A stretch of 64,000 bases of DNA from Myxococcales bacterium (lineage in GTDB: Bacteria; Myxococcota; Myxococcia; Myxococcales; Myxococcaceae). Shown here piece after piece: positions 1 to 64,000 of the stretch. The translations under genes were made by a program, and so were the position numbers. Location of the stretch: assembly GCA_020846875.1 (NCBI GenBank), contig JADLDB010000046.1, positions 1 through 64,000 on the forward strand, given 5' to 3'. A model generated the notes under the pieces. It had not been told where the DNA came from and made no database searches. It saw only the letters and a program-made list of their open reading frames with translations. How positions within the stretch are numbered: position 1 is the stretch's first letter; each line of letters starts with the position of its first letter.

Positions 1-531
1 GACGAGCTGCACGCGGGCGCTCTTCCCCTGGGCGTCCGTCCTGGTGACGCGCGGAATCGACTCCGCCCACTGCATGGAGAAGTACGGCGCCACCAGCTTG
101 TCGGCCGCGGGCAGGTTGAGCCAGATCTGAAACAGCTCCACCGGGTTGGCCTGGTCGCGCTGGCGCAGCGGGAACATCTCGCTGTGCACGATGCCCGCGC
201 CGGCCGTCAGCCACTGCACGTCGCCCGCGCCGAAGCGGGCCGCCGCGCCCAGCGAGTCGGAGTGGTCGATGAAGCCCCGCCGGACGATGGTGACGGTCTC
301 GAAGCCGCGGTGCGGGTGCTGGGGAAAGCCCGGCACCACCTCGCCGTGGTACATGCGCCAGCCGTCCTTCCCCTCGAAGTCCTGCCCGATGACGCGGCCC
401 TCCAGCGAGGCGGCCGGTCCCAGCTCCTCGTTGCCGGCCGGGTAGGCGTCCTCGTGGTGGACGCAGTAGAGGAACGGGTCGGTCGTCTCCCAGGCGAAGC
501 CCAGCGGATGCACGGACAGGAGGGCGCTCAT
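1..531 (-). CDS. Pirin family protein (C-terminus beyond the window edge)
   Basis: The frame stays open from an ATG at 531 to the window edge, giving 177 N-terminal residues. The cupin signature [11 protein letters not shown] with its metal-binding histidines, followed by the [18 protein letters not shown] stretch containing further metal-ligand positions (His, Glu), is diagnostic of bacterial pirins, which bind Fe(II) or Ni. Family members range from quercetin 2,3-dioxygenases to redox-sensing transcriptional cofactors, so the substrate cannot be read from sequence. The gene runs out of the window on the minus strand and is separated by 116 bp from the kinase gene at 648-2102. The family call is firm; the function is open. 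Confidence 0.9.
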
Positions 532-647
532 GACGTCCACCATAACGGCGCACCACCCGCGTCGCCACGACGCCTCCAGGTCAGACGCGCAGGTCGACCG
601 GCGTGCCTACCGGCGCGGAACGCCCGCACGTCGCCTTCGCGCCGGCC

Positions 648-2102
<1,455 letters not shown>

Positions 2103-2239
2103 GCGTGGCGCGACAGCGTAGCGGGCGCATTCCCCGAAAGCACCCAACGCGTGGCGCGCCTCGCTTCAGGGGACGACCACTTCGCCACACACGCCGTTCA
2201 AGTGGCCGCCCGCGTGCGGTGACGCCCGAACTTTCGCCG

Positions 2240-2743
2240 CTACCTGTGCCGGCCCTTCTTGAAGCCGCCGCCGCGCGCCTCGTGCAGCTTCGCCAGCACC
2301 AGCGCCAGCTTCGCCTTCTTCTGCGGCGTCAGGTCCTTCGCCAGGTAGGCGAAGAGCTCCTTGTCCATCGCCGCCATCTGCGCCCGGCCGTCCAGCACCT
2401 TCTGAATGTTCGCGTCCACCTGGGCCAGCGCTGCGCTGTCGCCGTCGGCCGCCTTCTTCACCTCACGCATCGCGGTGAACATCCCCTCGCGGACGGGGCG
2501 GCGCTTCTCCTCGATGGTCTTCACCTTCTCCGACAGCTTGAGCGCCTCGGCCTCGCTCAGCTCGAGCGCCTCCGCCACCGCCACCACGAAGACCATCCTC
2601 GCGCGGCGCTCCCGGTCCTCCAGCTTCTCCTGGAAGGCCTCGGGATCCGCGTCCCACCTGGCCGGCCCCGTCTTCCCGCCGGGGGGCGCGGCCAGCGCGG
2701 ACATCGACAGCGCCACCATTGCCAGCATCACGAGCTTCTTCAT
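2240..2743 (-). CDS. Secreted Spy/CpxP-like helical protein of an ECF sigma operon
   Basis: The 167-residue protein begins with a clear signal peptide (MKKLVMLAMVALSMSALA) and continues as an almost entirely helical, charged chain. LSEAEALKLSEKVKTIEE and DLTPQKKAKLALVLAKLHE resemble the paired LTxxQ helices of Spy, CpxP and CnrX/ZraP-type periplasmic proteins. It is the third gene of a sigma-anti-sigma unit, and its ATG follows the anti-sigma TAA with no spacer, implying translational coupling. By analogy with CnrX-type systems it could sense a periplasmic ligand or misfolded protein and feed back on the anti-sigma factor; that role is inferred. The C-terminus is basic and Gly-rich. Confidence 0.65.
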   Translation of the reverse strand: MKKLVMLAMVALSMSALAAPPGGKTGPARWDADPEAFQEKLEDRERRARMVFVVAVAEALELSEAEALKLSEKVKTIEEKRRPVREGMFTAMREVKKAADGDSAALAQVDANIQKVLDGRAQMAAMDKELFAYLAKDLTPQKKAKLALVLAKLHEARGGGFKKGRHR

Positions 2744-3205
2744 TTACAGGTCTCCCTCTGTCACCAACGGCCAGGACACCTCCCAGGACACCTCGTCGTC
2801 CCCGGAGTTAAACGCGTCGCCGCTGAAGTCCGGCACCACGGGCTCCAGCAGCACCGGCGCCGCTACCGGCTGCACCAGCGCAGGCACCTCCGCCACCGCC
2901 GCCGGTCGGGCCTTCCACATCACCCCCGTCGCCAGCACCGCCCCCAGCCCCGCCGCCAGGGCCAGGCTCGCCACCCGCGAGAGGACGTCCCGCCGGCGAT
3001 CCTGCGCCCGCCAGGCGGACAGGGCCGACGTGGACAAGCCCACCAGCGCCGCCCGCTCCGCCGCCGTCACCTCGGGCAGCGCCGCCAGGGCCACCACCTC
3101 GTACGTCTCGCGGCAGCTCGCGCACCCCTCGAGGTGCGCCCGCGCCAGCGCCGACAGGGCCGGCGCGCCCAGCTCCAGCTCGAAGTCCTCACAAGTCATC
3201 GTCAT
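2744..3205 (-). CDS. Membrane anti-sigma factor with zinc-finger (ZAS-type) head
   Basis: The 153-residue protein carries an N-terminal HLEGCASC motif (HxxxCxxC, about residues 24-31), the hallmark of the anti-sigma zinc-finger domain that clamps ECF sigma factors. A hydrophobic helix (about residues 78-97) predicts a cytoplasmic head and a roughly 55-residue periplasmic tail rich in Ala/Pro/Val and then acidic residues. Its start overlaps the sigma factor stop by four bases, and its TAA abuts the next gene. A second ATG two codons downstream is an equally possible start. The partner is almost certainly the sigma factor at 3202-3810. Confidence 0.85.
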   Translation of the reverse strand: MTMTCEDFELELGAPALSALARAHLEGCASCRETYEVVALAALPEVTAAERAALVGLSTSALSAWRAQDRRRDVLSRVASLALAAGLGAVLATGVMWKARPAAVAEVPALVQPVAAPVLLEPVVPDFSGDAFNSGDDEVSWEVSWPLVTEGDL

Positions 3206-3810
3206 GGCTTCCGCGTCTCCTCTTTCAGCCGCTTCACCGCGTGGTGGAAGTGCGTCTTCGCGTTGCCTTCGGTGATGCCCAGGGCCTGCGCCACCTCAGC
3301 GAAGGGCAGAGCGCCGTCGATCCGCAGGGTGAAGACCTCCCGCTGCCGCCGCGGCAGGAAGAGGACCGCCTTGCGCACCGCCGCCTCCTGCTCTGCGCGC
3401 TCGAGCAGCTCCTGCGCGCTGGCGCCCTCTCCTCGCCGCCCCTCGGCCGCGTCCACCGGCACCGTCGCCCACCGCGAGGTGTCCCGCAGGTGGTTCTTCC
3501 CCAGGTTGATGGCGATGCGCAGCAGCCACGGCTTGAAGGGCACCTCGTCCGCCTCGCGCGCCAGCCGCGGCAGCGCCCGCCGGGCCGCCTGGAAGGCCTG
3601 CAGGAAGGCCCGCTGCACCAGGTCCCGTGTCTCGTCCAGCGTGCTGGCGTAGCGCCGCAGCACGCGCAGCAGCAGCTCCTCGTGCCGGCGCACCAGCTCG
3701 CCGAAGGCCTGCGCGTCTCCCGCCAGGAAGGCGCGACAGAGCGCCCCGTCTGTGGGGGGCTCGCCGGCGCCGCCCGGCACCAGCCTCAGCCTGGTCGACG
3801 AAGCAGCCAC
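3202..3810 (-). CDS. ECF (RpoE-like) RNA polymerase sigma factor
   Basis: The 202-residue protein has the two ECF regions. Region 2 (about residues 35-110) includes FGELVRRHEELLLRVLRRYA, the DLVQRAFLQAF motif of region 2.2 and WLLRIAINLGKNHLRD of region 2.4. Region 4 (about 135-195) has LPRRQREVFTLRIDG followed by the helix-turn-helix FAEVAQALGITEGNAKTHFH. The start is a GTG at 3810. It heads an operon with its anti-sigma factor (four-base overlap) and a periplasmic Spy-like protein, so it probably answers an envelope signal. ECF operons often regulate themselves, but I could not identify a convincing -35/-10 pair in the 273 bp upstream (3811-4083). Confidence 0.92.
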   Translation of the reverse strand: MAASSTRLRLVPGGAGEPPTDGALCRAFLAGDAQAFGELVRRHEELLLRVLRRYASTLDETRDLVQRAFLQAFQAARRALPRLAREADEVPFKPWLLRIAINLGKNHLRDTSRWATVPVDAAEGRRGEGASAQELLERAEQEAAVRKAVLFLPRRQREVFTLRIDGALPFAEVAQALGITEGNAKTHFHHAVKRLKEETRKP

Positions 3811-4083
3811 GTCACAGGACAGGACACCGCCTCACCGCAAAGGTCAAAGCCCTTAACCCCAGAGATCACCTAAGGTTGAACACGCCTCGCTGGCCCGTCG
3901 ACCGGGTCTCGCCGTCGCTCGTCGGCCACGGGCCCACCAGCCCGCTCCCTCTGGCTTCTCGCGTGCTGCAGGAAGGGGAAGTGTCGAGGCCGCGCGGCGC
4001 GTGACGGCGCGCTGACGCCTCCCACGCGATTCGCGCGCCTCCCTTTGTCAGCGCGCAGTTCCCGGGGGTAGGGTGCGCTCGTC

Positions 4084-4575
4084 ATGGTCGAGCACCGGGC
4101 TGATCAAAAACCGACGCCGCCGCCACTGGGGGAACGGCCGCGCCCCTTCCTGCCGCCCCCGCAGCCCTCGCCGGACTACCTGGCGACGGGCACCGTGCGG
4201 CCCACGTCCGCGGCGGTGGCGCCGCTCTCCAGCGTCCACTTCCACGTGCACCCACAACTGGCCGAGGTGCAGGCCTACGCGGCGTCGCGCGGGTGGTTGG
4301 CCCAGGGCTTCACCCACCTCACCATCGCCTGGCTCGAGCTGCGCTACACCACGGACGGGTGGAAGACGATGCACGTCCTCCACAGCACCGACGTGCCCTG
4401 CCCGGTAGTAAACGGCTTCTTCTTCCTGCCCAACGTCCCGCTGGGCGCTCTGGTGGAGTTCGCCGTGCATGCGGGCGTGGCCTGTCACGCCCCGAGCGAC
4501 ACCGCCGGCACCCGCGACACCGGCGAGCTGTGGTTCAACGACGGCGGCGCCAACTACCGCCAGCTCACCCGTTGA
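4084..4575 (+). CDS. Hypothetical protein with CBM21-like carbohydrate-binding domain
   Basis: The 163-residue protein has a Pro-rich, low-complexity N-terminus (about 45 residues) and then a compact beta-rich domain. Its end, GELWFNDGGANYRQ, matches the terminal strand pattern of CBM21/CBM53 starch- and glycogen-binding modules, whose consensus is close to WDNNxGxNY. The aromatic positions in LELRYTTDGWKTMH fit the same fold. There is no signal peptide, so a cytoplasmic glycogen-related targeting role is possible but inferred. The gene converges on the small gene at 4577-4843, with one base between the stop codons. Confidence 0.55.
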   Translation: MVEHRADQKPTPPPLGERPRPFLPPPQPSPDYLATGTVRPTSAAVAPLSSVHFHVHPQLAEVQAYAASRGWLAQGFTHLTIAWLELRYTTDGWKTMHVLHSTDVPCPVVNGFFFLPNVPLGALVEFAVHAGVACHAPSDTAGTRDTGELWFNDGGANYRQLTR

Positions 4576-4576
4576 G

Positions 4577-4843
4577 TCACTGCTTCGGCTTCTTCGGGCT
4601 GTCCAGCCCCGGTACCAGCGAGTCGATGCTCGTCTTGCCGCGATCCGCGCAGCGCTGCTGGAGCAGGTCGCGGCCCACCTTGAGCAGCTCGGCGTCGTCC
4701 TTGCCCTTGAGCGCAGAGAGCTCGATCACCACTTCCTTGGTCATCTCTTCGGCGGCCCGCTCGTCGGCCAGCACTCGCAGGGCCCGCGCGTAGAGCACCG
4801 GCCCCAGCCTGCCGTACAGCGCCTTCACGTCGCGAGCGGACAT
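4577..4843 (-). CDS. Small protein resembling sigma-factor region 2 alone
   Basis: The 88-residue protein starts at the ATG at 4843. Its first 50 residues (LYGRLGPVLYARALRVLADE, then AAEEMTKEVVIEL) follow the ECF sigma region 2.1-2.2 pattern, in which the second motif is usually AEDxTQEVF. No region 2.4 or region 4 helix-turn-helix follows; the tail is Lys/Asp-rich. It might bind core RNA polymerase without DNA recognition, act as a decoy, or be a shortened relic of a sigma factor. The assignment rests on residue pattern only. Confidence 0.55.
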   Translation of the reverse strand: MSARDVKALYGRLGPVLYARALRVLADERAAEEMTKEVVIELSALKGKDDAELLKVGRDLLQQRCADRGKTSIDSLVPGLDSPKKPKQ

Positions 4844-4874
4844 GACGGTGCGAAGCGTACACCAGTCGTTTCCT

Positions 4875-5468
4875 TCAGGGGCCGGCGCGGTAGAGCCGCA
4901 GCACCTTCGCCACGTAGAACTCCGTCTCCCCATTTTTCGGGATGCTCCCCCGCACCGCGCCGGGGCCGGCGTTGTAGGCGGCGACGGCGAGGTCGACGCG
5001 CCCGGTGCGCTGGAGCTGCTGGGCCAGGTAGCGCGCCCCCGCGTCAATCGACGCCTCGGGATCGAAGGGATCGTCCACGCCCAGCATCGCCGCGGTGCCG
5101 GGCACCAACTGGGCGGGCCCCATCGCCCCGGCATGAGAAATACGGTGTGCCCGGCCGCCCGACTCCACCTCCACCACCGCCCGCATCAGCCCCTTCGGCA
5201 GCCCGTGGCGGCGCTCGGCCCGCGCGGCGAGGTCAGCCACCTCTGTGTGGCCGGTGAACAGGCAGCGCGGCCGGTGCTTCGCGTACGTCTTCAAGGCCTG
5301 CCACTTCTGCTTCACGAAGAAGGGAGAGAGGGGAAACACCGGACTGTGCCCGAAGAAGGCCACCGACAGGTTGAGCGCGGCCAGCGGTGCGCACACCAGC
5401 GCCCCAAGTTGCTGCCACCAGCGCAGCTTCCAGAAGAGCTTCGCGAAAAAGCGCACCACGGCCCACAC
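4875..5468 (-). CDS. Membrane-anchored lytic murein transglycosylase (SLT domain)
   Basis: The 197-residue protein begins at a GTG and has an uncleaved-looking hydrophobic N-terminus (about residues 20-40). The SLT domain (about 75-195) shows the catalytic glutamate in VVEVESGG (E102), the GAMGPAQLVPGTAAMLGV motif and AAYNAGPGAV. These are the three conserved blocks of soluble-lytic-transglycosylase enzymes, which cleave the MurNAc-GlcNAc bond of peptidoglycan to give a 1,6-anhydro end. It should act in the periplasm, tethered to the inner membrane. It lies 31 bp downstream of the small sigma-like gene's start on the same strand; a shared transcript is possible. Confidence 0.88.
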   Translation of the reverse strand: MWAVVRFFAKLFWKLRWWQQLGALVCAPLAALNLSVAFFGHSPVFPLSPFFVKQKWQALKTYAKHRPRCLFTGHTEVADLAARAERRHGLPKGLMRAVVEVESGGRAHRISHAGAMGPAQLVPGTAAMLGVDDPFDPEASIDAGARYLAQQLQRTGRVDLAVAAYNAGPGAVRGSIPKNGETEFYVAKVLRLYRAGP

Positions 5469-5511
5469 GGTACAGGCTGGAACGCGCGAGGCGAGGATTG
5501 GATTTCCTCCC

Positions 5512-7650
5512 TCAGCGGTCTACGCGCGTCACCGACTTGCCCACGCCGAAGGCGCCGTCGACAGACGCGGACAGGGTGTCGGGGAGGTCGCCCGGCAGCG
5601 GGCGGCCCAGGGCGGCGCCGCGCTGCTGCCACCACTGGCGCGCGTCGGCCTGCGTCCAGGCGCCGCGCACCTGCTCGAGGGCGGCCAGCACCTCCTCCAC
5701 CGACTGCGGGCGCTCGTCCGGGCGCTTGGCCAGGCACCTCATCGCCAGGGCCTCCAGGGCCGCGTCCGCCGGCTGGCCCGACACCTCCGAGGGTGCGCGC
5801 ACCGCCTGCTTCCGGTGCGCCTCGGCCAGCTCGCTGGTGATGAAGGCCTCGAAGAGGGGCCGGCCGGTGAGCGCCCAGTAGATGACGCAGCCCAGCGCGT
5901 AGATGTCGCTGCGCGGGCTGGCGTTCTCCGAGCTGTCGAACAGCTCTGGGGCCATGAAGGCGGGCGTGCCCAAGAGCGCGTTGACGGCGGTGAGGTGGGC
6001 GTTGCCGCTCGGCGCGTACGGGGCGGCCTTCACCAGCCCGAAGTCGAGCAGCTTGGGGAAGTCGTACAGCCCGGCGCGCTGCGAGAGGAAGATGTTCGAC
6101 GGCTTGATGTCCCGGTGCACCAGCCCCAGCGCGTGGGCCTCGGCCAGCGAGCCGCACACCTGCTTCATCAGGAAGGCCACCCGGGCGGAGGAGAGGACGC
6201 CCGTCTTCCGCACCACGTCGTGGAGATCGCTGCCGTCCAGCAGCTCCATCACGTAATAGAAGGTGCCGTCGTCGGCGCGGCCGAAGTCGTAGATGGCGAT
6301 GGTGTTGGGGTGCGACAGCGACGCCGTCACCTGCACCTCGCGCTCGAAGCGGGCCAACTGGGTGGGGGTGAAGCGGCCCGGCTGCATCAGCTTGATGGCG
6401 GCGCGCCGGTGCAAGAGCGCGTGCTTTGCCTCGTACACCACGCCCATGCCGCCTTCGCCCAGGCGCGCGCCCAGCTGGTACTGCCCCAGCACGCGGGCCT
6501 TCTCGCCCAGGGCCTTCGCGCGGCGGGACTCTTCGCGCCACAAGAGCAGCAGGGTGGCCCCGGTGAAGCCGAGCAACCCCAGCACGCCCATCACGATGGA
6601 CAGCAGCGGCGACACCACGCGCTGGGCGGCGAAGGCCTCGGCGGAAGACAATTCCACCGCCACGCCTACGCCCTGGTCGTCGAGCCAGCGCCACACGCCC
6701 ACCACCTGAAGCCCGAGCGCGTTGCGGTAGCCGGTGAGGTTCTCTCCGCTCTCGCCTTTCGTGGCGGCCCGGGCCATGGCGGTGAGGGGCAGGCGGGCAA
6801 AGGAGTCCTTTGGCTGGGCGCCGCGGGTGAGGTCGACGCCCGGGTCCTTGAGGGCCACCTTGAGCATGGCCGACTCGTCGGTGGGCGCCAGCAGGCCGGC
6901 GGCGCGCAGGGGGCCGGTGAAGCGGCTGTGGGTGAGCAGCACCGCGTCGCGGTTGAAGGCCAGCACCTCGCCGGTCTCGAGCAGGGCGCCGCCGCGCGCC
7001 AGAGAGCCGCCCCAGGCGTCGGCGTCGAGGTGGAGGAAGAGGAAGCCGGCCAGCCCGGCGGCGTCGGTGACGCGGCCCAGGGACGCGGCCTCGGCGTGGG
7101 AGCCCGAGACGAGGAAGGGCGGCAGCACCAGCCGGTCGGCGCGGGGCGCGAGGCGCAGTTGCTCCAGCATGCCCGACGGCACCGGCTGTCCGACGGGGTG
7201 TCCGGCGGTGGAGGCGACCACCACGCCGTCGGGGGTGGTGAGGGTGAAGCGGGGGCGCCAGGGTGCGATGAGGGCGACGCGAGCGCGCAGCCGCTCTCGC
7301 AAGGCGTCGGCGTCGGGTGGAGGGGTCAGCTCCAGGAGCGCGCGGGCGGTGGACTGCACTTCGTCGTCGTGGAGCACGGCGTCGAGCAGCTTGAGCTGCG
7401 CGTCGTGCCAGAGCTTCAGCGTCTGCACGTTGGTGTCCAGCAGCGCGCGCAGGGACGCGGACAGTCGCTGCGAGATGCCTTCGTGGACGCGCGCGTGGAT
7501 CCACAGGCCCGCGGCGACGTCGAGGGCGGTCACCAGCACCAGGGCCACGGCGAGCTTCCAGGCGACGGTGCGCAGAAGCCGGCGCGGTCCTTCGCTGGCG
7601 GCCTGCTGCACGCGAATGCTGGAGCGCTCGGGCTGGGTCGTCTCGTTCAT
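5512..7650 (-). CDS. Transmembrane Ser/Thr kinase with extracytoplasmic sensor domain
   Basis: The 712-residue protein has a first membrane helix (about residues 30-50), a large extracytoplasmic segment of roughly 300 residues with the look of a double-Cache sensor (FTLTTPDGVVVASTAG, then LAGFLFLHLDADAW), and a second helix near 355-380. The C-terminal kinase domain begins YQLGARLGEGGMGVVYEA and contains AAIK, HRDIKPSN, DFGLVK and MAPE, so it appears catalytically complete. This inverts the commoner arrangement in which the kinase is N-terminal, and makes it a receptor-like kinase. The ligand is unknown; double-Cache domains usually bind small metabolites. Confidence 0.88.
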   Translation of the reverse strand: MNETTQPERSSIRVQQAASEGPRRLLRTVAWKLAVALVLVTALDVAAGLWIHARVHEGISQRLSASLRALLDTNVQTLKLWHDAQLKLLDAVLHDDEVQSTARALLELTPPPDADALRERLRARVALIAPWRPRFTLTTPDGVVVASTAGHPVGQPVPSGMLEQLRLAPRADRLVLPPFLVSGSHAEAASLGRVTDAAGLAGFLFLHLDADAWGGSLARGGALLETGEVLAFNRDAVLLTHSRFTGPLRAAGLLAPTDESAMLKVALKDPGVDLTRGAQPKDSFARLPLTAMARAATKGESGENLTGYRNALGLQVVGVWRWLDDQGVGVAVELSSAEAFAAQRVVSPLLSIVMGVLGLLGFTGATLLLLWREESRRAKALGEKARVLGQYQLGARLGEGGMGVVYEAKHALLHRRAAIKLMQPGRFTPTQLARFEREVQVTASLSHPNTIAIYDFGRADDGTFYYVMELLDGSDLHDVVRKTGVLSSARVAFLMKQVCGSLAEAHALGLVHRDIKPSNIFLSQRAGLYDFPKLLDFGLVKAAPYAPSGNAHLTAVNALLGTPAFMAPELFDSSENASPRSDIYALGCVIYWALTGRPLFEAFITSELAEAHRKQAVRAPSEVSGQPADAALEALAMRCLAKRPDERPQSVEEVLAALEQVRGAWTQADARQWWQQRGAALGRPLPGDLPDTLSASVDGAFGVGKSVTRVDR

Positions 7651-7701
7651 GGCGGGCGAGCGAGCAGCTAACCAAAGGTGCCCGCGTCCGGCACGGGATC
7701 G

Positions 7702-8148
7702 TCACTTCAAGTAGTCGGCGGGGGCGACGGTGACGGCGCGGGCGAAGCCGCCCACCCAGCGGAGCTGCTGCACGACGAGGCGGGCGGGCGCGAGGTCGGG
7801 CAGGGAGACCCACACGCTGGCCTCGGGGTGGACGGCGGCGAAGCGCTCCTTCGCGCGGGCGGCGCCGTCTCCGGTGAGCCAGGTGAGGGCGCCGCTCGAG
7901 GTGACGGGGGGCCGGTCCATGGAGTGCGGGGCAGCGGCGTCGCCGGTGATGAGCAGCGCGGCGTCGGGGCGGTGGCGGAGGTTCCTGGTGTGTTCCGCGA
8001 GGGCGGAGAGGAGGAGCAGGGGCTGGCCGGCGTCATCGACGTAGGCGACGAGGGAGGAGAAGGGGGCGCCGGAGTCGCGGTCGACGGTGGCGAGGGAGGC
8101 GAGGCGGCCGTTCGCGACGAGCGCGCGGGCATCGTGGGCGGCGCTCAT
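7702..8148 (-). CDS. Pyridoxamine 5'-phosphate oxidase-like FMN-binding protein
   Basis: The 148-residue protein has the split-barrel flavin-reductase pattern: LASLATVDRDSGAPFSSLVA at the N-terminus, LLLLSALAEHTRNLRHRPDA in the middle, and a C-terminal VWVSLPDLAPARLVVQQLRW. This arrangement is typical of the HugZ/PNPOx-related families that bind FMN or heme. It lacks the C-terminal dimerisation domain of true PdxH, so a vitamin B6 role is unlikely. It is transcribed in the same direction as its neighbours, with about 50 bp on either side, so operon membership is unclear. Confidence 0.75.
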   Translation of the reverse strand: MSAAHDARALVANGRLASLATVDRDSGAPFSSLVAYVDDAGQPLLLLSALAEHTRNLRHRPDAALLITGDAAAPHSMDRPPVTSSGALTWLTGDGAARAKERFAAVHPEASVWVSLPDLAPARLVVQQLRWVGGFARAVTVAPADYLK

Positions 8149-8198
8149 GGCGGCTCTGGAGGGGCGGTGTGGGGCACGGGGCAGTGCTACCGCGGACG

Positions 8199-9125
8199 TC
8201 AGACGGCGAGGCGGAGCTGGGGCTCACGTGCGGCGAGGGTCTGCGCGAGGTCGTGGAGCCAGTGGGGGTGGGCGAGGGACTGTCTCGTGACGGTGAGGGA
8301 CAGCCAGCCGAGGGCGGCGAGGCGGGAGCGTTGGCGGGCGTCGCGCTCGAAGCGTTCGCGTTGGAAGTGCCAGCGGTAGCTGTCGACGTGAAGGGCGACG
8401 CGGTGAAGGGGCCAGCAGAAGTCGAGGCGCATGACGTAGGCGCCGTCGTCGTCGAACACCTCGTAGCGGAGCGAAGGCCTGGGGAGGTTGGACTGGCGCA
8501 AGGTGCGGCGGAGGAGGACCTCGAGGGGTGAGTCGGTGTGGCCATCGGTCCGGAGCGCGAGGAGCTCGCGGAGGACGCCGGCCGCCCGGGGACCGCAGCG
8601 CGGGAGGGACGCGAGGTCGCGATCAAGCCACTCGCCGAGGCGCGGGAAGCGGCGTTGAGCGGAGTCGAGCGCGAATTCGAGGTCCACAGGCGTCACGACG
8701 GCGGAGAGGTCGATCAGCGTCCGGGTGAGGGAGGTGACGCGCAGGTTGCGAATGAACTTGAAGGGCAGGTCCTTCGAATACCGGTGGACCTTGAGTCCAT
8801 GGGCGGCGAGGTGCCGGTTTCGAGGCACGGTGATGTCGATGGGGCGTGGAGGGCGTTCCGAGAGGCCGTCGAGCCTGAAGAGGAAGGCGGCACCGTAGTG
8901 GGACAGCGCACTGCCCTGGCCGGCGAGCAGCGTGGCCGCGAACGCCTGTTGATGCCAGGTGACGGGGACCCCGGCCAATCGGTACACGTGACTCAGTGCG
9001 CGCACCCAGGCACCGCTGGTGAGCCGACGGGTAATGGCCGCACTCGAGAACCACTTCAGCACCTGTTCCCTGGTGATCAGCCCGTACTGACGCTCCGCAA
9101 TTTCCCTCAACGCTTCCCCTGCCAT
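8199..9125 (-). CDS. AbiEi-type winged-helix protein fused to a DUF559 endonuclease-like domain
   Basis: The 308-residue protein starts at the ATG at 9125, preceded by AGGAG at a good distance. Residues 1-60 (IAERQYGLITREQVL, then ITRRLTSGAWVRALSHVYRL) match the N-terminal winged helix of AbiEi antitoxins. The middle part (ITVPRNRHLAAHGLKVHR, then VTSLTRTLIDLSAV) is the conserved AbiEi core. The C-terminus (MRLDFCWPLHRVALHVDSYRWH, broken here only by reading) follows the DUF559/Vsr-like nuclease fold, where an acidic D of LDF and E/D positions would bind metal. No AbiEii-type nucleotidyltransferase toxin lies beside it. The 39-bp palindrome at 9221-9259 sits 96 bp upstream and could be its operator. 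Confidence 0.75.
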   Translation of the reverse strand: MAGEALREIAERQYGLITREQVLKWFSSAAITRRLTSGAWVRALSHVYRLAGVPVTWHQQAFAATLLAGQGSALSHYGAAFLFRLDGLSERPPRPIDITVPRNRHLAAHGLKVHRYSKDLPFKFIRNLRVTSLTRTLIDLSAVVTPVDLEFALDSAQRRFPRLGEWLDRDLASLPRCGPRAAGVLRELLALRTDGHTDSPLEVLLRRTLRQSNLPRPSLRYEVFDDDGAYVMRLDFCWPLHRVALHVDSYRWHFQRERFERDARQRSRLAALGWLSLTVTRQSLAHPHWLHDLAQTLAAREPQLRLAV

Positions 9126-9220
9126 CGCCGCTCCTGTGCCGCCGCACCACGCGTTCGCGGCCACCCATACCGCAGAGGTCTGACAACCACGCCGGCTCGG
9201 TCGAGGTCGCGTGGGCCTTG

Positions 9221-9259
9221 TGGTGCAAAAGCGACCGCCCAGCGGTCGAAAACGCACCA
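9221..9259. promoter_or_regulatory. Nested 39-bp palindrome between eutL and the AbiEi-like gene
   Basis: The inner arms CGACCGC (9232-9238) and GCGGTCG (9242-9248) are perfectly complementary around a 3-base loop. The outer arms TGGTGC (9221-9226) and GCACCA (9254-9259) are also perfect, and a symmetrical five-base A-rich interruption lies on each side. It is 102 bp downstream of the eutL stop and 96 bp upstream of the next minus-strand start. It could be an operator bound by the winged-helix AbiEi-like protein, since AbiEi proteins are known to autoregulate through inverted repeats. The minus-strand CTTTTGC after the inner stem also allows a weak terminator for eutBCL. Confidence 0.6.
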
Positions 9260-9361
9260 GTTCTCCACGTTTCCGACTTCGCGTCGGGCCGAGGGGCTGG
9301 TGCGGGTGAGCAGGGCCGCGCACGCGACCTGGCCCCCGCCTTCCGTGAAGAGCAGCGGGCG

Positions 9362-10048
9362 TTACCGTCGTTCCCGCATGGGCCGCACCATTCCGGCCAT
9401 AGGCGACGACACGACTTCACCAATCGCCTCAGTGAACGCCTTGGCCGCTGCCTGCACGTCGGCCAATTCCCCGACGAGGTACCCGCCGGCGAAGTTGGTC
9501 TCCGTGGGCGGCCCGAAGAACTTCGTCAGCTTCACGTTCGCGGCCTTCAGCGCGGCGTCGAGCCCGATGAGCGCCTCCGTCGGCGTGGCGATCACATACG
9601 CCATGGGCTGTCCGGGGCGAATTCCCGCGAGCGGGGCCAGGTACCTTCCGGTCTCCGAGATGACGTGGGGGAAGAACGCCGGTCCCTGGGTCCCCTCGAA
9701 CGCGTAGAAACAGATCGACTTCGCCAACGCCTCCCTCAAGGCCCACAGTCCCTCGGCCACCTCATCGGGGTGAGGCCCGGCGAGGACGCCCAGAATCTCC
9801 CCGCTCGTCGGTCCCGACGCGTTGCCGGCTCCGGCGTAGAAGCTCTTCGCGTACACCACGTCGACGTCGGCGAACTTGGTGGCGTGGTCGAGCGCGGCGT
9901 ACAGCGAGTCATCCTGATCGCACGTCACCAGCCCGGCGGACACGTGGCGCTTCGGATCCAGGCCCACGGCGGCGGCCAACTGCGGCTCCACCTGCTCCAA
10001 CTGCCGGCAGGTCAACAACCTGGGGCGCTGAGGCACGAGCGCGCGCAT
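9362..10048 (-). CDS. eutL: Ethanolamine utilisation microcompartment shell protein EutL
   Basis: The 228-residue protein follows the EutL family end to end: VSAGLVTCDQDDSLYAALD, VVYAKSFYAGAG, SGPTSGEILGVLAGPHPDEV, ISETGRYL, GQPMAYVIATPTEALIGLDA and PPTETNFAGGYLVGE. EutL is a tandem-BMC-domain trimer that forms gated pores in the ethanolamine microcompartment facet. The length is close to the roughly 219 residues of the enterobacterial protein. Its ATG overlaps the eutC TGA by one base, so it is translationally coupled. No other shell protein (EutM/K/S/N), EutA reactivase or transporter is found in the 9 kb downstream or the 50 kb upstream present here. Confidence 0.9.
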   Translation of the reverse strand: MRALVPQRPRLLTCRQLEQVEPQLAAAVGLDPKRHVSAGLVTCDQDDSLYAALDHATKFADVDVVYAKSFYAGAGNASGPTSGEILGVLAGPHPDEVAEGLWALREALAKSICFYAFEGTQGPAFFPHVISETGRYLAPLAGIRPGQPMAYVIATPTEALIGLDAALKAANVKLTKFFGPPTETNFAGGYLVGELADVQAAAKAFTEAIGEVVSSPMAGMVRPMRERR

Positions 10049-10935
10049 CAGCGCTCCGCCGGCCTCTCGCCGGTCAACTTCACGCCCCCGCCGCCGGCAG
10101 CGAACGTCCTCTTCATCAGCTCCGCGCACCGCACGGCCGCGCGCTCGGGCACGAAGCCCAGCTCGCGCACGTTGCTGATGCAGTCCTTTTCCGCGTTGTC
10201 CTGGCCGAGCTTCGGGCCGAACGCGGTGTAGATGCTGAGCGAGTCCCCGGTGCCGAGCCCGGGCCGTTCCCCGACGATGATGACGGTCGACTTCGCGCCG
10301 GACAGCACGCCGATCTGATCCTGCACGCCGATGCGCGCGTACCTCACGAACAAGGGCCTGCCCACGGTGAACCCGGCCGCGGGGAGCTGCGCCTGCAGCG
10401 CCTTCACCAGCGGAGGCCCGTTCTCCAGGAGCGCGGCGGCCGACAACCCGTCCCCGGCGATGAGCTGCACGTCCACCCCGCGGTCGGCTTCCTTCTCGCA
10501 CCTCGCGCGCGACGCCTCCTCGAGGCGCCGGCCCTGGTCGGGGAGCAGGAGGTACTCGGTGTGGTCCTTCGCCTGGGTGCGCAGGGGAATCCACCCCTGG
10601 GCCTCGGCCCAGCCGTCGGGCACCTGGCTCTCGACGGCGTCGATGGCGATGGCGTGATCCGCGCGCAGGCCGAGGTACGACTCGGTGAGGTAGCGGGTGC
10701 CGGTGCGCCCGGTGGCGATGCGCGAGGGCGTCTGCTGCACCAGCTTCTGGAGGACCCCGGCGTTCCTCGGCTGTGGCAGCGGGTGGTGTTCCGGTCCGCG
10801 GGCCCAGGTGCGCTCGGGCTCGGGCTCGTGGCGCGTGACGGGCGCGGGCGTTGAGCCCTGCTCGTCCTTCGCCACCTCGCGCACCACCTCGGTGACGATG
10901 CGGCGAATCAGCGCGACGACGTCGTCCTGGCTCAT
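10048..10935 (-). CDS. eutC: Ethanolamine ammonia-lyase small subunit
   Basis: The 295-residue protein carries the EutC core: SRIATGRTGTRYLTESYL, LRADHAIAIDAV, then GLSAAALLENGPPLVKAL, and IGVLSGAKSTVIIVGERP followed by GTGDSLSIYTAFGPKLGQ, the region that contributes to adenosylcobalamin binding. With EutB it converts ethanolamine to acetaldehyde and ammonia. The ATG at 10935 gives a four-base overlap with the eutB stop. An Arg-rich upstream extension is possible but unlike the family. A variable acidic linker (about residues 20-50) precedes the conserved domain. Confidence 0.95.
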   Translation of the reverse strand: MSQDDVVALIRRIVTEVVREVAKDEQGSTPAPVTRHEPEPERTWARGPEHHPLPQPRNAGVLQKLVQQTPSRIATGRTGTRYLTESYLGLRADHAIAIDAVESQVPDGWAEAQGWIPLRTQAKDHTEYLLLPDQGRRLEEASRARCEKEADRGVDVQLIAGDGLSAAALLENGPPLVKALQAQLPAAGFTVGRPLFVRYARIGVQDQIGVLSGAKSTVIIVGERPGLGTGDSLSIYTAFGPKLGQDNAEKDCISNVRELGFVPERAAVRCAELMKRTFAAGGGGVKLTGERPAER

Positions 10936-12308
10936 GCGCGGAACTCCCGCTCGAAGACGGACGCGTCGCCGGCGCGCTCGGTCAACTTCCCGTTGCGCCA
11001 CAGGCCCATGCGCTCCAGCCAGGCCTCGAACTCGGGCGCGGGCTTGAACCCGTACAGCTCGCGCAGGGCCGCGTTGTTGTGGAACGAGGTGGTCTGGTAG
11101 TTGAGCATCACGTCGTCGCCCATGGGGATCCCCATCAGGTAGTTCACCCCGGCGGAGGCGAGCAGCATCTCCAGGTTCTCCTGGTCGTTCTGATCAGCCA
11201 CCGCGTGGTTGGTGTAGCAGGCGTCGCAGCCCATGGAGATGCCGGTCAGCTTCCCCATGAAGTGATCTTCCAGGCCGGCGCGGGTGATCTCCTTGGCGTC
11301 GCGCAGGTACTCGGGGCCGATGAAGCCGACCACGGAGTTGAGCAGGAACGGCTTGTACCGGCGGGCCAGGCCGTAGGCGCGGGCCTCCATGGTCACCTGG
11401 TCGGTGCCGTGGTGGGCGTTGGCGGACAGCGCGGTGCCCTGGCCGGTCTCGAAGTACATCACGTTGGGCCCCTGCGCCGTGCCTTCGCGCCGGGCCAGGT
11501 CGTAGGCCTCATCGAGCAGGGAGACGCTCACTCCGAAGTTGCGATTGGCGCCCTCGCTGCCGGCGATGGACTGGAACATCAGGTCCAGGGGGGCGCCGCG
11601 GCGCAGGGCCTCCATCTGGATGGTGAGGTGCGAGAGGACGCAGTTCTGCGTGGGCACGCGGTAGCGCCGCATCAAGTCCTTCACCGCGGTGAGGATGTCG
11701 ACGGTGCCGTGGATGTCGCCCGTCGAGGGGTTCACGCCGATCACCGCGTCGCCGTTGCCGTAGGACAGCCCGTCCTTCACCGCGGCCAGCACGCCCTGCA
11801 CGTCGTCGGTGGGGTGGTTGGGCTGGAGCCGGCTGGAGATGCGCCCCTTGAGCCCCAGGGTGTTGTTGCAGCGGACGACCACGCGGATCTTCCGGCCCGC
11901 CAGCACCAGGTCCAGGTTGGACATCAGCTTGGCGACGCCGGCGATCATCTCCGGGGTGAGGCCGGGGGACACGGAGGCGATCTCTTCCCCGGTGGTGCGG
12001 TCGTCGAGGATCCACTCCCGCAGGCGCGCCACCGTCCACGACTTCACCTTCGCCCAGGCCTGCTGATCGAGCCCGTCCACCACCACCCGCGTCACCTCGT
12101 CCGTCTCGTAGGGCACGGACGGCGCGTTGAAGAGCTCCTCCAGGGTGAGCTCGGCCAGCACGCGCTTGGCGGCGGCCAGCTCCCGCATGCTGCGCGCGGC
12201 CAGCCCGGCCTGGCGGTCGCCCGAGCGCACCTCGTTGGCGCGCGCCAGCACGTCCTTCAGCGAAGGGAAGGAGAAGGACTCGCCGTGGACGCGGGCGGAG
12301 AGGGACAC
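10932..12308 (-). CDS. eutB: Ethanolamine ammonia-lyase large subunit
   Basis: Taking the GTG at 12308 gives 458 residues, matching the roughly 453 of characterised EutB, and aligns the N-terminus SFSFPSLKDVLARANEVRSG with the family. The TIM-barrel signatures are complete: LQPNHPTDDVQGV, GDAVIGVNPSTGD, YFETGQGTALSAN, GFIGPEYL, GLEDHFMGKLTGISMGCDA and MGIPMGDDVMLNYQTT. The enzyme is adenosylcobalamin-dependent. The order eutB-eutC-eutL with overlapping ends is a compact operon; the gene upstream (12370) is 61 bp away and unrelated. An upstream start at 12347 would add 13 residues with no family support. Confidence 0.95.
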   Translation of the reverse strand: MSLSARVHGESFSFPSLKDVLARANEVRSGDRQAGLAARSMRELAAAKRVLAELTLEELFNAPSVPYETDEVTRVVVDGLDQQAWAKVKSWTVARLREWILDDRTTGEEIASVSPGLTPEMIAGVAKLMSNLDLVLAGRKIRVVVRCNNTLGLKGRISSRLQPNHPTDDVQGVLAAVKDGLSYGNGDAVIGVNPSTGDIHGTVDILTAVKDLMRRYRVPTQNCVLSHLTIQMEALRRGAPLDLMFQSIAGSEGANRNFGVSVSLLDEAYDLARREGTAQGPNVMYFETGQGTALSANAHHGTDQVTMEARAYGLARRYKPFLLNSVVGFIGPEYLRDAKEITRAGLEDHFMGKLTGISMGCDACYTNHAVADQNDQENLEMLLASAGVNYLMGIPMGDDVMLNYQTTSFHNNAALRELYGFKPAPEFEAWLERMGLWRNGKLTERAGDASVFEREFRA

Positions 12309-12369
12309 GGGGCCCGAGGTTGTCGATCCACGCCCGGGCAAGGTCAAGCGAAGGCGACGGGGGCGCCCG

Positions 12370-12615
12370 TCACTCCTTGGCCTTCAGCTTCGACTCGTTC
12401 TCCTGGATGAAGCGGCGGATGTCCTCGGCCATGTCCAGCAGCTTGGTCCACTGCTCCTTGTAGAGGGTGACGGGGAAGCGGCCCAGCCCGTACACCGACA
12501 CGCCGCCTTTCTCGGACACCTTCAAGGACACGCCCTTGCTGGTGCGGGCCTTGAGGGCCTCGTTCTCAGCCTTCAGCTTCTCCAGCTCCGCGCGCAGCTC
12601 TTCTTCGGTCGCCAT
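12370..12615 (-). CDS. Small coiled-coil protein of unknown function
   Basis: The 81-residue protein starts at the ATG at 12615. Residues 3-25 form a heptad-like charged helix (EEELRAELEKLKAENEALKA), and the rest is a compact domain with KGVSLKVSEKGGVSVYGLG followed by RFPVTLYKEQWTKLL. The regular composition and lack of low-complexity sequence suggest a genuine conserved protein, and the GRFPVTLYKEQW pattern looks like a fixed motif. I do not recognise a function. There is no signal peptide or membrane helix. It lies between eutB and the OLD-type nuclease on the same strand, 34 bp from the latter's stop. Confidence 0.7.
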   Translation of the reverse strand: MATEEELRAELEKLKAENEALKARTSKGVSLKVSEKGGVSVYGLGRFPVTLYKEQWTKLLDMAEDIRRFIQENESKLKAKE

Positions 12616-12649
12616 GGTGCGCGGAGAGTCGGCCGCGCGCCCGCGCACG

Positions 12650-14314
12650 TCAAGCGCGGCGGCGGCGGCGCGGCGAAGGCTCCTGCCGCAGCGTGGGCGC
12701 CTCGCGCTGCGCCGGCTCTCCGCGCGCCTGGCGGACGCAGGACTCGATGACGCGGCGCAAGGGCTCGGGGACGCCCCTGGGTCCGCGCGCGCTCACCTCG
12801 TCCAGCAGCATCAACGCCAGGCCCGGCTTGGAGTGCTTGCGGATGGCGTGGCGGATGGCGATGGGCGCGGCGCGCTCGCGCACCCGCCCGGTGATGCCGG
12901 CGGCGCGGCGGAAGAAGTCCGAGTAGCCCGACGCCCAGAAGCAGTTCTCCAGGTCGCGCTGAGGCAGCAGCGTCAGGTGCCGCCAGGGCTCTTCCCCTGC
13001 GAGGAAGCCGCGCGCGCGCTCGAGGTAGTTGCGGCCCGCGGTGTCACCGTCGGTCAGCACGTGCCAGCCCATGCCGAGGTGCCGGGCCACCTTGAGCAGC
13101 GGCGGCAGGCCGGCCTGGGCGAACTCGACGCAGTGGATGCCTTCCAGGGTGAAGTCGTAGCCCAGCACCCGGGCCAGCTCGGGCATCAGCCAGAACTCCG
13201 TCTCGCCTTCCACCAGGAGCCACACCCGCCCAAAGCTGGCGTCGGCCCGGCGGCTGCGCAGGTGGTAGGTGTAGCGGCGCTCGTCCTCGGGGCTCAAGCC
13301 GCCCGGGGGCACCTGGAAGGTGGACACCTCGCCGTTCTTCCGCACCAGGCGGCGCAGGCTGGCCACCGGCGCGGCGCCCACCAGCACCGGCGAGTGCGTG
13401 CCGATGACCTTCTGTCCCTTCAGGCGCTCGATGATCCGCCACACGCTGGCCAGCGTCATCGGGTGCAGGTACGCCTCGGGCGCCTCGAGGAGCAGCAGGG
13501 GCCGGCCCAATTGGCGAGGCCTCCCCGTCCAGGCGCGCAGCAGCCCGCCGACCAGCAGCAGGAGGCCAATCTTCGACGCCGCGCTGCCGTGCTCGAGCGC
13601 CAGGGTGACGTCGCGCTGGTGGCGCATCGCAAGGGCGGGGGTGGAGGATGGGGCGGCGGCCGGCGGCTCCATCAACTGCTTGGCCAGCTCCTGGGCGGCG
13701 CGGTAGCCGCGCTCCAGCTTGCGGGCCGAGTCGGTGGCCGGCTCCACCCGCGCGTCGAGTAGTTCGTGGTAGCTGGCTTCGATTTCCCGCAGCAGATCGA
13801 CGTTGGAGGAGGCGGCCACGGGCGAGCTGCGGTCGAGCACCATGCCGGTGGGCAGCCAGAAGACGGGCAGCGCGCCCCGCAAGAAGCCGAGCAGCGCTTC
13901 GCTCTGCTCCACCGCGCCGCCGCTGACGCCATCGACGAAGCGCCACGCCGTCTTCAGCGCGTCCTGGCCGTCGGGGCTCAAGGTCACCTCGAGCTTCACC
14001 CGTCGCTGCGGCGCCTCCTCCAGCCACTTCGCCCACGGGGCCCAGTCCTCGCCGTCCCACGCGCCGCGCTGTGGCTCGAGCAGCTCGAGGACGAGGCGGG
14101 TGGGCCCGCGCTGTCCGTCTTCCCGGGGCAGCACCGAGCGATCGAACGAGAAGCCGTTGGGCGCGCCGCGCCAGCCCAGGGTGAGCGCCAGCGCCTCCAG
14201 GAGCGTGGTGCGGCCGCTGTCGTTCTCCCCGATGAGGACGGTCGTCTCGTCGAAGGCCACCTGGGCGTGGCGCAGCGCCCGGTAGTTCTCCACGGTGAGC
14301 CGCTCGAGGAGCAT
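12650..14314 (-). CDS. YbjD-like OLD family ATPase/Toprim nuclease with altered ATPase motifs
   Basis: The 554-residue protein resembles Escherichia coli YbjD (DUF2813, OLD family) throughout. An SMC-like ATPase occupies about residues 1-335 and a Toprim domain about 365-460 (LLVEGETEFWL, then VLTDGDTAGRNY, with the metal-binding E and DxD intact). The Walker A reads GENDSGRTT, with Arg35 where Lys is expected. The Walker B region reads LLLLEAPEAYLHP, with Ala278 where OLD proteins usually have a second acid. OLD proteins are DNA nucleases linked to phage defence and DNA repair. The C-terminus is Arg-rich. The gene is 15 bp from the downstream MBOAT gene on the same strand. Confidence 0.85.
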   Translation of the reverse strand: MLLERLTVENYRALRHAQVAFDETTVLIGENDSGRTTLLEALALTLGWRGAPNGFSFDRSVLPREDGQRGPTRLVLELLEPQRGAWDGEDWAPWAKWLEEAPQRRVKLEVTLSPDGQDALKTAWRFVDGVSGGAVEQSEALLGFLRGALPVFWLPTGMVLDRSSPVAASSNVDLLREIEASYHELLDARVEPATDSARKLERGYRAAQELAKQLMEPPAAAPSSTPALAMRHQRDVTLALEHGSAASKIGLLLLVGGLLRAWTGRPRQLGRPLLLLEAPEAYLHPMTLASVWRIIERLKGQKVIGTHSPVLVGAAPVASLRRLVRKNGEVSTFQVPPGGLSPEDERRYTYHLRSRRADASFGRVWLLVEGETEFWLMPELARVLGYDFTLEGIHCVEFAQAGLPPLLKVARHLGMGWHVLTDGDTAGRNYLERARGFLAGEEPWRHLTLLPQRDLENCFWASGYSDFFRRAAGITGRVRERAAPIAIRHAIRKHSKPGLALMLLDEVSARGPRGVPEPLRRVIESCVRQARGEPAQREAPTLRQEPSPRRRRRA

Positions 14315-14329
14315 CGCGGGAAGCGCTTA

Positions 14330-15745
14330 CTAGAACTGGAAGTAGATGTACGGCTGCGCCTCGATGGACGCCACGCGCTTGATGAGCAGCCCCAGGGCGA
14401 TCAGCACCACCGCGCGCGCGGGCGCCGGCATCCAGGTGAACCACTCGCCCAGGCGCGTCCAGAGGCCGTCGGGCACGTAGTGGCTCGCCACGGCCAGCGC
14501 CAACATCACCCACACCAGCGCCGAGACGTTGGCCAGCCCCGGGGTGAACTTCACCAACTGCTCGAACATGGCGGTGGCGTGGGCCATGTCCTGGGCGCGG
14601 AAGAAGACGCGGGCGAACACCACGCAGAACATCGTCACCACGAAGCCCAGGGTGGCGCGGAGCACGGCCGCGCGCTGCGGCTTGCCCGCCGCCCACCACC
14701 AGAGGCGCCACAGCACCAGCAGCACCCCGTGGATCGCGCCCCAGAGCAGGAACTTCCAGTCGGCTCCGTGCCACAGCCCGCCCAGCGCCATCACCAGGAA
14801 GAGGTTGCGCAGCACCTTCACCTTCGAGACGCGGTTGCCCCCGATGGGGATGTAGAAGTAGTCGCGCAGCCAGGTGGAGAAGCTGATGTGCCAGCGGTTC
14901 CAGAACTCGAAGAGGCTGGTGGCGCGGTACGGCTTGTTGAAGTTCTCCGGCAACTGGAAGCCGAACAGCGCCGCCGCGCCGATGGCGATGTCCGAGTAGG
15001 CGGAGAAGTCGAAGTAGATCTGGAAGGTGTACGCGAAGGTGGCCGCCGCGCACTCCGCCGAGGTGTAGCTGCCCGGGTTGGCGAACACCGGATCCACCAG
15101 GCCCACCGCCAGCACGTCGGCCACCAGGAGCTTCTTGGCGATGCCCATGGCGATCCGGTACAGCCCGCGGCTGCCCGCCTCGACGGTGAGCCACGGCACC
15201 ATGTCGAAGCGCTCCAGCAGCGCGTCGGCCCGCACGATGGGCCCGGCCACCAGCTGCGGGAAGAAGAGCTTGAAGACGAGCTGCTCGAAGAAGCCGTACT
15301 TCGGCTCGACGTGCCCGCGGTACACGTCCACCGCGTAGCTGATCGCCTGGAAGGCCACGAAGGACAGGCCCACCGGCAACAGCAGGTGGAGCAGCGCCGG
15401 CGGCTTCCACGCGCCCGTCACCTCGCCCAGCCAGCCCCAGGTGGAGAGGAAGAGGTCGGCGTACTTGTACAGCCCCAGCACCGCCAGGTGGTTCACCACC
15501 GTCAGGGTGAGCAGCGCCTTGCGCGCGCCCTTGCCCGTCCAGCGGCGGAAGGCCGCGGTGAAGAGCGTGTTGACGGCCGCGTACCAGACGAAGATGGCCA
15601 GCGGCCGCACGTCCCACGCCGCGTAGAAGACGACGGAGGCCACCAGCAGCACCGACAGGCGCGCCACCTTGCTCTTCGCCACCGCCCAGTAGAGGGCGAA
15701 GGTGACGGCCAGCAGCACCAGGAATTGGACGCTGTGGAAGAGCAC
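14330..15745 (-). CDS. MBOAT family membrane O-acyltransferase (AlgI/DltB-like)
   Basis: The 471-residue protein starts at a GTG (15745), giving the family-typical N-terminus VLFHSVQFLVLLAVTFALYW. It has about 10-12 membrane helices and the MBOAT blocks YDFSAYSDIAIG-like (FDFSAYSDIAIG), FWNRWHISFSTWLRDYFYIP, IGGNR and the active-site histidine in LGGLWHGADWKF. Such proteins move acetyl groups across the membrane onto extracellular polysaccharide or cell wall, usually with an SGNH-domain partner. The neighbouring 15747-18572 gene supplies two SGNH domains and ends one base before this start, so the pair very probably forms one acetylation system. The acceptor polymer is not indicated by the sequence. 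Confidence 0.92.
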   Translation of the reverse strand: MLFHSVQFLVLLAVTFALYWAVAKSKVARLSVLLVASVVFYAAWDVRPLAIFVWYAAVNTLFTAAFRRWTGKGARKALLTLTVVNHLAVLGLYKYADLFLSTWGWLGEVTGAWKPPALLHLLLPVGLSFVAFQAISYAVDVYRGHVEPKYGFFEQLVFKLFFPQLVAGPIVRADALLERFDMVPWLTVEAGSRGLYRIAMGIAKKLLVADVLAVGLVDPVFANPGSYTSAECAAATFAYTFQIYFDFSAYSDIAIGAAALFGFQLPENFNKPYRATSLFEFWNRWHISFSTWLRDYFYIPIGGNRVSKVKVLRNLFLVMALGGLWHGADWKFLLWGAIHGVLLVLWRLWWWAAGKPQRAAVLRATLGFVVTMFCVVFARVFFRAQDMAHATAMFEQLVKFTPGLANVSALVWVMLALAVASHYVPDGLWTRLGEWFTWMPAPARAVVLIALGLLIKRVASIEAQPYIYFQF

Positions 15746-15746
15746 C

Positions 15747-18572
15747 TTACCGGCCCTCCCCGGCGTCGAGGGCGCCCGGCCCATCGAAGGAGAGCAGCAC
15801 GTCGTCCACGAAGGCGTTGGCCAGCTCGGTGTAGCCGCGCGGCGAGAGGTGGACGTGATCCGGGTGGGCCAGCGGGGGCTGGAATTCCCGCCAGGTCTGC
15901 ATCGAGCCGGGGCCGCCCATCGCCTTGCGGGCGCTCCACAGGGCGCAGCCGTGCTCCTGGGCCACCTCGTCCAGCGCGTTGAGCACCGCGTCCTGGTGCA
16001 GGGCGGGGGCCCAGGTGCGGTCCTCCTGCCGCGACATGCGATCGGTCGGCGCGATGAGCAGGCAGTCGGCCTCGGGCGCGGCGGACTTGAGCGCCACGAA
16101 GACCTTCGCGTACGCCTGCTTCATCGCCTCCGTGTCCAGTGCGGGCAGGGCGCTCTCGTTGGTGCCGTACCAGAGGACGAAGAGATCGGCGTCGCGGGCC
16201 TTGAGCTGGGTGGTGAGCGCGTCGCGGTCGTACCCGGCGATGGTGAAGACGGTGCTGCCGGGCAGGCCGATCGCGTCGTACACCACGCCGGGGCGCTCCA
16301 ATTCGGCGGCGGCGCCCAGCACCTTCACCTGGCCCGGGCCCTGGTTCAGCACCTCGAGGCGGTGCATGGCGCCTTCGGCTTCCAGGGCCAGCACGCGGGC
16401 GGCGCGCAGCTTCTCGGACGCGTCCGGCGACTGGGGCACCGTCGCCACCGACTTCCCGTCGATGCGCACGTCCATCACGCCCATGCCGGGCTCTTCCACG
16501 TAGAAGAGCTGCAGGCGGGACTTGAGGGAGAGGTCGGTGCACCGGGTGCAGAAGGTGAACTCCATGCGCGCCTGGGGCGGGCCTTCCGCGCGCACGCCGG
16601 TCAGCGCCCACATGTTGTCGTCGCCCCCTGCGCGCGCGTCGCGGATGGCCCACGGCCCGTAGAGGGAGCGCCGCACCCCCGAGGGCTCCAGCCGGCGGGA
16701 AGGCTTGCCCGCCGCCACGAAGCCGCGCCCCGCGTCCCCGAAGCGCGCCGCGAAGCGCCGCCGCACCTGGTCGGTGAAGAAGTGCGCCGAGGTGTGGGAC
16801 GCGCCCAGCTGCACCATGCCCACCCGGCTGCGCTCGCCCCGAGACAGCTCCTTCAGCTTGGCGAAGACGCGGGCCAGGCGATCGGCCTGCAGCGGCTGCC
16901 CGCGCGTCACCGGCACCGGCGCCTGGGTGGCCGGCTCCTGTCCCAGCTGGGCCCTGGTGAGGGCCAGGTCGAGCAGGTGGCCCAGCAGATCTCCGCCCAG
17001 CGCGCGCGGGTGGAACAGGTCCTCCGACATCAGGCCCTTGTCCAGCCAGCGCTGCAGGGCCTCGTCGCCCCCGAAGGCGGCGAACATGTCCCAGTACGCG
17101 CAGCCGCTGTCCAGCGCGGCGGTGCGGATCGCCTCGCCGATGTCCTTCGTGCCCGGGCGCGGGGTGATGGCGCCGGACACGGTGCGGATGCCGGCGGCCA
17201 TGGGGCTCACCAGCAGGCAGGCCGCCGCGGGCGCGCCGGCGCGGATCCGCTCGATGAGGGCGCGGAAGTTCTCGGTGGCCTTCTCGGAGGTGATGCGCTT
17301 CTGGGCCAGCTCGAAGGCCTCGTTGCCGCCCAGCATCAGCACCACCAGGGCCGGATCTCTCGCCTCCAACTGCGAGGCGAAGGCCGCCTCGTTGGCGCGC
17401 AGGAAGGTGTCGGCGGTGGCGCCGGGCAGGCCGATGGAGTCGTACACCACGCCCGAGCGCGCCTCCTCCATCGCCACCCCGTAGAGCGCCACGCGGCCGC
17501 GGGTGGAGACGGTGAGGGTGCGCGCGTTCTCCGGCAGCGGCACCCGCAGCACGTCGGCGGCGCGGCCCTTCTCGCGGGTGGACAACTGGGCGACCATCTT
17601 CCCGTCCACCCGCACGTCGATGAGGCCGCCGCCGGGCTGGCGCAGGTACAGCACGTCGGCCAGGCGCGCGTCGGAGGCGTCGAAGCTGGTGCTCAGCGTC
17701 TCGTCGCCCGCGGCGAAGGCCACGCCGGTGAGGCCCAGCACGGAGGTGCGGGAGCGATCCGTGAGGCGCTCGATTTCCCAGCCCTCGGTGGCGCGGCCGG
17801 TGCGGGTGGCCAGCCCGGCGTTTGGGGTGGGGCGATCGACGAAGAAGAAGCCGCCGCCACCGGAGCCGTGGCGCGCCTGCAGCCGCTTGCGGGCCTTGCC
17901 GGTGATGTAGTCGGAGGCGATCAACGAGTCGCCCAGGTGCACCACGTGCACGGGCATCTCCCGGGTGCCGGCCTTCATCTCGGCCAGCGCGTTGAAGAAG
18001 GGCCCCAGCGCCTCCTCTTCGCAGCCGTGGGTGCCTTCGACGCGGCACCCCTGCTCGATGTCCACGTGCTGGGCGCCCACCGTGCGGGCCAGGGCGTCCA
18101 GCTTGCGCGCCTCCTTCTGCTCGGCCTCGGGCAGCAGCGAGAGCGCCTGCTCGACGTCGTCGACGGCGGGCGCGGTGGCGACGTCGTCAGGCACGTCCGT
18201 CAGCGACGGCTCGGGCGCCGCCGTCACCGAGGCCACCTGCTGCGCGGGCTGGACCGAGGCGCCCGGCGTGGGCGTGGTGGTCTTGGCCTTCGGCCAGAGC
18301 GCGGCGATGACGGTGTCGCGAGGCTCGTCGCGCAGCTTCGGCAGAGGACGGAGGTCGTCCGGCAGCGGGGCCAGCGAGAGGCCGACGCCCAGCACCACCA
18401 TCACCAGCATGGTGAGGCCGGTGCTGTGCGGCCGGCGCACCTTTTCCCCGGGGCGAGCGCGCGCGGCGCTGCGGACCGGGCCCGCGGTGGCGGCGCGGGG
18501 GGGCACGGGCGGGGGCCGGGGCGAGGGAGACGACACGGGCGGCGAGTCGACCACGGCCTCTGCGTTCGGCAA
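15747..18572 (-). CDS. Membrane-anchored protein with two tandem SGNH/GDSL-like domains
   Basis: The protein is about 941 residues if the TTG at 18572 is used; an internal GTG near 18554 is possible. A membrane helix (about 51-70) follows a Pro/Arg-rich cytoplasmic N-terminus, so the rest is periplasmic. Domain 1 (about 205-510) has block I HLGDSLIASDY, VLMLGGNEAFEL and the DLFHPRAL His-Asp block. Domain 2 (about 570-930) has QLGASHTSAHFF, LFVLWYGTNES and DHVHLSPRGYTEL. Domain 2 keeps the serine but has Ala in place of Asp in GDS. Linkers are Ala/Pro-rich. It abuts the MBOAT gene with one base between, so a role in polysaccharide O-acetyl transfer is likely. Confidence 0.85.
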   Translation of the reverse strand: MPNAEAVVDSPPVSSPSPRPPPVPPRAATAGPVRSAARARPGEKVRRPHSTGLTMLVMVVLGVGLSLAPLPDDLRPLPKLRDEPRDTVIAALWPKAKTTTPTPGASVQPAQQVASVTAAPEPSLTDVPDDVATAPAVDDVEQALSLLPEAEQKEARKLDALARTVGAQHVDIEQGCRVEGTHGCEEEALGPFFNALAEMKAGTREMPVHVVHLGDSLIASDYITGKARKRLQARHGSGGGGFFFVDRPTPNAGLATRTGRATEGWEIERLTDRSRTSVLGLTGVAFAAGDETLSTSFDASDARLADVLYLRQPGGGLIDVRVDGKMVAQLSTREKGRAADVLRVPLPENARTLTVSTRGRVALYGVAMEEARSGVVYDSIGLPGATADTFLRANEAAFASQLEARDPALVVLMLGGNEAFELAQKRITSEKATENFRALIERIRAGAPAAACLLVSPMAAGIRTVSGAITPRPGTKDIGEAIRTAALDSGCAYWDMFAAFGGDEALQRWLDKGLMSEDLFHPRALGGDLLGHLLDLALTRAQLGQEPATQAPVPVTRGQPLQADRLARVFAKLKELSRGERSRVGMVQLGASHTSAHFFTDQVRRRFAARFGDAGRGFVAAGKPSRRLEPSGVRRSLYGPWAIRDARAGGDDNMWALTGVRAEGPPQARMEFTFCTRCTDLSLKSRLQLFYVEEPGMGVMDVRIDGKSVATVPQSPDASEKLRAARVLALEAEGAMHRLEVLNQGPGQVKVLGAAAELERPGVVYDAIGLPGSTVFTIAGYDRDALTTQLKARDADLFVLWYGTNESALPALDTEAMKQAYAKVFVALKSAAPEADCLLIAPTDRMSRQEDRTWAPALHQDAVLNALDEVAQEHGCALWSARKAMGGPGSMQTWREFQPPLAHPDHVHLSPRGYTELANAFVDDVLLSFDGPGALDAGEGR

Positions 18573-18600
18573 AGTCCGTGGATGGGAGGGTGAGACACGC

Positions 18601-18812
18601 TGCTACAGCAAGGACGGCGGGGGGCCGGAAGGACGCTGGTGGAGCACGCCGACGGTGTCCATCGCTGGGCTGGCCAGGCTCTTGGTGGGGCAGACGGGCA
18701 GCTGCACGCTGACGGTCAGTGGCGGCCCCGGCTCGCGCGCGGGGATGAACGTGGGCGCCGACGTGTCGGAGGCGCAGCTTCTGGGCGTGGCGGGGGGCCC
18801 GGACGAGTCGAA
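18601..18812 (+). pseudogene. Decayed N-terminal fragment of an MXYO-CTERM-type surface protein gene
   Basis: In one plus-strand frame, TPTVSIAGLARLLVGQTG then CTLTVSGGPGSRAGMNV and DVSEAQLLGVAGG reproduce the pattern of a myxobacterial surface-protein family in which PTVSISGP, VGxTGxYTLTVSGGP and RAGMNVA occur in this order after a Cys-rich CxxCH segment. Here the upstream CYSKDGGG could be a damaged CxxCH. There is no start codon, no signal peptide and no downstream Ig-like body or C-terminal anchor; similarity ends near 18812. I therefore call it a remnant. The family identification is from memory of the pattern, not a search. Confidence 0.5.
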
Positions 18813-19081
18813 AACTCGCTGTCCGAGTCATGCCAGCGCGCAGGCAAGGCGTGCAGCGGGCGGGGCCACCCAACGGAGCTCCCCGAGTTCCTCGCGCCGT
18901 TCGATTCCAGGGCAGCCGACGACGACCTCGCGCGCCGCGCCTGCCGGCCGTACGTCGAGTGCCCCCCTGGGTGGACAAGGTGCAGGCCATTCTCGACGCG
19001 CGTCCCTGAGCCGCGCGCACGGCTTTCTGCAGAGGACCACAGGATCGCGGGTCCAACGCTTGCACGAAGGGCCCGTTCACC
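18813..19081. other. Gene-free stretch, possibly holding a frameshifted coding tail
   Basis: Together with the remnant at 18601-18812 this forms the longest gene-poor stretch of the window (about 510 bp). A plausible coding tail is visible: one frame reads FDSRAADDDLARRACRPYVE up to 18959, then a run of six C residues (18962-18967), after which the frame shifted by one base reads PPWVDKVQAILDARP and stops at 19007-19009. Adding one C to the run would join the two. No family is recognised, and no terminator or promoter stands out before the lipoprotein ATG at 19082. Confidence 0.35.
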
Positions 19082-21091
19082 ATGGGGAGCCGCGGAAAAC
19101 TGACGGTCGTCTGGGCGCTGGCCGCGCTCCTGGGGCTTGCCTGTCGCGATCCCGGGCTCGCCGGCACCACCTCGGACTTGAGCGCCAGGCCGTCGCCGCT
19201 GCGTATTTCTTCGGCGTGGGTGGGCCTGCCTTCCTCGGCGCCGCTGGAGCTGCAGAACCGGGGGCGGGCGGGGCTGGACGTGACGCTGGAGGTGGGCGAG
19301 CCCTTCTCCACGCCCGCATCGGTCCACGTGCCGGCCGGTGAGAGCCTCCCCGTCACCATCTCCGTGACACCCGAGGGAGAGGGGTTGGTCGAAGCCGTGG
19401 TGCGCGTGCGCTGGCTGGACGCAAGCCTCGACGTGCCGGTGTCCGCCGAGGTGGTCGCCGTCCCCGCGTGCCCGTCCAGCGCCTGCCACGCCGCGTCCTT
19501 CGAGCCGGCGCGGGGTGGCTGCGTCGAGAGCCCGCTCCCCGACGGGACGGCCTGCGCAGAGGGCAACTCGTGCCTGCTCCAGGCCTCCTGCCTGGCCGGG
19601 GCGTGCGTGGGGCAGGCGCGCGACTGCGACGACGACAACGCCTGCACCGCCGACGCGTGCGCCCCGGAGGCCGGGTGCCTGCACGCCGAGGTGGCCTGTC
19701 CTTCCGACGGCGACCCCTGCCACGTGCCGGTGTGCGACGCCCAGTCTGGCTGCGGCACCGCCAGCGCCGTCGACGGCACCCCCTGCGGCCCCAACGACTG
19801 CAGCACCGCGCACGTCTGCGTGGCCGGGGCCTGCGTCGAGCGCGCCGCGCCGGAAGGCTCGCAGTGCGCCGCCCCCACCGTCTGTCAGGGCGCGGGCGTG
19901 TGCCGGCAGGGCCAGTGCGCTGCGCCGCCCCCCGCGCTGCTCACGCCGGTGTGGACGTACCAGCCGCCGGCCGGGCACACCGTCACCTTCTTCGGCACGG
20001 TGGACGACGACGGCAGCCTGTACGCTTCGGAGCATTGGGTCCAGAGCGTCAGCCACGAAGTCGATGTCCCCGTCACTGCGCTCCTCAAGCTGTCCTTCCA
20101 GGGCCGGGTGGAGTTCCGCGAGCCGGTCGTCGCCGACTGCCCCGACTGCAAGTGGGGCCTCGGCCTGGTGGTGGACTCGGCCAACCGCCGCGTCCACTTC
20201 AACGCCCTTGGCCGCTCGCGGGCCCACAGCGCGGTGGACGGCCACCCACTGTGGGAGCGCGACGTCACCGCCGGCCTGCCGGTGTACACCGGCCGCCCCG
20301 ACGGGGGCGGCTACTTCTACACGCAGGCGCCGGTGTTGCTGGGGGACGACCGGGTGGGCGTACCGGTGATGGAAGGCATGGACGACCACCACGCGTACGT
20401 CCAGGTGCTGGAGCGCAGCAGCGGCGCGCAGGCCTGGCAGTTCCACCGGAAGGGCCACCTGTATGGCCTTGGCGCCACCGGCAACGGAGAGCTGTGGACG
20501 TCTTCGGCCAACTGCTGGGCGGTGGCGGGAGAGATGACGCGGGTGTCGGCGCAGGGCCAGACGCTGGGTTCGCGCTTCATCGAGCTGCTGCCCGCCACCT
20601 ACGGGCGCGACTTCGGCCTGGGCACCGCGGGCGGTGTCGTGCAGCGCATCACCCCCGCGCTGACCACCTCGCCCGTCATCGCGTCGAGCTACTACGGGGC
20701 GCTGCTGGTCACAGGCGAGCGGCTGACGTCGTACCATCGCTCGGCCGGGATCCTGAGCGCGGTGGACCTCACCACCTCGCAGGTGCACTTCCGCTTCTCC
20801 GGCGTGTGGGGCACCAACCCCGACTTCCAGCTGGTGCGCGACGGCGGCGTGGCCTGGACCGCCAACTTGACCGACGGCGGGGTGCTGGGCGCGGTGGACG
20901 GCACCGGCCAGCTCATCCTCCAGTGCCCGCTCTCCACCACCGTGGACAGCTCGACCGCCATCATCCACGGCCGCGCCTTCGTCGCCACCTCCACCGGCAT
21001 CGCTGCCTACGACGTGCCGGGCCTCGACGTGGAGCCGTCGGGCTGGGTGGCAGCGTCCGGCTCGCTGGAGCGCGGCAGTCGCGCCCGCTGA
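19082..21091 (+). CDS. Cys-rich lipoprotein with Ig-like and beta-propeller-like regions
   Basis: The 669-residue protein has a lipoprotein signal with lipobox LGLAC (Cys21). Residues about 35-125 look like an ASPM/SPD-2/Hydin-type Ig-like domain (LELQNRGRAGLDVTLEVGE). A Cys-rich section (about 130-280) repeats the pattern CxxDNACTADACxPExGC, seen in many myxobacterial surface proteins. The C-terminal 380 residues contain repeated WxxG-like strands (GHPLWERDVTAG, SGAQAWQFHRKGHLYGLGAT) resembling a PQQ-type beta-propeller. It should be anchored at the cell surface or outer membrane. Its function is unknown. Confidence 0.8.
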   Translation: MGSRGKLTVVWALAALLGLACRDPGLAGTTSDLSARPSPLRISSAWVGLPSSAPLELQNRGRAGLDVTLEVGEPFSTPASVHVPAGESLPVTISVTPEGEGLVEAVVRVRWLDASLDVPVSAEVVAVPACPSSACHAASFEPARGGCVESPLPDGTACAEGNSCLLQASCLAGACVGQARDCDDDNACTADACAPEAGCLHAEVACPSDGDPCHVPVCDAQSGCGTASAVDGTPCGPNDCSTAHVCVAGACVERAAPEGSQCAAPTVCQGAGVCRQGQCAAPPPALLTPVWTYQPPAGHTVTFFGTVDDDGSLYASEHWVQSVSHEVDVPVTALLKLSFQGRVEFREPVVADCPDCKWGLGLVVDSANRRVHFNALGRSRAHSAVDGHPLWERDVTAGLPVYTGRPDGGGYFYTQAPVLLGDDRVGVPVMEGMDDHHAYVQVLERSSGAQAWQFHRKGHLYGLGATGNGELWTSSANCWAVAGEMTRVSAQGQTLGSRFIELLPATYGRDFGLGTAGGVVQRITPALTTSPVIASSYYGALLVTGERLTSYHRSAGILSAVDLTTSQVHFRFSGVWGTNPDFQLVRDGGVAWTANLTDGGVLGAVDGTGQLILQCPLSTTVDSSTAIIHGRAFVATSTGIAAYDVPGLDVEPSGWVAASGSLERGSRAR

Positions 21092-21100
21092 CCCGCGCCC

Positions 21101-21125
21101 CCGGTGTCAGTCGGACCTACACCGG
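21101..21125. promoter_or_regulatory. Hairpin-forming inverted repeat between two co-directional genes
   Basis: The arms CCGGTGT (21101-21107) and ACACCGG (21119-21125) are perfect complements around an 11-base loop, starting 10 bp after the lipoprotein stop. No T-run follows, so it is a weak candidate for transcription attenuation or mRNA 3'-end protection rather than a classical terminator. Confidence 0.4.
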
Positions 21126-21179
21126 CGCCTGCGGAGGTTGCTCGTGTGGTGCGCGGGAACGCGGCTAACCTTCCGCGGC

Positions 21180-22328
21180 GTGAAGACGTCTTTGTGGCTG
21201 GTGTCGGTGTGCCTGGCGCTGCCCGCGGCCGGCTGGGCGAAGCCGCCGGCGAAGGGCAAGCAGACGGTGAAGCAGAAGAGGCCGCCGGCCCCGGCGCCTG
21301 CCGAGGAAAGCGCCCCCGCGGCGGAAAGCCCGATGCCGGCGCGCGCGCCCGCCGAGGTGACGAAGGTCGACCCGAGCGCCGCGCCCGAGGCGGCCGTGGC
21401 CCAGTTGAACTCGCTGTACACCAACCTCGAGTACGACAAGGTCATCCCCGCGGCGGACGCGCTGCTCAAGCGCAGCGAGCTGACGCTGGAGCAGCAGCTC
21501 GAGGTGTACCGGCTGCAGGGCAGCGCCAAGGCGATCGTCGAGGATCCGGTGGACGCCGAGAAGCCGTTCCGCCTGCTGCTGCGCGCGCGGCCCGACTACG
21601 ACCTGCCGGCCAACACCCCGCCCAAGATCCTCTCCGTCTTCCGCAAGGTGCAGGTGGAGGAGCAGGCGCTGGCCGGCAAGCTCAAGGAGGTGGAGCGGGC
21701 GCGGATCATCACGAGCCTCAAGCTGCTCGACGAGCTGCCGGAGGAGGCCAAGGGGGGCAAGCCGCTCCACTTCTCGCTGCGGCTGCGCGATCCCCAGGGC
21801 GCGGTGGAGGCGGTGCGCGTGCCCTACCGCCGCGCGGGGGAGAAGACGTATTCCTCGCTGGCGCTCAAGCGGGGGGAGGAAGGGGACTGGCGCGGGGCGA
21901 TCCCCGGGGAGTTCACCGCCAGCAAGGACGGCTTTGAGCTCGAGTACTTCGTGGTGACCGCCGACGCGCAGGGGCCGCTGTTGGTGGTGGGCGCGGAGCT
22001 GACGCCCCGGCAGGTGATCGTCGCGCCCGGGCTGGTGGAGACGAAGGCTTATGAGCCCGTCCACCGCGCGGCCTTCTGGACGAGCGCGGCGGTGACGGTG
22101 GCGCTGGGCCTCGCGGCGGGCGCGCTGGGCCTGGCCTTCGGCGTGAACCAGGCGCAGTACCGGGAGCTGGCGTCGTCGGGCGGCGAGGTGGACGGCGCCG
22201 TGCTGGCCCAGAAGGCGCAGGCGGGCAGCGCCCTGGCGGCCGCGACCAACGCCTCGCTCATCGCCTGCGGAGTGGGCGCGGTGACCACGGCCGTGCTCTG
22301 GCCCCTGACGGATTTCAGCGGCGACTGA
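21180..22328 (+). CDS. Secreted/membrane protein of unknown function, upstream of a PEGA kinase
   Basis: Starting at the GTG at 21180, the 382-residue protein has a signal peptide ending near AGWAKP and an Ala/Pro/Lys-rich linker. A helical section follows that looks TPR-like (VAQLNSLYTNLEYDKVIPAA, ANTPPKILSVFRKVQVEEQ). Next comes a beta-rich domain (LHFSLRLRDPQGAVEAVRV, then FELEYFVVTADAQGP), and two hydrophobic helices lie near the C-terminus (about 300-325 and 355-375). A TTG at 21138 is a less likely start. It ends 16 bp before the PEGA kinase gene, so the two are probably co-transcribed and it may be a partner of that kinase. Confidence 0.7.
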   Translation: MKTSLWLVSVCLALPAAGWAKPPAKGKQTVKQKRPPAPAPAEESAPAAESPMPARAPAEVTKVDPSAAPEAAVAQLNSLYTNLEYDKVIPAADALLKRSELTLEQQLEVYRLQGSAKAIVEDPVDAEKPFRLLLRARPDYDLPANTPPKILSVFRKVQVEEQALAGKLKEVERARIITSLKLLDELPEEAKGGKPLHFSLRLRDPQGAVEAVRVPYRRAGEKTYSSLALKRGEEGDWRGAIPGEFTASKDGFELEYFVVTADAQGPLLVVGAELTPRQVIVAPGLVETKAYEPVHRAAFWTSAAVTVALGLAAGALGLAFGVNQAQYRELASSGGEVDGAVLAQKAQAGSALAAATNASLIACGVGAVTTAVLWPLTDFSGD

Positions 22329-22344
22329 AGGGCCCTTGGGCGCG

Positions 22345-24072
22345 ATGAGCGGCAACGACCTCGTCTTCGGGAAGTACGAGATCCAGCACCGCCTGGCGAT
22401 CGGCGGGATGGGCGAGGTCTTCTACGCCCTTCAGAAGGGCATCCCCGGCTTCGAGCGGCCGGTCATCTTGAAGGGCCTGCTGCCGGATCTCGCCGCCCAG
22501 CAGGAGCTGGTGGATCAGTTCCTCGACGAGGCGCGGGTGGCGGCCACGTTGAACCACCCCAACGTGGTGCACCTCTTCGAGGTGGGCCTGTGGAACGGCA
22601 CCTACTTCATCGCCATGGAGTACATCCGCGGGAGGAACCTCTCGCAGCTCATCCGCCGGGCCATCGAGGCGGGGGTGGACGTTCCGCCGCTGGTGGCGGC
22701 GCGGGTGATCGCCGACGCGGCCCAGGGGCTGCACCACGCGCACACCGCCGCCGACGCGCAGGGCCGGGCGCTCAACATCATCCACCGCGACATCAGCCCG
22801 CAGAACATCATGGTGCGCGACGACGGCGTCACCAAGGTGGTGGACTTCGGCATCGCGCGCGCCAGCAACCGCAGCACGCGGACCGCCACCGGCACGCTCA
22901 AGGGCAAGCTGTCGTACATGGCGCCCGAGCAGCTCATCGGCGACCAGCTCACCCCGGCGGCCGATCAGTTCGCGCTGGGCGTGTGCTTCTGGGAGATGCT
23001 GGTGGGGGCGCGGCTGTTCAAGGCCGAGCAGGACCTGCAGGTCGTCAAGAAGGTGCTGGAGGAGCCGATCCGCCCTCCGTCGATGGCGCGCAAGGGGGTG
23101 CCGGCTACCTTCGACGCCGTGGTGCTCAAGATGCTCGAGCGCTCCGCCGCGCAGCGCTTCCCGTCCTGCGCCGAGGTCGCGGCCGCCATCGACAAGCGAA
23201 TGGGCGAGCTGTCCGGCAGGGAGCTACACACCCCGGCGCTCTTCATGCGGCAGTTGGGCACCGACGACATCACGCTCAACATCAAGCGCAGCGGCGGAGG
23301 CTCGAAGAACTTCGTCATCTCCCTGGGCGACCAGAAGGCGACGCCCAGTCGGCCCGAGGACTCTGTCGAGGTGCAGCTCCCCACCACCCCGTCATCCGCG
23401 AAGGCGCGCTCGCCCGGGTCGCGTCGCCCCGGCAGCAGAGGAGCGCTCATCGCCGCCGCGGCGGTGGGGCTGGGGCTGGCGGGGGCCGGGGCGGTGTTCG
23501 CGCTGCGGCCCGACGCGCCAGCGCCGCCCGAGGCGCAGCCGGCGCCGCCGGTGGTGGTGGAGAAGCCCGCCGAGCCCGCGCCGCCGCCCACGCCACCCGC
23601 GCCGCCGCCCGAGGCGAAGCCGGTGCGCTTCGAGATCGTCTCCATCCCGCCGAGGGCGTCGGTGCGCTTCGACGGCAAGCCGATGGGCGAGACGCCGGTG
23701 AGCTTCGAGGCTCCCGCCGGCGGCACCCACTATCTGCTGGCCGAGCGGGCCGGCTACCAGCGCGTCGAGAAGGAGGTGGTGGGCGCGCCCGGGGAAGCGC
23801 TGCGCGTCGAGCTCACCCTGCCGAAGGCGAAGCGCGGGGGGAAGTCGACAGCCGTCTCGGAAGAGCCCGGCTTCCTCACGCTGGAGACGAAGCCCTGGAG
23901 CAAGGTGACCATCGACCGCGAGTACGCGGGGTCCACGCCCCTCTTCAAGCGCAAGCTGGCACCCGGCGCCCACCGCCTCGTGCTGGTCAACGAAGGCGAA
24001 GGCCTGTCCGTCACCCGCGACATCCTCATCAAGCCGGGCGAGACGCTGAAGCTGAGCCTCGCGCTCAAGTGA
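22345..24072 (+). CDS. Transmembrane Ser/Thr kinase with two C-terminal PEGA domains
   Basis: The 575-residue protein starts at the ATG at 22345. The kinase domain (about 11-280) has RLAIGGMGEVF, the ATP lysine in VILK (K43), HRDISPQN (147-154), DFG (167-169) and MAPEQ. The catalytic loop has Ser where most Ser/Thr kinases have Lys. A membrane helix lies near residues 370-390, followed by a Pro-rich spacer. Two PEGA repeats end the protein (VSIPPRASVRFDGKPMGETP and LTLETKPWSKVTIDREYAGS), facing the periplasm. PEGA domains may bind surface or peptidoglycan-associated ligands. It is probably co-transcribed with 21180-22328. Confidence 0.9.
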   Translation: MSGNDLVFGKYEIQHRLAIGGMGEVFYALQKGIPGFERPVILKGLLPDLAAQQELVDQFLDEARVAATLNHPNVVHLFEVGLWNGTYFIAMEYIRGRNLSQLIRRAIEAGVDVPPLVAARVIADAAQGLHHAHTAADAQGRALNIIHRDISPQNIMVRDDGVTKVVDFGIARASNRSTRTATGTLKGKLSYMAPEQLIGDQLTPAADQFALGVCFWEMLVGARLFKAEQDLQVVKKVLEEPIRPPSMARKGVPATFDAVVLKMLERSAAQRFPSCAEVAAAIDKRMGELSGRELHTPALFMRQLGTDDITLNIKRSGGGSKNFVISLGDQKATPSRPEDSVEVQLPTTPSSAKARSPGSRRPGSRGALIAAAAVGLGLAGAGAVFALRPDAPAPPEAQPAPPVVVEKPAEPAPPPTPPAPPPEAKPVRFEIVSIPPRASVRFDGKPMGETPVSFEAPAGGTHYLLAERAGYQRVEKEVVGAPGEALRVELTLPKAKRGGKSTAVSEEPGFLTLETKPWSKVTIDREYAGSTPLFKRKLAPGAHRLVLVNEGEGLSVTRDILIKPGETLKLSLALK

Positions 24073-24113
24073 GCCGGCGGACTGTGCCCTCGCGCGCGCG
24101 GTGGGCCTGTGCT

Positions 24114-27053
24114 TCAGCGGTGCGCGTCGAGCCAGGCGCGGGCTCGGCGCTGCCCCTCGGCGTGGGCGGCGAACTTGAAGGTCTGCTCGGCCTCCTCGGC
24201 CAGGCTCCGGGCGCGCGGCTGCTCGCCCCCCGTCGTCCACACCGCGTGGGCCAGGGCCAGCCGCACCTCGGCGCGCAGCACCTGGTTGCCTTCGATCGTC
24301 TCCAGGCGCTCCAGCGCGCGCTCCAGCACCGGCAGGGCCTCGCGCGCCCGGCCCAGGGCCGTCAGCGCCGCGGCGGTCAGCCGCAGCACCTCCGCCGAGT
24401 CGCGCCCACCGGTCAGGCCCAGCTTCTCGGTTATCGCCCGGTAGCGCTCGAAGGTGGCCAGCGCCTCCAGCGTCTTGCTCGAGGCCACCAGCGCCCTGCC
24501 CAGCGGCAACAGGCAGGCCGCGGTGTCCGGGTGCTCGACGCCGTACTGCTGCTCGGCGATCTGCAGCGCGTGCCGCGACTGCGTGACGGCCTCCAGCGTG
24601 CGCCCCCGGGCCAGGGCCAGCATTCCGCGGATCCGCGCCAACTGCATGCGGCCCGACGGGGGCGGGCTGGCCTCGGCGGCCAGGTTCTCGGCGGCGCGCG
24701 CGAGGAAGGGCTCGGCCTCGGCGGAGCGGCCGCCGGAAATCAAGTCCTCGGCGGTGTTGAGTAGCGCTCTCGTCACCGGGAAGGCGCGCGGCCCCAGGGC
24801 CTGCTCGTTGATCTCCAGCGATCGCTGGTAGGCCGCCACCGCGCGCGCGTAGTCGCCTTCCTGCGAGGCCAGCGAGCCCAGCTCGTTCCAGGTGCCGCCC
24901 AGCGACGGGTGCTCGCTGCCCTGGTTCCGCTCGCGGATGCCGCGCGAGGCCTCGAACTCGCGCCGCGCCTGCTCCAGGTGGCCTTGCTCCATCAACACCC
25001 AGCCCACCGAAGAGTGGAGCCGCGCCACGTCGTTGCTGCTCGGCCCCTGCAGGGAAAGCGCCCCCGCCAGCGCGCGCTGGTAGCTGGCCAGCGCCGCGGC
25101 CCGCTCGCCCGCCTGCCACTGCGCGTCGCCGCGCGCCTCGTCCAGCGCCACCTCCACCGAGCGCTCGCCGCCCTGGTGGGCCAGCACGCCGGCGGCCAGG
25201 CTGGCGAGCACCAGCCCCTCGGGTGGCCGCTCCAGCCGCCAACCCACCAGCGACACCATCGCGGTGAGGATGCGCGCCGCCAGGGCGTCGTCACCCGCCG
25301 CCAGCGCCTGCCCGGCCGCGCGCTCCCACGCGGCCCGCGCCTCGACGTAGCGAAACGCCTTCAGCTCCAGCTCCCCCAGCGCGTGGAGCGCCTCGGCCTG
25401 GAAGGTGGGCACCGCCAACTGCTCCGCCGCGGCCACCGCCGGCACGATGCGCTCGCGCGCGGGCCCCAGCCGGCCCATGGCCACCAGGAGCCGCCCCTCC
25501 GCCAGTTGTTGCTCCATCCGCGACACGGCCTCCTGGGCTTCGGGCAGCAGCCGGGCGCGCGCCTCCAGCCCCTTGAGGTTGGCGCAGCCCGACAGCGGGG
25601 TGAGGCGCGCCACCGCGTCCGCCGCGTGCCCCACCAGCTCGGCGTCGGCGCTGGCCAGCTCCTGGGCCAGGGTGTGGAGCTCGTCGAGGCGGCGATCGAG
25701 GCACCCAAGGCGCAGGGCGAGCTGCGCCTCGCTCTGCTCGCGGCGCACGCGGGTGGCGTCGCACGCCTCCACCCGCGCGGCGCTCCAGGCGCCAGCCCAC
25801 AAGTCCAGGGTGTCGCGGGCGTTCTCCCAGGACACCCGGGCGAAGCTCTTTCCCGTCGCGTCGAAGGCGGCCTGGGCCCGCGCGCGGGCCTCGTCGTTCC
25901 ACACCGCCGAGAGCTTCTCGGCCGTCGCCCGGCATTCCCGCGCCGAGCGCTGCGACCACCACCACCAGCCCGAGGACGCGCCCGAGAGGACGAGCGCCAG
26001 GCCCGCCACGACAAGGACGCGGCGCCGGGCGCGCGCGGGATCGCGCGAGAGGGCGTCGAGCAGCGCCGTCATCGACGGGTGCCGCTGCGCCGGCGAGGCG
26101 GCCAGGCCCCTCACCAGGACGGGGAAGAGCCACGCCGGCACCGGCGAGCCTCTGGGCGGGGCGGGCACCTGGGCCTCGCGGGCCAGCTTCCCCAGGGTGC
26201 CGAGGTCGGGGCCGTGGAAGGGGCGCTGCCCGTACAGCGCTTCGTAGAGGGAGACGCAGAAGCCGTATTGATCGGTCGCCGGGGAGGTGTCCGCGCCGTC
26301 GTACTGCTCCGGGGCCATGTAGCCGGGGCTGCCCATCACCGCGCCCACGTGCGTCAGCGGCGTCTCGAGGGAGATGGAGTCGGACGACTCCTCGCGCAGG
26401 GCCGGCTGGCTGTCGCTGCTCGCGGTGCGGGTGGAGCGCGCCAGGCCGAAGTCGGTGACGCGGGCGCGGTCGTCTTCACCCATCAGCACGTTGGTGGGCT
26501 TGAAGTCGCGGTGCACCAGGCCTGCGGCGTGGGCCGCCTCGAGGCCCCGGCCCGCGCCGAGGAAGGCGTTCAGGACGACGCGCCACGACGGCTTCTTGTC
26601 CTTGAGCCAGGTGTTCAACGTGACGCCGCGGATCAGCTCCATCGCCACGAAGACGGACTGCTGGTCCGTGCCCACGTCGTACACCGGCACCACGTTGGGG
26701 TGGGACAGTTGGGCCATGGCCTGGGCCTCGCGGAGCAGGCGGGAGCGGCCCTCGGTGTTGCTCCCGGCCGAGGAGCCTCTGGGCGAGCGCAGCACCTTGA
26801 TGGCCACGCGGCGATCGAGCACTGGATCGTACGCGGCGTACACCAGGCCCATGCCGCCCACGCCCAGCACGTCGAGGACGACGTAGCGGCCGATGCGGGA
26901 GCCCGCCGGCTGGGGGGCGCTCTTCGACTCGACCCGCTTGCGCAGCAGGGTGTGCGCCTCGAAGTCGTCCTGGGTGACGGCCTGGCCTTCCGCCTCGCGC
27001 GTGGCGGCGCAGCGCAGACACGTCGCTTCGTCATTCGAGTGCGGGCACGCCAC
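24114..27053 (-). CDS. Ser/Thr kinase fused to a large TPR region
   Basis: I chose the GTG at 27053, giving 979 residues that begin ACPHSNDEATCLRC, a zinc-ribbon-like CxH/CxxC head common in myxobacterial kinases. An open frame continues far upstream but only as a Pro-repeat shadow of the opposite gene. The kinase domain (about 55-325) has LGVGGMGLVYAAYD, VAIK (K86), HRDFKPTN, DFGLAR and MAPEQ. A membrane helix with WWWW follows near 350. The remaining 600 residues form helical TPR-like repeats (YARAVAAYQRSLEINEQALG, then HPDTAACLLPLGRAL), a likely protein-interaction platform. The gene is divergent from the VWA lipoprotein at 27139, with 85 bp between. Confidence 0.88.
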   Translation of the reverse strand: MACPHSNDEATCLRCAATREAEGQAVTQDDFEAHTLLRKRVESKSAPQPAGSRIGRYVVLDVLGVGGMGLVYAAYDPVLDRRVAIKVLRSPRGSSAGSNTEGRSRLLREAQAMAQLSHPNVVPVYDVGTDQQSVFVAMELIRGVTLNTWLKDKKPSWRVVLNAFLGAGRGLEAAHAAGLVHRDFKPTNVLMGEDDRARVTDFGLARSTRTASSDSQPALREESSDSISLETPLTHVGAVMGSPGYMAPEQYDGADTSPATDQYGFCVSLYEALYGQRPFHGPDLGTLGKLAREAQVPAPPRGSPVPAWLFPVLVRGLAASPAQRHPSMTALLDALSRDPARARRRVLVVAGLALVLSGASSGWWWWSQRSARECRATAEKLSAVWNDEARARAQAAFDATGKSFARVSWENARDTLDLWAGAWSAARVEACDATRVRREQSEAQLALRLGCLDRRLDELHTLAQELASADAELVGHAADAVARLTPLSGCANLKGLEARARLLPEAQEAVSRMEQQLAEGRLLVAMGRLGPARERIVPAVAAAEQLAVPTFQAEALHALGELELKAFRYVEARAAWERAAGQALAAGDDALAARILTAMVSLVGWRLERPPEGLVLASLAAGVLAHQGGERSVEVALDEARGDAQWQAGERAAALASYQRALAGALSLQGPSSNDVARLHSSVGWVLMEQGHLEQARREFEASRGIRERNQGSEHPSLGGTWNELGSLASQEGDYARAVAAYQRSLEINEQALGPRAFPVTRALLNTAEDLISGGRSAEAEPFLARAAENLAAEASPPPSGRMQLARIRGMLALARGRTLEAVTQSRHALQIAEQQYGVEHPDTAACLLPLGRALVASSKTLEALATFERYRAITEKLGLTGGRDSAEVLRLTAAALTALGRAREALPVLERALERLETIEGNQVLRAEVRLALAHAVWTTGGEQPRARSLAEEAEQTFKFAAHAEGQRRARAWLDAHR

Positions 27054-27138
27054 GGAGGAGGACACTCTACTTCGGGCGCTGGGGGCGCGGGTTTGGCTAT
27101 GCTGCGCCCCTTCACGGAAGTCCCTTCGGGTGGTGCCC

Positions 27139-29709
27139 ATGAAAACGCTTCGTCTCGTCTTCCCGGCCGTGGCGGCCGTGTGGTTCCTCGGGGGGTGTTC
27201 GGCTCCTCCGACGGCCCTGTGTGACTCCACCACCTGTGCCGGCTGCTGCGACACCTCAGGCATCTGCCAGCCGGGCCTCGACAACGGGGCCTGCGGGCAG
27301 ACGGGCGCGCTGTGCACGACGTGCGCGCCCGGGCTGCGCTGCTCTCTGGGGGTCTGCATTCCCGGAGGCTCGGGCGGCGGCGGTGGCGGTGTCGGCGGCG
27401 GCGGGGGAGGAGGTGTCGGTGGCGGCAGCGGCGGCGGAATGGGCGGAGGCGGCGGCGACGACGGCGGCGTGGGTGGAGGCACTGGCGGCGGTGTCGGCGG
27501 CGGAGTGGGCGGCGGTGTCGGCGGCGGAGTGGGCGGCGGTGTCGGCGGCGGAGTGGGAGGCGGAGTGGGCGGCGGAGTGGGCGGCGGTGTCGGCGGCGGT
27601 GTCGGCGGCGGTGTCGGCGGCGGTGTCGGCGGCGGCGTGGGCGGCGGCACCGGTGGTGGAGCAGGCGGCGGCACCGGCGGCGGCGGCAGCGCGTGCGGGC
27701 CGAGCACCTGCGCCGGCTGTTGCAGCGGCGCCATGTGCCTGTCGACGACGCAGCAGACGGCGGCGCAGTGCGGCACTAGCGGCGTGGCCTGCGTGGCGTG
27801 CCCTGCGGGCCAGGTGTGCACCAACGGCGCGTGCGTGGCGTCCAGCACCTGCGACGCGACCTCCTGCGCGGCTGGCTGCTGTGTGGGGCCGCTCTGCCTG
27901 CCCTTCGCCTCGCAGAACGTGGGGGTGTGCGGCACGGGCGGCGCCACCTGTCAGAGCTGCGGCTCCGGCACCAGCTGCACCATGGGCCAGTGCACCTCCA
28001 GCGGCACCTGTAACGCCAGCACCTGCCCCATGGGCTGCTGCTCGGGGAACCTGTGCGTCCCGTACGTGAGCCAGTCGGCGGCCAACTGCGGCACCGCCGG
28101 CGCGGCCTGCAGCGCGTGCACCTCGCCCAACGTGTGCGTCAGCGGCGCCTGCACCGGGGGCACCGCGTGCGACTTCTTCAGCTGCACCGGGTGTTGTCAG
28201 GGCAACTCCTGCATCGCGACGACTGGCCAGTCCGCCTCCATCTGCGGCCTCAACGGCGCGGCCTGCGCGGCGTGCTCCGGCGGGGCGGCCTGTGCAGGAG
28301 GCGTGTGCACCGGCGGCACCACCTGCAACGCCACCACCTGCGCGAGCGGCTGCTGCAGCGGCAACACCTGCGTCACCAGCACCAGCGCCACGGCCTGCGG
28401 CCACAGCGGCTCGGCGTGCGTGGGCTGCGGCGCGGTGAAGACGTGCACCGCGGGCACCTGCGTGTCCACCACCAGCCCCAACTGCGTCGTCATCACCCCC
28501 AACGACTACGACTTCGGCACGGTGCAGACGGGCTGCCGCTCGGCGGTGAAGAGCTTCACGCTGCGCAACGTGTGCGTCACCGCGGTGACGTTGAACGCCG
28601 TCGGCGTGGCGGGCTCGGCGGCCTTCACCGCGGCGGGCCTGCCGGCCTTCCCTTCGACGCTGGCGGCCAACGCCACCCAGGCCTTCACCATCACCTTCGC
28701 GCCGACGGCGGTGGGGCCGGTGAGCGCCAGCCTGGTGGTGGGGGTCACCCAGTCGGCCATGTCCGCGGTGTACCAGACGCAGCTGACCGGCTCCGGCGCC
28801 GCCACCGGCGCCAACGTGGAGACCTTCACCATTCCCCAGAAGTCGGACGTGCTGCTGATCGTCGACAACTCCTGCTCGATGGCCACCGCGCAGGCGGCGC
28901 TGGGTGCCAACGCCAACGCCTTCCTCGCCTACGCCCTCGGGGCGGGGGTGGACTTCAACCTCGCGGTCACCACCACCGACTTCACCGCCACCGGAGCGCG
29001 CGGCGCCTTCGTGGGCACTTCACCGGTGGTCCTCAAGAGCAGCACGCCCAACCTGCTGTCCGTCTTCAACCAGCGGGTGAACGTGGGCAGCAGCGGCTCG
29101 GGCCTCGAGGTGATGTTCCAGCCGGCGCTGGCGGCGCTGACGCCGCCCCTCATCACCGGCACCAACCTGGGCTTCCTGCGCGGAGACGCCAACCTGTCGG
29201 TGCTGGTGCTCACCGACGCCGTCGAGCAGTCGCCGCAGACGGTGGACTGGTACCTGGAGCAGTTCCTCGCCATCAAGGGCTGGCGGCAGCGCAACCGCTT
29301 CTCCTTCAGCTTCATCGGGCCCACGCAGGTGACGCCTTCCGGTACGTGCACCTACGACGGCAGCCCCACGCCGGACGTCGACGAGCAGCAGATGATCGCC
29401 CGCAGCGGCGGCGTGGTGGCGGAGATCTGCAACATCTTCAACCCCACCGTGTGGCGCCCGGAGGCGCAGCGGGTAGGCCAGGCGGTCTTCGGGGCGCGCG
29501 CCACCTGGTTCCTCACCGGGGTGCCTTCTCCGGCGACGGCGGCCGGGCTGACCGTCTCCATCGGCGGGGTGGTGGTGCCGGAGCTGGGCGGCAACGGGCG
29601 CAACTGGAGCTACGACGGGATGCGGAACGCGGTGGTCTTCGAGGCGCGCTCGCTGCCCGCGCCAGGCCAGTCGGTCAGCTTCGTCTACGGCGTGGCCTGC
29701 ACGCCCTGA
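27139..29709 (+). CDS. Lipoprotein with Gly-repeat, Cys-rich modules, Ig-like domain and VWA domain
   Basis: The 856-residue protein starts at the ATG at 27139 and has lipobox FLGGC (Cys20). A Cys-rich first module is followed by about 100 residues of GGGVGGG repeats. Five or six Cys-rich modules of about 45 residues then recur, each opening CxxxxCxxGCCxGxxC. The C-terminal part has an Ig-like choice-of-anchor domain (DFGTVQTGCRSAVKSFTLRN) and a VWA domain (about 560-780) with the MIDAS-like motif DNSCSM. The repeats probably form an extended stalk that presents the VWA domain outside the cell. The partner or ligand is unknown. RNA is likely to start in the 85 bp shared with the divergent kinase gene. 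Confidence 0.82.
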   Translation: MKTLRLVFPAVAAVWFLGGCSAPPTALCDSTTCAGCCDTSGICQPGLDNGACGQTGALCTTCAPGLRCSLGVCIPGGSGGGGGGVGGGGGGGVGGGSGGGMGGGGGDDGGVGGGTGGGVGGGVGGGVGGGVGGGVGGGVGGGVGGGVGGGVGGGVGGGVGGGVGGGVGGGTGGGAGGGTGGGGSACGPSTCAGCCSGAMCLSTTQQTAAQCGTSGVACVACPAGQVCTNGACVASSTCDATSCAAGCCVGPLCLPFASQNVGVCGTGGATCQSCGSGTSCTMGQCTSSGTCNASTCPMGCCSGNLCVPYVSQSAANCGTAGAACSACTSPNVCVSGACTGGTACDFFSCTGCCQGNSCIATTGQSASICGLNGAACAACSGGAACAGGVCTGGTTCNATTCASGCCSGNTCVTSTSATACGHSGSACVGCGAVKTCTAGTCVSTTSPNCVVITPNDYDFGTVQTGCRSAVKSFTLRNVCVTAVTLNAVGVAGSAAFTAAGLPAFPSTLAANATQAFTITFAPTAVGPVSASLVVGVTQSAMSAVYQTQLTGSGAATGANVETFTIPQKSDVLLIVDNSCSMATAQAALGANANAFLAYALGAGVDFNLAVTTTDFTATGARGAFVGTSPVVLKSSTPNLLSVFNQRVNVGSSGSGLEVMFQPALAALTPPLITGTNLGFLRGDANLSVLVLTDAVEQSPQTVDWYLEQFLAIKGWRQRNRFSFSFIGPTQVTPSGTCTYDGSPTPDVDEQQMIARSGGVVAEICNIFNPTVWRPEAQRVGQAVFGARATWFLTGVPSPATAAGLTVSIGGVVVPELGGNGRNWSYDGMRNAVVFEARSLPAPGQSVSFVYGVACTP
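27367..27690 (+). repeat. Short GC-rich tandem repeat coding for GGGVGGG units
   Basis: The stretch is built from near-copies of a 12-base unit, alternating GGCGGCGGTGTC and GGCGGAGTGGGC forms, so each unit encodes Gly-Gly-Gly-Val-type tetrapeptides. It lies inside the lipoprotein gene at 27139. Such near-perfect repeats can change length by slippage. They also keep the opposite strand free of stop codons and so produce a long spurious Pro-rich frame. Confidence 0.8.
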
Positions 29710-29805
29710 AGCCGCGCGCGTCAAGCGCCGTCGTCGCACACGCGCCGGGGCGCGAGAGATCCACTGGCAGCGAGCGCACCTTCCGTGCGATGTCACCCGT
29801 CACGC

Positions 29806-30294
29806 ATGGCGAGGCTCTCGGGGCTCCAGGTGGTCCGTTCCACGGTCGATGGCTACGGGGTCATCACCACCCGCTTCCGGAAGCAGGGCTCGGTGATCGC
29901 CGACGTGGACGGCGTGCTGTGGCGGGAAGGCGAGGAGCGGGACGATCGCTACTCGCTCATCCTCGAGCCGGGCGTCTTCTTCGACATGGTGGACCAGACG
30001 CGCTGGGTGAACCACTCCTGCGAGCCCAACGTGGTGGTGGAGGCGGGCCTCACCCGCGCCGGAAACGGCTGGGCCCAGCTTCAGGCGCTGCGCGACCTCG
30101 AGGCGGGTGAAGAGCTCTTCTACGACTACGCGCTCCCGGCCGAGCTGAAGGAGCCGTGCTGTTGCCGCACGAAGAGCTGCCGCGGGTGGATCGTCGACGC
30201 GCAGGCGCTGGGCACGGTGATCGCCCCGGTGCGGTGGGCGCCTGTCCTCGCGGCCCGGCCTACGCCACGCCGCTCGCGCCTCAGGAGCGCCTGA
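29806..30294 (+). CDS. SET-domain protein with post-SET cysteine cluster (putative lysine methyltransferase)
   Basis: The 162-residue protein, from the ATG at 29806, is essentially one SET domain. The N-terminal GYGVITTRFRKQGSVI is the usual SET opening, RWVNHSCEPNVVVE is the NHSCxPN pseudoknot motif, and EELFYDYA supplies the catalytic tyrosine. CCCRTKSCRG is a post-SET-like cysteine cluster that usually binds zinc. These are S-adenosylmethionine-dependent protein-lysine methyltransferase features. Bacterial SET proteins modify DNA-binding or ribosomal proteins in the few known cases; the substrate here is unknown. A basic tail ends the protein. The 223 bp to carB hold only a 23-codon frame at 30295-30366, which I do not call as a gene. 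Confidence 0.85.
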   Translation: MARLSGLQVVRSTVDGYGVITTRFRKQGSVIADVDGVLWREGEERDDRYSLILEPGVFFDMVDQTRWVNHSCEPNVVVEAGLTRAGNGWAQLQALRDLEAGEELFYDYALPAELKEPCCCRTKSCRGWIVDAQALGTVIAPVRWAPVLAARPTPRRSRLRSA

Positions 30295-30517
30295 ATGCCG
30301 CACCCGCGCTGGGCCCTGTCGCCTTTAGCCATCGCGCAGGACGGCGAGCTCTACGTGGCGAGGTGACGAGAGCGGTGTCTGTGACGGCCGGGCCGACGAG
30401 GCACAGCGCGGCGACGCGGGCGTCGTGGGCGTCGTGGACCTTCGGAAGGACTGCCTTCAGCCGACGCGGCGAATCGGCCTCCCCGCAGAGCCGAAGTTGG
30501 GCTAGCAGGCGCTCGCC

Positions 30518-33760
<3,243 letters not shown>

Positions 33761-33779
33761 GGTCGCCCTGGCGGCGTGC

Positions 33780-34484
33780 CTACCAGCGCACCGCGGCCAC
33801 CAGCCCGGCCTGCCCCGGCCCGAGGTACGGCCGCACCTTCAGCCCCGACGGCGCCTGGTCGGTGAGCTGCCGCTTCAGCTTCCCGTTGTAGCCGCTCACC
33901 AGCCCCGTCATCTCGTCGCGCGACAGCACGTTGGGGTTGCTCCACCAGGCCAGCGTCGCCAGGAGCGAGCCCACCACCAGGCTGGACACCAGCACTGCGG
34001 AGCCGGCCGTCTCGTACGCCATGTGCCGGGGCACGCACACCTCGTTGTAGAACTTCACGTCGGCCTCGCACTCCGGCGTGGCCGCCGAGGGCGCGAGCGC
34101 GATGAGGCCGATTCCCACCGCCGAGCCCACCACCGCCACCACCCCCGCGCTGATCGCCAGCCCCAGGCGCCGGCGCGAGAGCGTGTCGCTGCGCTCGAGC
34201 AGATCCGTCCGCCCGGCGCGCTCGAACACCTCGCGGGGCGTCAGCTTCGCCCGCTGCTTTCCTTCGTACACCTGGCCCTTCTCGTCCACCGTCAGCAGCC
34301 GCTCGTAGAAGGCCAGCGGGACGGAAGGCGGCTCCACGACGGGCGTCGGGTCCGGCGGAGGCGGAGGCGAGAGCGCGGAGGGGAGCTCCGCTGGCGCGGC
34401 CGATGCCGCCTCGGTCGCGTCCTGGGCCAGGGCCGGTGCGCTCGCCAGCAGCACCAGCAGGCTGGTAGTCGTCCACGCGGTCAC
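33780..34484 (-). CDS. Secreted/membrane protein of unknown function
   Basis: Starting at the GTG at 34484, the 234-residue protein has a signal peptide ending SAPALAQ, a Pro/Ala-rich linker, and a soluble part LAFYERLLTVDEKGQVYEGK. Two hydrophobic helices follow (about 108-130 and 155-180) before a short C-terminal segment. The arrangement resembles other small secreted proteins in this window that carry two helices near the end (21180-22328, 42912-43745), but the sequences are not obviously related. No family is recognised. It is divergent from the patatin gene, with 91 bp between the starts. Confidence 0.65.
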   Translation of the reverse strand: MTAWTTTSLLVLLASAPALAQDATEAASAAPAELPSALSPPPPPDPTPVVEPPSVPLAFYERLLTVDEKGQVYEGKQRAKLTPREVFERAGRTDLLERSDTLSRRRLGLAISAGVVAVVGSAVGIGLIALAPSAATPECEADVKFYNEVCVPRHMAYETAGSAVLVSSLVVGSLLATLAWWSNPNVLSRDEMTGLVSGYNGKLKRQLTDQAPSGLKVRPYLGPGQAGLVAAVRW

Positions 34485-34575
34485 GCTCGCATCCTCGCAC
34501 CGGCGGCAGGCCCTGCCCACCACGTTGCGCGTTCGCCGTGACGACCCGGACTCCCGACGCTACGGTGCCACCGCC

Positions 34576-36852
34576 ATGAGGCGCCGGTTCCTCTTCGCGA
34601 TCCTCTTCGCCGTCCCCGCCCTCGCCCAGGCGCCTGCGCCCACCACCGTGGCGTTCACCATCTCGGGGGGCGCGGCGCTGGGCAACTACGAAGCGGGCTA
34701 CGTCTGGTACCTGAGCGAGCTCAACGCGCTCAACCCCCGGTTGGGCGACGCGCGCATCTTCACCGGCACCTCCGCCGGCAGCGCCAACGCGCTGGTCGCC
34801 TTGATGGATCGCTGCCGGCCCTCGCCCGCCCGCCCGCAGGACAGCCTGGGCTACAAGCTGTGGGTGCCCGTGGGCATGGACACGCTCTTCGAGCCGTCGG
34901 CCACCACCCCCATCGGCGCCCTCGATCGCAGACCGTTGATCGACGGCATCGAGCGGCTGCGCGCGGCGTGGAACGAAGGCCTGGCCGAGTCCTGCGACGC
35001 GGTGCTGGGCGTGTCCGTCACGCGCCTCGAGCCCGTCGAGGAAGCGGTGGCGCTGCACAAGTCCATCCCCCGCGCGCTGGAGCACTTCGTGGTGCGCATT
35101 CGCGGCCAGGGCCCGGGCAAGCCGCCCGTGGTGCACAACTATGGCTTCGCCGCCTCGCGCCGCCGCTTCGCCTTGCTGCCCACCGGGCCGGACGGACAGG
35201 TCGCCTTCGAGGCGCTGATGCCCGCCCTCCTCGCGTCCATGGCCATCCCGGTGGCCTTCGCGCCCGTCAGCGTGCCCCACTGCATCAGCGACACCATCGA
35301 GGGGCGCTGCGAAGGCGACGCGGTGAAGACGGCGCTGTTCCAGGACGGCGGCTTCTTCGACAACCAGCCGGTGCGGCTGGCCGCCAGCATCGCGCTGCGC
35401 AGCTTCCAGCGCGAAGGTGGCGCCGGCTTCCTCGACTCGCCGCTGGCCCGCGAGACGCTGCCGGAGGGCTTCGGCTTCGTGGTGGTGGATCACTCCACCC
35501 GCGAGTACCCGTCGTCGAGGTCGGACATCCCCATCCCCCTCGCCGGGGGCGGCCCCGTCCTCACCGCGACCGTGCCCTACCTGGGCTACGTGGTGCAGCA
35601 GGCGGTGCTGACCGCGCACCACCGCGAGCTGCTCACGCTGCTGGAGCAGCACCCCGAAGTGGCGCTCGACTCGGTGGCCACGCCCGTCGCCGATCCCCCG
35701 CTGTCGGAGCAACTGGCCACCCTCTTCGGCTTCTTCGATCGCGGCCTGCGCGACTTCGACTTCCAGTTGGGGATGCGCGACGCGCGGCGCTTCGCTGATC
35801 AATGGATCGTCCCTCGCCAGCAGGAGCGCGGGGCTTCGGTCGAGCTTCTCTGGCCGGAAGACGCCCCGGCCCGCGCCACCGACAGCGCTCGCGCCGGCTG
35901 GCGTGGCTTCCGCTGCCTGCGCGCGGTGTTCGACGGCGCGGGCACCCCCGAGGGCTGCAGCGATCCCGACCTGGTGGACTTCCGCGCCGCCGCGCAGGTG
36001 ACGCTCGAGCGGCTCAACCACCACTGCGCCACCCTGGCGGCCGCCGACCGGAAGGGCCGCCACGCGCTGCCGGAGACGGCGCACCCGCGCTGCAGGGCGG
36101 CCTTCACCGGCGCGCTGCCCCCGGTGATGCCGGGGCTGACGTTGGGGGACGACTGGCGGCCCGGGGCCGACGAAGACGAGCTGAACTGGACCCTTCGCCG
36201 CCTCGGCCAGCATGGCTTCGGCTTCGTCGATCTCCACGTCGAGCGCGGCGACTACCGGGCGGCCCAGCGCGCGGTCTCGCGGACGCTGAGCGACATCGTC
36301 AAGACGCTGGGCGATCGCCAGGACGGGGGGCTGGTCTTCGCGCTCGCGGCCAGCGCCGTGCACGACCTGGTCGTCGACGTCCCGCCCGATCACGAGCTGC
36401 ACGCGCTCCTCGGCAACGGGGTGGAGCTCGGCTACAGCGGCACGAAGGGCACGTCCTCGCTGGGCTGGCTGCGCGGACACGCCGGCCTGCGCCTCGACGG
36501 CGTAGCGTCCCTCTTCGGGCCTTCGGAGTACCGCCACCTCACCGTGTCCCTGATGGCCGGCGCCGAGTTCCAGGTGAAGGCGCTTTCAGCCAGCATGCTG
36601 AAGAGCCGGCTGGGCCTGCGCCTGGGCTTCTCCTTCTCGACCGCGGATCGCCTGGGCTTCGGCGCCTGCCCGGTGGACACGCAGCTCCTCAAGCCCTGCA
36701 GCAACCCGGTGATCGAGGCGTACTACGCGGCGTCGCTCCTCGGCCGCATCCGCGGGCAGTTCGGCGTGGCCTTCCTGCCCGGCGTCCTGCCCGGCACCAC
36801 CAGCAGCGTGCTGCTCACCCCCGGCATCGGCGGCGAATACGAGTGGCCCTGA
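34576..36852 (+). CDS. Secreted patatin-like phospholipase with beta-rich C-terminus
   Basis: The 758-residue protein has a signal peptide ending PALAQ. The patatin domain (about 25-285) shows the oxyanion glycine loop ISGGAALGNYEAGY, the nucleophile elbow GTSAG (Ser66) and the DGG motif (Asp257 in FQDGGFFDNQ), the catalytic dyad of patatin lipases. After a charged central part, the last 170 residues alternate hydrophobic and polar residues (LTVSLMAGAEFQVKALSAS, then SRLGLRLGFSFSTADRLG) and could form membrane beta-strands. That would place the enzyme in the outer membrane, like the PlpD type Vd secretion proteins; this is inferred. Lipid substrate unknown. Confidence 0.85.
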   Translation: MRRRFLFAILFAVPALAQAPAPTTVAFTISGGAALGNYEAGYVWYLSELNALNPRLGDARIFTGTSAGSANALVALMDRCRPSPARPQDSLGYKLWVPVGMDTLFEPSATTPIGALDRRPLIDGIERLRAAWNEGLAESCDAVLGVSVTRLEPVEEAVALHKSIPRALEHFVVRIRGQGPGKPPVVHNYGFAASRRRFALLPTGPDGQVAFEALMPALLASMAIPVAFAPVSVPHCISDTIEGRCEGDAVKTALFQDGGFFDNQPVRLAASIALRSFQREGGAGFLDSPLARETLPEGFGFVVVDHSTREYPSSRSDIPIPLAGGGPVLTATVPYLGYVVQQAVLTAHHRELLTLLEQHPEVALDSVATPVADPPLSEQLATLFGFFDRGLRDFDFQLGMRDARRFADQWIVPRQQERGASVELLWPEDAPARATDSARAGWRGFRCLRAVFDGAGTPEGCSDPDLVDFRAAAQVTLERLNHHCATLAAADRKGRHALPETAHPRCRAAFTGALPPVMPGLTLGDDWRPGADEDELNWTLRRLGQHGFGFVDLHVERGDYRAAQRAVSRTLSDIVKTLGDRQDGGLVFALAASAVHDLVVDVPPDHELHALLGNGVELGYSGTKGTSSLGWLRGHAGLRLDGVASLFGPSEYRHLTVSLMAGAEFQVKALSASMLKSRLGLRLGFSFSTADRLGFGACPVDTQLLKPCSNPVIEAYYAASLLGRIRGQFGVAFLPGVLPGTTSSVLLTPGIGGEYEWP

Positions 36853-36905
36853 CGCGTCAGCGGGTAAGCTCGCCGCCGCCCGCCGCTTTCCAAGGAGCCT
36901 TCCTC

Positions 36906-37418
36906 ATGAATGGCCGCCTCGCCGTCGCCTTAGCGTCGTGCATCCTCGTCGGCGGTGCGGCTGCTGCCGCGCCCCCTGCCGGCCAGGCGAAGGCCGCCTT
37001 CGAGCGCCTCACCAAGCTGGACGGAAGCTGGAGGTCGGAAGGGAAGGACTCGGCGGTGCACGTCACCTGGCGCGTCATCGCTGGCGGCGCGGCGGTGCTG
37101 GAGACCGTGTCCAGCGCGGACCGCACCAGGGTGACGTCGGCCACCGTCTACTCGGTGGAGGGGGATGAGCTGGTGGCCCACCACTTCGGAGAAGGGGCGG
37201 TGGCCCACCCGCGCCTGGTGCTCAAGGCCCAGGAGCCTACGCGCCTTCGCTTCGAGGTCGCCCCCGTCGACGCGCCGAAGGCGGCGCACGCGGCGGCGCT
37301 GCTGTTGGTGGTGAAGGGCGACGACGTGGTGACGCTGGAGTGGACGCTGGCCGGCGGCGCGAAGGCCGGCAAGCGCGCGGTGGACTTGAAGCGCGAGTAC
37401 CTCGACACGCTCAAGTAG
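36906..37418 (+). CDS. Small secreted protein, possibly lipocalin-like
   Basis: The 170-residue protein has a signal peptide ending GGAAAAAPP. The mature part reads AAFERLTKLDGSWRSEGKDS followed by VTWRVIAGGAAVLETVSSAD, a pattern seen in small beta-barrel families such as DUF1579-like proteins that open with an LxGxW motif. AAGG-rich residues are otherwise few. An AAGGAG ribosome-binding site lies just upstream of the ATG at 36906. It follows the patatin gene after 53 bp in the same direction and may be co-transcribed. The ligand and role are unknown. Confidence 0.7.
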   Translation: MNGRLAVALASCILVGGAAAAAPPAGQAKAAFERLTKLDGSWRSEGKDSAVHVTWRVIAGGAAVLETVSSADRTRVTSATVYSVEGDELVAHHFGEGAVAHPRLVLKAQEPTRLRFEVAPVDAPKAAHAAALLLVVKGDDVVTLEWTLAGGAKAGKRAVDLKREYLDTLK

Positions 37419-37421
37419 CCG

Positions 37422-38456
37422 TCAGCCGCGGGCGCGCCACTCGCCTGGAGCCTGGCCCGCCCAGCGCCGGAAGGCCCGGTCGAAGGCCCGCAGCTCCGAG
37501 TAGCCCAGCAGGTACGCCACCTGGGAGAGGTCCAGCCGCGCGTCGGACAGCCAGGCCTTCGCGAGGTCGAAGCGCACCTGGTCCAGCACGTCCTGGAAGG
37601 AGGTGCCCAGGACGGCCAGGCGCCGCTGCAGGGTGCGCCCCGAGAGGCTCATGCGGGTGGCCAGGCGCTCAACGTTCGGCTCGCCGTGCTTCAAGGCCTC
37701 GCGCAGCTCGTAGCGCAGCTTGTCCACCAGGTCGTCCGCCTTCGGGCGCGAGGCCAGCGCCGTGCGGGCGTGTTCCTCCAAAAAGCCGTAGAGCGCCGCG
37801 TCGCCCGACTTCACCTGCGAGCCAAGCGCGCCCACGTCCACCGCGAAGCCGGAGGCGGGCTGCTCGAAGTCCAGGCGGGAGGTGCGGAAGTAGGAAATCA
37901 AGGCGGCGGTGCTCTCGGGCCGCGGCGTGGCGAAGTAGACGCGCGTCACGGGCACGTCGGCGAGCGACCAGAGGACGCGCACCAGCAGCGCGGCCACGTA
38001 CTCCTCCACGTGGCGGCCCAGCGCGTTCGGCTGCACTGTGCACCAGCTCTCCAGGCGCGCTTCCCCGGGCTCCTCCAGGAAGCGGAAGGTCCGCCCCGGG
38101 GAGATGATCGCGTTGTAGCGCGCGGTGTTCTCGTAGGCCTCGCGCAGGGTGGGCACCGCACGGATGAGGAACTCCGCCACCCCGTACGCGCCCTTCGGCA
38201 CGGTGTCGGCGATCTTGAGGCCGAGGTGCGGCTCGCCCAGCGCCTTCGACAGCTCCTCCGCGATGGCCCCCGGGGTGGACAGCGGCGTGGTGAGGTACTG
38301 CCTGCCCGGGGCTTCCTTGAGCGTGGCGGCGTCCAGCGAGTAGCGGGAGATGAAGGGCCCCACGTCCACCCCGCGCTCCCTGGCGTAGTGCAGGAAGAGC
38401 GGGACCATTCGCGACTCGACGGTGGCGCCGCTGCGGCTCACGCGAGGGGGCACCAT
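37422..38456 (-). CDS. AraC-family transcriptional regulator with arabinose-binding-like sensor domain
   Basis: The 344-residue protein starts at the ATG at 38456. Residues about 20-200 match the AraC N-terminal sensor domain of the OruR/MmsR type (EPHLGLKIADTVPKGAYGVA, RTFRFLEEPGEARLESWC). The C-terminus (about 255-340) carries two helix-turn-helices: VERLATRMSLSGRTLQRRLA and LSQVAYLLGYSELRAFDRAF, the standard AraC ending, followed by RWAGQAPGEWR. It probably activates a catabolic or quorum-like gene in response to a small ligand. The target may be the neighbouring gene at 38496, which is divergent with 39 bp between, but no operator pair is visible. Confidence 0.88.
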   Translation of the reverse strand: MVPPRVSRSGATVESRMVPLFLHYARERGVDVGPFISRYSLDAATLKEAPGRQYLTTPLSTPGAIAEELSKALGEPHLGLKIADTVPKGAYGVAEFLIRAVPTLREAYENTARYNAIISPGRTFRFLEEPGEARLESWCTVQPNALGRHVEEYVAALLVRVLWSLADVPVTRVYFATPRPESTAALISYFRTSRLDFEQPASGFAVDVGALGSQVKSGDAALYGFLEEHARTALASRPKADDLVDKLRYELREALKHGEPNVERLATRMSLSGRTLQRRLAVLGTSFQDVLDQVRFDLAKAWLSDARLDLSQVAYLLGYSELRAFDRAFRRWAGQAPGEWRARG

Positions 38457-38495
38457 AGCCAAAAGCCCGGCGCTTTGGGGTAAGCGGGCACCCGC

Positions 38496-39119
38496 GTGCG
38501 CTCCTTCACCACCGCCGAGCTGCCAGGCCGCTGCAGGCGCTGCTGGATCCGCCTCGAGCACTGCATCTGCGCGCTTCTGCCCGTGGTGCGGCCGCGCACC
38601 GGCGTGGTGGTGGTGCGCCACGCGCGCGAAGCCAACAAGTCCACCGGCACCGTGCGGGTGGCGGCGCTGGCCCTGCCCGAGGCGCGCGTCCTCGAGTACG
38701 GCGAGGACACCCAGCCCGCGCAGGCCCAGCTCGGCCCGTTGCTTCTGCCGGGGACGCACCTGCTCTTCCCTTCCGAGGAGTCGGCGCCGTGGGACGGAGC
38801 GCAGGTCCAGCGCCTGGTGGTGCTGGACGGCACCTGGCGTCAGGCCCGGCGGATGTTCCACCGCCTGCCCGCGCTGCACGCGCTGCCGCGCCTGGCCCTG
38901 CCTGCCAAGGAAGAGGCGGTGCTGCGCCTGCGCGAGTCGCCCCACGGGGAAGGCCGCTCCACCCTGGAGGCGATCGCCGACGCCCTGCTGCTCCTCGAAG
39001 GTGACGCGGTGGCCGCCCCCCTGCACCGGCTGCACACGGGCTTCGTGGAGGCTGTCTTCAAGGCCCGCGGCGTGTGGGAGCAGAAGCGCGCCGCCGCTGC
39101 GCCGGAGGAGGTGGGCTAG
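38496..39119 (+). CDS. DTW-domain tRNA-uridine aminocarboxypropyltransferase
   Basis: The 207-residue protein from the GTG at 38496 has the DTW-family zinc motif C13xxC16...C23xC25 and the motif LDGTWRQARRM (112-115 DGTW), which names the family. RSTLEAIADALLLL completes the pattern. DTW proteins such as TapT (E. coli YfiP) transfer the 3-amino-3-carboxypropyl group from S-adenosylmethionine to uridine (acp3U47) of tRNA. The next gene starts two bases after this stop, so the two genes are in one operon with the 39573-40682 gene. The AraC gene is divergent upstream. Confidence 0.88.
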   Translation: MRSFTTAELPGRCRRCWIRLEHCICALLPVVRPRTGVVVVRHAREANKSTGTVRVAALALPEARVLEYGEDTQPAQAQLGPLLLPGTHLLFPSEESAPWDGAQVQRLVVLDGTWRQARRMFHRLPALHALPRLALPAKEEAVLRLRESPHGEGRSTLEAIADALLLLEGDAVAAPLHRLHTGFVEAVFKARGVWEQKRAAAAPEEVG

Positions 39120-39121
39120 CC

Positions 39122-39550
39122 ATGGGCCGCATGGACTTCGACGACGTCACCCAGACCGGGGACGTGCCCTCGCAGGACTCCCTGCCCAGGTCCCAGCCGC
39201 TGCCCTGGATTCTGCTGGCGGTGGCGACGTTGCTGGGCCTGGTGGTGGGCGGCCTGGGCTGGGTGCGGGCCGGCAGCGAAGCAGAGCGCGCCGACGAGGC
39301 CGCGGCGGCCGAAGCAAGAGCCCAGGCCGAGGCGAGCGCGAAGGCCACGCGCGCCGAGGAGCTGGAGCAGCAGAGGGCCGAGGTGGACGCCCAGGTGAAG
39401 GCGCTGGAGGGCGAGCGCGACGCGCTCAAGCAGGAAGTGACGGCGCTGGAAGAGAAGGCGGCGAAGCTGGCCTCCGCGTCGTCCCCCGCGCCCACGAAGG
39501 CCACCGCGAAGAAGCCCAAGAAGAAGTCCACCAAGCGCAAGCGCAGGTAG
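39122..39550 (+). CDS. Small inner-membrane coiled-coil protein
   Basis: The 142-residue protein, from the ATG at 39122, has a short acidic cytoplasmic N-terminus, one membrane helix (about residues 28-50, PWILLAVATLLGLVVGG), and then an Ala/Glu-rich heptad coiled coil (ELEQQRAEVDAQVKALEGER). It ends in a strongly basic Lys/Arg tail (KKPKKKSTKRKRR). I do not recognise a family. Its start is two bases after the DTW gene stop, so translation is probably coupled. The 22-base gap to the next gene contains GGAGCCGC, a weak ribosome-binding site. Confidence 0.75.
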   Translation: MGRMDFDDVTQTGDVPSQDSLPRSQPLPWILLAVATLLGLVVGGLGWVRAGSEAERADEAAAAEARAQAEASAKATRAEELEQQRAEVDAQVKALEGERDALKQEVTALEEKAAKLASASSPAPTKATAKKPKKKSTKRKRR

Positions 39551-39572
39551 CAGGGTAGAAGGAGCCGCGGCC

Positions 39573-40682
39573 ATGCTCCTGCTCAACGACGCCTTCGTCC
39601 GGGCCTTCCGCATCTACGACGTGGCCGACGGCATTCGCCTCGAGCGCTGCCGGCAGCTCTTCGAGAAGGGCGGCGCCGCCACCCGGCGCCTCAAGCTGGT
39701 GCGCGAGGGCAGCGAGTACATTCAACTGTCCAACCCGCCGCTGCTGGTGGAGCTGGGCGCGCGCTCGCTCACCCTGGGCGGCCTCGCCCGAGAGGTGCAG
39801 GTGGCGGCCCGGGTGTTCGACTTCGGCTGCATCTCGGTGGCCCTCACCCTGCCGCTGCCCAGGGGCACCACCTCCGAGGCGCTGGTGCCGCTGGTCGATC
39901 TGCTCACCGACGATCCCGCCGTCGACGCCCTGGCGCTGGACGAGGTGAACAAGCTGCGGCGCGCCCTGGAGCCGGCCTTCGAGGCCCCCCACCTCTGGGA
40001 GCAGAACGAGGGCTACGCGGTGGTGTTGGTGAAGGCGCTGGAGGGCGCCCCCGACGCCGCGAAGGTGCTGGAGGATCCGCACCTGGCGCGCCTGCTGGTG
40101 GGCGAGGTGAAGGAGCCCCGGCTGTCCGGGGCCGAGGAGCGCGAGGTGCTGGGCGAGCACTACTCGTACACCCCGGGGGACGTGGCGGTGATCGAGTGGA
40201 ACGCCGCCTTCCTCTACGAGCCGTCGGGCAGCGAGGACCTGTTGGATCTGCTCGAGTTCGCCAACGCCCAGCTGCTCGAGCTGCGCTACTTCGACTCGGT
40301 GCTCGACGCCGAGCTCGAGCGCGTCTACGACGCCATCGGCCAGAAGAAGGGCGGCACCATCCTCTACAGCCCGTACAAGCGCATGCTGCGCGAGCTGATG
40401 CTGACCCTCATCGAGCTGTCCGAGTTCATCGAGCGGGTAGAGAACGCCCTCAAGATCGTCGGCGACGTCTACCTGGCCCGCGTGTACGAGGCCGCCGGCC
40501 GCCAGCTCCGCGTAGGGCGCTGGACCGAGCAGGTGTCCCGCAAGCACCGGCTGCTCCAGCAGACCTACGCGCTGCTCAAGGGTGAGGTGGACACCGATCG
40601 CTCGCTCACCCTGGAGGTGATGATCGTGGTGCTGATCATCCTGGAGATCCTCATGGCGGTGACGCGGGTCTCTGAGCACTGA
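39573..40682 (+). CDS. RMD1/DUF155-like protein with C-terminal membrane helix
   Basis: The 369-residue protein begins [20 protein letters not shown]. The central part ([20 protein letters not shown], then [20 protein letters not shown]) and the closing [20 protein letters not shown] helix resemble the RMD1/DUF155 family, whose members end with one or two C-terminal hydrophobic helices. The family includes mitochondrial inner-membrane proteins and bacterial homologues of unknown biochemical role. It is the third gene of a run with the DTW protein and the coiled-coil protein. Alternative: an unrelated tail-anchored protein. Confidence 0.5.
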
Positions 40683-40731
40683 CGCTTCTTCGCGCCCCGC
40701 CCCGCACGGATCTACAGTGTTGCCTCCCGTG

Positions 40732-42204
40732 ATGGTCGACCACACCCGGCGCTTCGGAGACCTGCTGGTGGAGCTCGGCCTGGTGACCGAAGGCCAGGTC
40801 GCCGAGGCGCTGGCGCTGCAGCCCCTCACCGGCACGCGGGTGGGCGAGGCGCTCCTGTCCCTGGGCTACCTGACGCGCGCCCAGTTGCAGCGGGCCCTGT
40901 CCGTCGCGGTCACGCGCGGCGAGGTGGTGGTGCTCGATCGCCCGCCGCTGGGGGAGATCCTGGTCGGCCTGCGCGCGGCCACCAGCGGCCAGGTCGAGCA
41001 GGGCCTTGAAGTCCAGCGCTCGAGCGGCCGGAGGCTCGGAGAGGTGCTGGTGCAGCAGGGGGTCATCGATCACCGGCAGCTGTACGAGGCGCTGGGCCTG
41101 CAGCAGCGCATGGCCAACACCGCCGCGGTGGTGAAGCCGAAGGACGCGGGCATGCCGTCGGGTCACCGCCTGGTGGTGGTGGACGACAGCGAGCTGGCCT
41201 GCACCCTGGTCCAGGACGGGCTGGCCAGCCGCGGCTTCGAGGTGGTGGCCTTCACCGATCCCTACCTGGCACTGGAGCAGATCGATCTGCTCGAGCCGGA
41301 CCTGGTGCTGACCGATCTCGACATGCCCGGCCTGGACGGGGCCGAGCTGTGCCAGCGGCTCAAGAACGGCCCGCGGGGCGAGGTGCCGGTCATCATGCTC
41401 ACCGCCCAGGACGACGACGGACAGCGGGTGGCGGGGCTGCGCGCGGGGGCGGACGACTACATCTCCAAGGGCGCGTCGATGGACGAGCTGGCGGCGCGGG
41501 TGCACTCGGTGCTGCGCCGCACGTCCGAGACCAAGCGCGTGCGCCGGCTGTTCGCCCGCTACACCTCGGACGCGGTGGTGGACGAGATCCTGCGCACCGG
41601 CGACGTGGTGCTGACCGGCGAGCGCCGGGAGGTGACGGTGCTGTTCGCCGACCTGCGGAACTTCACCGCGCTGGCGGAAGGGCTGCCGCCCGAGGACGTG
41701 ATGCGGGTGCTCAACGAGGTGCTCGGGCGCCTGGCGGACGTGGTGCTGGAGTGGAGCGGCACGCTGGACAAGTTCCTGGGCGACGGGCTGATGGCCATCT
41801 GGGGCGCGCCGGTCCGCCGGGACGACGACGTCGAGGCCGCGGTGAGCGCCGCGCTGCAGATGCAGCAGGTGATGCGCGAGCTCAACGCCGCGCGCCCGAA
41901 GGCGCAGCAGCTCGAGCTGGGCGTCGGCGTGAACAGCGGGCTGGTGATCGCCGGCAGCGTGGGCAACGCCCGCCGCACCGAGTACACCTGCGTGGGCGAT
42001 CCGGTAAACGTCGCCTCGCGGCTGTGCGCGCTGGCGGCGGGTGGGGAAATCCTCGTCGGCGAGGCCACCGCTTTTCACCTGACGCACCTCTCGCCGCTGG
42101 AGCCGCTGCCCCCGGCGCGGGTGAAGGGCAAGGCCCGCCCGGTGCCGCTCTTCCGCGTCACGCCTGCGCTGGAGCAGGCCATGAGTTCGCAGCGGCGCTT
42201 CTGA
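40732..42204 (+). CDS. MshEN-REC-class III adenylate cyclase signalling fusion
   Basis: I use the ATG at 40732 (490 residues); a GTG five codons upstream is possible. Residues 5-130 contain four copies of a short unit of the form RxGxxLxxxGxxT ([52 protein letters not shown]), typical of MshEN/GspE-N c-di-GMP-binding modules. Residues 145-265 are a REC domain with D195 in VLTDLDMPG and K246. Residues 298-460 are a class III cyclase with metal aspartates D307 (LFADLRNF) and D351 ([12 protein letters not shown]), [15 protein letters not shown], and Lys347 next to D351, fitting an adenylate cyclase of the IIIb type. Confidence 0.82.
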
Positions 42205-42254
42205 ACAATCGGCCGTTGAAATCCTGCGGGGCCGATGAGATGTATGGCGAAGCC

Positions 42255-42818
42255 ATGTCCGATCCACTCAACGCACGCGCGAAGTCCCTGGAAGACGCCT
42301 ACTTCTCTGCGGCCGAGGCCAAGGCCATCGAGAAGCTCAAGGAGAAGGCAGAGCGCGCCTACACCAAGAAGGACATCCAGCAGCTCACCGGCATCAGCAA
42401 CGACGTGGTGCTGGAGAAGCTGGCCGACCTGAAGATCGGCGGAGCCGCGGTGCTGGTGATGTCCTTTTTCCCGATGATCGCCGTGGCCTGGGCCGACGGG
42501 CAGATCCTCGCGGAGGAGAAGGAGATCATCATGCGCCTGGTCGCCACCATGGGCGTGCAGCCGGGCGGCCCCACCCACGAGTACCTGGACAAGTGGCTGG
42601 CCGAGAAGCCCGAGCCCATGTGGATGCGCCTGTGGACCGAGTACGTCCAGGCGCTGTGCGAGAAGATGAAGCCGGAGGACCGCGCCCTGCTCAAGAACAC
42701 CGTGGTGGGCCGCGCCCGGGTGGTGGCGGAAGCCGCCGGCGGCCTCCTCGGCGTGCTGTGGAACGTCAGCAAGGCCGAGAAGCACGTCATCGAACAGCTC
42801 GAGCAGGCCTTCACCTGA
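42255..42818 (+). CDS. TerB-like cytoplasmic protein
   Basis: From the ATG at 42255 the 187-residue protein has an acidic helical N-terminus and then FFPMIAVAWADGQILAEEKE, the TerB/DjlA-type motif in which WADGxIxxxE provides metal-coordinating acidic residues. Two more helices follow. TerB-like domains occur in tellurite-resistance and phage-related contexts and in membrane-associated stress proteins. There is no signal peptide. A helix GAAVLVMSF may give weak membrane affinity. It lies 50 bp after the cyclase gene in the same direction. An upstream ATG at 42240 is the alternative start. Confidence 0.7.
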   Translation: MSDPLNARAKSLEDAYFSAAEAKAIEKLKEKAERAYTKKDIQQLTGISNDVVLEKLADLKIGGAAVLVMSFFPMIAVAWADGQILAEEKEIIMRLVATMGVQPGGPTHEYLDKWLAEKPEPMWMRLWTEYVQALCEKMKPEDRALLKNTVVGRARVVAEAAGGLLGVLWNVSKAEKHVIEQLEQAFT

Positions 42819-42911
42819 AAGCCGCGCGCCCACGGTGGGCGCAGATGTGCGACAGCTCGAAGGCGTTCGGCCCGCGAGAGGTGAAGGGCGTCTGGTACGC
42901 TTGGGCTCTCG

Positions 42912-43745
42912 ATGCCGGGCCTCGTCCTCATCGCCGCGGCGCTGGCCGCCGCTCCTCCGCTGAAGGTGGCCTCGCTGGGCTTCTCTTCGCAGGGAGTGGG
43001 GCAGGACGTCGCCCGGCGCCTCGAGCAGCGCTTCGCAGCCCAGTTGGAGCTGGGAGAAGGCCTCGAGGTGTTGCCGAGGAGCGGCTGCTCGGTGGAGGCG
43101 GCTGGCTGCCTGGCGGAGCAGGCCGGCCGGGGAGCGACCGCCGTCGCCGCGGGGTCGATCGCGCGGGTGGGTGGGCGGTGGTCGGCGGGGGTGAAGCTCG
43201 TCGACCCCTCCAGCGCCCGCGCCCTCTTCGCCACGTCCGTCGAAGGAGCGGACGAAGGAGCGCTCGAGCACCTGCTCGGCGACGCTGCCCGACGAGCCCG
43301 CCAGTCGCTGGGGCTCACCCTCAGCCCGGCGAGCGTGACGGCTGCGCCCCAGGCGGGGATCGAGCCGGCCCCTGCTGAAGTCTCGGCCAGCGGCCTTGAG
43401 CCAGCGACCCCGTGGAAGCAGTTCAGCCTCATCGGCGCCGGCCTCGTCAGCATCGGGGTCAGCACCTTCTTTTTCGCTCAAGCTGCCGAAGCGCAGTGGA
43501 TCCTCGACGACATCGAGAGAGATCCTTCGCTGCCCGGCAGTGAGGACCTGGTGAGGAAGGCTCAGAATCAGGCCAGCCGCGGGAAGACGGCCCTGGGCCT
43601 CGGGTGGGGCCTCGCCGGCGCCGGCGCGGCGCTGGTCGCGGGCGGGGTGATCTGGTGGCTCCTCGACAGGCCGGAAGGGCCTTCAGCCTCCCTTCTTCCG
43701 ATGCCGGGAGGCATCGCGGCGGCCGTGGCAGGGACCTTCCCTTGA
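42912..43745 (+). CDS. Secreted/membrane protein of unknown function
   Basis: The 277-residue protein has a signal peptide (MPGLVLIAAALAAAPPL). The mature part runs KVASLGFSSQGVGQDVARRL, then FAAQLELGEGLEVLPRSG, patterns seen in secreted myxobacterial proteins that estimate a rank-like domain over an Ala-rich core. Two hydrophobic helices (about 165-187 and 220-248) suggest a C-terminal membrane hairpin. I do not recognise the family. It shares orientation and a 13-bp gap with the Gly-rich lipoprotein at 43759 and is likely co-transcribed with it. Confidence 0.65.
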   Translation: MPGLVLIAAALAAAPPLKVASLGFSSQGVGQDVARRLEQRFAAQLELGEGLEVLPRSGCSVEAAGCLAEQAGRGATAVAAGSIARVGGRWSAGVKLVDPSSARALFATSVEGADEGALEHLLGDAARRARQSLGLTLSPASVTAAPQAGIEPAPAEVSASGLEPATPWKQFSLIGAGLVSIGVSTFFFAQAAEAQWILDDIERDPSLPGSEDLVRKAQNQASRGKTALGLGWGLAGAGAALVAGGVIWWLLDRPEGPSASLLPMPGGIAAAVAGTFP

Positions 43746-43758
43746 GTGAAGGGGTGCG

Positions 43759-44649
43759 ATGAAGCACGGACTCACACGACTTGTCTGGCTCTACGTCGCG
43801 GCTGTGGCGCTCGCCGGGGGCTGCAACTGCGGCTCTTTCGACGCCCAGTACGAGCGCATCTGCGACATGGCCAACGCCGGGGAGTGTGACGACGGTGGCG
43901 TCGACGACGGCGGTGTGGACGGGGGCCCTGGTGGAGGAGGTGGCTCACCTCTGGGGGGAGGCTCGGGCGGAGGGAGCAACACAGGCGGCGGAACGAGCGG
44001 CGGAGTGGGCGGAGGAACGGGCGGCGGAAGCATGGGCGGCGGCGTGGGTGGAGGCATGGGCGGCGGCGTGGGTGGAGGCACGGGCGGCGGAAGCACGGGC
44101 GGTGGAGTGGGCGGGGGCCCGGGTGGAGGAACGGGCGGCGGAAGCATGGGCGGAGGCACGGGCGGCGGAATGGGCGGGGGCCCGGGTGGAGGAACGGGTG
44201 GCGCAACGGGCGGCGGACCTGGCGGAGGAACGGGCGGCGCAACGGGCGGTGGACCTGGCGGAGGAACGGGTGGCGCAACGGGCGGCGGAGCGGGCGGAGG
44301 CACGGGCGGCGGAATGGGCGGGGGCCCGGGTGGAGGAACGGGTGGCGCAACGGGCGGCGGACCTGGCGGAGGCACGGGCGGCGCAACGGGCGGCGGACCT
44401 GGCGGAGGAACGGGCGGCGGACCTGGCGGAGGAACGGGCGGCGCAACGGGCGGAGGACCGGGCGGCGCAACGGGCGGCGGACCTGGCGGCGGAGCGGGCG
44501 GAGGAACGGGCGGCGCAACGGGAACGGGCGGAGGAACGGGCGGAGGAACGGGCGGAGGAACGGGCGGAGGAACGGGCGGCGGAGGCGTCCTAGGAATGGA
44601 CGGCGGAGAAATGCTGCCGGTGGACGCAGGTATGGCAGACGCTGGGTGA
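43759..44649 (+). CDS. Gly-rich lipoprotein with long GGGTGG repeats
   Basis: The 296-residue protein has a lipoprotein signal with lipobox ALAGGC (Cys22), a Cys-rich start (CNCGSFDAQYERICD) and a short acidic GGVDDGGVDGG section. The remainder is about 220 residues of GGGTGG- and GGGPGG-type repeats, closing with MDGGEMLPVDAGMADAG. It is probably a flexible surface chain or adhesive mat component rather than an enzyme. Its repeat DNA is annotated separately. The next gene begins two bases after its stop. Confidence 0.75.
   Translation: MKHGLTRLVWLYVAAVALAGGCNCGSFDAQYERICDMANAGECDDGGVDDGGVDGGPGGGGGSPLGGGSGGGSNTGGGTSGGVGGGTGGGSMGGGVGGGMGGGVGGGTGGGSTGGGVGGGPGGGTGGGSMGGGTGGGMGGGPGGGTGGATGGGPGGGTGGATGGGPGGGTGGATGGGAGGGTGGGMGGGPGGGTGGATGGGPGGGTGGATGGGPGGGTGGGPGGGTGGATGGGPGGATGGGPGGGAGGGTGGATGTGGGTGGGTGGGTGGGTGGGGVLGMDGGEMLPVDAGMADAG
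43921..44590 (+). repeat. Gly-coding tandem repeat, including a 36-bp unit
   Basis: Most of the lipoprotein gene is an imperfect array of 12-base blocks of the type GGAACGGGCGGC. In 44195-44480 a 36-bp unit recurs that codes for TGGATGGGPGGG; I count about five copies with small changes (A or M replacing P or T). Near-identical units make the array prone to slippage and unequal recombination, so its length is likely to differ between strains. Confidence 0.85.
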
Positions 44650-44651
44650 TC

Positions 44652-44885
44652 ATGCGCGCGAGGCTCTTTCAGAGCTTCCTGTTGGTGCTGGTGCTCTGGG
44701 CTCAAGTCGCCTGGCCGACGCATCGGGCACCAGGGTCGCCTTCCGGTCCGGGTGGCTTCGGTCGCATCCTGATTCAACTCGCAGAAGACAGCAGCGGGAC
44801 CAGCTGCGCCGCCTCGGAAGAGGGCTGTCAGGGCGAATGCGTCAGCGGCTGGGACGGGGGCGCGCCCGTCTGCAACATGCGCTAA
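44652..44885 (+). CDS. Small secreted Cys-containing protein
   Basis: The 77-residue protein (ATG at 44652) opens with a hydrophobic signal-like segment (LFQSFLLVLVLWAQVAW). The remainder holds four cysteines in the pattern C-x6-C-x3-C ... C (TSCAASEEGCQGECVSGW and NMR at the end), so it could be disulfide-bonded outside the cytoplasm. It follows the Gly-rich lipoprotein by two bases and may be its partner or a processing leftover. gyrA lies 94 bp downstream. No family is recognised; a spurious frame cannot be fully excluded. Confidence 0.55.
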   Translation: MRARLFQSFLLVLVLWAQVAWPTHRAPGSPSGPGGFGRILIQLAEDSSGTSCAASEEGCQGECVSGWDGGAPVCNMR

Positions 44886-44979
44886 CGACGCGTATTCATA
44901 GGCAAAATTGCTGCCGCTCGACGCGCTTCCAGCGTTGCTTCGAGGCGCCCGTGAGGCTACGAGGAACGGGCTCCGAACC

Positions 44980-47733
44980 ATGTCCGACGACACCCAGACG
45001 CCTCCCGCGCCCCCGGCGCCGCCGCAGCCTCCTTCCAACATCGGTCAGATCGTCGTCCGGTCGATCGAAGAGGAGATGAAGGACAGCTACATCGACTACT
45101 CGATGAGCGTCATCGTCGGGCGCGCGCTGCCTGACGTGCGCGACGGCTTGAAGCCCGTGCACCGGCGGGTGCTGTACGCGATGCAGGATCTCGGCAACAC
45201 CTACAACCGCGCGTACAAGAAGTCGGCGCGCGTGGTGGGCGACGTGATCGGCAAGTACCACCCACACGGCGACCAGGCCGTCTACGACACCATCGTGCGC
45301 ATGGCGCAGCCGTGGAGCCTGCGCTACCTGCTCATCGACGGGCAGGGGAACTTCGGGTCCATCGACGGCGATTCGCCGGCGGCCATGCGGTACACCGAAG
45401 TGCGCATGGAGCGTCTCGCCGACGAGATGCTCGGGGATCTCGACAAGGACACCGTCGACTTCTCGCCCAACTATGACGGCTCGCTGAAAGAGCCGACCGT
45501 GCTGCCGTCGAAGTTCCCCAACCTGCTGGTCAACGGCAGCGACGGCATCGCGGTGGGCATGACCACCAAGATCCCTCCCCACAACCTGGGCGAGGTGATC
45601 GACGCCACCGTGCACCTCATCGATCACCCGAAGTCCACCGTGGGCGAGCTGATGAAGTTCGTGCAGGGGCCCGACTTCCCCACCCGGGGCATCATCGCCG
45701 GGCGCGAAGGCATTCGCCGCGCCTACGAGACGGGCCGCGGGCAGATCACGATCCGCGCGCGCACCGAGGTGGAGAAGGAGAAGAAGGGCGATCGTGAGAG
45801 CATCGTCATCAGCGAGATCCCCTACCAACTGAAGAAGGAGCAGTTGGTGAAGCAGATCGCCGACCTGGTGCGCGACAAGCGCATCGAAGGCATCTCCGAC
45901 ATCCGCGACGAGTCTTCGCTGCAGGGCATTCGCGTGGTCATCGAGCTCAAGCGCGACGCGATCACCGAGATCGTCCGCAACAACCTCTACGCCAACACCG
46001 GCATGCAGTCGTCGTACGGCATCATCATGCTGGCGATCGACCAGGGCCAGCCGCGCACCCTGTCCCTCAAGGCCATCCTCGAGCGCTTCGTGCTGTTCCG
46101 CCGCGAGGTGGTCACCCGCCGCAGCCGCTTCGAGCTGAAGAAGGCGAAGGACCGGCTGCACATCGTGGAAGGCCTGCTGGTCGCCACCAGCGGGAAGGAC
46201 TTCCTCGACCACATCATCGCCGTCATCCGCGCGTCGAAGGATCCGGACGAGGCGCGCTGGGCCCTGATGAACATCGTCTCGCCCGCGCTGTACGAGGCGC
46301 CGTCCTTCAAGGCCTTGAAGAAGGTCGACCTCACCTCGGCGAAGAAGTCGATGGACGCGCTCGCCGCCCGCGCGAAGGCCGAAGAGCAGACGTACCAGGG
46401 CATCAGCCGCAGCTACGACCCGGGCTTCTCGGAAGAGCAGGCGAAGAACATCCTCGAGATGCGGCTGCAGCGCCTCACCGGCCTGCAGCAGGAGGAGCTG
46501 TTCAAGGAGCTGCTCGAGCTGTCGCGGGAAATCGCGAAGCTGGAAGACATCCTCGGGCACGAGACCAGCCTGCTCAACGTCATCAAGACGGAGCTCAAGG
46601 ACGTGCGGGCCCGCTACGCGGACGAGCGGCGGACGGAGATCACCGGCGAGGTGGGGGAGATCTCCACCGAGGATCTGATCGCCGACGAGCCGATGGTGGT
46701 CACCCTGTCCCACGCCGGGTACGTGAAGCGCACCCCGCTGTCCGAGTACCGGGCGCAGCGCCGCGGCGGTCGCGGGAAGACGGGCGCCACCACCAAGGAA
46801 GAGGACTTCGTCTCCGACATCTTCGTGGCCAGCACCCACGCGTACCTGATGCCGATCACCTCGCGCGGGCGGCTGTACTGGCTCAAGGTGCACGAGATCC
46901 CGGTGGGCAGCCGCACCTCGCGCGGCAAGCCGATCGTCAACCTGGTGCACTTCCAGGACGGCGAGAAGCTGGCCCAGGTGCTGGTGACGCGCGAGTTCGA
47001 AGAGAACAAGTTCGTCCTCTTCGTCACCCGCAAGGGCGTGGTGAAGCGCACCGATCTCACCGCCTTCTCCAACGTGCGCTCGTCGGGCATCGCCGCGCTG
47101 GGCATCGAAGACGGCGACGCGCTGGTGGCCACCAAGATCACCGACGGGACCAAGGACGTGCTGATCAGCTCCGCCGACGGCATGTCCATTCGCTTCAACG
47201 AGAACGAGGTCCGCTCGATGGGCCGCGGCGCCTACGGGGTGAAGGGCATCACCCTGGAAGGGACCGACGAGGTGGTGAGCGCCGAGGTGGTCGACGCGGG
47301 CACCACGCTGCTCACCGTCACCGCGAACGGCTTCGGCAAGCGCACCGAGGAATCCGAGTACCGCCAGCAGGGGCGCGGCGGGAAGGGCGTCATCGACATC
47401 AAGGCCAGCACCCGCAACGGCAAGGTGGTGGGCGCGGTGCAGGTGAAGGACGACGACGAGGTCATGCTCGTCACCTCCGGTGGCGTCCTCATCCGCATGC
47501 GGGTGAAAGAGATCAGCGTCATCGGGCGCAACACCCAGGGCGTGCGGCTCATCACCCTCGACAGCGACACCGAGAAGGTCGTGGGCATCTCCCTCCTGCC
47601 GAAGGACGAGGCGGCCGCCGGTGAAGGTGGCGACGGCGGCGACGGCGCTGAGGGCGGCGACGGAGGGGCAGGCGGAGAGCCAGGCGGTGACGCCGGGGCT
47701 CCTCAAGCGTCTTCTCCGCCCACGGAGGGCTGA
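44980..47733 (+). CDS. gyrA: DNA gyrase subunit A
   Basis: The 917-residue protein starts at the ATG at 44980. The winged-helix/active-site region has the catalytic tyrosine Tyr138 ([10 protein letters not shown]), the coiled-coil tower and the exit gate. The C-terminal beta-pinwheel includes the GyrA box form QRRGGRG, the mark of gyrase rather than topoisomerase IV. In the quinolone-resistance region, [10 protein letters not shown] shows Gln99 where E. coli has Ser83, while Asp103 (E. coli Asp87) is kept. The last 45 residues are Gly/Ala/acidic low-complexity sequence. It is preceded by the lipoprotein genes, not by gyrB. Confidence 0.97.
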
Positions 47734-47772
47734 AGAGCGCCGGTCAGAAAAATTGCGCCTTCCTCCACCCGG

Positions 47773-47788
47773 GCCACACTCCTGTGGC
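47773..47788. promoter_or_regulatory. Short hairpin in the leader of 47814
   Basis: GCCACA (47773-47778) and TGTGGC (47783-47788) are perfect complements around the loop CTCC, 39 bp after the gyrA stop and 25 bp before the next ATG. It may act as a weak gyrA terminator or mRNA leader stem; no T-run follows. Confidence 0.35.
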
Positions 47789-47813
47789 TGCCTGTAGCAA
47801 CCGGAGGACACGC

Positions 47814-48431
47814 ATGGCCTGGGACGTGGTGATGTTCGGCGCGGTCTGTATCCCCGAGCGCAACGTGGAGGAGTGGCTCGCCAGCGACGTGGCGCGCGAG
47901 GCCTTCCCCTGGCTCGACGAGCTGGGCGGCGACGACGTGCACCACGACACGCCCGAGGCGCTCCTCACCTTCCTCAAGGACGTCACCGTCGCCCCGCACG
48001 AGCTGTTCGACGTCACCCTGGTGGACGGCAAGGTGACGGTGCACTGCTACGTCAGCGAGGATCCCTACCGCGAGACGAGCCAGGCGCTCGCGCTCCTCTT
48101 CGCCAGCGCGGCCGACTTCGGCGCGGTGGGCGAGCTGGTCATCTACGGCTACCAGGGCATCCGCTTCGGGGAGCGCCTCACCGTCAAGGCCGGCCGCACC
48201 GCCTGGTCCAAGCTGGGCCACGACGAGTTGGCCGCCGTCGAGCAGCTGCGGAACTTCACCGAGCTCAACGCCCGCATCCACGAGCGCTACGACTCGCTCG
48301 TCGGCCGCCCCCCTGCGCCGATGGATCCCCGCAAGAGCCGCCTGGTCGTCCACCCCTTCACCGGCCGCAGGGTGCGCGTCGCCGAGGACGGGATCGCCTC
48401 GTCCGCGCCCGTCGGCGATCGCTTCGACTGA
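47814..48431 (+). CDS. Cytoplasmic protein of unknown function
   Basis: The 205-residue protein starts at the ATG at 47814, which is preceded by GGAGGA at an ideal spacing. No signal peptide or membrane helix is present. Visible blocks are WDVVMFGAVCIPERNVEEWL, DDVHHDTPEALLTFLKDVT, GELVIYGYQGIRFGERLTV and a final KSRLVVHPFTGRRVRVAE. The mixed alpha/beta composition is that of an ordinary folded protein. I do not recognise a family. It converges on the acyl-CoA ligase gene with 12 bp between stops. Confidence 0.75.
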   Translation: MAWDVVMFGAVCIPERNVEEWLASDVAREAFPWLDELGGDDVHHDTPEALLTFLKDVTVAPHELFDVTLVDGKVTVHCYVSEDPYRETSQALALLFASAADFGAVGELVIYGYQGIRFGERLTVKAGRTAWSKLGHDELAAVEQLRNFTELNARIHERYDSLVGRPPAPMDPRKSRLVVHPFTGRRVRVAEDGIASSAPVGDRFD

Positions 48432-48443
48432 CGAAGGGGCTGG

Positions 48444-50066
48444 TCAGGCCAGCCCCGCCTTGCGGATCTTCCCGTTGGGCGACTTGGGCAGGGCCCCGCG
48501 GAACTCCACCTCTCGCGGCACCATGAAGGGCTCCAGCCGCTTCTGGCACTCGCGCAGCACGTCCTTCGCGCTCAGCGTCTGGCCTTCCTCCAGCACCACG
48601 AAGGCCTTCACCGCCTGGCCCAGCAGCTCGTCGGGCACGCCGATCACCGCCACCTCCCGCACCCCCGGCAGGTTGGCGATCGCGCACTCCACCTCCTTGG
48701 GCGGCACCTTCTCCCCTCGCGACTTGATGATGTCGTCCATCCGCCCCACGAAGGTGAGGTAGCCCTCGTCGTCCAGCACGCAGAGGTCGCCCGTGTACAG
48801 CACGCGCTCGCCCGGCAACGGCCCCGGCCTCAGGCGCTCCGCGGTGGCCAAAGGCTTCTCCCAGTAGCCCTGCATCACCGTGGCGCCGCGAATGACCAAC
48901 TGCCCCACCACGCCCGGGCCGACGCGTCGATCGTGCTCGTCCACCAGCCACAGCTCCGTGTCGGGAATGGCGATGCCCACGGTGGTGGGCTTGCGATCGA
49001 GGTCCTCCGGCGGGAGGTACGTACACCGCTTGCACTCGGTCAGCCCGTACATCGAGTAGAGGCGCGCCTGCGGGAAGAGCTGCCGCAGCCGGGTGAGGTG
49101 CTTCAGCGGCAGCGCCGCCGCGGTGTTGGTGACGAAGCGCAAGGACGACAAGTCGAAGTCGGCCAGGTTCTTCAGGTCCGCCAGCACCGCGAAGAGGGTG
49201 GGCACGCCCGGCAGGCCGGTCACCTTCTCTTCCGCCATGCGCGCGAGCACCTGCGCCGGGTAGGCGAAGCTGCGCTCCAGCACCAGCCGCGCGCCGAGGC
49301 GGAAGGACATGATCATCTGGTACAGCCCGTAGTCGAAGGACAGCGGCAGCACGCCCAGCACCACGTCGTCTTCCCGCAGCTCGAGGTAGGTAGAGATGCT
49401 GGTCGCCGCGGTCAGCATGTTCCGGTGCGAGAGCATCACGCCCTTGGGGTCGCCGGTGCTGCCCGAGGTGTAGATGATGGAGGCGAGATCGACGTCCAGG
49501 GTGCGCCGCGCCGGGGGCCCGCCCGCCTGGTGTGCGTCGTGGGCCCGCGCCGCCGCCAGCTGCGCGCCCCTCGTCACCGCCTCGCTCCACGCCGCCGCCA
49601 CGTGCACCGACGGCAGCCGCCGCGCGTCGAAGCTGCCCGCCAGCAGGACCCGCCGCAGGTGCGTCGCGTGCGCGGCCGCCTCGTTCACCACCCGGGCCAG
49701 CTCCATGTCCGACAGGAGCACCACCGCGCGCGAGTCCTTCAGGTAGTACGCCAGCTTCTCGGCCCGGGTCTGCGGGTTCACCACGCAGGCCACCGCGTTC
49801 GCCTTGAGCGCCGCCCAGAAGCCCACCGCCGTCTCGGTGGTGTTGTCCCCGAAGATGATCACCCGGTCGCCCCGCGCCACGCCTTCCGCCAGCAGCGCGT
49901 GCGCCAACGCGTTGGCCTGCGCGTCGAGCGCCCCATACGTCACGCGATCGCGTTCCGTCACCAGCGCCACCTTGTCCGGCAGGTGCGCCGCCGAGGCCTC
50001 GAGGTAGTCCTGCAGCGCAGGGGTCGCGGCGCGGTGAAGCGCAGGCGGCGGGCGAGGGAGTGCCAT
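48444..50066 (-). CDS. AMP-forming acyl-CoA ligase/synthetase
   Basis: The 540-residue protein has the ANL superfamily motifs: the phosphate-binding loop IIYTSGSTGDPKGVMLSH (about residues 205-222), the A5-like SMYGLTECKRC, the A7-type ERVLYTGDLCVLDDEGYLTF with GRMDDIIKSRGEKVPP, and a terminal NGKIRK lysine. These activate a carboxylate as acyl-AMP and then usually load CoA or an acyl carrier protein. The substrate pocket cannot be read here. The gene stands alone, facing away from a 142-bp upstream gap. A pathway role in fatty-acid or natural-product loading is possible. Confidence 0.93.
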   Translation of the reverse strand: MALPRPPPALHRAATPALQDYLEASAAHLPDKVALVTERDRVTYGALDAQANALAHALLAEGVARGDRVIIFGDNTTETAVGFWAALKANAVACVVNPQTRAEKLAYYLKDSRAVVLLSDMELARVVNEAAAHATHLRRVLLAGSFDARRLPSVHVAAAWSEAVTRGAQLAAARAHDAHQAGGPPARRTLDVDLASIIYTSGSTGDPKGVMLSHRNMLTAATSISTYLELREDDVVLGVLPLSFDYGLYQMIMSFRLGARLVLERSFAYPAQVLARMAEEKVTGLPGVPTLFAVLADLKNLADFDLSSLRFVTNTAAALPLKHLTRLRQLFPQARLYSMYGLTECKRCTYLPPEDLDRKPTTVGIAIPDTELWLVDEHDRRVGPGVVGQLVIRGATVMQGYWEKPLATAERLRPGPLPGERVLYTGDLCVLDDEGYLTFVGRMDDIIKSRGEKVPPKEVECAIANLPGVREVAVIGVPDELLGQAVKAFVVLEEGQTLSAKDVLRECQKRLEPFMVPREVEFRGALPKSPNGKIRKAGLA

Positions 50067-50178
50067 GGCCGGCTCCTTTGCCGAGGAAGTTCGCGTGGGC
50101 CCCGGGTTGGGACTAACCGCGGTGCATCACAGGTGCCATGGGCGGTTTCGGGCGCTCCAGGGCCGCGCGCCGCGCAGG

Positions 50179-50207
50179 GTCTGCGTTCCCCGCGCGTGTA
50201 CGCAGAC
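50179..50207. terminator. Hairpin directly after the outer-membrane barrel gene
   Basis: The arms GTCTGCGT (50179-50186) and ACGCAGAC (50200-50207) are perfect 8-base complements around a 13-base loop. The structure begins one base after the minus-strand stop codon of the barrel gene. There is no U-run, so it may be a Rho-assisted or RNA-stability element rather than a classical intrinsic terminator. Confidence 0.45.
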
Positions 50208-50208
50208 T

Positions 50209-51258
50209 TCAGGGAATGGCCACCGCCAGCCCGAGGGAGATGACGTGCCTCAAGTAGAGGAAGGAGTTCTGCGGGAGGAAGTTGAGGTACCCGGCGTAGC
50301 GGAGGTCGAGCTCCACGTACTTGATGATGGGCCTCACCAGCTTCACGGTGAGCGAGCTGGCGTTCTCGTCGTCCTCCACCACGGTGAGATCCGGTGACAG
50401 GTAGACGCCCTGCGGGAAGGCGGAGAACTGCGCGGTGAGCGCGGTGAGCAGCGTCAACTCCCACGGCAGCTGGAAGCCGCCCGTCACCGACACCCGGTGC
50501 CGGCGGATCGACTCCCCGTACGAGTTCGACGACTGGTCGAAGTACGCGTAGCCCACCGAGAGGTGGAAGGGCCCGCGGTACGAGTAGCCCGCGCCCACGG
50601 TGAAGTAGCTGTCGAAGCGCACCTGCGCGTCAGGCACCGGCATCACGTCGGGCGGCGGACGGGCGGCGGCGTTGTAGGTGCGGGGGATGAAGCTGCCGAA
50701 CACCGACAGGCTGTGGCGGCGGGTGAAGCGGTAGCGAATCGACGCCACGCCCTCGGGCCCGTAGTAGCTGTACTCGAAGCGCTCCCAGTAGATGAAGCGG
50801 TGCGCGCCGAAGGTGACGCGTACGTCCAGCGCGTCGGTGGGCAGGAAGTCCACCAGCGCGCCGCCGGTGAGATCCGTGTAGTTGCGCTCGGCGCCGCGGC
50901 GATCGCGCACCCGCCCCAGCACGCCCACCTCCACCGAGCGGGCGATCCCCACCGCTGCCTCCAGCGAGCCGTCCTGGACCAGCGTGTCCTCGGTGGCGAG
51001 GGTGAGGAACTTCCGGCCGGCGAGATCGTACGTGCCCGCCACCCGCACCGTCTCGGCGAAGAGGGACACGCCCTGCAGGTGCAAGAGGCCGAAGAAGAAG
51101 CCGTCGGGCTGGGTGGGGACGTCGGGGCTCGTGTAGTCGCGCCGCGCGTTGGTGTCGACGCCGGCGCCGGCCCAGAGGCGGGCGCCCCCGCGAAACTCGG
51201 CGGCCAACGCCGGCTGCGCGCTCAGCAAGAGAAGAAGTGCGGCGACCCGTGGCGACAC
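50209..51258 (-). CDS. Outer-membrane beta-barrel protein
   Basis: The 349-residue protein starts at a GTG with a signal peptide ending QPALAAEF. The mature part is a succession of amphipathic strands with aromatic girdle residues (HLSVGYAYFDQSSNSYG, HRVSVTGGFQLPWELTLL, YVELDLRYAGYLNFLP), ending LRHVISLGLAVAIP, as expected of a porin-like barrel. The final Pro is unusual because many barrels end in Phe or Trp. Its 51334-52410 neighbour is a periplasmic coiled-coil protein on the same strand, upstream by 75 bp, so the two may form an envelope complex. Substrate unknown. Confidence 0.75.
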   Translation of the reverse strand: MSPRVAALLLLLSAQPALAAEFRGGARLWAGAGVDTNARRDYTSPDVPTQPDGFFFGLLHLQGVSLFAETVRVAGTYDLAGRKFLTLATEDTLVQDGSLEAAVGIARSVEVGVLGRVRDRRGAERNYTDLTGGALVDFLPTDALDVRVTFGAHRFIYWERFEYSYYGPEGVASIRYRFTRRHSLSVFGSFIPRTYNAAARPPPDVMPVPDAQVRFDSYFTVGAGYSYRGPFHLSVGYAYFDQSSNSYGESIRRHRVSVTGGFQLPWELTLLTALTAQFSAFPQGVYLSPDLTVVEDDENASSLTVKLVRPIIKYVELDLRYAGYLNFLPQNSFLYLRHVISLGLAVAIP

Positions 51259-51333
51259 CGGGCGCGCACCTTACCCCGGGTCCCTTCGCGTCGCGTGGGG
51301 GAAGGACCGCCTCGAGGGAAGTCGCCTGCGCCT

Positions 51334-52410
51334 TCAGCGCAGTTGGCCGGCGCGCTTCTCGAGTTCCTGCGCCTTCTTCTTCAGCTCGTCGGCCAGGCCC
51401 TTCAGCTTGAGGCGCTGCACCTCGAGATCCTCGAGGTCGTCGTCCCCGCCGGCCACCGTGTTGGGGTTGGCGCTGCCCACCTGCGGGCGCGCGTCCGAGC
51501 CGGAGGTGATGCTGACGTTGCTCTTGTCCAGGCCGCCCAGCGGGGGAGGCGGAGGCTCACGTCCCGTGGCCGCCTGGGGAGAGAGCGGCCCCGAGGGCGG
51601 AGAGCCAGCCGTGTCCTGCGAGTTGACGGAGCTGAAGGCCGAAGGATCCTGGCTCTCGCCGCCGCCTGGCGCCACCGGCGTCCCGTTGGCCCCCGCGGCG
51701 GTGGTGCGCTGCACGCGCAGCCGGCGATCCTGGTCGTCGAACATCGACTCCTCGCCCAGGAAGCGCTGCACCCGGCGATCGAGGTCCGCTTCCTGGCGGC
51801 GCTCGGCGATGCGCGTGTCCAGCGCCTTGAGCTCCTTCTGCAGCTTCTCCTCGTTGTCGCGCAAGAGGTCCGCCTGCTCGAGCAGCTCTTCTGGATCGTC
51901 CGACGGCCTCACCGCGTCCAGGGTGGGCAGCTTCGCGGCGGGCAGGGTGGCCCGCAGCGCCTCACGCTCGGCCCGCAGCCTGCGCATCTGGTCGATGAGG
52001 CCCTTGCGCTTGCTGCGATCGGCCTCGCGATCGAAGTCCGCGCGCAGCCGGTTGAGCTCGCCCGACAGCCCGTCCAGCAGCGCCAGGTTCGCGGCTTCCA
52101 AGTCCGTCTCTCGCGCCGACACCTGCTGGGCGAGGTCGGTCAGCGCGCCGGAGAGCTCCTGCGAGGCCTTGAGCGCGGTGTCCAGCTCGCCACCGGGGAG
52201 CAGCCGGCCCTTCGACTTCCCCTTGAGTTCCTCGATCCGCGAGGACAGCACCGACAGCTCGCTGCGCTTCTTGAGCTGCTCGGCCCTCAGTTGACTCACC
52301 TGGTCCCGCACCGAGCGCGAGCCGGCCCGCAGCGCGTCCAGGGAGCCCGCCCCGAAGGCCGGGGAGGCCATCAGGAGGCAACCGAGGAGGAGGGCAGCTC
52401 TCAGCTTCAT
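51334..52410 (-). CDS. Periplasmic coiled-coil protein
   Basis: The 358-residue protein has a signal peptide ending ASPAFGAG and then long helical heptads (about residues 25-220: VRDQVSQLRAEQLKKRSELS, LNRLRADFDREADRSKRKG). A disordered Ser/Pro/Gly section (about 235-310) follows, and a last coiled coil QRLKLKGLADELKKKAQELE closes the protein. No enzymatic motif is present. The context with the outer-membrane barrel suggests a periplasm-spanning adaptor or a stalk. It is divergent from truB, with 136 bp between starts. Confidence 0.72.
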   Translation of the reverse strand: MKLRAALLLGCLLMASPAFGAGSLDALRAGSRSVRDQVSQLRAEQLKKRSELSVLSSRIEELKGKSKGRLLPGGELDTALKASQELSGALTDLAQQVSARETDLEAANLALLDGLSGELNRLRADFDREADRSKRKGLIDQMRRLRAEREALRATLPAAKLPTLDAVRPSDDPEELLEQADLLRDNEEKLQKELKALDTRIAERRQEADLDRRVQRFLGEESMFDDQDRRLRVQRTTAAGANGTPVAPGGGESQDPSAFSSVNSQDTAGSPPSGPLSPQAATGREPPPPPLGGLDKSNVSITSGSDARPQVGSANPNTVAGGDDDLEDLEVQRLKLKGLADELKKKAQELEKRAGQLR

Positions 52411-52546
52411 GATGGGAAGGCTCTTGAGCAACGAAGGTGCCACGAAGGCCCCCACAATGAATCGGGATTCCGGGCGGTTGGCAAGGTGTGGGACAGTCTC
52501 CGCTGGTGAAAAACCCAGCGATCGACAGTTTTCCGAGGAAGCGACG

Positions 52547-53434
52547 GTGGCATTGAAACGGCCCCCCTCTGCCGTCTGGCTGGTGCACAAGCCGGCCGGC
52601 GTCACCAGCTTCGCCCTGGTGGAGGACTTTCGCGCGCGGCACCCCGGGCCCTTCCGCCTCAAGGTGATGCACGGCGGGGTGCTGGATCCCTTCGCGCAGG
52701 GGCTGGTGGTGCTGCTGGTGGGCGCGGCGACGCGGCTCTTCGAGCGGCTGCACGAGGTGCCCAAGACGTACGTGGCCACCGTGGCCTGGGGAAGCGAGAC
52801 GGACACGGGCGATCCGCACGGGGCGGTGACGGCGACGGGCGGCGCGGCGGCGCTCGGGGAGGCGCAGCTACAGAAGGCGCTCTCCGCCTTCCTCGGCTGG
52901 AAGGACCAGGTGCCCCCTGCCACCAGCAACAAGCGCGTCGGCGGCGAGCGCGCGTACGCCAGGGCGCACCGCGGAGAAGAGGTGGTGCTGCCGCCCTCGC
53001 GCGTCTACCTGCACGCGGCGCGGTGGCGCGCGCACACCTTGCCAGCCACCAGCGTGCTCGAGCTCACCTGTGGCGGTGGTTACTACGTGCGCAGCCTGGC
53101 GCGCGATCTCGGGCGGCTGGCGGGGGCGAAGGCCCACCTCGCGGCGCTGGCGCGCACCTCGGTGGGGCCGTACGGCGATCCTCAAGGGGCGCCGGTGTCG
53201 TGCACCGGGCGCGAGGTGCTGCCGTGGCTGCCGTCTCGCGAACTCACCGACGCCGAGGTGGGCGCGCTGCGGGGCGGCGCGACGCTGGGCGCAGGAAAGG
53301 TCACCCGGCCCCAGTGGGAGCTGCCGGCGGGCTTTCCGCTTCCGCTGCCGCTGACGCGCGCGTTCCATCAGGGGCGGCTGGTGGCGCTGCTCGAGGAAGG
53401 GCGCGCCCACACGCTGCTGCCCGGCGGGGTGTGA
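52547..53434 (+). CDS. truB: TruB-type tRNA pseudouridine synthase, divergent
   Basis: Using the GTG at 52547 the 295-residue protein shows the TruB core: VHKPAGVTSFALVEDF at the start, HGGVLDPFAQGLVVLLVGAA with the catalytic Asp47, KTYVATVAWGSETDTGD, and YYVRSLARDLGRLAGAKAHL. Enzymes of this family isomerise U55 in the T-loop of tRNA. The motif normally written GHTGxLDP is MHGGVLDP here, so the active site is somewhat altered. The C-terminal part (LTDAEVGALRGGATLG) resembles the PUA-like end. It is not in the usual nusA-infB-rbfA-truB cluster, so a second, canonical copy may exist elsewhere. Confidence 0.8.
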   Translation: MALKRPPSAVWLVHKPAGVTSFALVEDFRARHPGPFRLKVMHGGVLDPFAQGLVVLLVGAATRLFERLHEVPKTYVATVAWGSETDTGDPHGAVTATGGAAALGEAQLQKALSAFLGWKDQVPPATSNKRVGGERAYARAHRGEEVVLPPSRVYLHAARWRAHTLPATSVLELTCGGGYYVRSLARDLGRLAGAKAHLAALARTSVGPYGDPQGAPVSCTGREVLPWLPSRELTDAEVGALRGGATLGAGKVTRPQWELPAGFPLPLPLTRAFHQGRLVALLEEGRAHTLLPGGV

Positions 53435-54559
53435 TCAGCCGTCGCTCATCGCCTCGGCGCGCGGGGACGCGAACGGCCTCTCTGGCCGGCAGAAGTAGAA
53501 GCCCTGCAAGAGGTCCACTCCCAGCGCCTCGAGCTGCTGGCGCTCGGCCCTGGTCTCCAGCGCCTCGGCGATCACCTGGGAGCCGAGAGCGCGGGCCGCG
53601 TTGATCATCGACGACACCACCACCTGGCGGGCGCGATCCTTCTCGATGCCGCGCACCAGCGAGCCGTCCAGCTTGACGAACTCGGGCTGCACCTGCGCGA
53701 AGGTGGTCAGGCCCGCGTAGCCCGCGCCCAGGTCGTCGATGGCCACCCGGTACCCCAGCGCGCGCAGGGCGCTCACCCGCGACAGCACGTCGCGAAGATC
53801 GGCGATGGAGGCGCGCTCGGTGATCTCCAGCACCACCCGCGAGGCCTGGGCGGTCAGCGGCGCGTCGGAGCGGTACAGCTCCGGGTCGTCGAGGTCGGCC
53901 GGGTGCAGGTTGACGAAGAGCAGCCTGCCCGGGGTCAGCGCGGCGGCGTCGTGGGCCACCCGGGCGCGAATGGCACGGCCGACGTCGAAGAGCCGCTGCG
54001 TGCGCTCCGCCAGGTCCAGCATCTCCAGGGGGCCGTTGACGTCCTTCGCCGTGGTGCGGAAGAGGGCCTCGTAGGAGAACACCGCGCGGGCGCCCCACGA
54101 GACGATCGGCTGGTACGCCATCCACAGGTGCGACAGCGCGTGGTCCAGCCGGGCGCGCAGGGCCGGCAGGTCCTCTGACTGCACGCGGCGGTGCACCGCG
54201 CTGGACACGGCGTGGGCCAGCTCGTCCACGCTGAAGGGCTTCTGCAGGTACTTGAGCGCCCCGTACTCCAACGCCGACACCGCGGTCTCAACCGAAGGCG
54301 CGCCGGTCATCAGCACGAAGGGCACGGTGGCGTCCTGCGCCCGCGCGGCCCGCAAGAGGCTGATGCCGTCGCCGCCCGGCATGCGGATGTCGGAGACGAT
54401 GGCGTCGTACCGGTAGCTGCGGATCCGCGCGAGTGCGTCGAGGGGGTTGGACACCAGGTCGGCCGTCAGGCCCACGCTGCTCAACACCGCGCTGCAGACC
54501 TTCAGCATCACCTCGTCGTCATCGACGACCAGCACTCTTCCCGACGGCTCCTGAATCAT
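53435..54559 (-). CDS. REC-EAL c-di-GMP phosphodiesterase response regulator
   Basis: The 374-residue protein has an N-terminal REC domain (about 1-125; phosphoacceptor Asp57 in VSDIRMPGG, Lys in LQKPF). An EAL domain (about 135-365) follows with YEALFR, FVNLHP, VLEITERA, IDDLGAGYAGL, FVKLDGSL, IAEALETR and LLQGFYFCRP. The Glu, Asn, Glu, Asp-Asp, Lys and Glu positions needed for metal binding and hydrolysis are all present, so it should cut c-di-GMP to pGpG under phosphorylation control. No histidine kinase is adjacent. Its stop touches the truB stop with no spacer. Confidence 0.88.
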   Translation of the reverse strand: MIQEPSGRVLVVDDDEVMLKVCSAVLSSVGLTADLVSNPLDALARIRSYRYDAIVSDIRMPGGDGISLLRAARAQDATVPFVLMTGAPSVETAVSALEYGALKYLQKPFSVDELAHAVSSAVHRRVQSEDLPALRARLDHALSHLWMAYQPIVSWGARAVFSYEALFRTTAKDVNGPLEMLDLAERTQRLFDVGRAIRARVAHDAAALTPGRLLFVNLHPADLDDPELYRSDAPLTAQASRVVLEITERASIADLRDVLSRVSALRALGYRVAIDDLGAGYAGLTTFAQVQPEFVKLDGSLVRGIEKDRARQVVVSSMINAARALGSQVIAEALETRAERQQLEALGVDLLQGFYFCRPERPFASPRAEAMSDG

Positions 54560-54665
54560 GGCCAGGTGAGGAGCAACTCACATGCCCAGGCAGGATGAGT
54601 GCAACCCTGTCAAACCGCTGCCCCGGATCCGCGCGCCGGCGGGTGACTCGCACCCCGCGGGTAGC

Positions 54666-56087
<1,422 letters not shown>

Positions 56088-56121
56088 GCTTTGGGACTCT
56101 AGCGGACTACAGTGCGGAGCC

Positions 56122-57189
56122 ATGGCCGAAGACGTGGTGCTCCGCTCCGAGTCGCCCAACGGCAACGCCGAGGCCGTCGTGGAGGACGACGGGCGGACCG
56201 TCTACCTGTACCAGTACTTCCCCGAGGGGCTGGGGCAGGAGCTGCGCGCCAGCTGGGTGCGCAACCGGCTGCCCGCGCCGGCCGAGGTGGTGCGCGAGGA
56301 CATGCAGCAGGGCCTGGCCCCCTTGATGCCCGCGCGCTTCTGTTCCCACCCTCAAGGTGCGCCGCCGGTCGATCCCACCCGCGCGAAGCTGGTGTGGCTG
56401 CCGGACGGAAACGGCGTGGCGCTCTTCGAGGGGCCGGACGTGGTGGCCTGCACGGTGCCCTGGCAGGGGAAGCAGGACTGCCCGGGCTTCGCGCGCGACG
56501 CGGTGGGGCAGGCGCCGTTCGCCTGGCAGCTCGAGCCGGACACGGAGCTGGCCCGGCGCTTCAAGGCCGCGCAGCGCTACTGGGACAGCTGGGAATCGCC
56601 CCTCACCTGGGAAGAGAAGCGGCGCGCGGTGCGCGAGGCGATGGCCCGGACGCTGGGGGCGCAGCAGGAGTACAAGGAGGAGCGCGTGGCGTGGCCTCCG
56701 CTGGGGGTGGGCGTCTTCCAGTCGGACCAGGCAGTGACGGTGGCCACGGTGGGCATGTCGCAGCGGCCGATGCCGGGCGTGGAGCTGGCCCACGTCGACC
56801 CGCGGCTGCAGCGGCGCGTCGAGCTCGCGGTGGCGCTGCCCCACGGGGCCTCGGAGTTGATGCGCGAGCGGGTGGCCGGGCTGCTCGTCCTCGCCTCGGA
56901 GCTGCCGTGGAGCCGCTACACCTGGCTGGGCCACGGGCACACGGTCCCGGCCGACGCCTTCAAGGGCACGCCGTACACGGGCGTGCTGGTGGCCAGCAGC
57001 GCGAGGTTTGGCGCGCAGGTGCCGCTGCCCGAGGTGGACGGCGATCCGGTGACGCTGCTGTGGCTGGTGCCGGTGACGGCGGAGGAGCTTCCGAAGGTGA
57101 AGGGCGGGGCGGCGGACGGCTTTCTGGCCGGCCTCCAGCAGCCGCGACCGCTGATGGAGAAGCCCGTGGCGCGGGGCCAGGACGCGTGA
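56122..57189 (+). CDS. SUFU-like (suppressor of fused) domain protein
   Basis: The 355-residue protein starts at the ATG at 56122. The C-terminal 170 residues (about 180-345) follow the suppressor-of-fused pattern: [39 protein letters not shown] and [17 protein letters not shown]. The N-terminal half is a mixed-strand domain of unknown type ([20 protein letters not shown]). Bacterial SUFU proteins frequently occur as immunity or regulatory partners in polymorphic-toxin or stress loci; no toxin lies here. Its stop overlaps the NUDIX start (GTGA), so the two are translationally coupled. Confidence 0.65.
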
Positions 57190-57746
57190 CGCTCGACGCC
57201 GTCCTGGCCACTCACCCCCCGGCCGACGAGAAGGAGCGCGGCGATCTCGAGGCCATGCGCGAGCTCGCCGCGGCGCTGCCTCGTCCCTTCGCGCGGGACC
57301 AATGGCCGGCGCACTTCACCGGCAGCGCGGTGGTGGTCGACGCCGCGGGCCAGCGGGTGTGCCTGGTGCTGCACGCCAAGCTCCAGCGCTGGCTGCAGCC
57401 CGGCGGGCACGCGGACGAGGCCGACGGAGCAGACCTCTCGCGCACGGCCTTGCGCGAGGCTCGCGAGGAGACGGGGCTCGACGTGGCGCTGCACCCCGGC
57501 GCGCCCCGCCCGCTGGACGTGGACGTGCACGTCATCCCCGCGCGGAAGGGCGACCCCGAGCACCGGCACCTCGACGTGCGCTTCCTGGTGGTGGCGTCGA
57601 ACCCCGAGGCCCTCTCGCACGACCCGACCGAGGCCCACGGGGCCTTGTGGCTGAGCTGGGACGAGGCGCTCGCGCGCGCGGACGAAGCGCCGCTGGGGCG
57701 GCTGCTGAAGAAGGCCCGGGACGCGGTGCGCCAGAGGCCTGGCTAG
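57186..57746 (+). CDS. NUDIX hydrolase
   Basis: The 186-residue protein begins at the GTG at 57186, overlapping the SUFU stop. The NUDIX box appears as LQPGGHADEADGADL followed by TALREAREETGLDV, whose REAREETGL core carries the catalytic Glu residues; the usual first Glu position is relaxed. These enzymes hydrolyse nucleoside-diphosphate derivatives such as NADH, CoA, ADP-ribose or oxidised dNTPs, and the substrate is not determined by the box alone. The WLQPGGHAD form resembles several NUDIX families active on small nucleotide phosphates. It pairs with the SUFU protein. Confidence 0.85.
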   Translation: MTLDAVLATHPPADEKERGDLEAMRELAAALPRPFARDQWPAHFTGSAVVVDAAGQRVCLVLHAKLQRWLQPGGHADEADGADLSRTALREAREETGLDVALHPGAPRPLDVDVHVIPARKGDPEHRHLDVRFLVVASNPEALSHDPTEAHGALWLSWDEALARADEAPLGRLLKKARDAVRQRPG

Positions 57747-57789
57747 CGCACCGTCCGCCAACCTGTTCGGCGCCCTGGGCCCGTCCGCG

Positions 57790-58176
57790 TCAGAGCTTCT
57801 CGAGGACGCGCGCCAGCTTCTCGCGCACCTCTCCGGCCAGCGCCGCGAGCTCCTTCGACACCTGGGGGGCGACCGTCTGCAGCGGGTCCACGGCCTGCAC
57901 CACCGCCTTGCCGTCCTCGCCCTCGTGCACGGTGACGTTGCAGGGCATCAGCAGCCCGAAGCCCAGGTGCGCGGACAGCGCCCGGTGCGCGAGGGGCGGG
58001 TTGCACGCCCCGAGAATGGTGTAGCGCCGGAAGTCCACGCCCAGCTTGGCCTTGAGCGTGTCCTTCACGTCGATGGTGGTCAGCACCCCGAAGCCTTCTG
58101 CCTTCAGCGCCTCGGGCACGCGCTGCATCGCCTCGTCATAGCCGTACGGCAGGTTCTTCTTCAGTCCGATGTCCAT
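57790..58176 (-). CDS. DUF302 family protein
   Basis: The 128-residue protein fits the DUF302 family: YDEAMQRVPEALKAEGFGVL, TIDVKDTLKAKLGVDFRRY, TILGACNPPLAHRALSAHLG and LLMPCNVTVHEGEDGKAVVQ. The family has a single compact alpha/beta domain whose CNP and PCN motifs may bind a metal or nucleotide; the role is unsettled. The length is normal. It is divergent from the pseudokinase gene, and the inverted repeat at 58235-58253 lies in the shared region. Confidence 0.85.
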   Translation of the reverse strand: MDIGLKKNLPYGYDEAMQRVPEALKAEGFGVLTTIDVKDTLKAKLGVDFRRYTILGACNPPLAHRALSAHLGFGLLMPCNVTVHEGEDGKAVVQAVDPLQTVAPQVSKELAALAGEVREKLARVLEKL

Positions 58177-58234
58177 GCGCCTTCGAGCCTCCAGGCCTCA
58201 GGTGGGATTCAGGTCGACTGTGAACGGGAGTGAT

Positions 58235-58253
58235 CACCCAGCGCCACTGGGTG
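58235..58253. promoter_or_regulatory. Inverted repeat in the DUF302/pseudokinase divergent region
   Basis: CACCCAG (58235-58241) and CTGGGTG (58247-58253) are perfect complements around CGCCA. The flanks extend partial symmetry (GTGAT on the left, GTCAAC on the right). It lies 58 bp from the DUF302 start and 126 bp before the pseudokinase ATG, a suitable place for a two-way operator. The binding protein is unknown. Confidence 0.45.
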
Positions 58254-58379
58254 TCAACAACCGTCGATCTGGCGTACGCGTGTCGCAGGGTGAGAACGAC
58301 TGTGCCGCTCCACGCCCATTTCAGCGCCAGGGATTCCGCGCGGCTGCGGGTTGGCCGGGGTGTTGCTCCAGGCCCCGGC

Positions 58380-59174
58380 ATGAGCCGACGCCGCTTTGCG
58401 ATCCGATCTGCCCTGGCCAGCAGCGCCTCCCTGCAGTCGCTGCTCGACCGCACGCCCGGGGCGCGCCCGCCGATGGACGTGGCGCTCCTGCTGGCGCACG
58501 ACGTGCTGCGCTCCACCGCGTTGATCCACTCCGAGGGCCGCACCTGCGGCGCGCTCGACGCGGCCAGCTTCGAGATCGCCCCCGACGGCCACGTCTCACT
58601 CAAGGGCGAAGGCGGCGGCACCGACGTGCTGGCCGACGTGCAAGCGGTGGGCGTCGTGCTCTTCCAGCTCTTCACCGGCGTCACCCCGGCCCAGGCCCGC
58701 GCCCGGCTGCAGGTCCCCAGGCTGCACGAGGTCCCGGCGCCCTCCCGGCTCAACCCGGCGCTGGACGACGCGCTGTCGGACCTGGTGGCGAAGATGCTGG
58801 CCGGCGATCCCGCCGAGCGCCCCTACAGCCTCGCGCATGTGCTCGGCGACGTGCTGGACGCGATGGACGAATTGGGGCTGGCGCACGACGAAGCGGTGGT
58901 GGCGCGCTGGGCGTCGCTGGACGTGGCGGAGCCCGCGCCGGCGCCGGTGGCCGCTCCGGTGGTGAAGGTGGTGCCAGCGGTGACGGCCCCGCTGCGCGCA
59001 GACAAGCCGCTCCACCGCGAGCCGCCGCGCTCCTGGCAGGCGGAGGAGGGCGACGGGTACGAGGACGACACCGCCGGCGACGCGGCCTGGACCGAGCCGG
59101 TGCGCTTCGACGCCTGGGCGCTGCTGGCCTGCTGCTTCGCGATCGCCTCGCTCGCGATCGTCTTCAACTTCTAG
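58380..59174 (+). CDS. Membrane pseudokinase (kinase C-lobe-like, no catalytic motifs)
   Basis: The 264-residue protein resembles the C-lobe of the Ser/Thr kinases: VQAVGVVLFQLFTGVTPAQ, then LNPALDDALSDLVAKMLAGD, ending PAERPYSLAHVLGDVLDAMD. There is no glycine loop, ATP lysine, HRD or DFG motif, so it should be inactive as a kinase. An acidic Ala/Pro linker leads to a C-terminal membrane helix (LLACCFAIASLAIVF). It could act as a scaffold or regulatory partner for one of the active kinases in the window. It is followed after 12 bp by the VWA lipoprotein, so the two form an operon. Confidence 0.7.
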   Translation: MSRRRFAIRSALASSASLQSLLDRTPGARPPMDVALLLAHDVLRSTALIHSEGRTCGALDAASFEIAPDGHVSLKGEGGGTDVLADVQAVGVVLFQLFTGVTPAQARARLQVPRLHEVPAPSRLNPALDDALSDLVAKMLAGDPAERPYSLAHVLGDVLDAMDELGLAHDEAVVARWASLDVAEPAPAPVAAPVVKVVPAVTAPLRADKPLHREPPRSWQAEEGDGYEDDTAGDAAWTEPVRFDAWALLACCFAIASLAIVFNF

Positions 59175-59186
59175 AAGGAGCCCGTC

Positions 59187-60398
59187 ATGCGCCTCGTCCT
59201 CGCCTCCGCGCTCGGCCTCACCCTGGGCGCCGTCGCCTCCTCCTGCAGCCCGCCGCTGTGCAGCGCCGCCGGCGGTTGTCTTCTGGACCAGCAGTGCCTG
59301 CCGTCAGGCATCTGCACCGCGAGGTGCACCAACGACGCGCAATGTCAGCTCGGCCAGAGGTGCAGCGCCGCCGGCGGCTGCGTCAGCCTGGGCGGTTGTG
59401 GCACCAACTCCGACTGCAGGGGCGCAGGCGAGGTGTGTCACCAGGGCGGGAGCTGTGCGGCGCCCACCCCTGGCAACCCCGGCATCGGCCCCACGTCCTG
59501 CGGCGGAGAGAAGTTCGAAGCCACCCGTACCGAGGCGAACGTGCTGATCGTCCTCGATCACTCCGGCAGCATGATGGAGCGCGTCGCCGGCACCACCAAG
59601 TGGGCCGCGGCGGTCGAGGCGGTGAGGGCGGTGACGGCGGCGAACGACGCGCAGATCCGCTTCGGCCTGCAGATGTTCTCGTTCCAGAGCCAGGTCTGCC
59701 ACCCTGGGCAGGTGCTGGTGTTGCCGGGCTCGGGGAACGCGGCGGAGATCTCCGCGGCGCTGCCGGTGAGGGCGGACGGGCGGCAGACGCCGGTGGCGGG
59801 GGCGCTCGACGTGGCCAGCCAAGTGGCCGAGCTGGCCGATCCGGACCGCTCCAACTTCGTGCTGATGATCACCGACGGCAAGGAGAACTGCGGCGGCGAT
59901 CCGGTGGCCGAGGTGGAGCGCCTCTTCAACAAGGGCGTGCGCACCTACACCGTCGGCTTCGGCGGGGAGGTGGACCAGGACAACCTGAATGACATGGCCA
60001 TCAAGGGCGGCACCGCCCGGGCCAGCACCCCGCGCTACTACCAGGCGGACAACTCGGCGGACCTCCAGGCGGCGCTGGCGTCCATCGCCCAGGGCGCGCT
60101 GGGCTGCGACTTCCGCCTGGCGCAGGCGCCCCCGGATCCCTCAAAGCTCTTCGTGGCCATCGACGGTCAGTTCGTGCCCCGCGACCCCAACCGCGTCGCC
60201 GGCTGGGAGTACACGCCGGCCACGCAGCGCATCACCCTCTACGGGCCCGCGTGCGACGCGGTCACCACCACGCCCAACGCGAAGGTGTCCATCGTCTATG
60301 GCTGCCCGGATCCGACCGTCACAGAGACGGGCGGCGGCGGCAACGGCCAGCGCGACGCCGGCTTCGTCTTCGACCTCGACGGAGGGACGATCCTGTAA
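59187..60398 (+). CDS. Cys-rich lipoprotein with VWA domain
   Basis: The 403-residue protein has lipobox VASSC (Cys20), a Cys-rich head with repeating CxxxxxC pairs (CTNDAQCQLGQRCS, CGTNSDCRGAGEVCHQG), and a VWA domain (about 115-315) with MIDAS DHSGSM and FVLMITDGKENCGG. A closing beta-rich part (VAGWEYTPATQRITLYG) follows. The intact MIDAS predicts metal-dependent ligand binding outside the cell. A strong intrinsic terminator (60430-60469) lies 31 bp after the stop. The pseudokinase gene 12 bp upstream shares the transcript. The VWA ligand is unknown. Confidence 0.82.
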   Translation: MRLVLASALGLTLGAVASSCSPPLCSAAGGCLLDQQCLPSGICTARCTNDAQCQLGQRCSAAGGCVSLGGCGTNSDCRGAGEVCHQGGSCAAPTPGNPGIGPTSCGGEKFEATRTEANVLIVLDHSGSMMERVAGTTKWAAAVEAVRAVTAANDAQIRFGLQMFSFQSQVCHPGQVLVLPGSGNAAEISAALPVRADGRQTPVAGALDVASQVAELADPDRSNFVLMITDGKENCGGDPVAEVERLFNKGVRTYTVGFGGEVDQDNLNDMAIKGGTARASTPRYYQADNSADLQAALASIAQGALGCDFRLAQAPPDPSKLFVAIDGQFVPRDPNRVAGWEYTPATQRITLYGPACDAVTTTPNAKVSIVYGCPDPTVTETGGGGNGQRDAGFVFDLDGGTIL

Positions 60399-60429
60399 CT
60401 CTTCCCCTTCAGGATCATCCGCTCGTCCG

Positions 60430-60469
60430 GGCCGGCGCTGACAGGGAACCAGCGCCGGCCTGTTCTTTT
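60430..60469 (+). terminator. Rho-independent terminator
   Basis: A perfect 10-bp stem GGCCGGCGCT (60430-60439) / AGCGCCGGCC (60451-60460) encloses an 11-base loop and is followed by the T-rich run TGTTCTTTT (60461-60469). It lies 31 bp after the VWA lipoprotein stop and is the clearest intrinsic terminator in the window. Confidence 0.85.
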
Positions 60470-60511
60470 GTAAAGGCCTTGGCCTTATATCTACCCGGTC
60501 TGTCTCTGGAA

Positions 60512-60528
60512 TCTGGTACGCAACCAGA
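60512..60528. promoter_or_regulatory. Inverted repeat in the leader of the endolysin-like gene
   Basis: TCTGGT (60512-60517) and ACCAGA (60523-60528) are perfect complements with a 5-base spacer, in an AT-richer interval (60470-60540) that otherwise looks like a promoter region. It may be an operator or attenuator. An AGGAG ribosome-binding site lies 7-15 bp before the ATG at 60578. Confidence 0.4.
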
Positions 60529-60577
60529 ATTTCGGGTGTGTGAGAATTCTCCTGAAGGGGCTTACAGGAGACCACTC

Positions 60578-61285
60578 ATGACGACCGTCGCCGCCGCACG
60601 CCGCACCGCTTCTTCCACTTCGTCGAAGGGCGTCGCCTGGGCCCGCTATGGCTCGCGTGGGCTGCACGTGGCGCTCTTGCAGAAGAAGCTGAACGAGCGC
60701 GGCGCGCGCCTGGCGGTGGACGGCATTTTCGGGCAGAAGACGCTGGCGGCGGTGAAGCGCTACCAGCAGCAGCGCGGCCTCGCGGTGGACGGCGTGGTCG
60801 GGCCGAAGACGTGGGGCTCGCTGGGCGTGCAGGCGTCTTCCAACGGCGGGCGCGTGGGAGGCACCTCGCCGTCCTCGCCGGCGCCGTCGGGCCCGGGCAC
60901 GCGCACCACGGGGTACATCAACGGCCGGCCGCAGAGCATCACCGTCTCGCCCATCGGCAACGGCAAGTACCTGCGCAGCGACGCGGCGGCGGCCTTCAAC
61001 CGGATGAAGGCGGACGCGGCGCGCGCGGGCGTGAACCTCTCCGCGGTGAGCGGCTTCCGCACGATGGCCGAGCAGACCTACCTCTACAACCTGTACAAGT
61101 CGGGGCGCGGCAACCTGGCGGCGCGGCCGGGCTACTCCAACCACCAGGGCGGCATCGCCGTCGACGTGTCCACCGGCGGCAGTTACTCGTCGTCGGCGTA
61201 CCGGTGGCTGGCGGCCAACGGGCGGAGGTACGGCTTCGTCAACGACGTGCGCGGCGAGCCCTGGCACTGGACGTACCGCGGCTGA
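60578..61285 (+). CDS. Endolysin-like protein: peptidoglycan-binding domain plus VanY-type peptidase
   Basis: The 235-residue protein has a PG_binding_1 domain (about 27-83: LLQKKLNERGARLAVDGIFG, then TLAAVKRYQQQRGLAVDG) and an M15/VanY-type LAS peptidase (about 125-235). Zinc ligands His189 and Asp196 (SNHQGGIAVDV) and His230 with Glu227 (GEPWHW) are in place. It should cut D-Ala-D-Ala or related peptide cross-links of peptidoglycan. No signal peptide or membrane helix is visible; the N-terminus is Thr/Ala/Ser-rich and uncharged-hydrophobic is absent. It resembles a phage endolysin, but no holin or phage gene surrounds it. A terminator precedes it and a long hairpin follows. Confidence 0.85.
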   Translation: MTTVAAARRTASSTSSKGVAWARYGSRGLHVALLQKKLNERGARLAVDGIFGQKTLAAVKRYQQQRGLAVDGVVGPKTWGSLGVQASSNGGRVGGTSPSSPAPSGPGTRTTGYINGRPQSITVSPIGNGKYLRSDAAAAFNRMKADAARAGVNLSAVSGFRTMAEQTYLYNLYKSGRGNLAARPGYSNHQGGIAVDVSTGGSYSSSAYRWLAANGRRYGFVNDVRGEPWHWTYRG

Positions 61286-61324
61286 GGCGAGCGGCGCGCA
61301 GCACGGCCTTCTTCTGAAGTCCGC

Positions 61325-61361
61325 TGCGACACACTCCACCGTTTCGGTCGAGTGTGTTGCA
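61325..61361. terminator. Long hairpin between convergent genes
   Basis: GCGACACACTC (61326-61336) pairs with GAGTGTGTTGC (61350-61360) with one mismatch, and an inner ACCG/CGGT stem closes a TTT loop. Outer T61325-A61361 extends it to 37 bases. It sits between the endolysin-like gene and the convergent histidine kinase gene, so it could serve both directions. There is no T-run. Confidence 0.55.
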
Positions 61362-61383
61362 ACGATTCGAGGCTTCGGTCGGC

Positions 61384-62802
61384 TCAGCCCGCCGGCAGCG
61401 AGAGGCTGAACACCGTCTTCCCCGGCTGCGACGTGGCCGTCAGCGTGCCGCCGTGCGCCTCCACCAGCTTGCGCGCCAGCGGCAGGCCCAGGCCCGTGCC
61501 CTTCTCCCGAGTGGTGAAGAAGGGCTCGAAGATGCGCGGCAGCACGTCCGCGGGGATGCCCGGGCCTTCGTCCTTCACCTCGATGAGGTAGCGCCCGCCG
61601 TCCACCCGGCCCGACAGCGTCACGGGCTGGCCTTCCTTCGACACCTGCACCGCGTTCTTCACCAGGTTCACCAGCGCGCTGGTGAGCAGGCTCTCGTCGC
61701 CGTTCAACGTGGCTTCCTGCGCGTCGATGGAGAGGGTGACGTTCCTGCCCTTCGCCTCGCCCGCAAGGTGCGCCGCCGCCGCGTCGAGCAGGTGCCTGGC
61801 GGCGATGGGCGAGCGCTGCAGCTTCTGCTCGCGCGCGAAGACCAGGAAGTCCTCGACGATGCGCTTCAGGTAGTCCAGCTCGCGGTGGATGCGCCCCAGG
61901 TGCGTCTTCGCCTCCGCGAGGTCCGGCGTGGCGGCTTTCAGCTCCTCGTCCAGCAGCCCGCCGAACAGCTCGATGCCGCCCAGCGGGTTCTTCACCTCGT
62001 GCGCCACCCCGCCCAGCATCAGCTTGAGCTGGCGATCGCGGCTCTCCAGCGCCTGGCGCATCGCCTCCAGCTCCCGCGCGAGGATGCCGATCTCCCGCGC
62101 GCGCTCCCCCGTCACCGGGGTGGACAGGTCGCCGCCGCCGATCCGCAGCGCGCTGGACACCAGGCGATCGATGGGCGCCTTGAGGCCCTGCGCCACCAGC
62201 ACCGCCGCCAGCGCCAGCATCAGCAGCGTGACGATGAGGAGCCCCACGAAGGCGTTCCGCAGGCCGGTGAGCGGGCCGAAGAAGGCCGCGCTGCCCTCCA
62301 CCGCCACCGCGCCCACCACCTTCCCGTCCAGCAGCAGCGGCGCGTAGCCCGTCTTGTAGAGCAGCCCGTCGGTGCCCTCGAACAGCACCTGGGAAGACGC
62401 CCGTTGCCCCTCGAAGACGTGGGACAGCTCCAGCGAGTCGCGGAGCAGCTCGGTGGCCTCGGCGAAGGGCGGCAGCTTGCCCCCCACGTCGAGGAGCGCC
62501 CGGCGCTGCGTGTCCACCACCAGCACCCGGCGCACGCCGGCGCGATCCTTCGCCTCGGTCAGCTGCGCCGTCAGCGAGCGGAAGGTGCGGCTGCCTTCGC
62601 CCTGCATGTCCTCCTCGGTGAGCGCCTGCACCCGGTCGGCCTTCACCTGCGAGGCGACGGCGGAGGCCACCCTGGACAGCGACGCGCCCAGCTCGTCCTC
62701 CAGCACGTTGCGGCTGGCGCGGTACAGCAGGTAGCCGCCCAGCGTCAGCACCAGCAGCGTCGGCACCAGGAAGGCGAGCAGCAGGCGCGCGCGGAGGCCC
62801 AT
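61384..62802 (-). CDS. Membrane sensor histidine kinase
   Basis: The 472-residue protein has a first membrane helix (about 7-27), an extracytoplasmic sensor domain (about 30-184), a second helix (184-206), HAMP, and a HisKA domain with phospho-acceptor His268 (GGVAHEVKNPL). A full catalytic core follows: N-box NLVKNAV, G1 DEGPGIP, FFTTREKGTGLGLPL (F and G2 boxes) and a VEAHGG signature. The gene is downstream of the PilZ gene by 9 bp on the same strand. No response regulator follows, so its partner is elsewhere; the REC-EAL and NtrC-type regulators of this window are candidates. The signal is unknown. Confidence 0.9.
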   Translation of the reverse strand: MGLRARLLLAFLVPTLLVLTLGGYLLYRASRNVLEDELGASLSRVASAVASQVKADRVQALTEEDMQGEGSRTFRSLTAQLTEAKDRAGVRRVLVVDTQRRALLDVGGKLPPFAEATELLRDSLELSHVFEGQRASSQVLFEGTDGLLYKTGYAPLLLDGKVVGAVAVEGSAAFFGPLTGLRNAFVGLLIVTLLMLALAAVLVAQGLKAPIDRLVSSALRIGGGDLSTPVTGERAREIGILARELEAMRQALESRDRQLKLMLGGVAHEVKNPLGGIELFGGLLDEELKAATPDLAEAKTHLGRIHRELDYLKRIVEDFLVFAREQKLQRSPIAARHLLDAAAAHLAGEAKGRNVTLSIDAQEATLNGDESLLTSALVNLVKNAVQVSKEGQPVTLSGRVDGGRYLIEVKDEGPGIPADVLPRIFEPFFTTREKGTGLGLPLARKLVEAHGGTLTATSQPGKTVFSLSLPAG

Positions 62803-62811
62803 GGCAGGAGG

Positions 62812-63186
62812 TCAGTTCTTCGAGGACTGACGGGCGGCGCAGATCTCCTCGATGAGCGCCATCGACTCCTCGTCGAAGTTGACGAACTCCACGCCCATGC
62901 CCGCGGGCATCGCCTGGTCGCCGGGTGGGTTGACGCGCACCACCCGGCCCATCCCCTCGATGAGGCGCGAGCCGTCCCTCAAGGAGAACTGCAGGTAGAT
63001 CATCGCCCCTTCCTCCCGCGGCTCCTCGGTGCGGATGAACATGCCCCCGGGGGAGATGTTGAGGGAGTACTCGGCCAGGAACTCCTCGAAGGTGTTGAAG
63101 CGGAACTGCACGAGGATGTGCAGCGGCGTGCGCGGGTGGCGGCGGCGCTCGGCTCCGCCCTGGTCGTCGTCCTCGCTGCTGCTCAT
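62812..63186 (-). CDS. PilZ-domain c-di-GMP receptor protein
   Basis: The 124-residue protein shows the PilZ motifs RRxxxR (R15-R19 in RRRHPR) and NxSxxG (N43, S45, G48 in NISPGG). These two arms wrap a c-di-GMP dimer. The body continues with MIYLQFSLRDGSRLIEGMGR and GMGVEFVNFDEES, typical of single-domain myxobacterial PilZ proteins. Binding would change its contacts with motility, secretion or chemosensory partners. It begins an operon with a histidine kinase (9-bp gap), so sensing and c-di-GMP reading may be linked. Confidence 0.9.
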   Translation of the reverse strand: MSSSEDDDQGGAERRRHPRTPLHILVQFRFNTFEEFLAEYSLNISPGGMFIRTEEPREEGAMIYLQFSLRDGSRLIEGMGRVVRVNPPGDQAMPAGMGVEFVNFDEESMALIEEICAARQSSKN

Positions 63187-63313
63187 CGGCCTTTGGACTG
63201 TACCCCAGCGGCGCGGGCCTGCCCGGTTTTCACGGGGTTTGCCGGGAAGGGAACGCGAGGCCCTGCGGGGTGTTCAAGGGGGCGCTACACTTGCGTGGCG
63301 AGGCCTTCGAGCG

Positions 63314-63799
63314 ATGTCCCGTGTCCGGTTGAGCCAGCCCCGAGCCGACTGCATCGTGCTGGAGCTCCAGCCCGACGTGCGGCGCGCGCTGTTGTGGGCC
63401 CTGCCGACGCTCGCCTACTGGCCGGTGTTTCGTGCGCTGGCGCTGGGGAGCGGCTGGACGTTGCTCTGGGTGCTGGTGGGCCTGGCGCTCTTGCCGGTGT
63501 GCACCGTCCTGGCCATTCGCGCCCTGCACCGCCGCGCCTACACGCTGGTGCGCACCACCGGGCGGCTCTTGCTCGACGGCGAGCCGCTGGAGTTGGCCCG
63601 CGTGGAGCTGCGCGTGCGGAAGATGCCCATCACCCGGGTGCCCACCGGGTACGACCTGTCGCTGTGGGTGATGACCGCCGCCGGGCCGTTGGATCTGCCG
63701 CTGGGCCAGTACAAGACGCTCATCGACGCCTCGCGCGTGTCCGGCGAGCTGGAGGAGTTCGTCCAGCGCGCCAACAACAAGCAGCCGAAGCACGTGTAG
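63314..63799 (+). CDS. Small inner-membrane protein of unknown function
   Basis: The 161-residue protein from the ATG at 63314 has two hydrophobic helices (about 24-45 and 50-72: ALLWALPTLAYWPVFRAL, TLLWVLVGLALLPVCTVL) close to its N-terminus. A cytoplasmic tail follows that contains GRLLLDGEPLELARVELRVR, a strand-rich domain that resembles many membrane-anchored PH-like or bPH2 proteins. No enzymatic motif is seen. The gene is divergent from PilZ, with 127 bp between starts. The right neighbour converges on it. Confidence 0.65.
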   Translation: MSRVRLSQPRADCIVLELQPDVRRALLWALPTLAYWPVFRALALGSGWTLLWVLVGLALLPVCTVLAIRALHRRAYTLVRTTGRLLLDGEPLELARVELRVRKMPITRVPTGYDLSLWVMTAAGPLDLPLGQYKTLIDASRVSGELEEFVQRANNKQPKHV

Positions 63800-63810
63800 C
63801 GCCCCGCGCC

Positions 63811-64000
63811 TCACCGGCAGCGCTGCGTGCGCGAGACCGAACCACTGCTGTAGCCGGTGATGTTGCAGCGTTCCGTGTAGCCCGCGCAGTTGGGCCCGGT
63901 CCCGTCGGAGCAGGTCGCCACATAGTAGCCGGACACGCCGCAGTTCGGTGAGGCCGAAGCGGGCTGGTAGCCCGCAGCGATGGCGTCCGCCCAGCCAGCG
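63811..64000 (-). CDS. C-terminus of a Cys-rich secreted-type protein (rest beyond the window)
   Basis: From the right edge an open minus-strand frame runs 62 codons down to the TGA at 63811-63813. The residues AGYQPASASPNCGVSGYYVA, CSDGTGPNCAGYTE and CNITGYSSGSV show regular Cys spacing and Ser/Gly/Thr content of a disulfide-rich extracellular domain. The start lies outside the window, so neither a signal peptide nor the family can be judged. It converges with 63314-63799, with 11 bp between stop codons. Confidence 0.65.
   Translation of the reverse strand, partial: AGWADAIAAGYQPASASPNCGVSGYYVATCSDGTGPNCAGYTERCNITGYSSGSVSRTQRCR

What the first reader, a model, noticed from the sequence alone, without database searches (positions are those of the whole stretch)
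9362..12308. eutB-eutC-eutL operon with a lone microcompartment shell protein
The ammonia-lyase subunits are followed by EutL with one- and four-base gene overlaps, so EutL is made with the enzyme. No hexameric shell protein, vertex protein, EutA reactivase, aldehyde dehydrogenase or transporter is nearby. EutL normally sits in a closed shell with several other proteins. Here it may bind the enzyme directly, assemble with shell proteins encoded elsewhere, or be a relic. The overlap with eutC argues for active coupling rather than decay.
Basis: partly seen in the sequence, partly recalled or inferred. Interest (0 to 1): 0.65.

Follow-up and report, generated by a model that had tools for sequence, protein, structure and literature searches.

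The report
Ethanolamine add-on to a split microcompartment
The three genes are a detached add-on that lets a known type of bacterial protein organelle use ethanolamine; the rest of the shell is encoded on other contigs of the same genome, so EutL is not alone, and this arrangement was already outlined in a 2021 survey.

Summary
The operon is real: EutB, EutC and EutL on the minus strand (12308-9362), with 4- and 1-base overlaps. "Lone" is true only locally. The same genome encodes a Haliangium ochraceum (HO)-type microcompartment shell elsewhere: BMC-Ts, aldehyde dehydrogenase, BMC-P, BMC-H and BMC-Tdp on contig C59, and two BMC-P plus a class II aldolase on C131. BMC-Tdp and BMC-P match the solved HO proteins best; BMC-H does too among natural proteins. 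EutC begins with an amphipathic helix and a disordered linker, the architecture of an encapsulation peptide. Among 195 Myxococcota genomes, EutL occurs in 34, of which 32 also have BMC-H. The unfused EutC proteins of shell-less genomes lack the helix. Two related contigs join EutL or EutBCL directly to a similar shell and aldehyde dehydrogenase. Best reading: a satellite "EUT module" that makes acetaldehyde inside the HO organelle, beside an encapsulation-tagged DeoC. Sutter et al. 2021 described such modules. Added here: statistics, targeting evidence, no recognisable EutA in the phylum sample, a module-specific EutL C-terminal tail, and EutL-cobalamin adenosyltransferase fusions in eight contigs. 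Function is inferred; nothing was assayed.

The parts
10932..12308 (-). eutB, ethanolamine ammonia-lyase large subunit (458 aa, GTG start)
   Evidence: PF06751 E 7e-206 and PRK15067 E 3e-200; homologues align from residue 1
10048..10935 (-). eutC, ethanolamine ammonia-lyase small subunit (295 aa, ATG start), 4-base overlap with eutB
   Evidence: PF05985 E 1e-65, PRK05465 over cut-off; overlap read directly
10858..10935 (-). EutC residues 1-26: encapsulation-peptide-like amphipathic helix MSQDDVVALIRRIVTEVVREVAKDEQ
   Evidence: AF2 helix 3-26, pLDDT about 93 over residues 1-20; helical moment 0.69; extension absent in unfused EutC of shell-less genomes
10762..10857 (-). EutC residues 27-58: disordered linker between the helix and the enzyme core
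   Evidence: AF2 block pLDDT about 51-67, no secondary structure
9362..10048 (-). eutL, permuted BMC-T shell protein (228 aa), 1-base overlap with eutC
   Evidence: TIGR04502 E 5e-78 (261 bits, below its 300-bit cut-off), PRK15405 over cut-off; PDB 4edi EutL E 3.5e-58
9365..9385 (-). EutL C-terminal tail RPMRERR, conserved in this lineage and absent from Firmicutes/Actinomycetota EutL
   Evidence: 29 of 30 phylum-survey EutL versus 0 of 23 from Firmicutes/Actinomycetota EUT loci

Best explanation
The operon is a satellite 'EUT module' of a split HO-type bacterial microcompartment. EutC's N-terminal helix brings the EutBC lyase into the lumen of the shell encoded on C59 and C131. EutL inserts as an extra facet trimer that lets ethanolamine enter. 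EutBC turns ethanolamine into acetaldehyde plus ammonia, and the co-encapsulated acylating aldehyde dehydrogenase (C59) turns acetaldehyde into acetyl-CoA, which an unlinked acetate kinase-PduL fusion could turn into acetate plus ATP. A DeoC aldolase with its own encapsulation-like peptide (C18) would feed acetaldehyde from deoxyribose-5-phosphate into the same lumen. Shown: gene content, conservation, co-occurrence, and the predicted helix-linker-core architecture. Inferred: encapsulation, EutL incorporation in the HO shell, and flux.
For: HO-type shell genes elsewhere in the genome; BMC-Tdp best PDB match HO-5816 (E 9e-74), BMC-H best natural match HO-5815 (2e-43), BMC-P best match the HO shell vertex protein of 5v74 (4.5e-39). 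The C59 aldehyde dehydrogenase is of the PRK15398 family that includes EutE/PduP (652 bits) and has its own N-terminal peptide VNESQINAIVEQVVRRLSKELG. EutC helix-linker-core. EutL versus BMC-H: 32/34 versus 39/161, Fisher p 1e-14; EutL versus unfused EutB, p 5e-29, over 20 genera and 10 families. L112 has EutB-EutC-EutL-BMC-H-BMC-P-AldDH-RnfC-like-BMC-Ts-BMC-Tdp plus an ethanolamine permease in one cluster; L116 has EutL beside RpiB-DeoC and a complete shell set. Ethanolamine permease is enriched in EutL genomes, 9/34 versus 2/161, p 2e-6. Prior proposal: Sutter 2021, PMC8217296.
Against: No experiment. Fisher values ignore shared ancestry. HO-type or other BMC-H shells occur without EutL in 39 genomes, so EutL is optional. 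No recognisable EutA in this genome or the phylum sample and no ethanolamine permease over cut-off in this genome. G011 has EutBCL with the peptide but no other BMC-domain match (92% complete). Bdellovibrionota EutC proteins, including the one in the joined locus L112, lack the canonical helix.
Confidence: 0.85

Rival explanations
1. EutBC stays cytosolic; the HO organelle of this genome serves sugar phosphates or nucleic-acid breakdown (DeoC, class II aldolase) and EutL only tunes its permeability.
For: The genome has a DeoC with an encapsulation-like peptide and a class II aldolase next to two BMC-P genes; no EutA or dedicated permease; HO function is described as enigmatic.
Against: EutC has the helix-linker extension only where EutL/BMC-H are present; eutL is translationally coupled to eutBC; L112 is a one-locus ethanolamine compartment with a related shell.
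Confidence: 0.08
2. EutL binds EutBC directly and works without a shell.
For: Translational coupling; G011 shows EutBCL without any other BMC-domain gene.
Against: 32 of 34 EutL genomes have BMC-H; the G148 exception has its shell locus at a contig end and G011 is 92% complete.
Confidence: 0.03
3. The operon is a decaying relic of a full eut locus.
For: Most eut genes are missing from the contig.
Against: Intact frames, about 62 invariant EutL columns over 12 diverse sequences, conserved tail, same operon in 10 families.
Confidence: 0.02
4. EutBCL belongs to another, undetected microcompartment in this genome rather than the HO-type one.
For: The assembly is in 200 contigs.
Against: The genome is scored 100% complete and holds only one BMC-H and three BMC-P genes.
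Confidence: 0.02

Closest known systems
EUT-module satellite loci of HO, SPU3 and SPU6 microcompartments (Sutter et al. 2021, PMC8217296)
   Same: EutB/EutC plus a EutL-type BMC-Tsp encoded away from the main locus of an HO-type BMC; proposed as an ethanolamine extension
   Different: No EutA in this genome or in the 195-genome phylum sample; explicit EutC encapsulation-peptide and EutL tail evidence added here
Haliangium ochraceum BMC (HO-5812 to HO-5816 and the satellite BMC-P pair)
   Same: Same shell protein types; closest solved relatives of BMC-Tdp, BMC-P and (among natural proteins) BMC-H; BMC-P triplet; aldolase beside the satellite BMC-P pair
   Different: This genome adds EutBCL; whether H. 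ochraceum itself has it was not tested
Canonical EUT1/EUT2 loci (Salmonella, Clostridium)
   Same: EutB, EutC, EutL, compartment-type aldehyde dehydrogenase, PduL-type PTAC somewhere in the genome
   Different: Genes are scattered; no EutA/EutH/EutG set; shell is HO-type with BMC-Tdp and only one BMC-H
Metabolosome-free EutBC (Acinetobacter baumannii, PMC9426561)
   Same: EutBC that operates without an identified EutA
   Different: That EutBC is not targeted to a compartment; this one carries an encapsulation-like N-terminus and is coupled to EutL

Membership tests
HO-type BMC satellite EUT module | EutB and EutC with a EutL-type BMC-Tsp in one locus distal to the main locus | tested here: met
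   main locus on another contig
HO-type BMC satellite EUT module | EutA in the module (Sutter lists EutA/B/C) | tested here: not met
   best own-genome EutA match 31 bits over 68 residues; none above 38 bits in 195 genomes while the E. coli control rings. The survey names EutA as part of the module; if it is strictly required, this is a EutA-less variant
HO-type BMC | Shell proteins closest to solved HO proteins | tested here: met
   BMC-Tdp, BMC-P best; BMC-H best natural match; BMC-Ts ties with PduT-like chains, HO-type 5dih E 8e-32
HO-type BMC | Triplet of BMC-P, with an aldolase beside the satellite pair (type I) | tested here: met
HO-type BMC | Core aldehyde dehydrogenase with encapsulation peptide in the main locus | tested here: met
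   (peptide judged by sequence only)
Encapsulation peptide (EutC) | About 18-residue terminal amphipathic helix joined by a disordered linker | tested here: met
   definition from PMC12339742
Encapsulation peptide (EutC) | Directs cargo into the shell | not testable with these tools
   needs a localisation assay
Canonical EUT1/EUT2 operon | Signature enzymes, reactivase, shell and core enzymes in one locus | tested here: not met

The most novel reading that the evidence does not exclude
The HO organelle of myxobacteria is an acetaldehyde hub with exchangeable encapsulation-tagged front ends (DeoC and/or EutBC), in which EutBC works without EutA, and in one lineage the EutL shell protein itself is fused to the cobalamin adenosyltransferase that would supply EutBC's cofactor at the shell.
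Probability: 0.45. Interest if true: 0.6.

Novelty: new member of a known kind. Interest (0 to 1): 0.42.

Why it matters
The HO shell is a widely used model for shell structure and engineering, but its natural function is still called enigmatic. Finding that one of its optional modules is a peptide-tagged ethanolamine lyase, beside a peptide-tagged DeoC, points to acetaldehyde as the common intermediate and makes that function directly testable in myxobacteria. The EutC and DeoC peptides and the EutL tail are also ready-made candidates for loading and decorating HO shells.

Tried and rejected
EutA: the PF06277 matches in 182 of 195 genomes are 26-38 bits over 45-150 residues inside frames mostly of about 410-480 aa; they look like a generic actin-fold ATPase (FtsA-like, by inference) and were rejected as EutA. 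Ethanolamine permease: the own-genome match to TIGR00908 is only 48.5 bits and was rejected. Upstream 92-aa gene and OLD-family gene: no match next to related EutBCL operons, so not part of the module. Literature on EutL pore residues was not available in detail, so pore residues are reported only as conserved columns. The genome-contig scan kept only the best 80 loci, so named cultured HO organisms were not reached. A start-codon guess gave a false long N-terminus for L014, L060, L120 and a few others; those were read by eye.

Full report
Observation. The minus strand of the window encodes EutB (12308-10932), EutC (10935-10048) and EutL (10048-9362), with overlaps of 4 bases (ATGA) and 1 base (TGATG). 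Family matches are strong: EutB E 7e-206, EutC E 1e-65, EutL TIGR04502 E 5e-78 and PRK15405 over cut-off. The contig (C46) has no other BMC-domain or BMC-vertex gene, no PduL and no EutA. So the local observation is right.

EutL is not alone in the genome. Contig C59 carries, in one block on the minus strand, a BMC-Ts (PduT-like), an aldehyde dehydrogenase of the PRK15398 family, a BMC-P, a BMC-H and a BMC-Tdp (CcmP-like). Contig C131 carries two tandem BMC-P genes followed by a class II aldolase. Against solved structures, the BMC-Tdp matches HO-5816 best (E 9e-74), the BMC-P matches the vertex protein of the H. ochraceum shell best (4.5e-39), and the BMC-H matches HO-5815 best among natural proteins (2e-43); the engineered tandem 6ner scores higher. 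The BMC-Ts matches PduT-like chains and the HO-type 5dih about equally. The two satellite BMC-P are divergent and do not single out HO. Shell composition, BMC-P triplet and the aldolase beside the satellite BMC-P pair fit the type I HO microcompartment of Sutter et al. 2021 (PMC8217296).

Targeting. EutC starts with MSQDDVVALIRRIVTEVVREVAKDEQ followed by a proline-rich stretch. AlphaFold2 on an alignment of 33 EutC proteins gives helix 3-26 with pLDDT about 93 over the first 20 residues, a disordered stretch to residue 58, then the core. That is the published definition of an encapsulation peptide: an amphipathic terminal helix of about 18 residues joined by a disordered linker; the EutC peptide of the canonical Eut system is among those tested (PMC12339742). 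In the Myxococcota survey the EutC proteins linked to EutL whose start could be read have such an N-terminal extension; L044 is disrupted. The EutC of four genomes with unfused EutBC but no shell (L014-L017) begins within about 10-20 residues of the core; for L014 the automatic start was wrong and was read by eye. Most Bdellovibrionota relatives and L114 lack the canonical helix; several have a short RWL-like motif instead, so the rule is not universal outside the survey set. The C59 aldehyde dehydrogenase begins with VNESQINAIVEQVVRRLSKELG, and a DeoC aldolase on C18 begins with MAEDVNALVDDITERVRRRLEAFK and a cysteine-rich linker. Sutter et al. noted such DeoC proteins.

Phylum survey. Of 195 Myxococcota genomes, 95 have EutB, 76 a pfam00936 match and 34 EutL. 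Table from those lists: EutL with BMC-H 32 of 34, BMC-H without EutL 39 of 161, odds ratio 50, p 1e-14; EutL with unfused EutB 32 of 34 versus 5 of 161, p 5e-29; the fused EutBC type is depleted in BMC-H genomes, 4 of 58. EutL spans 20 genera and 10 families. These p-values ignore shared ancestry. Of the two EutL genomes without BMC-H, G148 has its shell locus cut by a contig end and G011 is 92% complete. Of the five unfused EutB genomes without EutL, G107 is cut by a contig end just after EutC and the other four have no shell. A EutB tree puts the four shell-less unfused EutB in one clade (SH-aLRT 100) apart from the module clade, which includes Bdellovibrionota. A true ethanolamine permease occurs in 11 genomes, 9 of them with EutL (9/34 versus 2/161, p 2e-6), but not in this genome.

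Physical linkage. In L112 (Bdellovibrionales SZAS-1) EutB-EutC-EutL run straight into BMC-H (78% identical to ours), BMC-P, aldehyde dehydrogenase, an RnfC/PduS-like protein, BMC-Ts and BMC-Tdp, with an ethanolamine permease next door. In L116 EutL lies beside an RpiB-DeoC fusion, two BMC-Tdp, BMC-H, BMC-P, aldehyde dehydrogenase, BMC-Ts and two BMC-P; that locus looks SPU-like. Both show the EUT module joined to an HO-like shell. Sutter et al. describe a comparable SPU6/EUT3 case.

Mechanism (inferred). EutC's peptide takes the lyase into the shell; EutL is an additional facet trimer for ethanolamine entry; acetaldehyde is consumed by the co-encapsulated acylating dehydrogenase; acetyl-CoA is released or handled by the acetate kinase-PduL fusion on C68, which has no visible targeting peptide. 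DeoC would make acetaldehyde in the same lumen. No recognisable EutA exists in this genome or the phylum sample, while the E. coli control rings. The A. baumannii enzyme shows that a EutBC can work without EutA (PMC9426561), so EutA independence is plausible but untested here. An unlinked cobalamin adenosyltransferase is on C9.

Additional observations. EutL of this lineage ends in a conserved RPxRxRR-like tail: 29 of 30 survey EutL, 0 of 23 from Firmicutes/Actinomycetota EUT loci. In eight Myxococcota-related contigs EutL is fused in frame to a cobalamin adenosyltransferase domain (PF01923, E 1e-11 to 5e-14 in the four scanned). No paper in the held library was found that describes this fusion; the library is incomplete.

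Verdict. The finding is real, but its puzzle (a lone shell protein) dissolves: it is a satellite module of an HO-type microcompartment, a kind already described. The evidence gathered makes the encapsulated-ethanolamine reading much stronger for this lineage and shows a EutA-less variant.

Noticed in passing
L127:8001-9269, L128:679-1956, L131:8001-9329, L134:8001-9302, L146:5953-7254, L148:5032-6303, L154:6652-7959, L176:8001-9305: EutL shell protein fused in frame to a C-terminal cobalamin adenosyltransferase domain (PF01923), downstream of EutC, in eight separate contigs; Pfam run on four of them. No published description found in the held library.
   Followed up: partly
L183, L186, L187 (fused EutBC of G102, G121, G045): Fused EutB-EutC proteins of some myxobacteria begin with twin-arginine/lipoprotein-like signals (for example MDRRDFVKTVLGGAAAMAVPVSAAAEP), which would mean export of a B12 enzyme; no signal-peptide predictor was run.
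   Followed up: no
L096:7381-9141 (-), genome contig C68: Acetate kinase fused to a PduL-type phosphotransacylase in one 586-aa protein.
   Followed up: no
L180 (C18 DeoC); EutC of L024, L036, L038, L071, L125: Cysteine-rich segments in the linker between the encapsulation-like helix and the enzyme core, in both DeoC and many EutC proteins.
   Followed up: no
L022, L027, L029, L032 (G071, G068, G069, G072): In one genus EutB is detached from EutC-EutL; in G069 the two lie about 20 kb apart on one contig.
   Followed up: no
L107, L112, L113, L119, L133 (mostly Bdellovibrionota EutC): EutC N-termini lack the usual helix but share a short RWL/SWF-like motif that also occurs in the linkers of L109 and L110.
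   Followed up: no
12650-14314 (-): OLD-like ATPase/TOPRIM nuclease gene (DUF2813, E 1e-36) upstream of a 92-aa gene of no known family and the eut operon; not conserved next to related operons.
   Followed up: no
G146:C568:10320-11612: Ethanolamine permease match with one internal TGA stop in a EutL-bearing genome.
   Followed up: no
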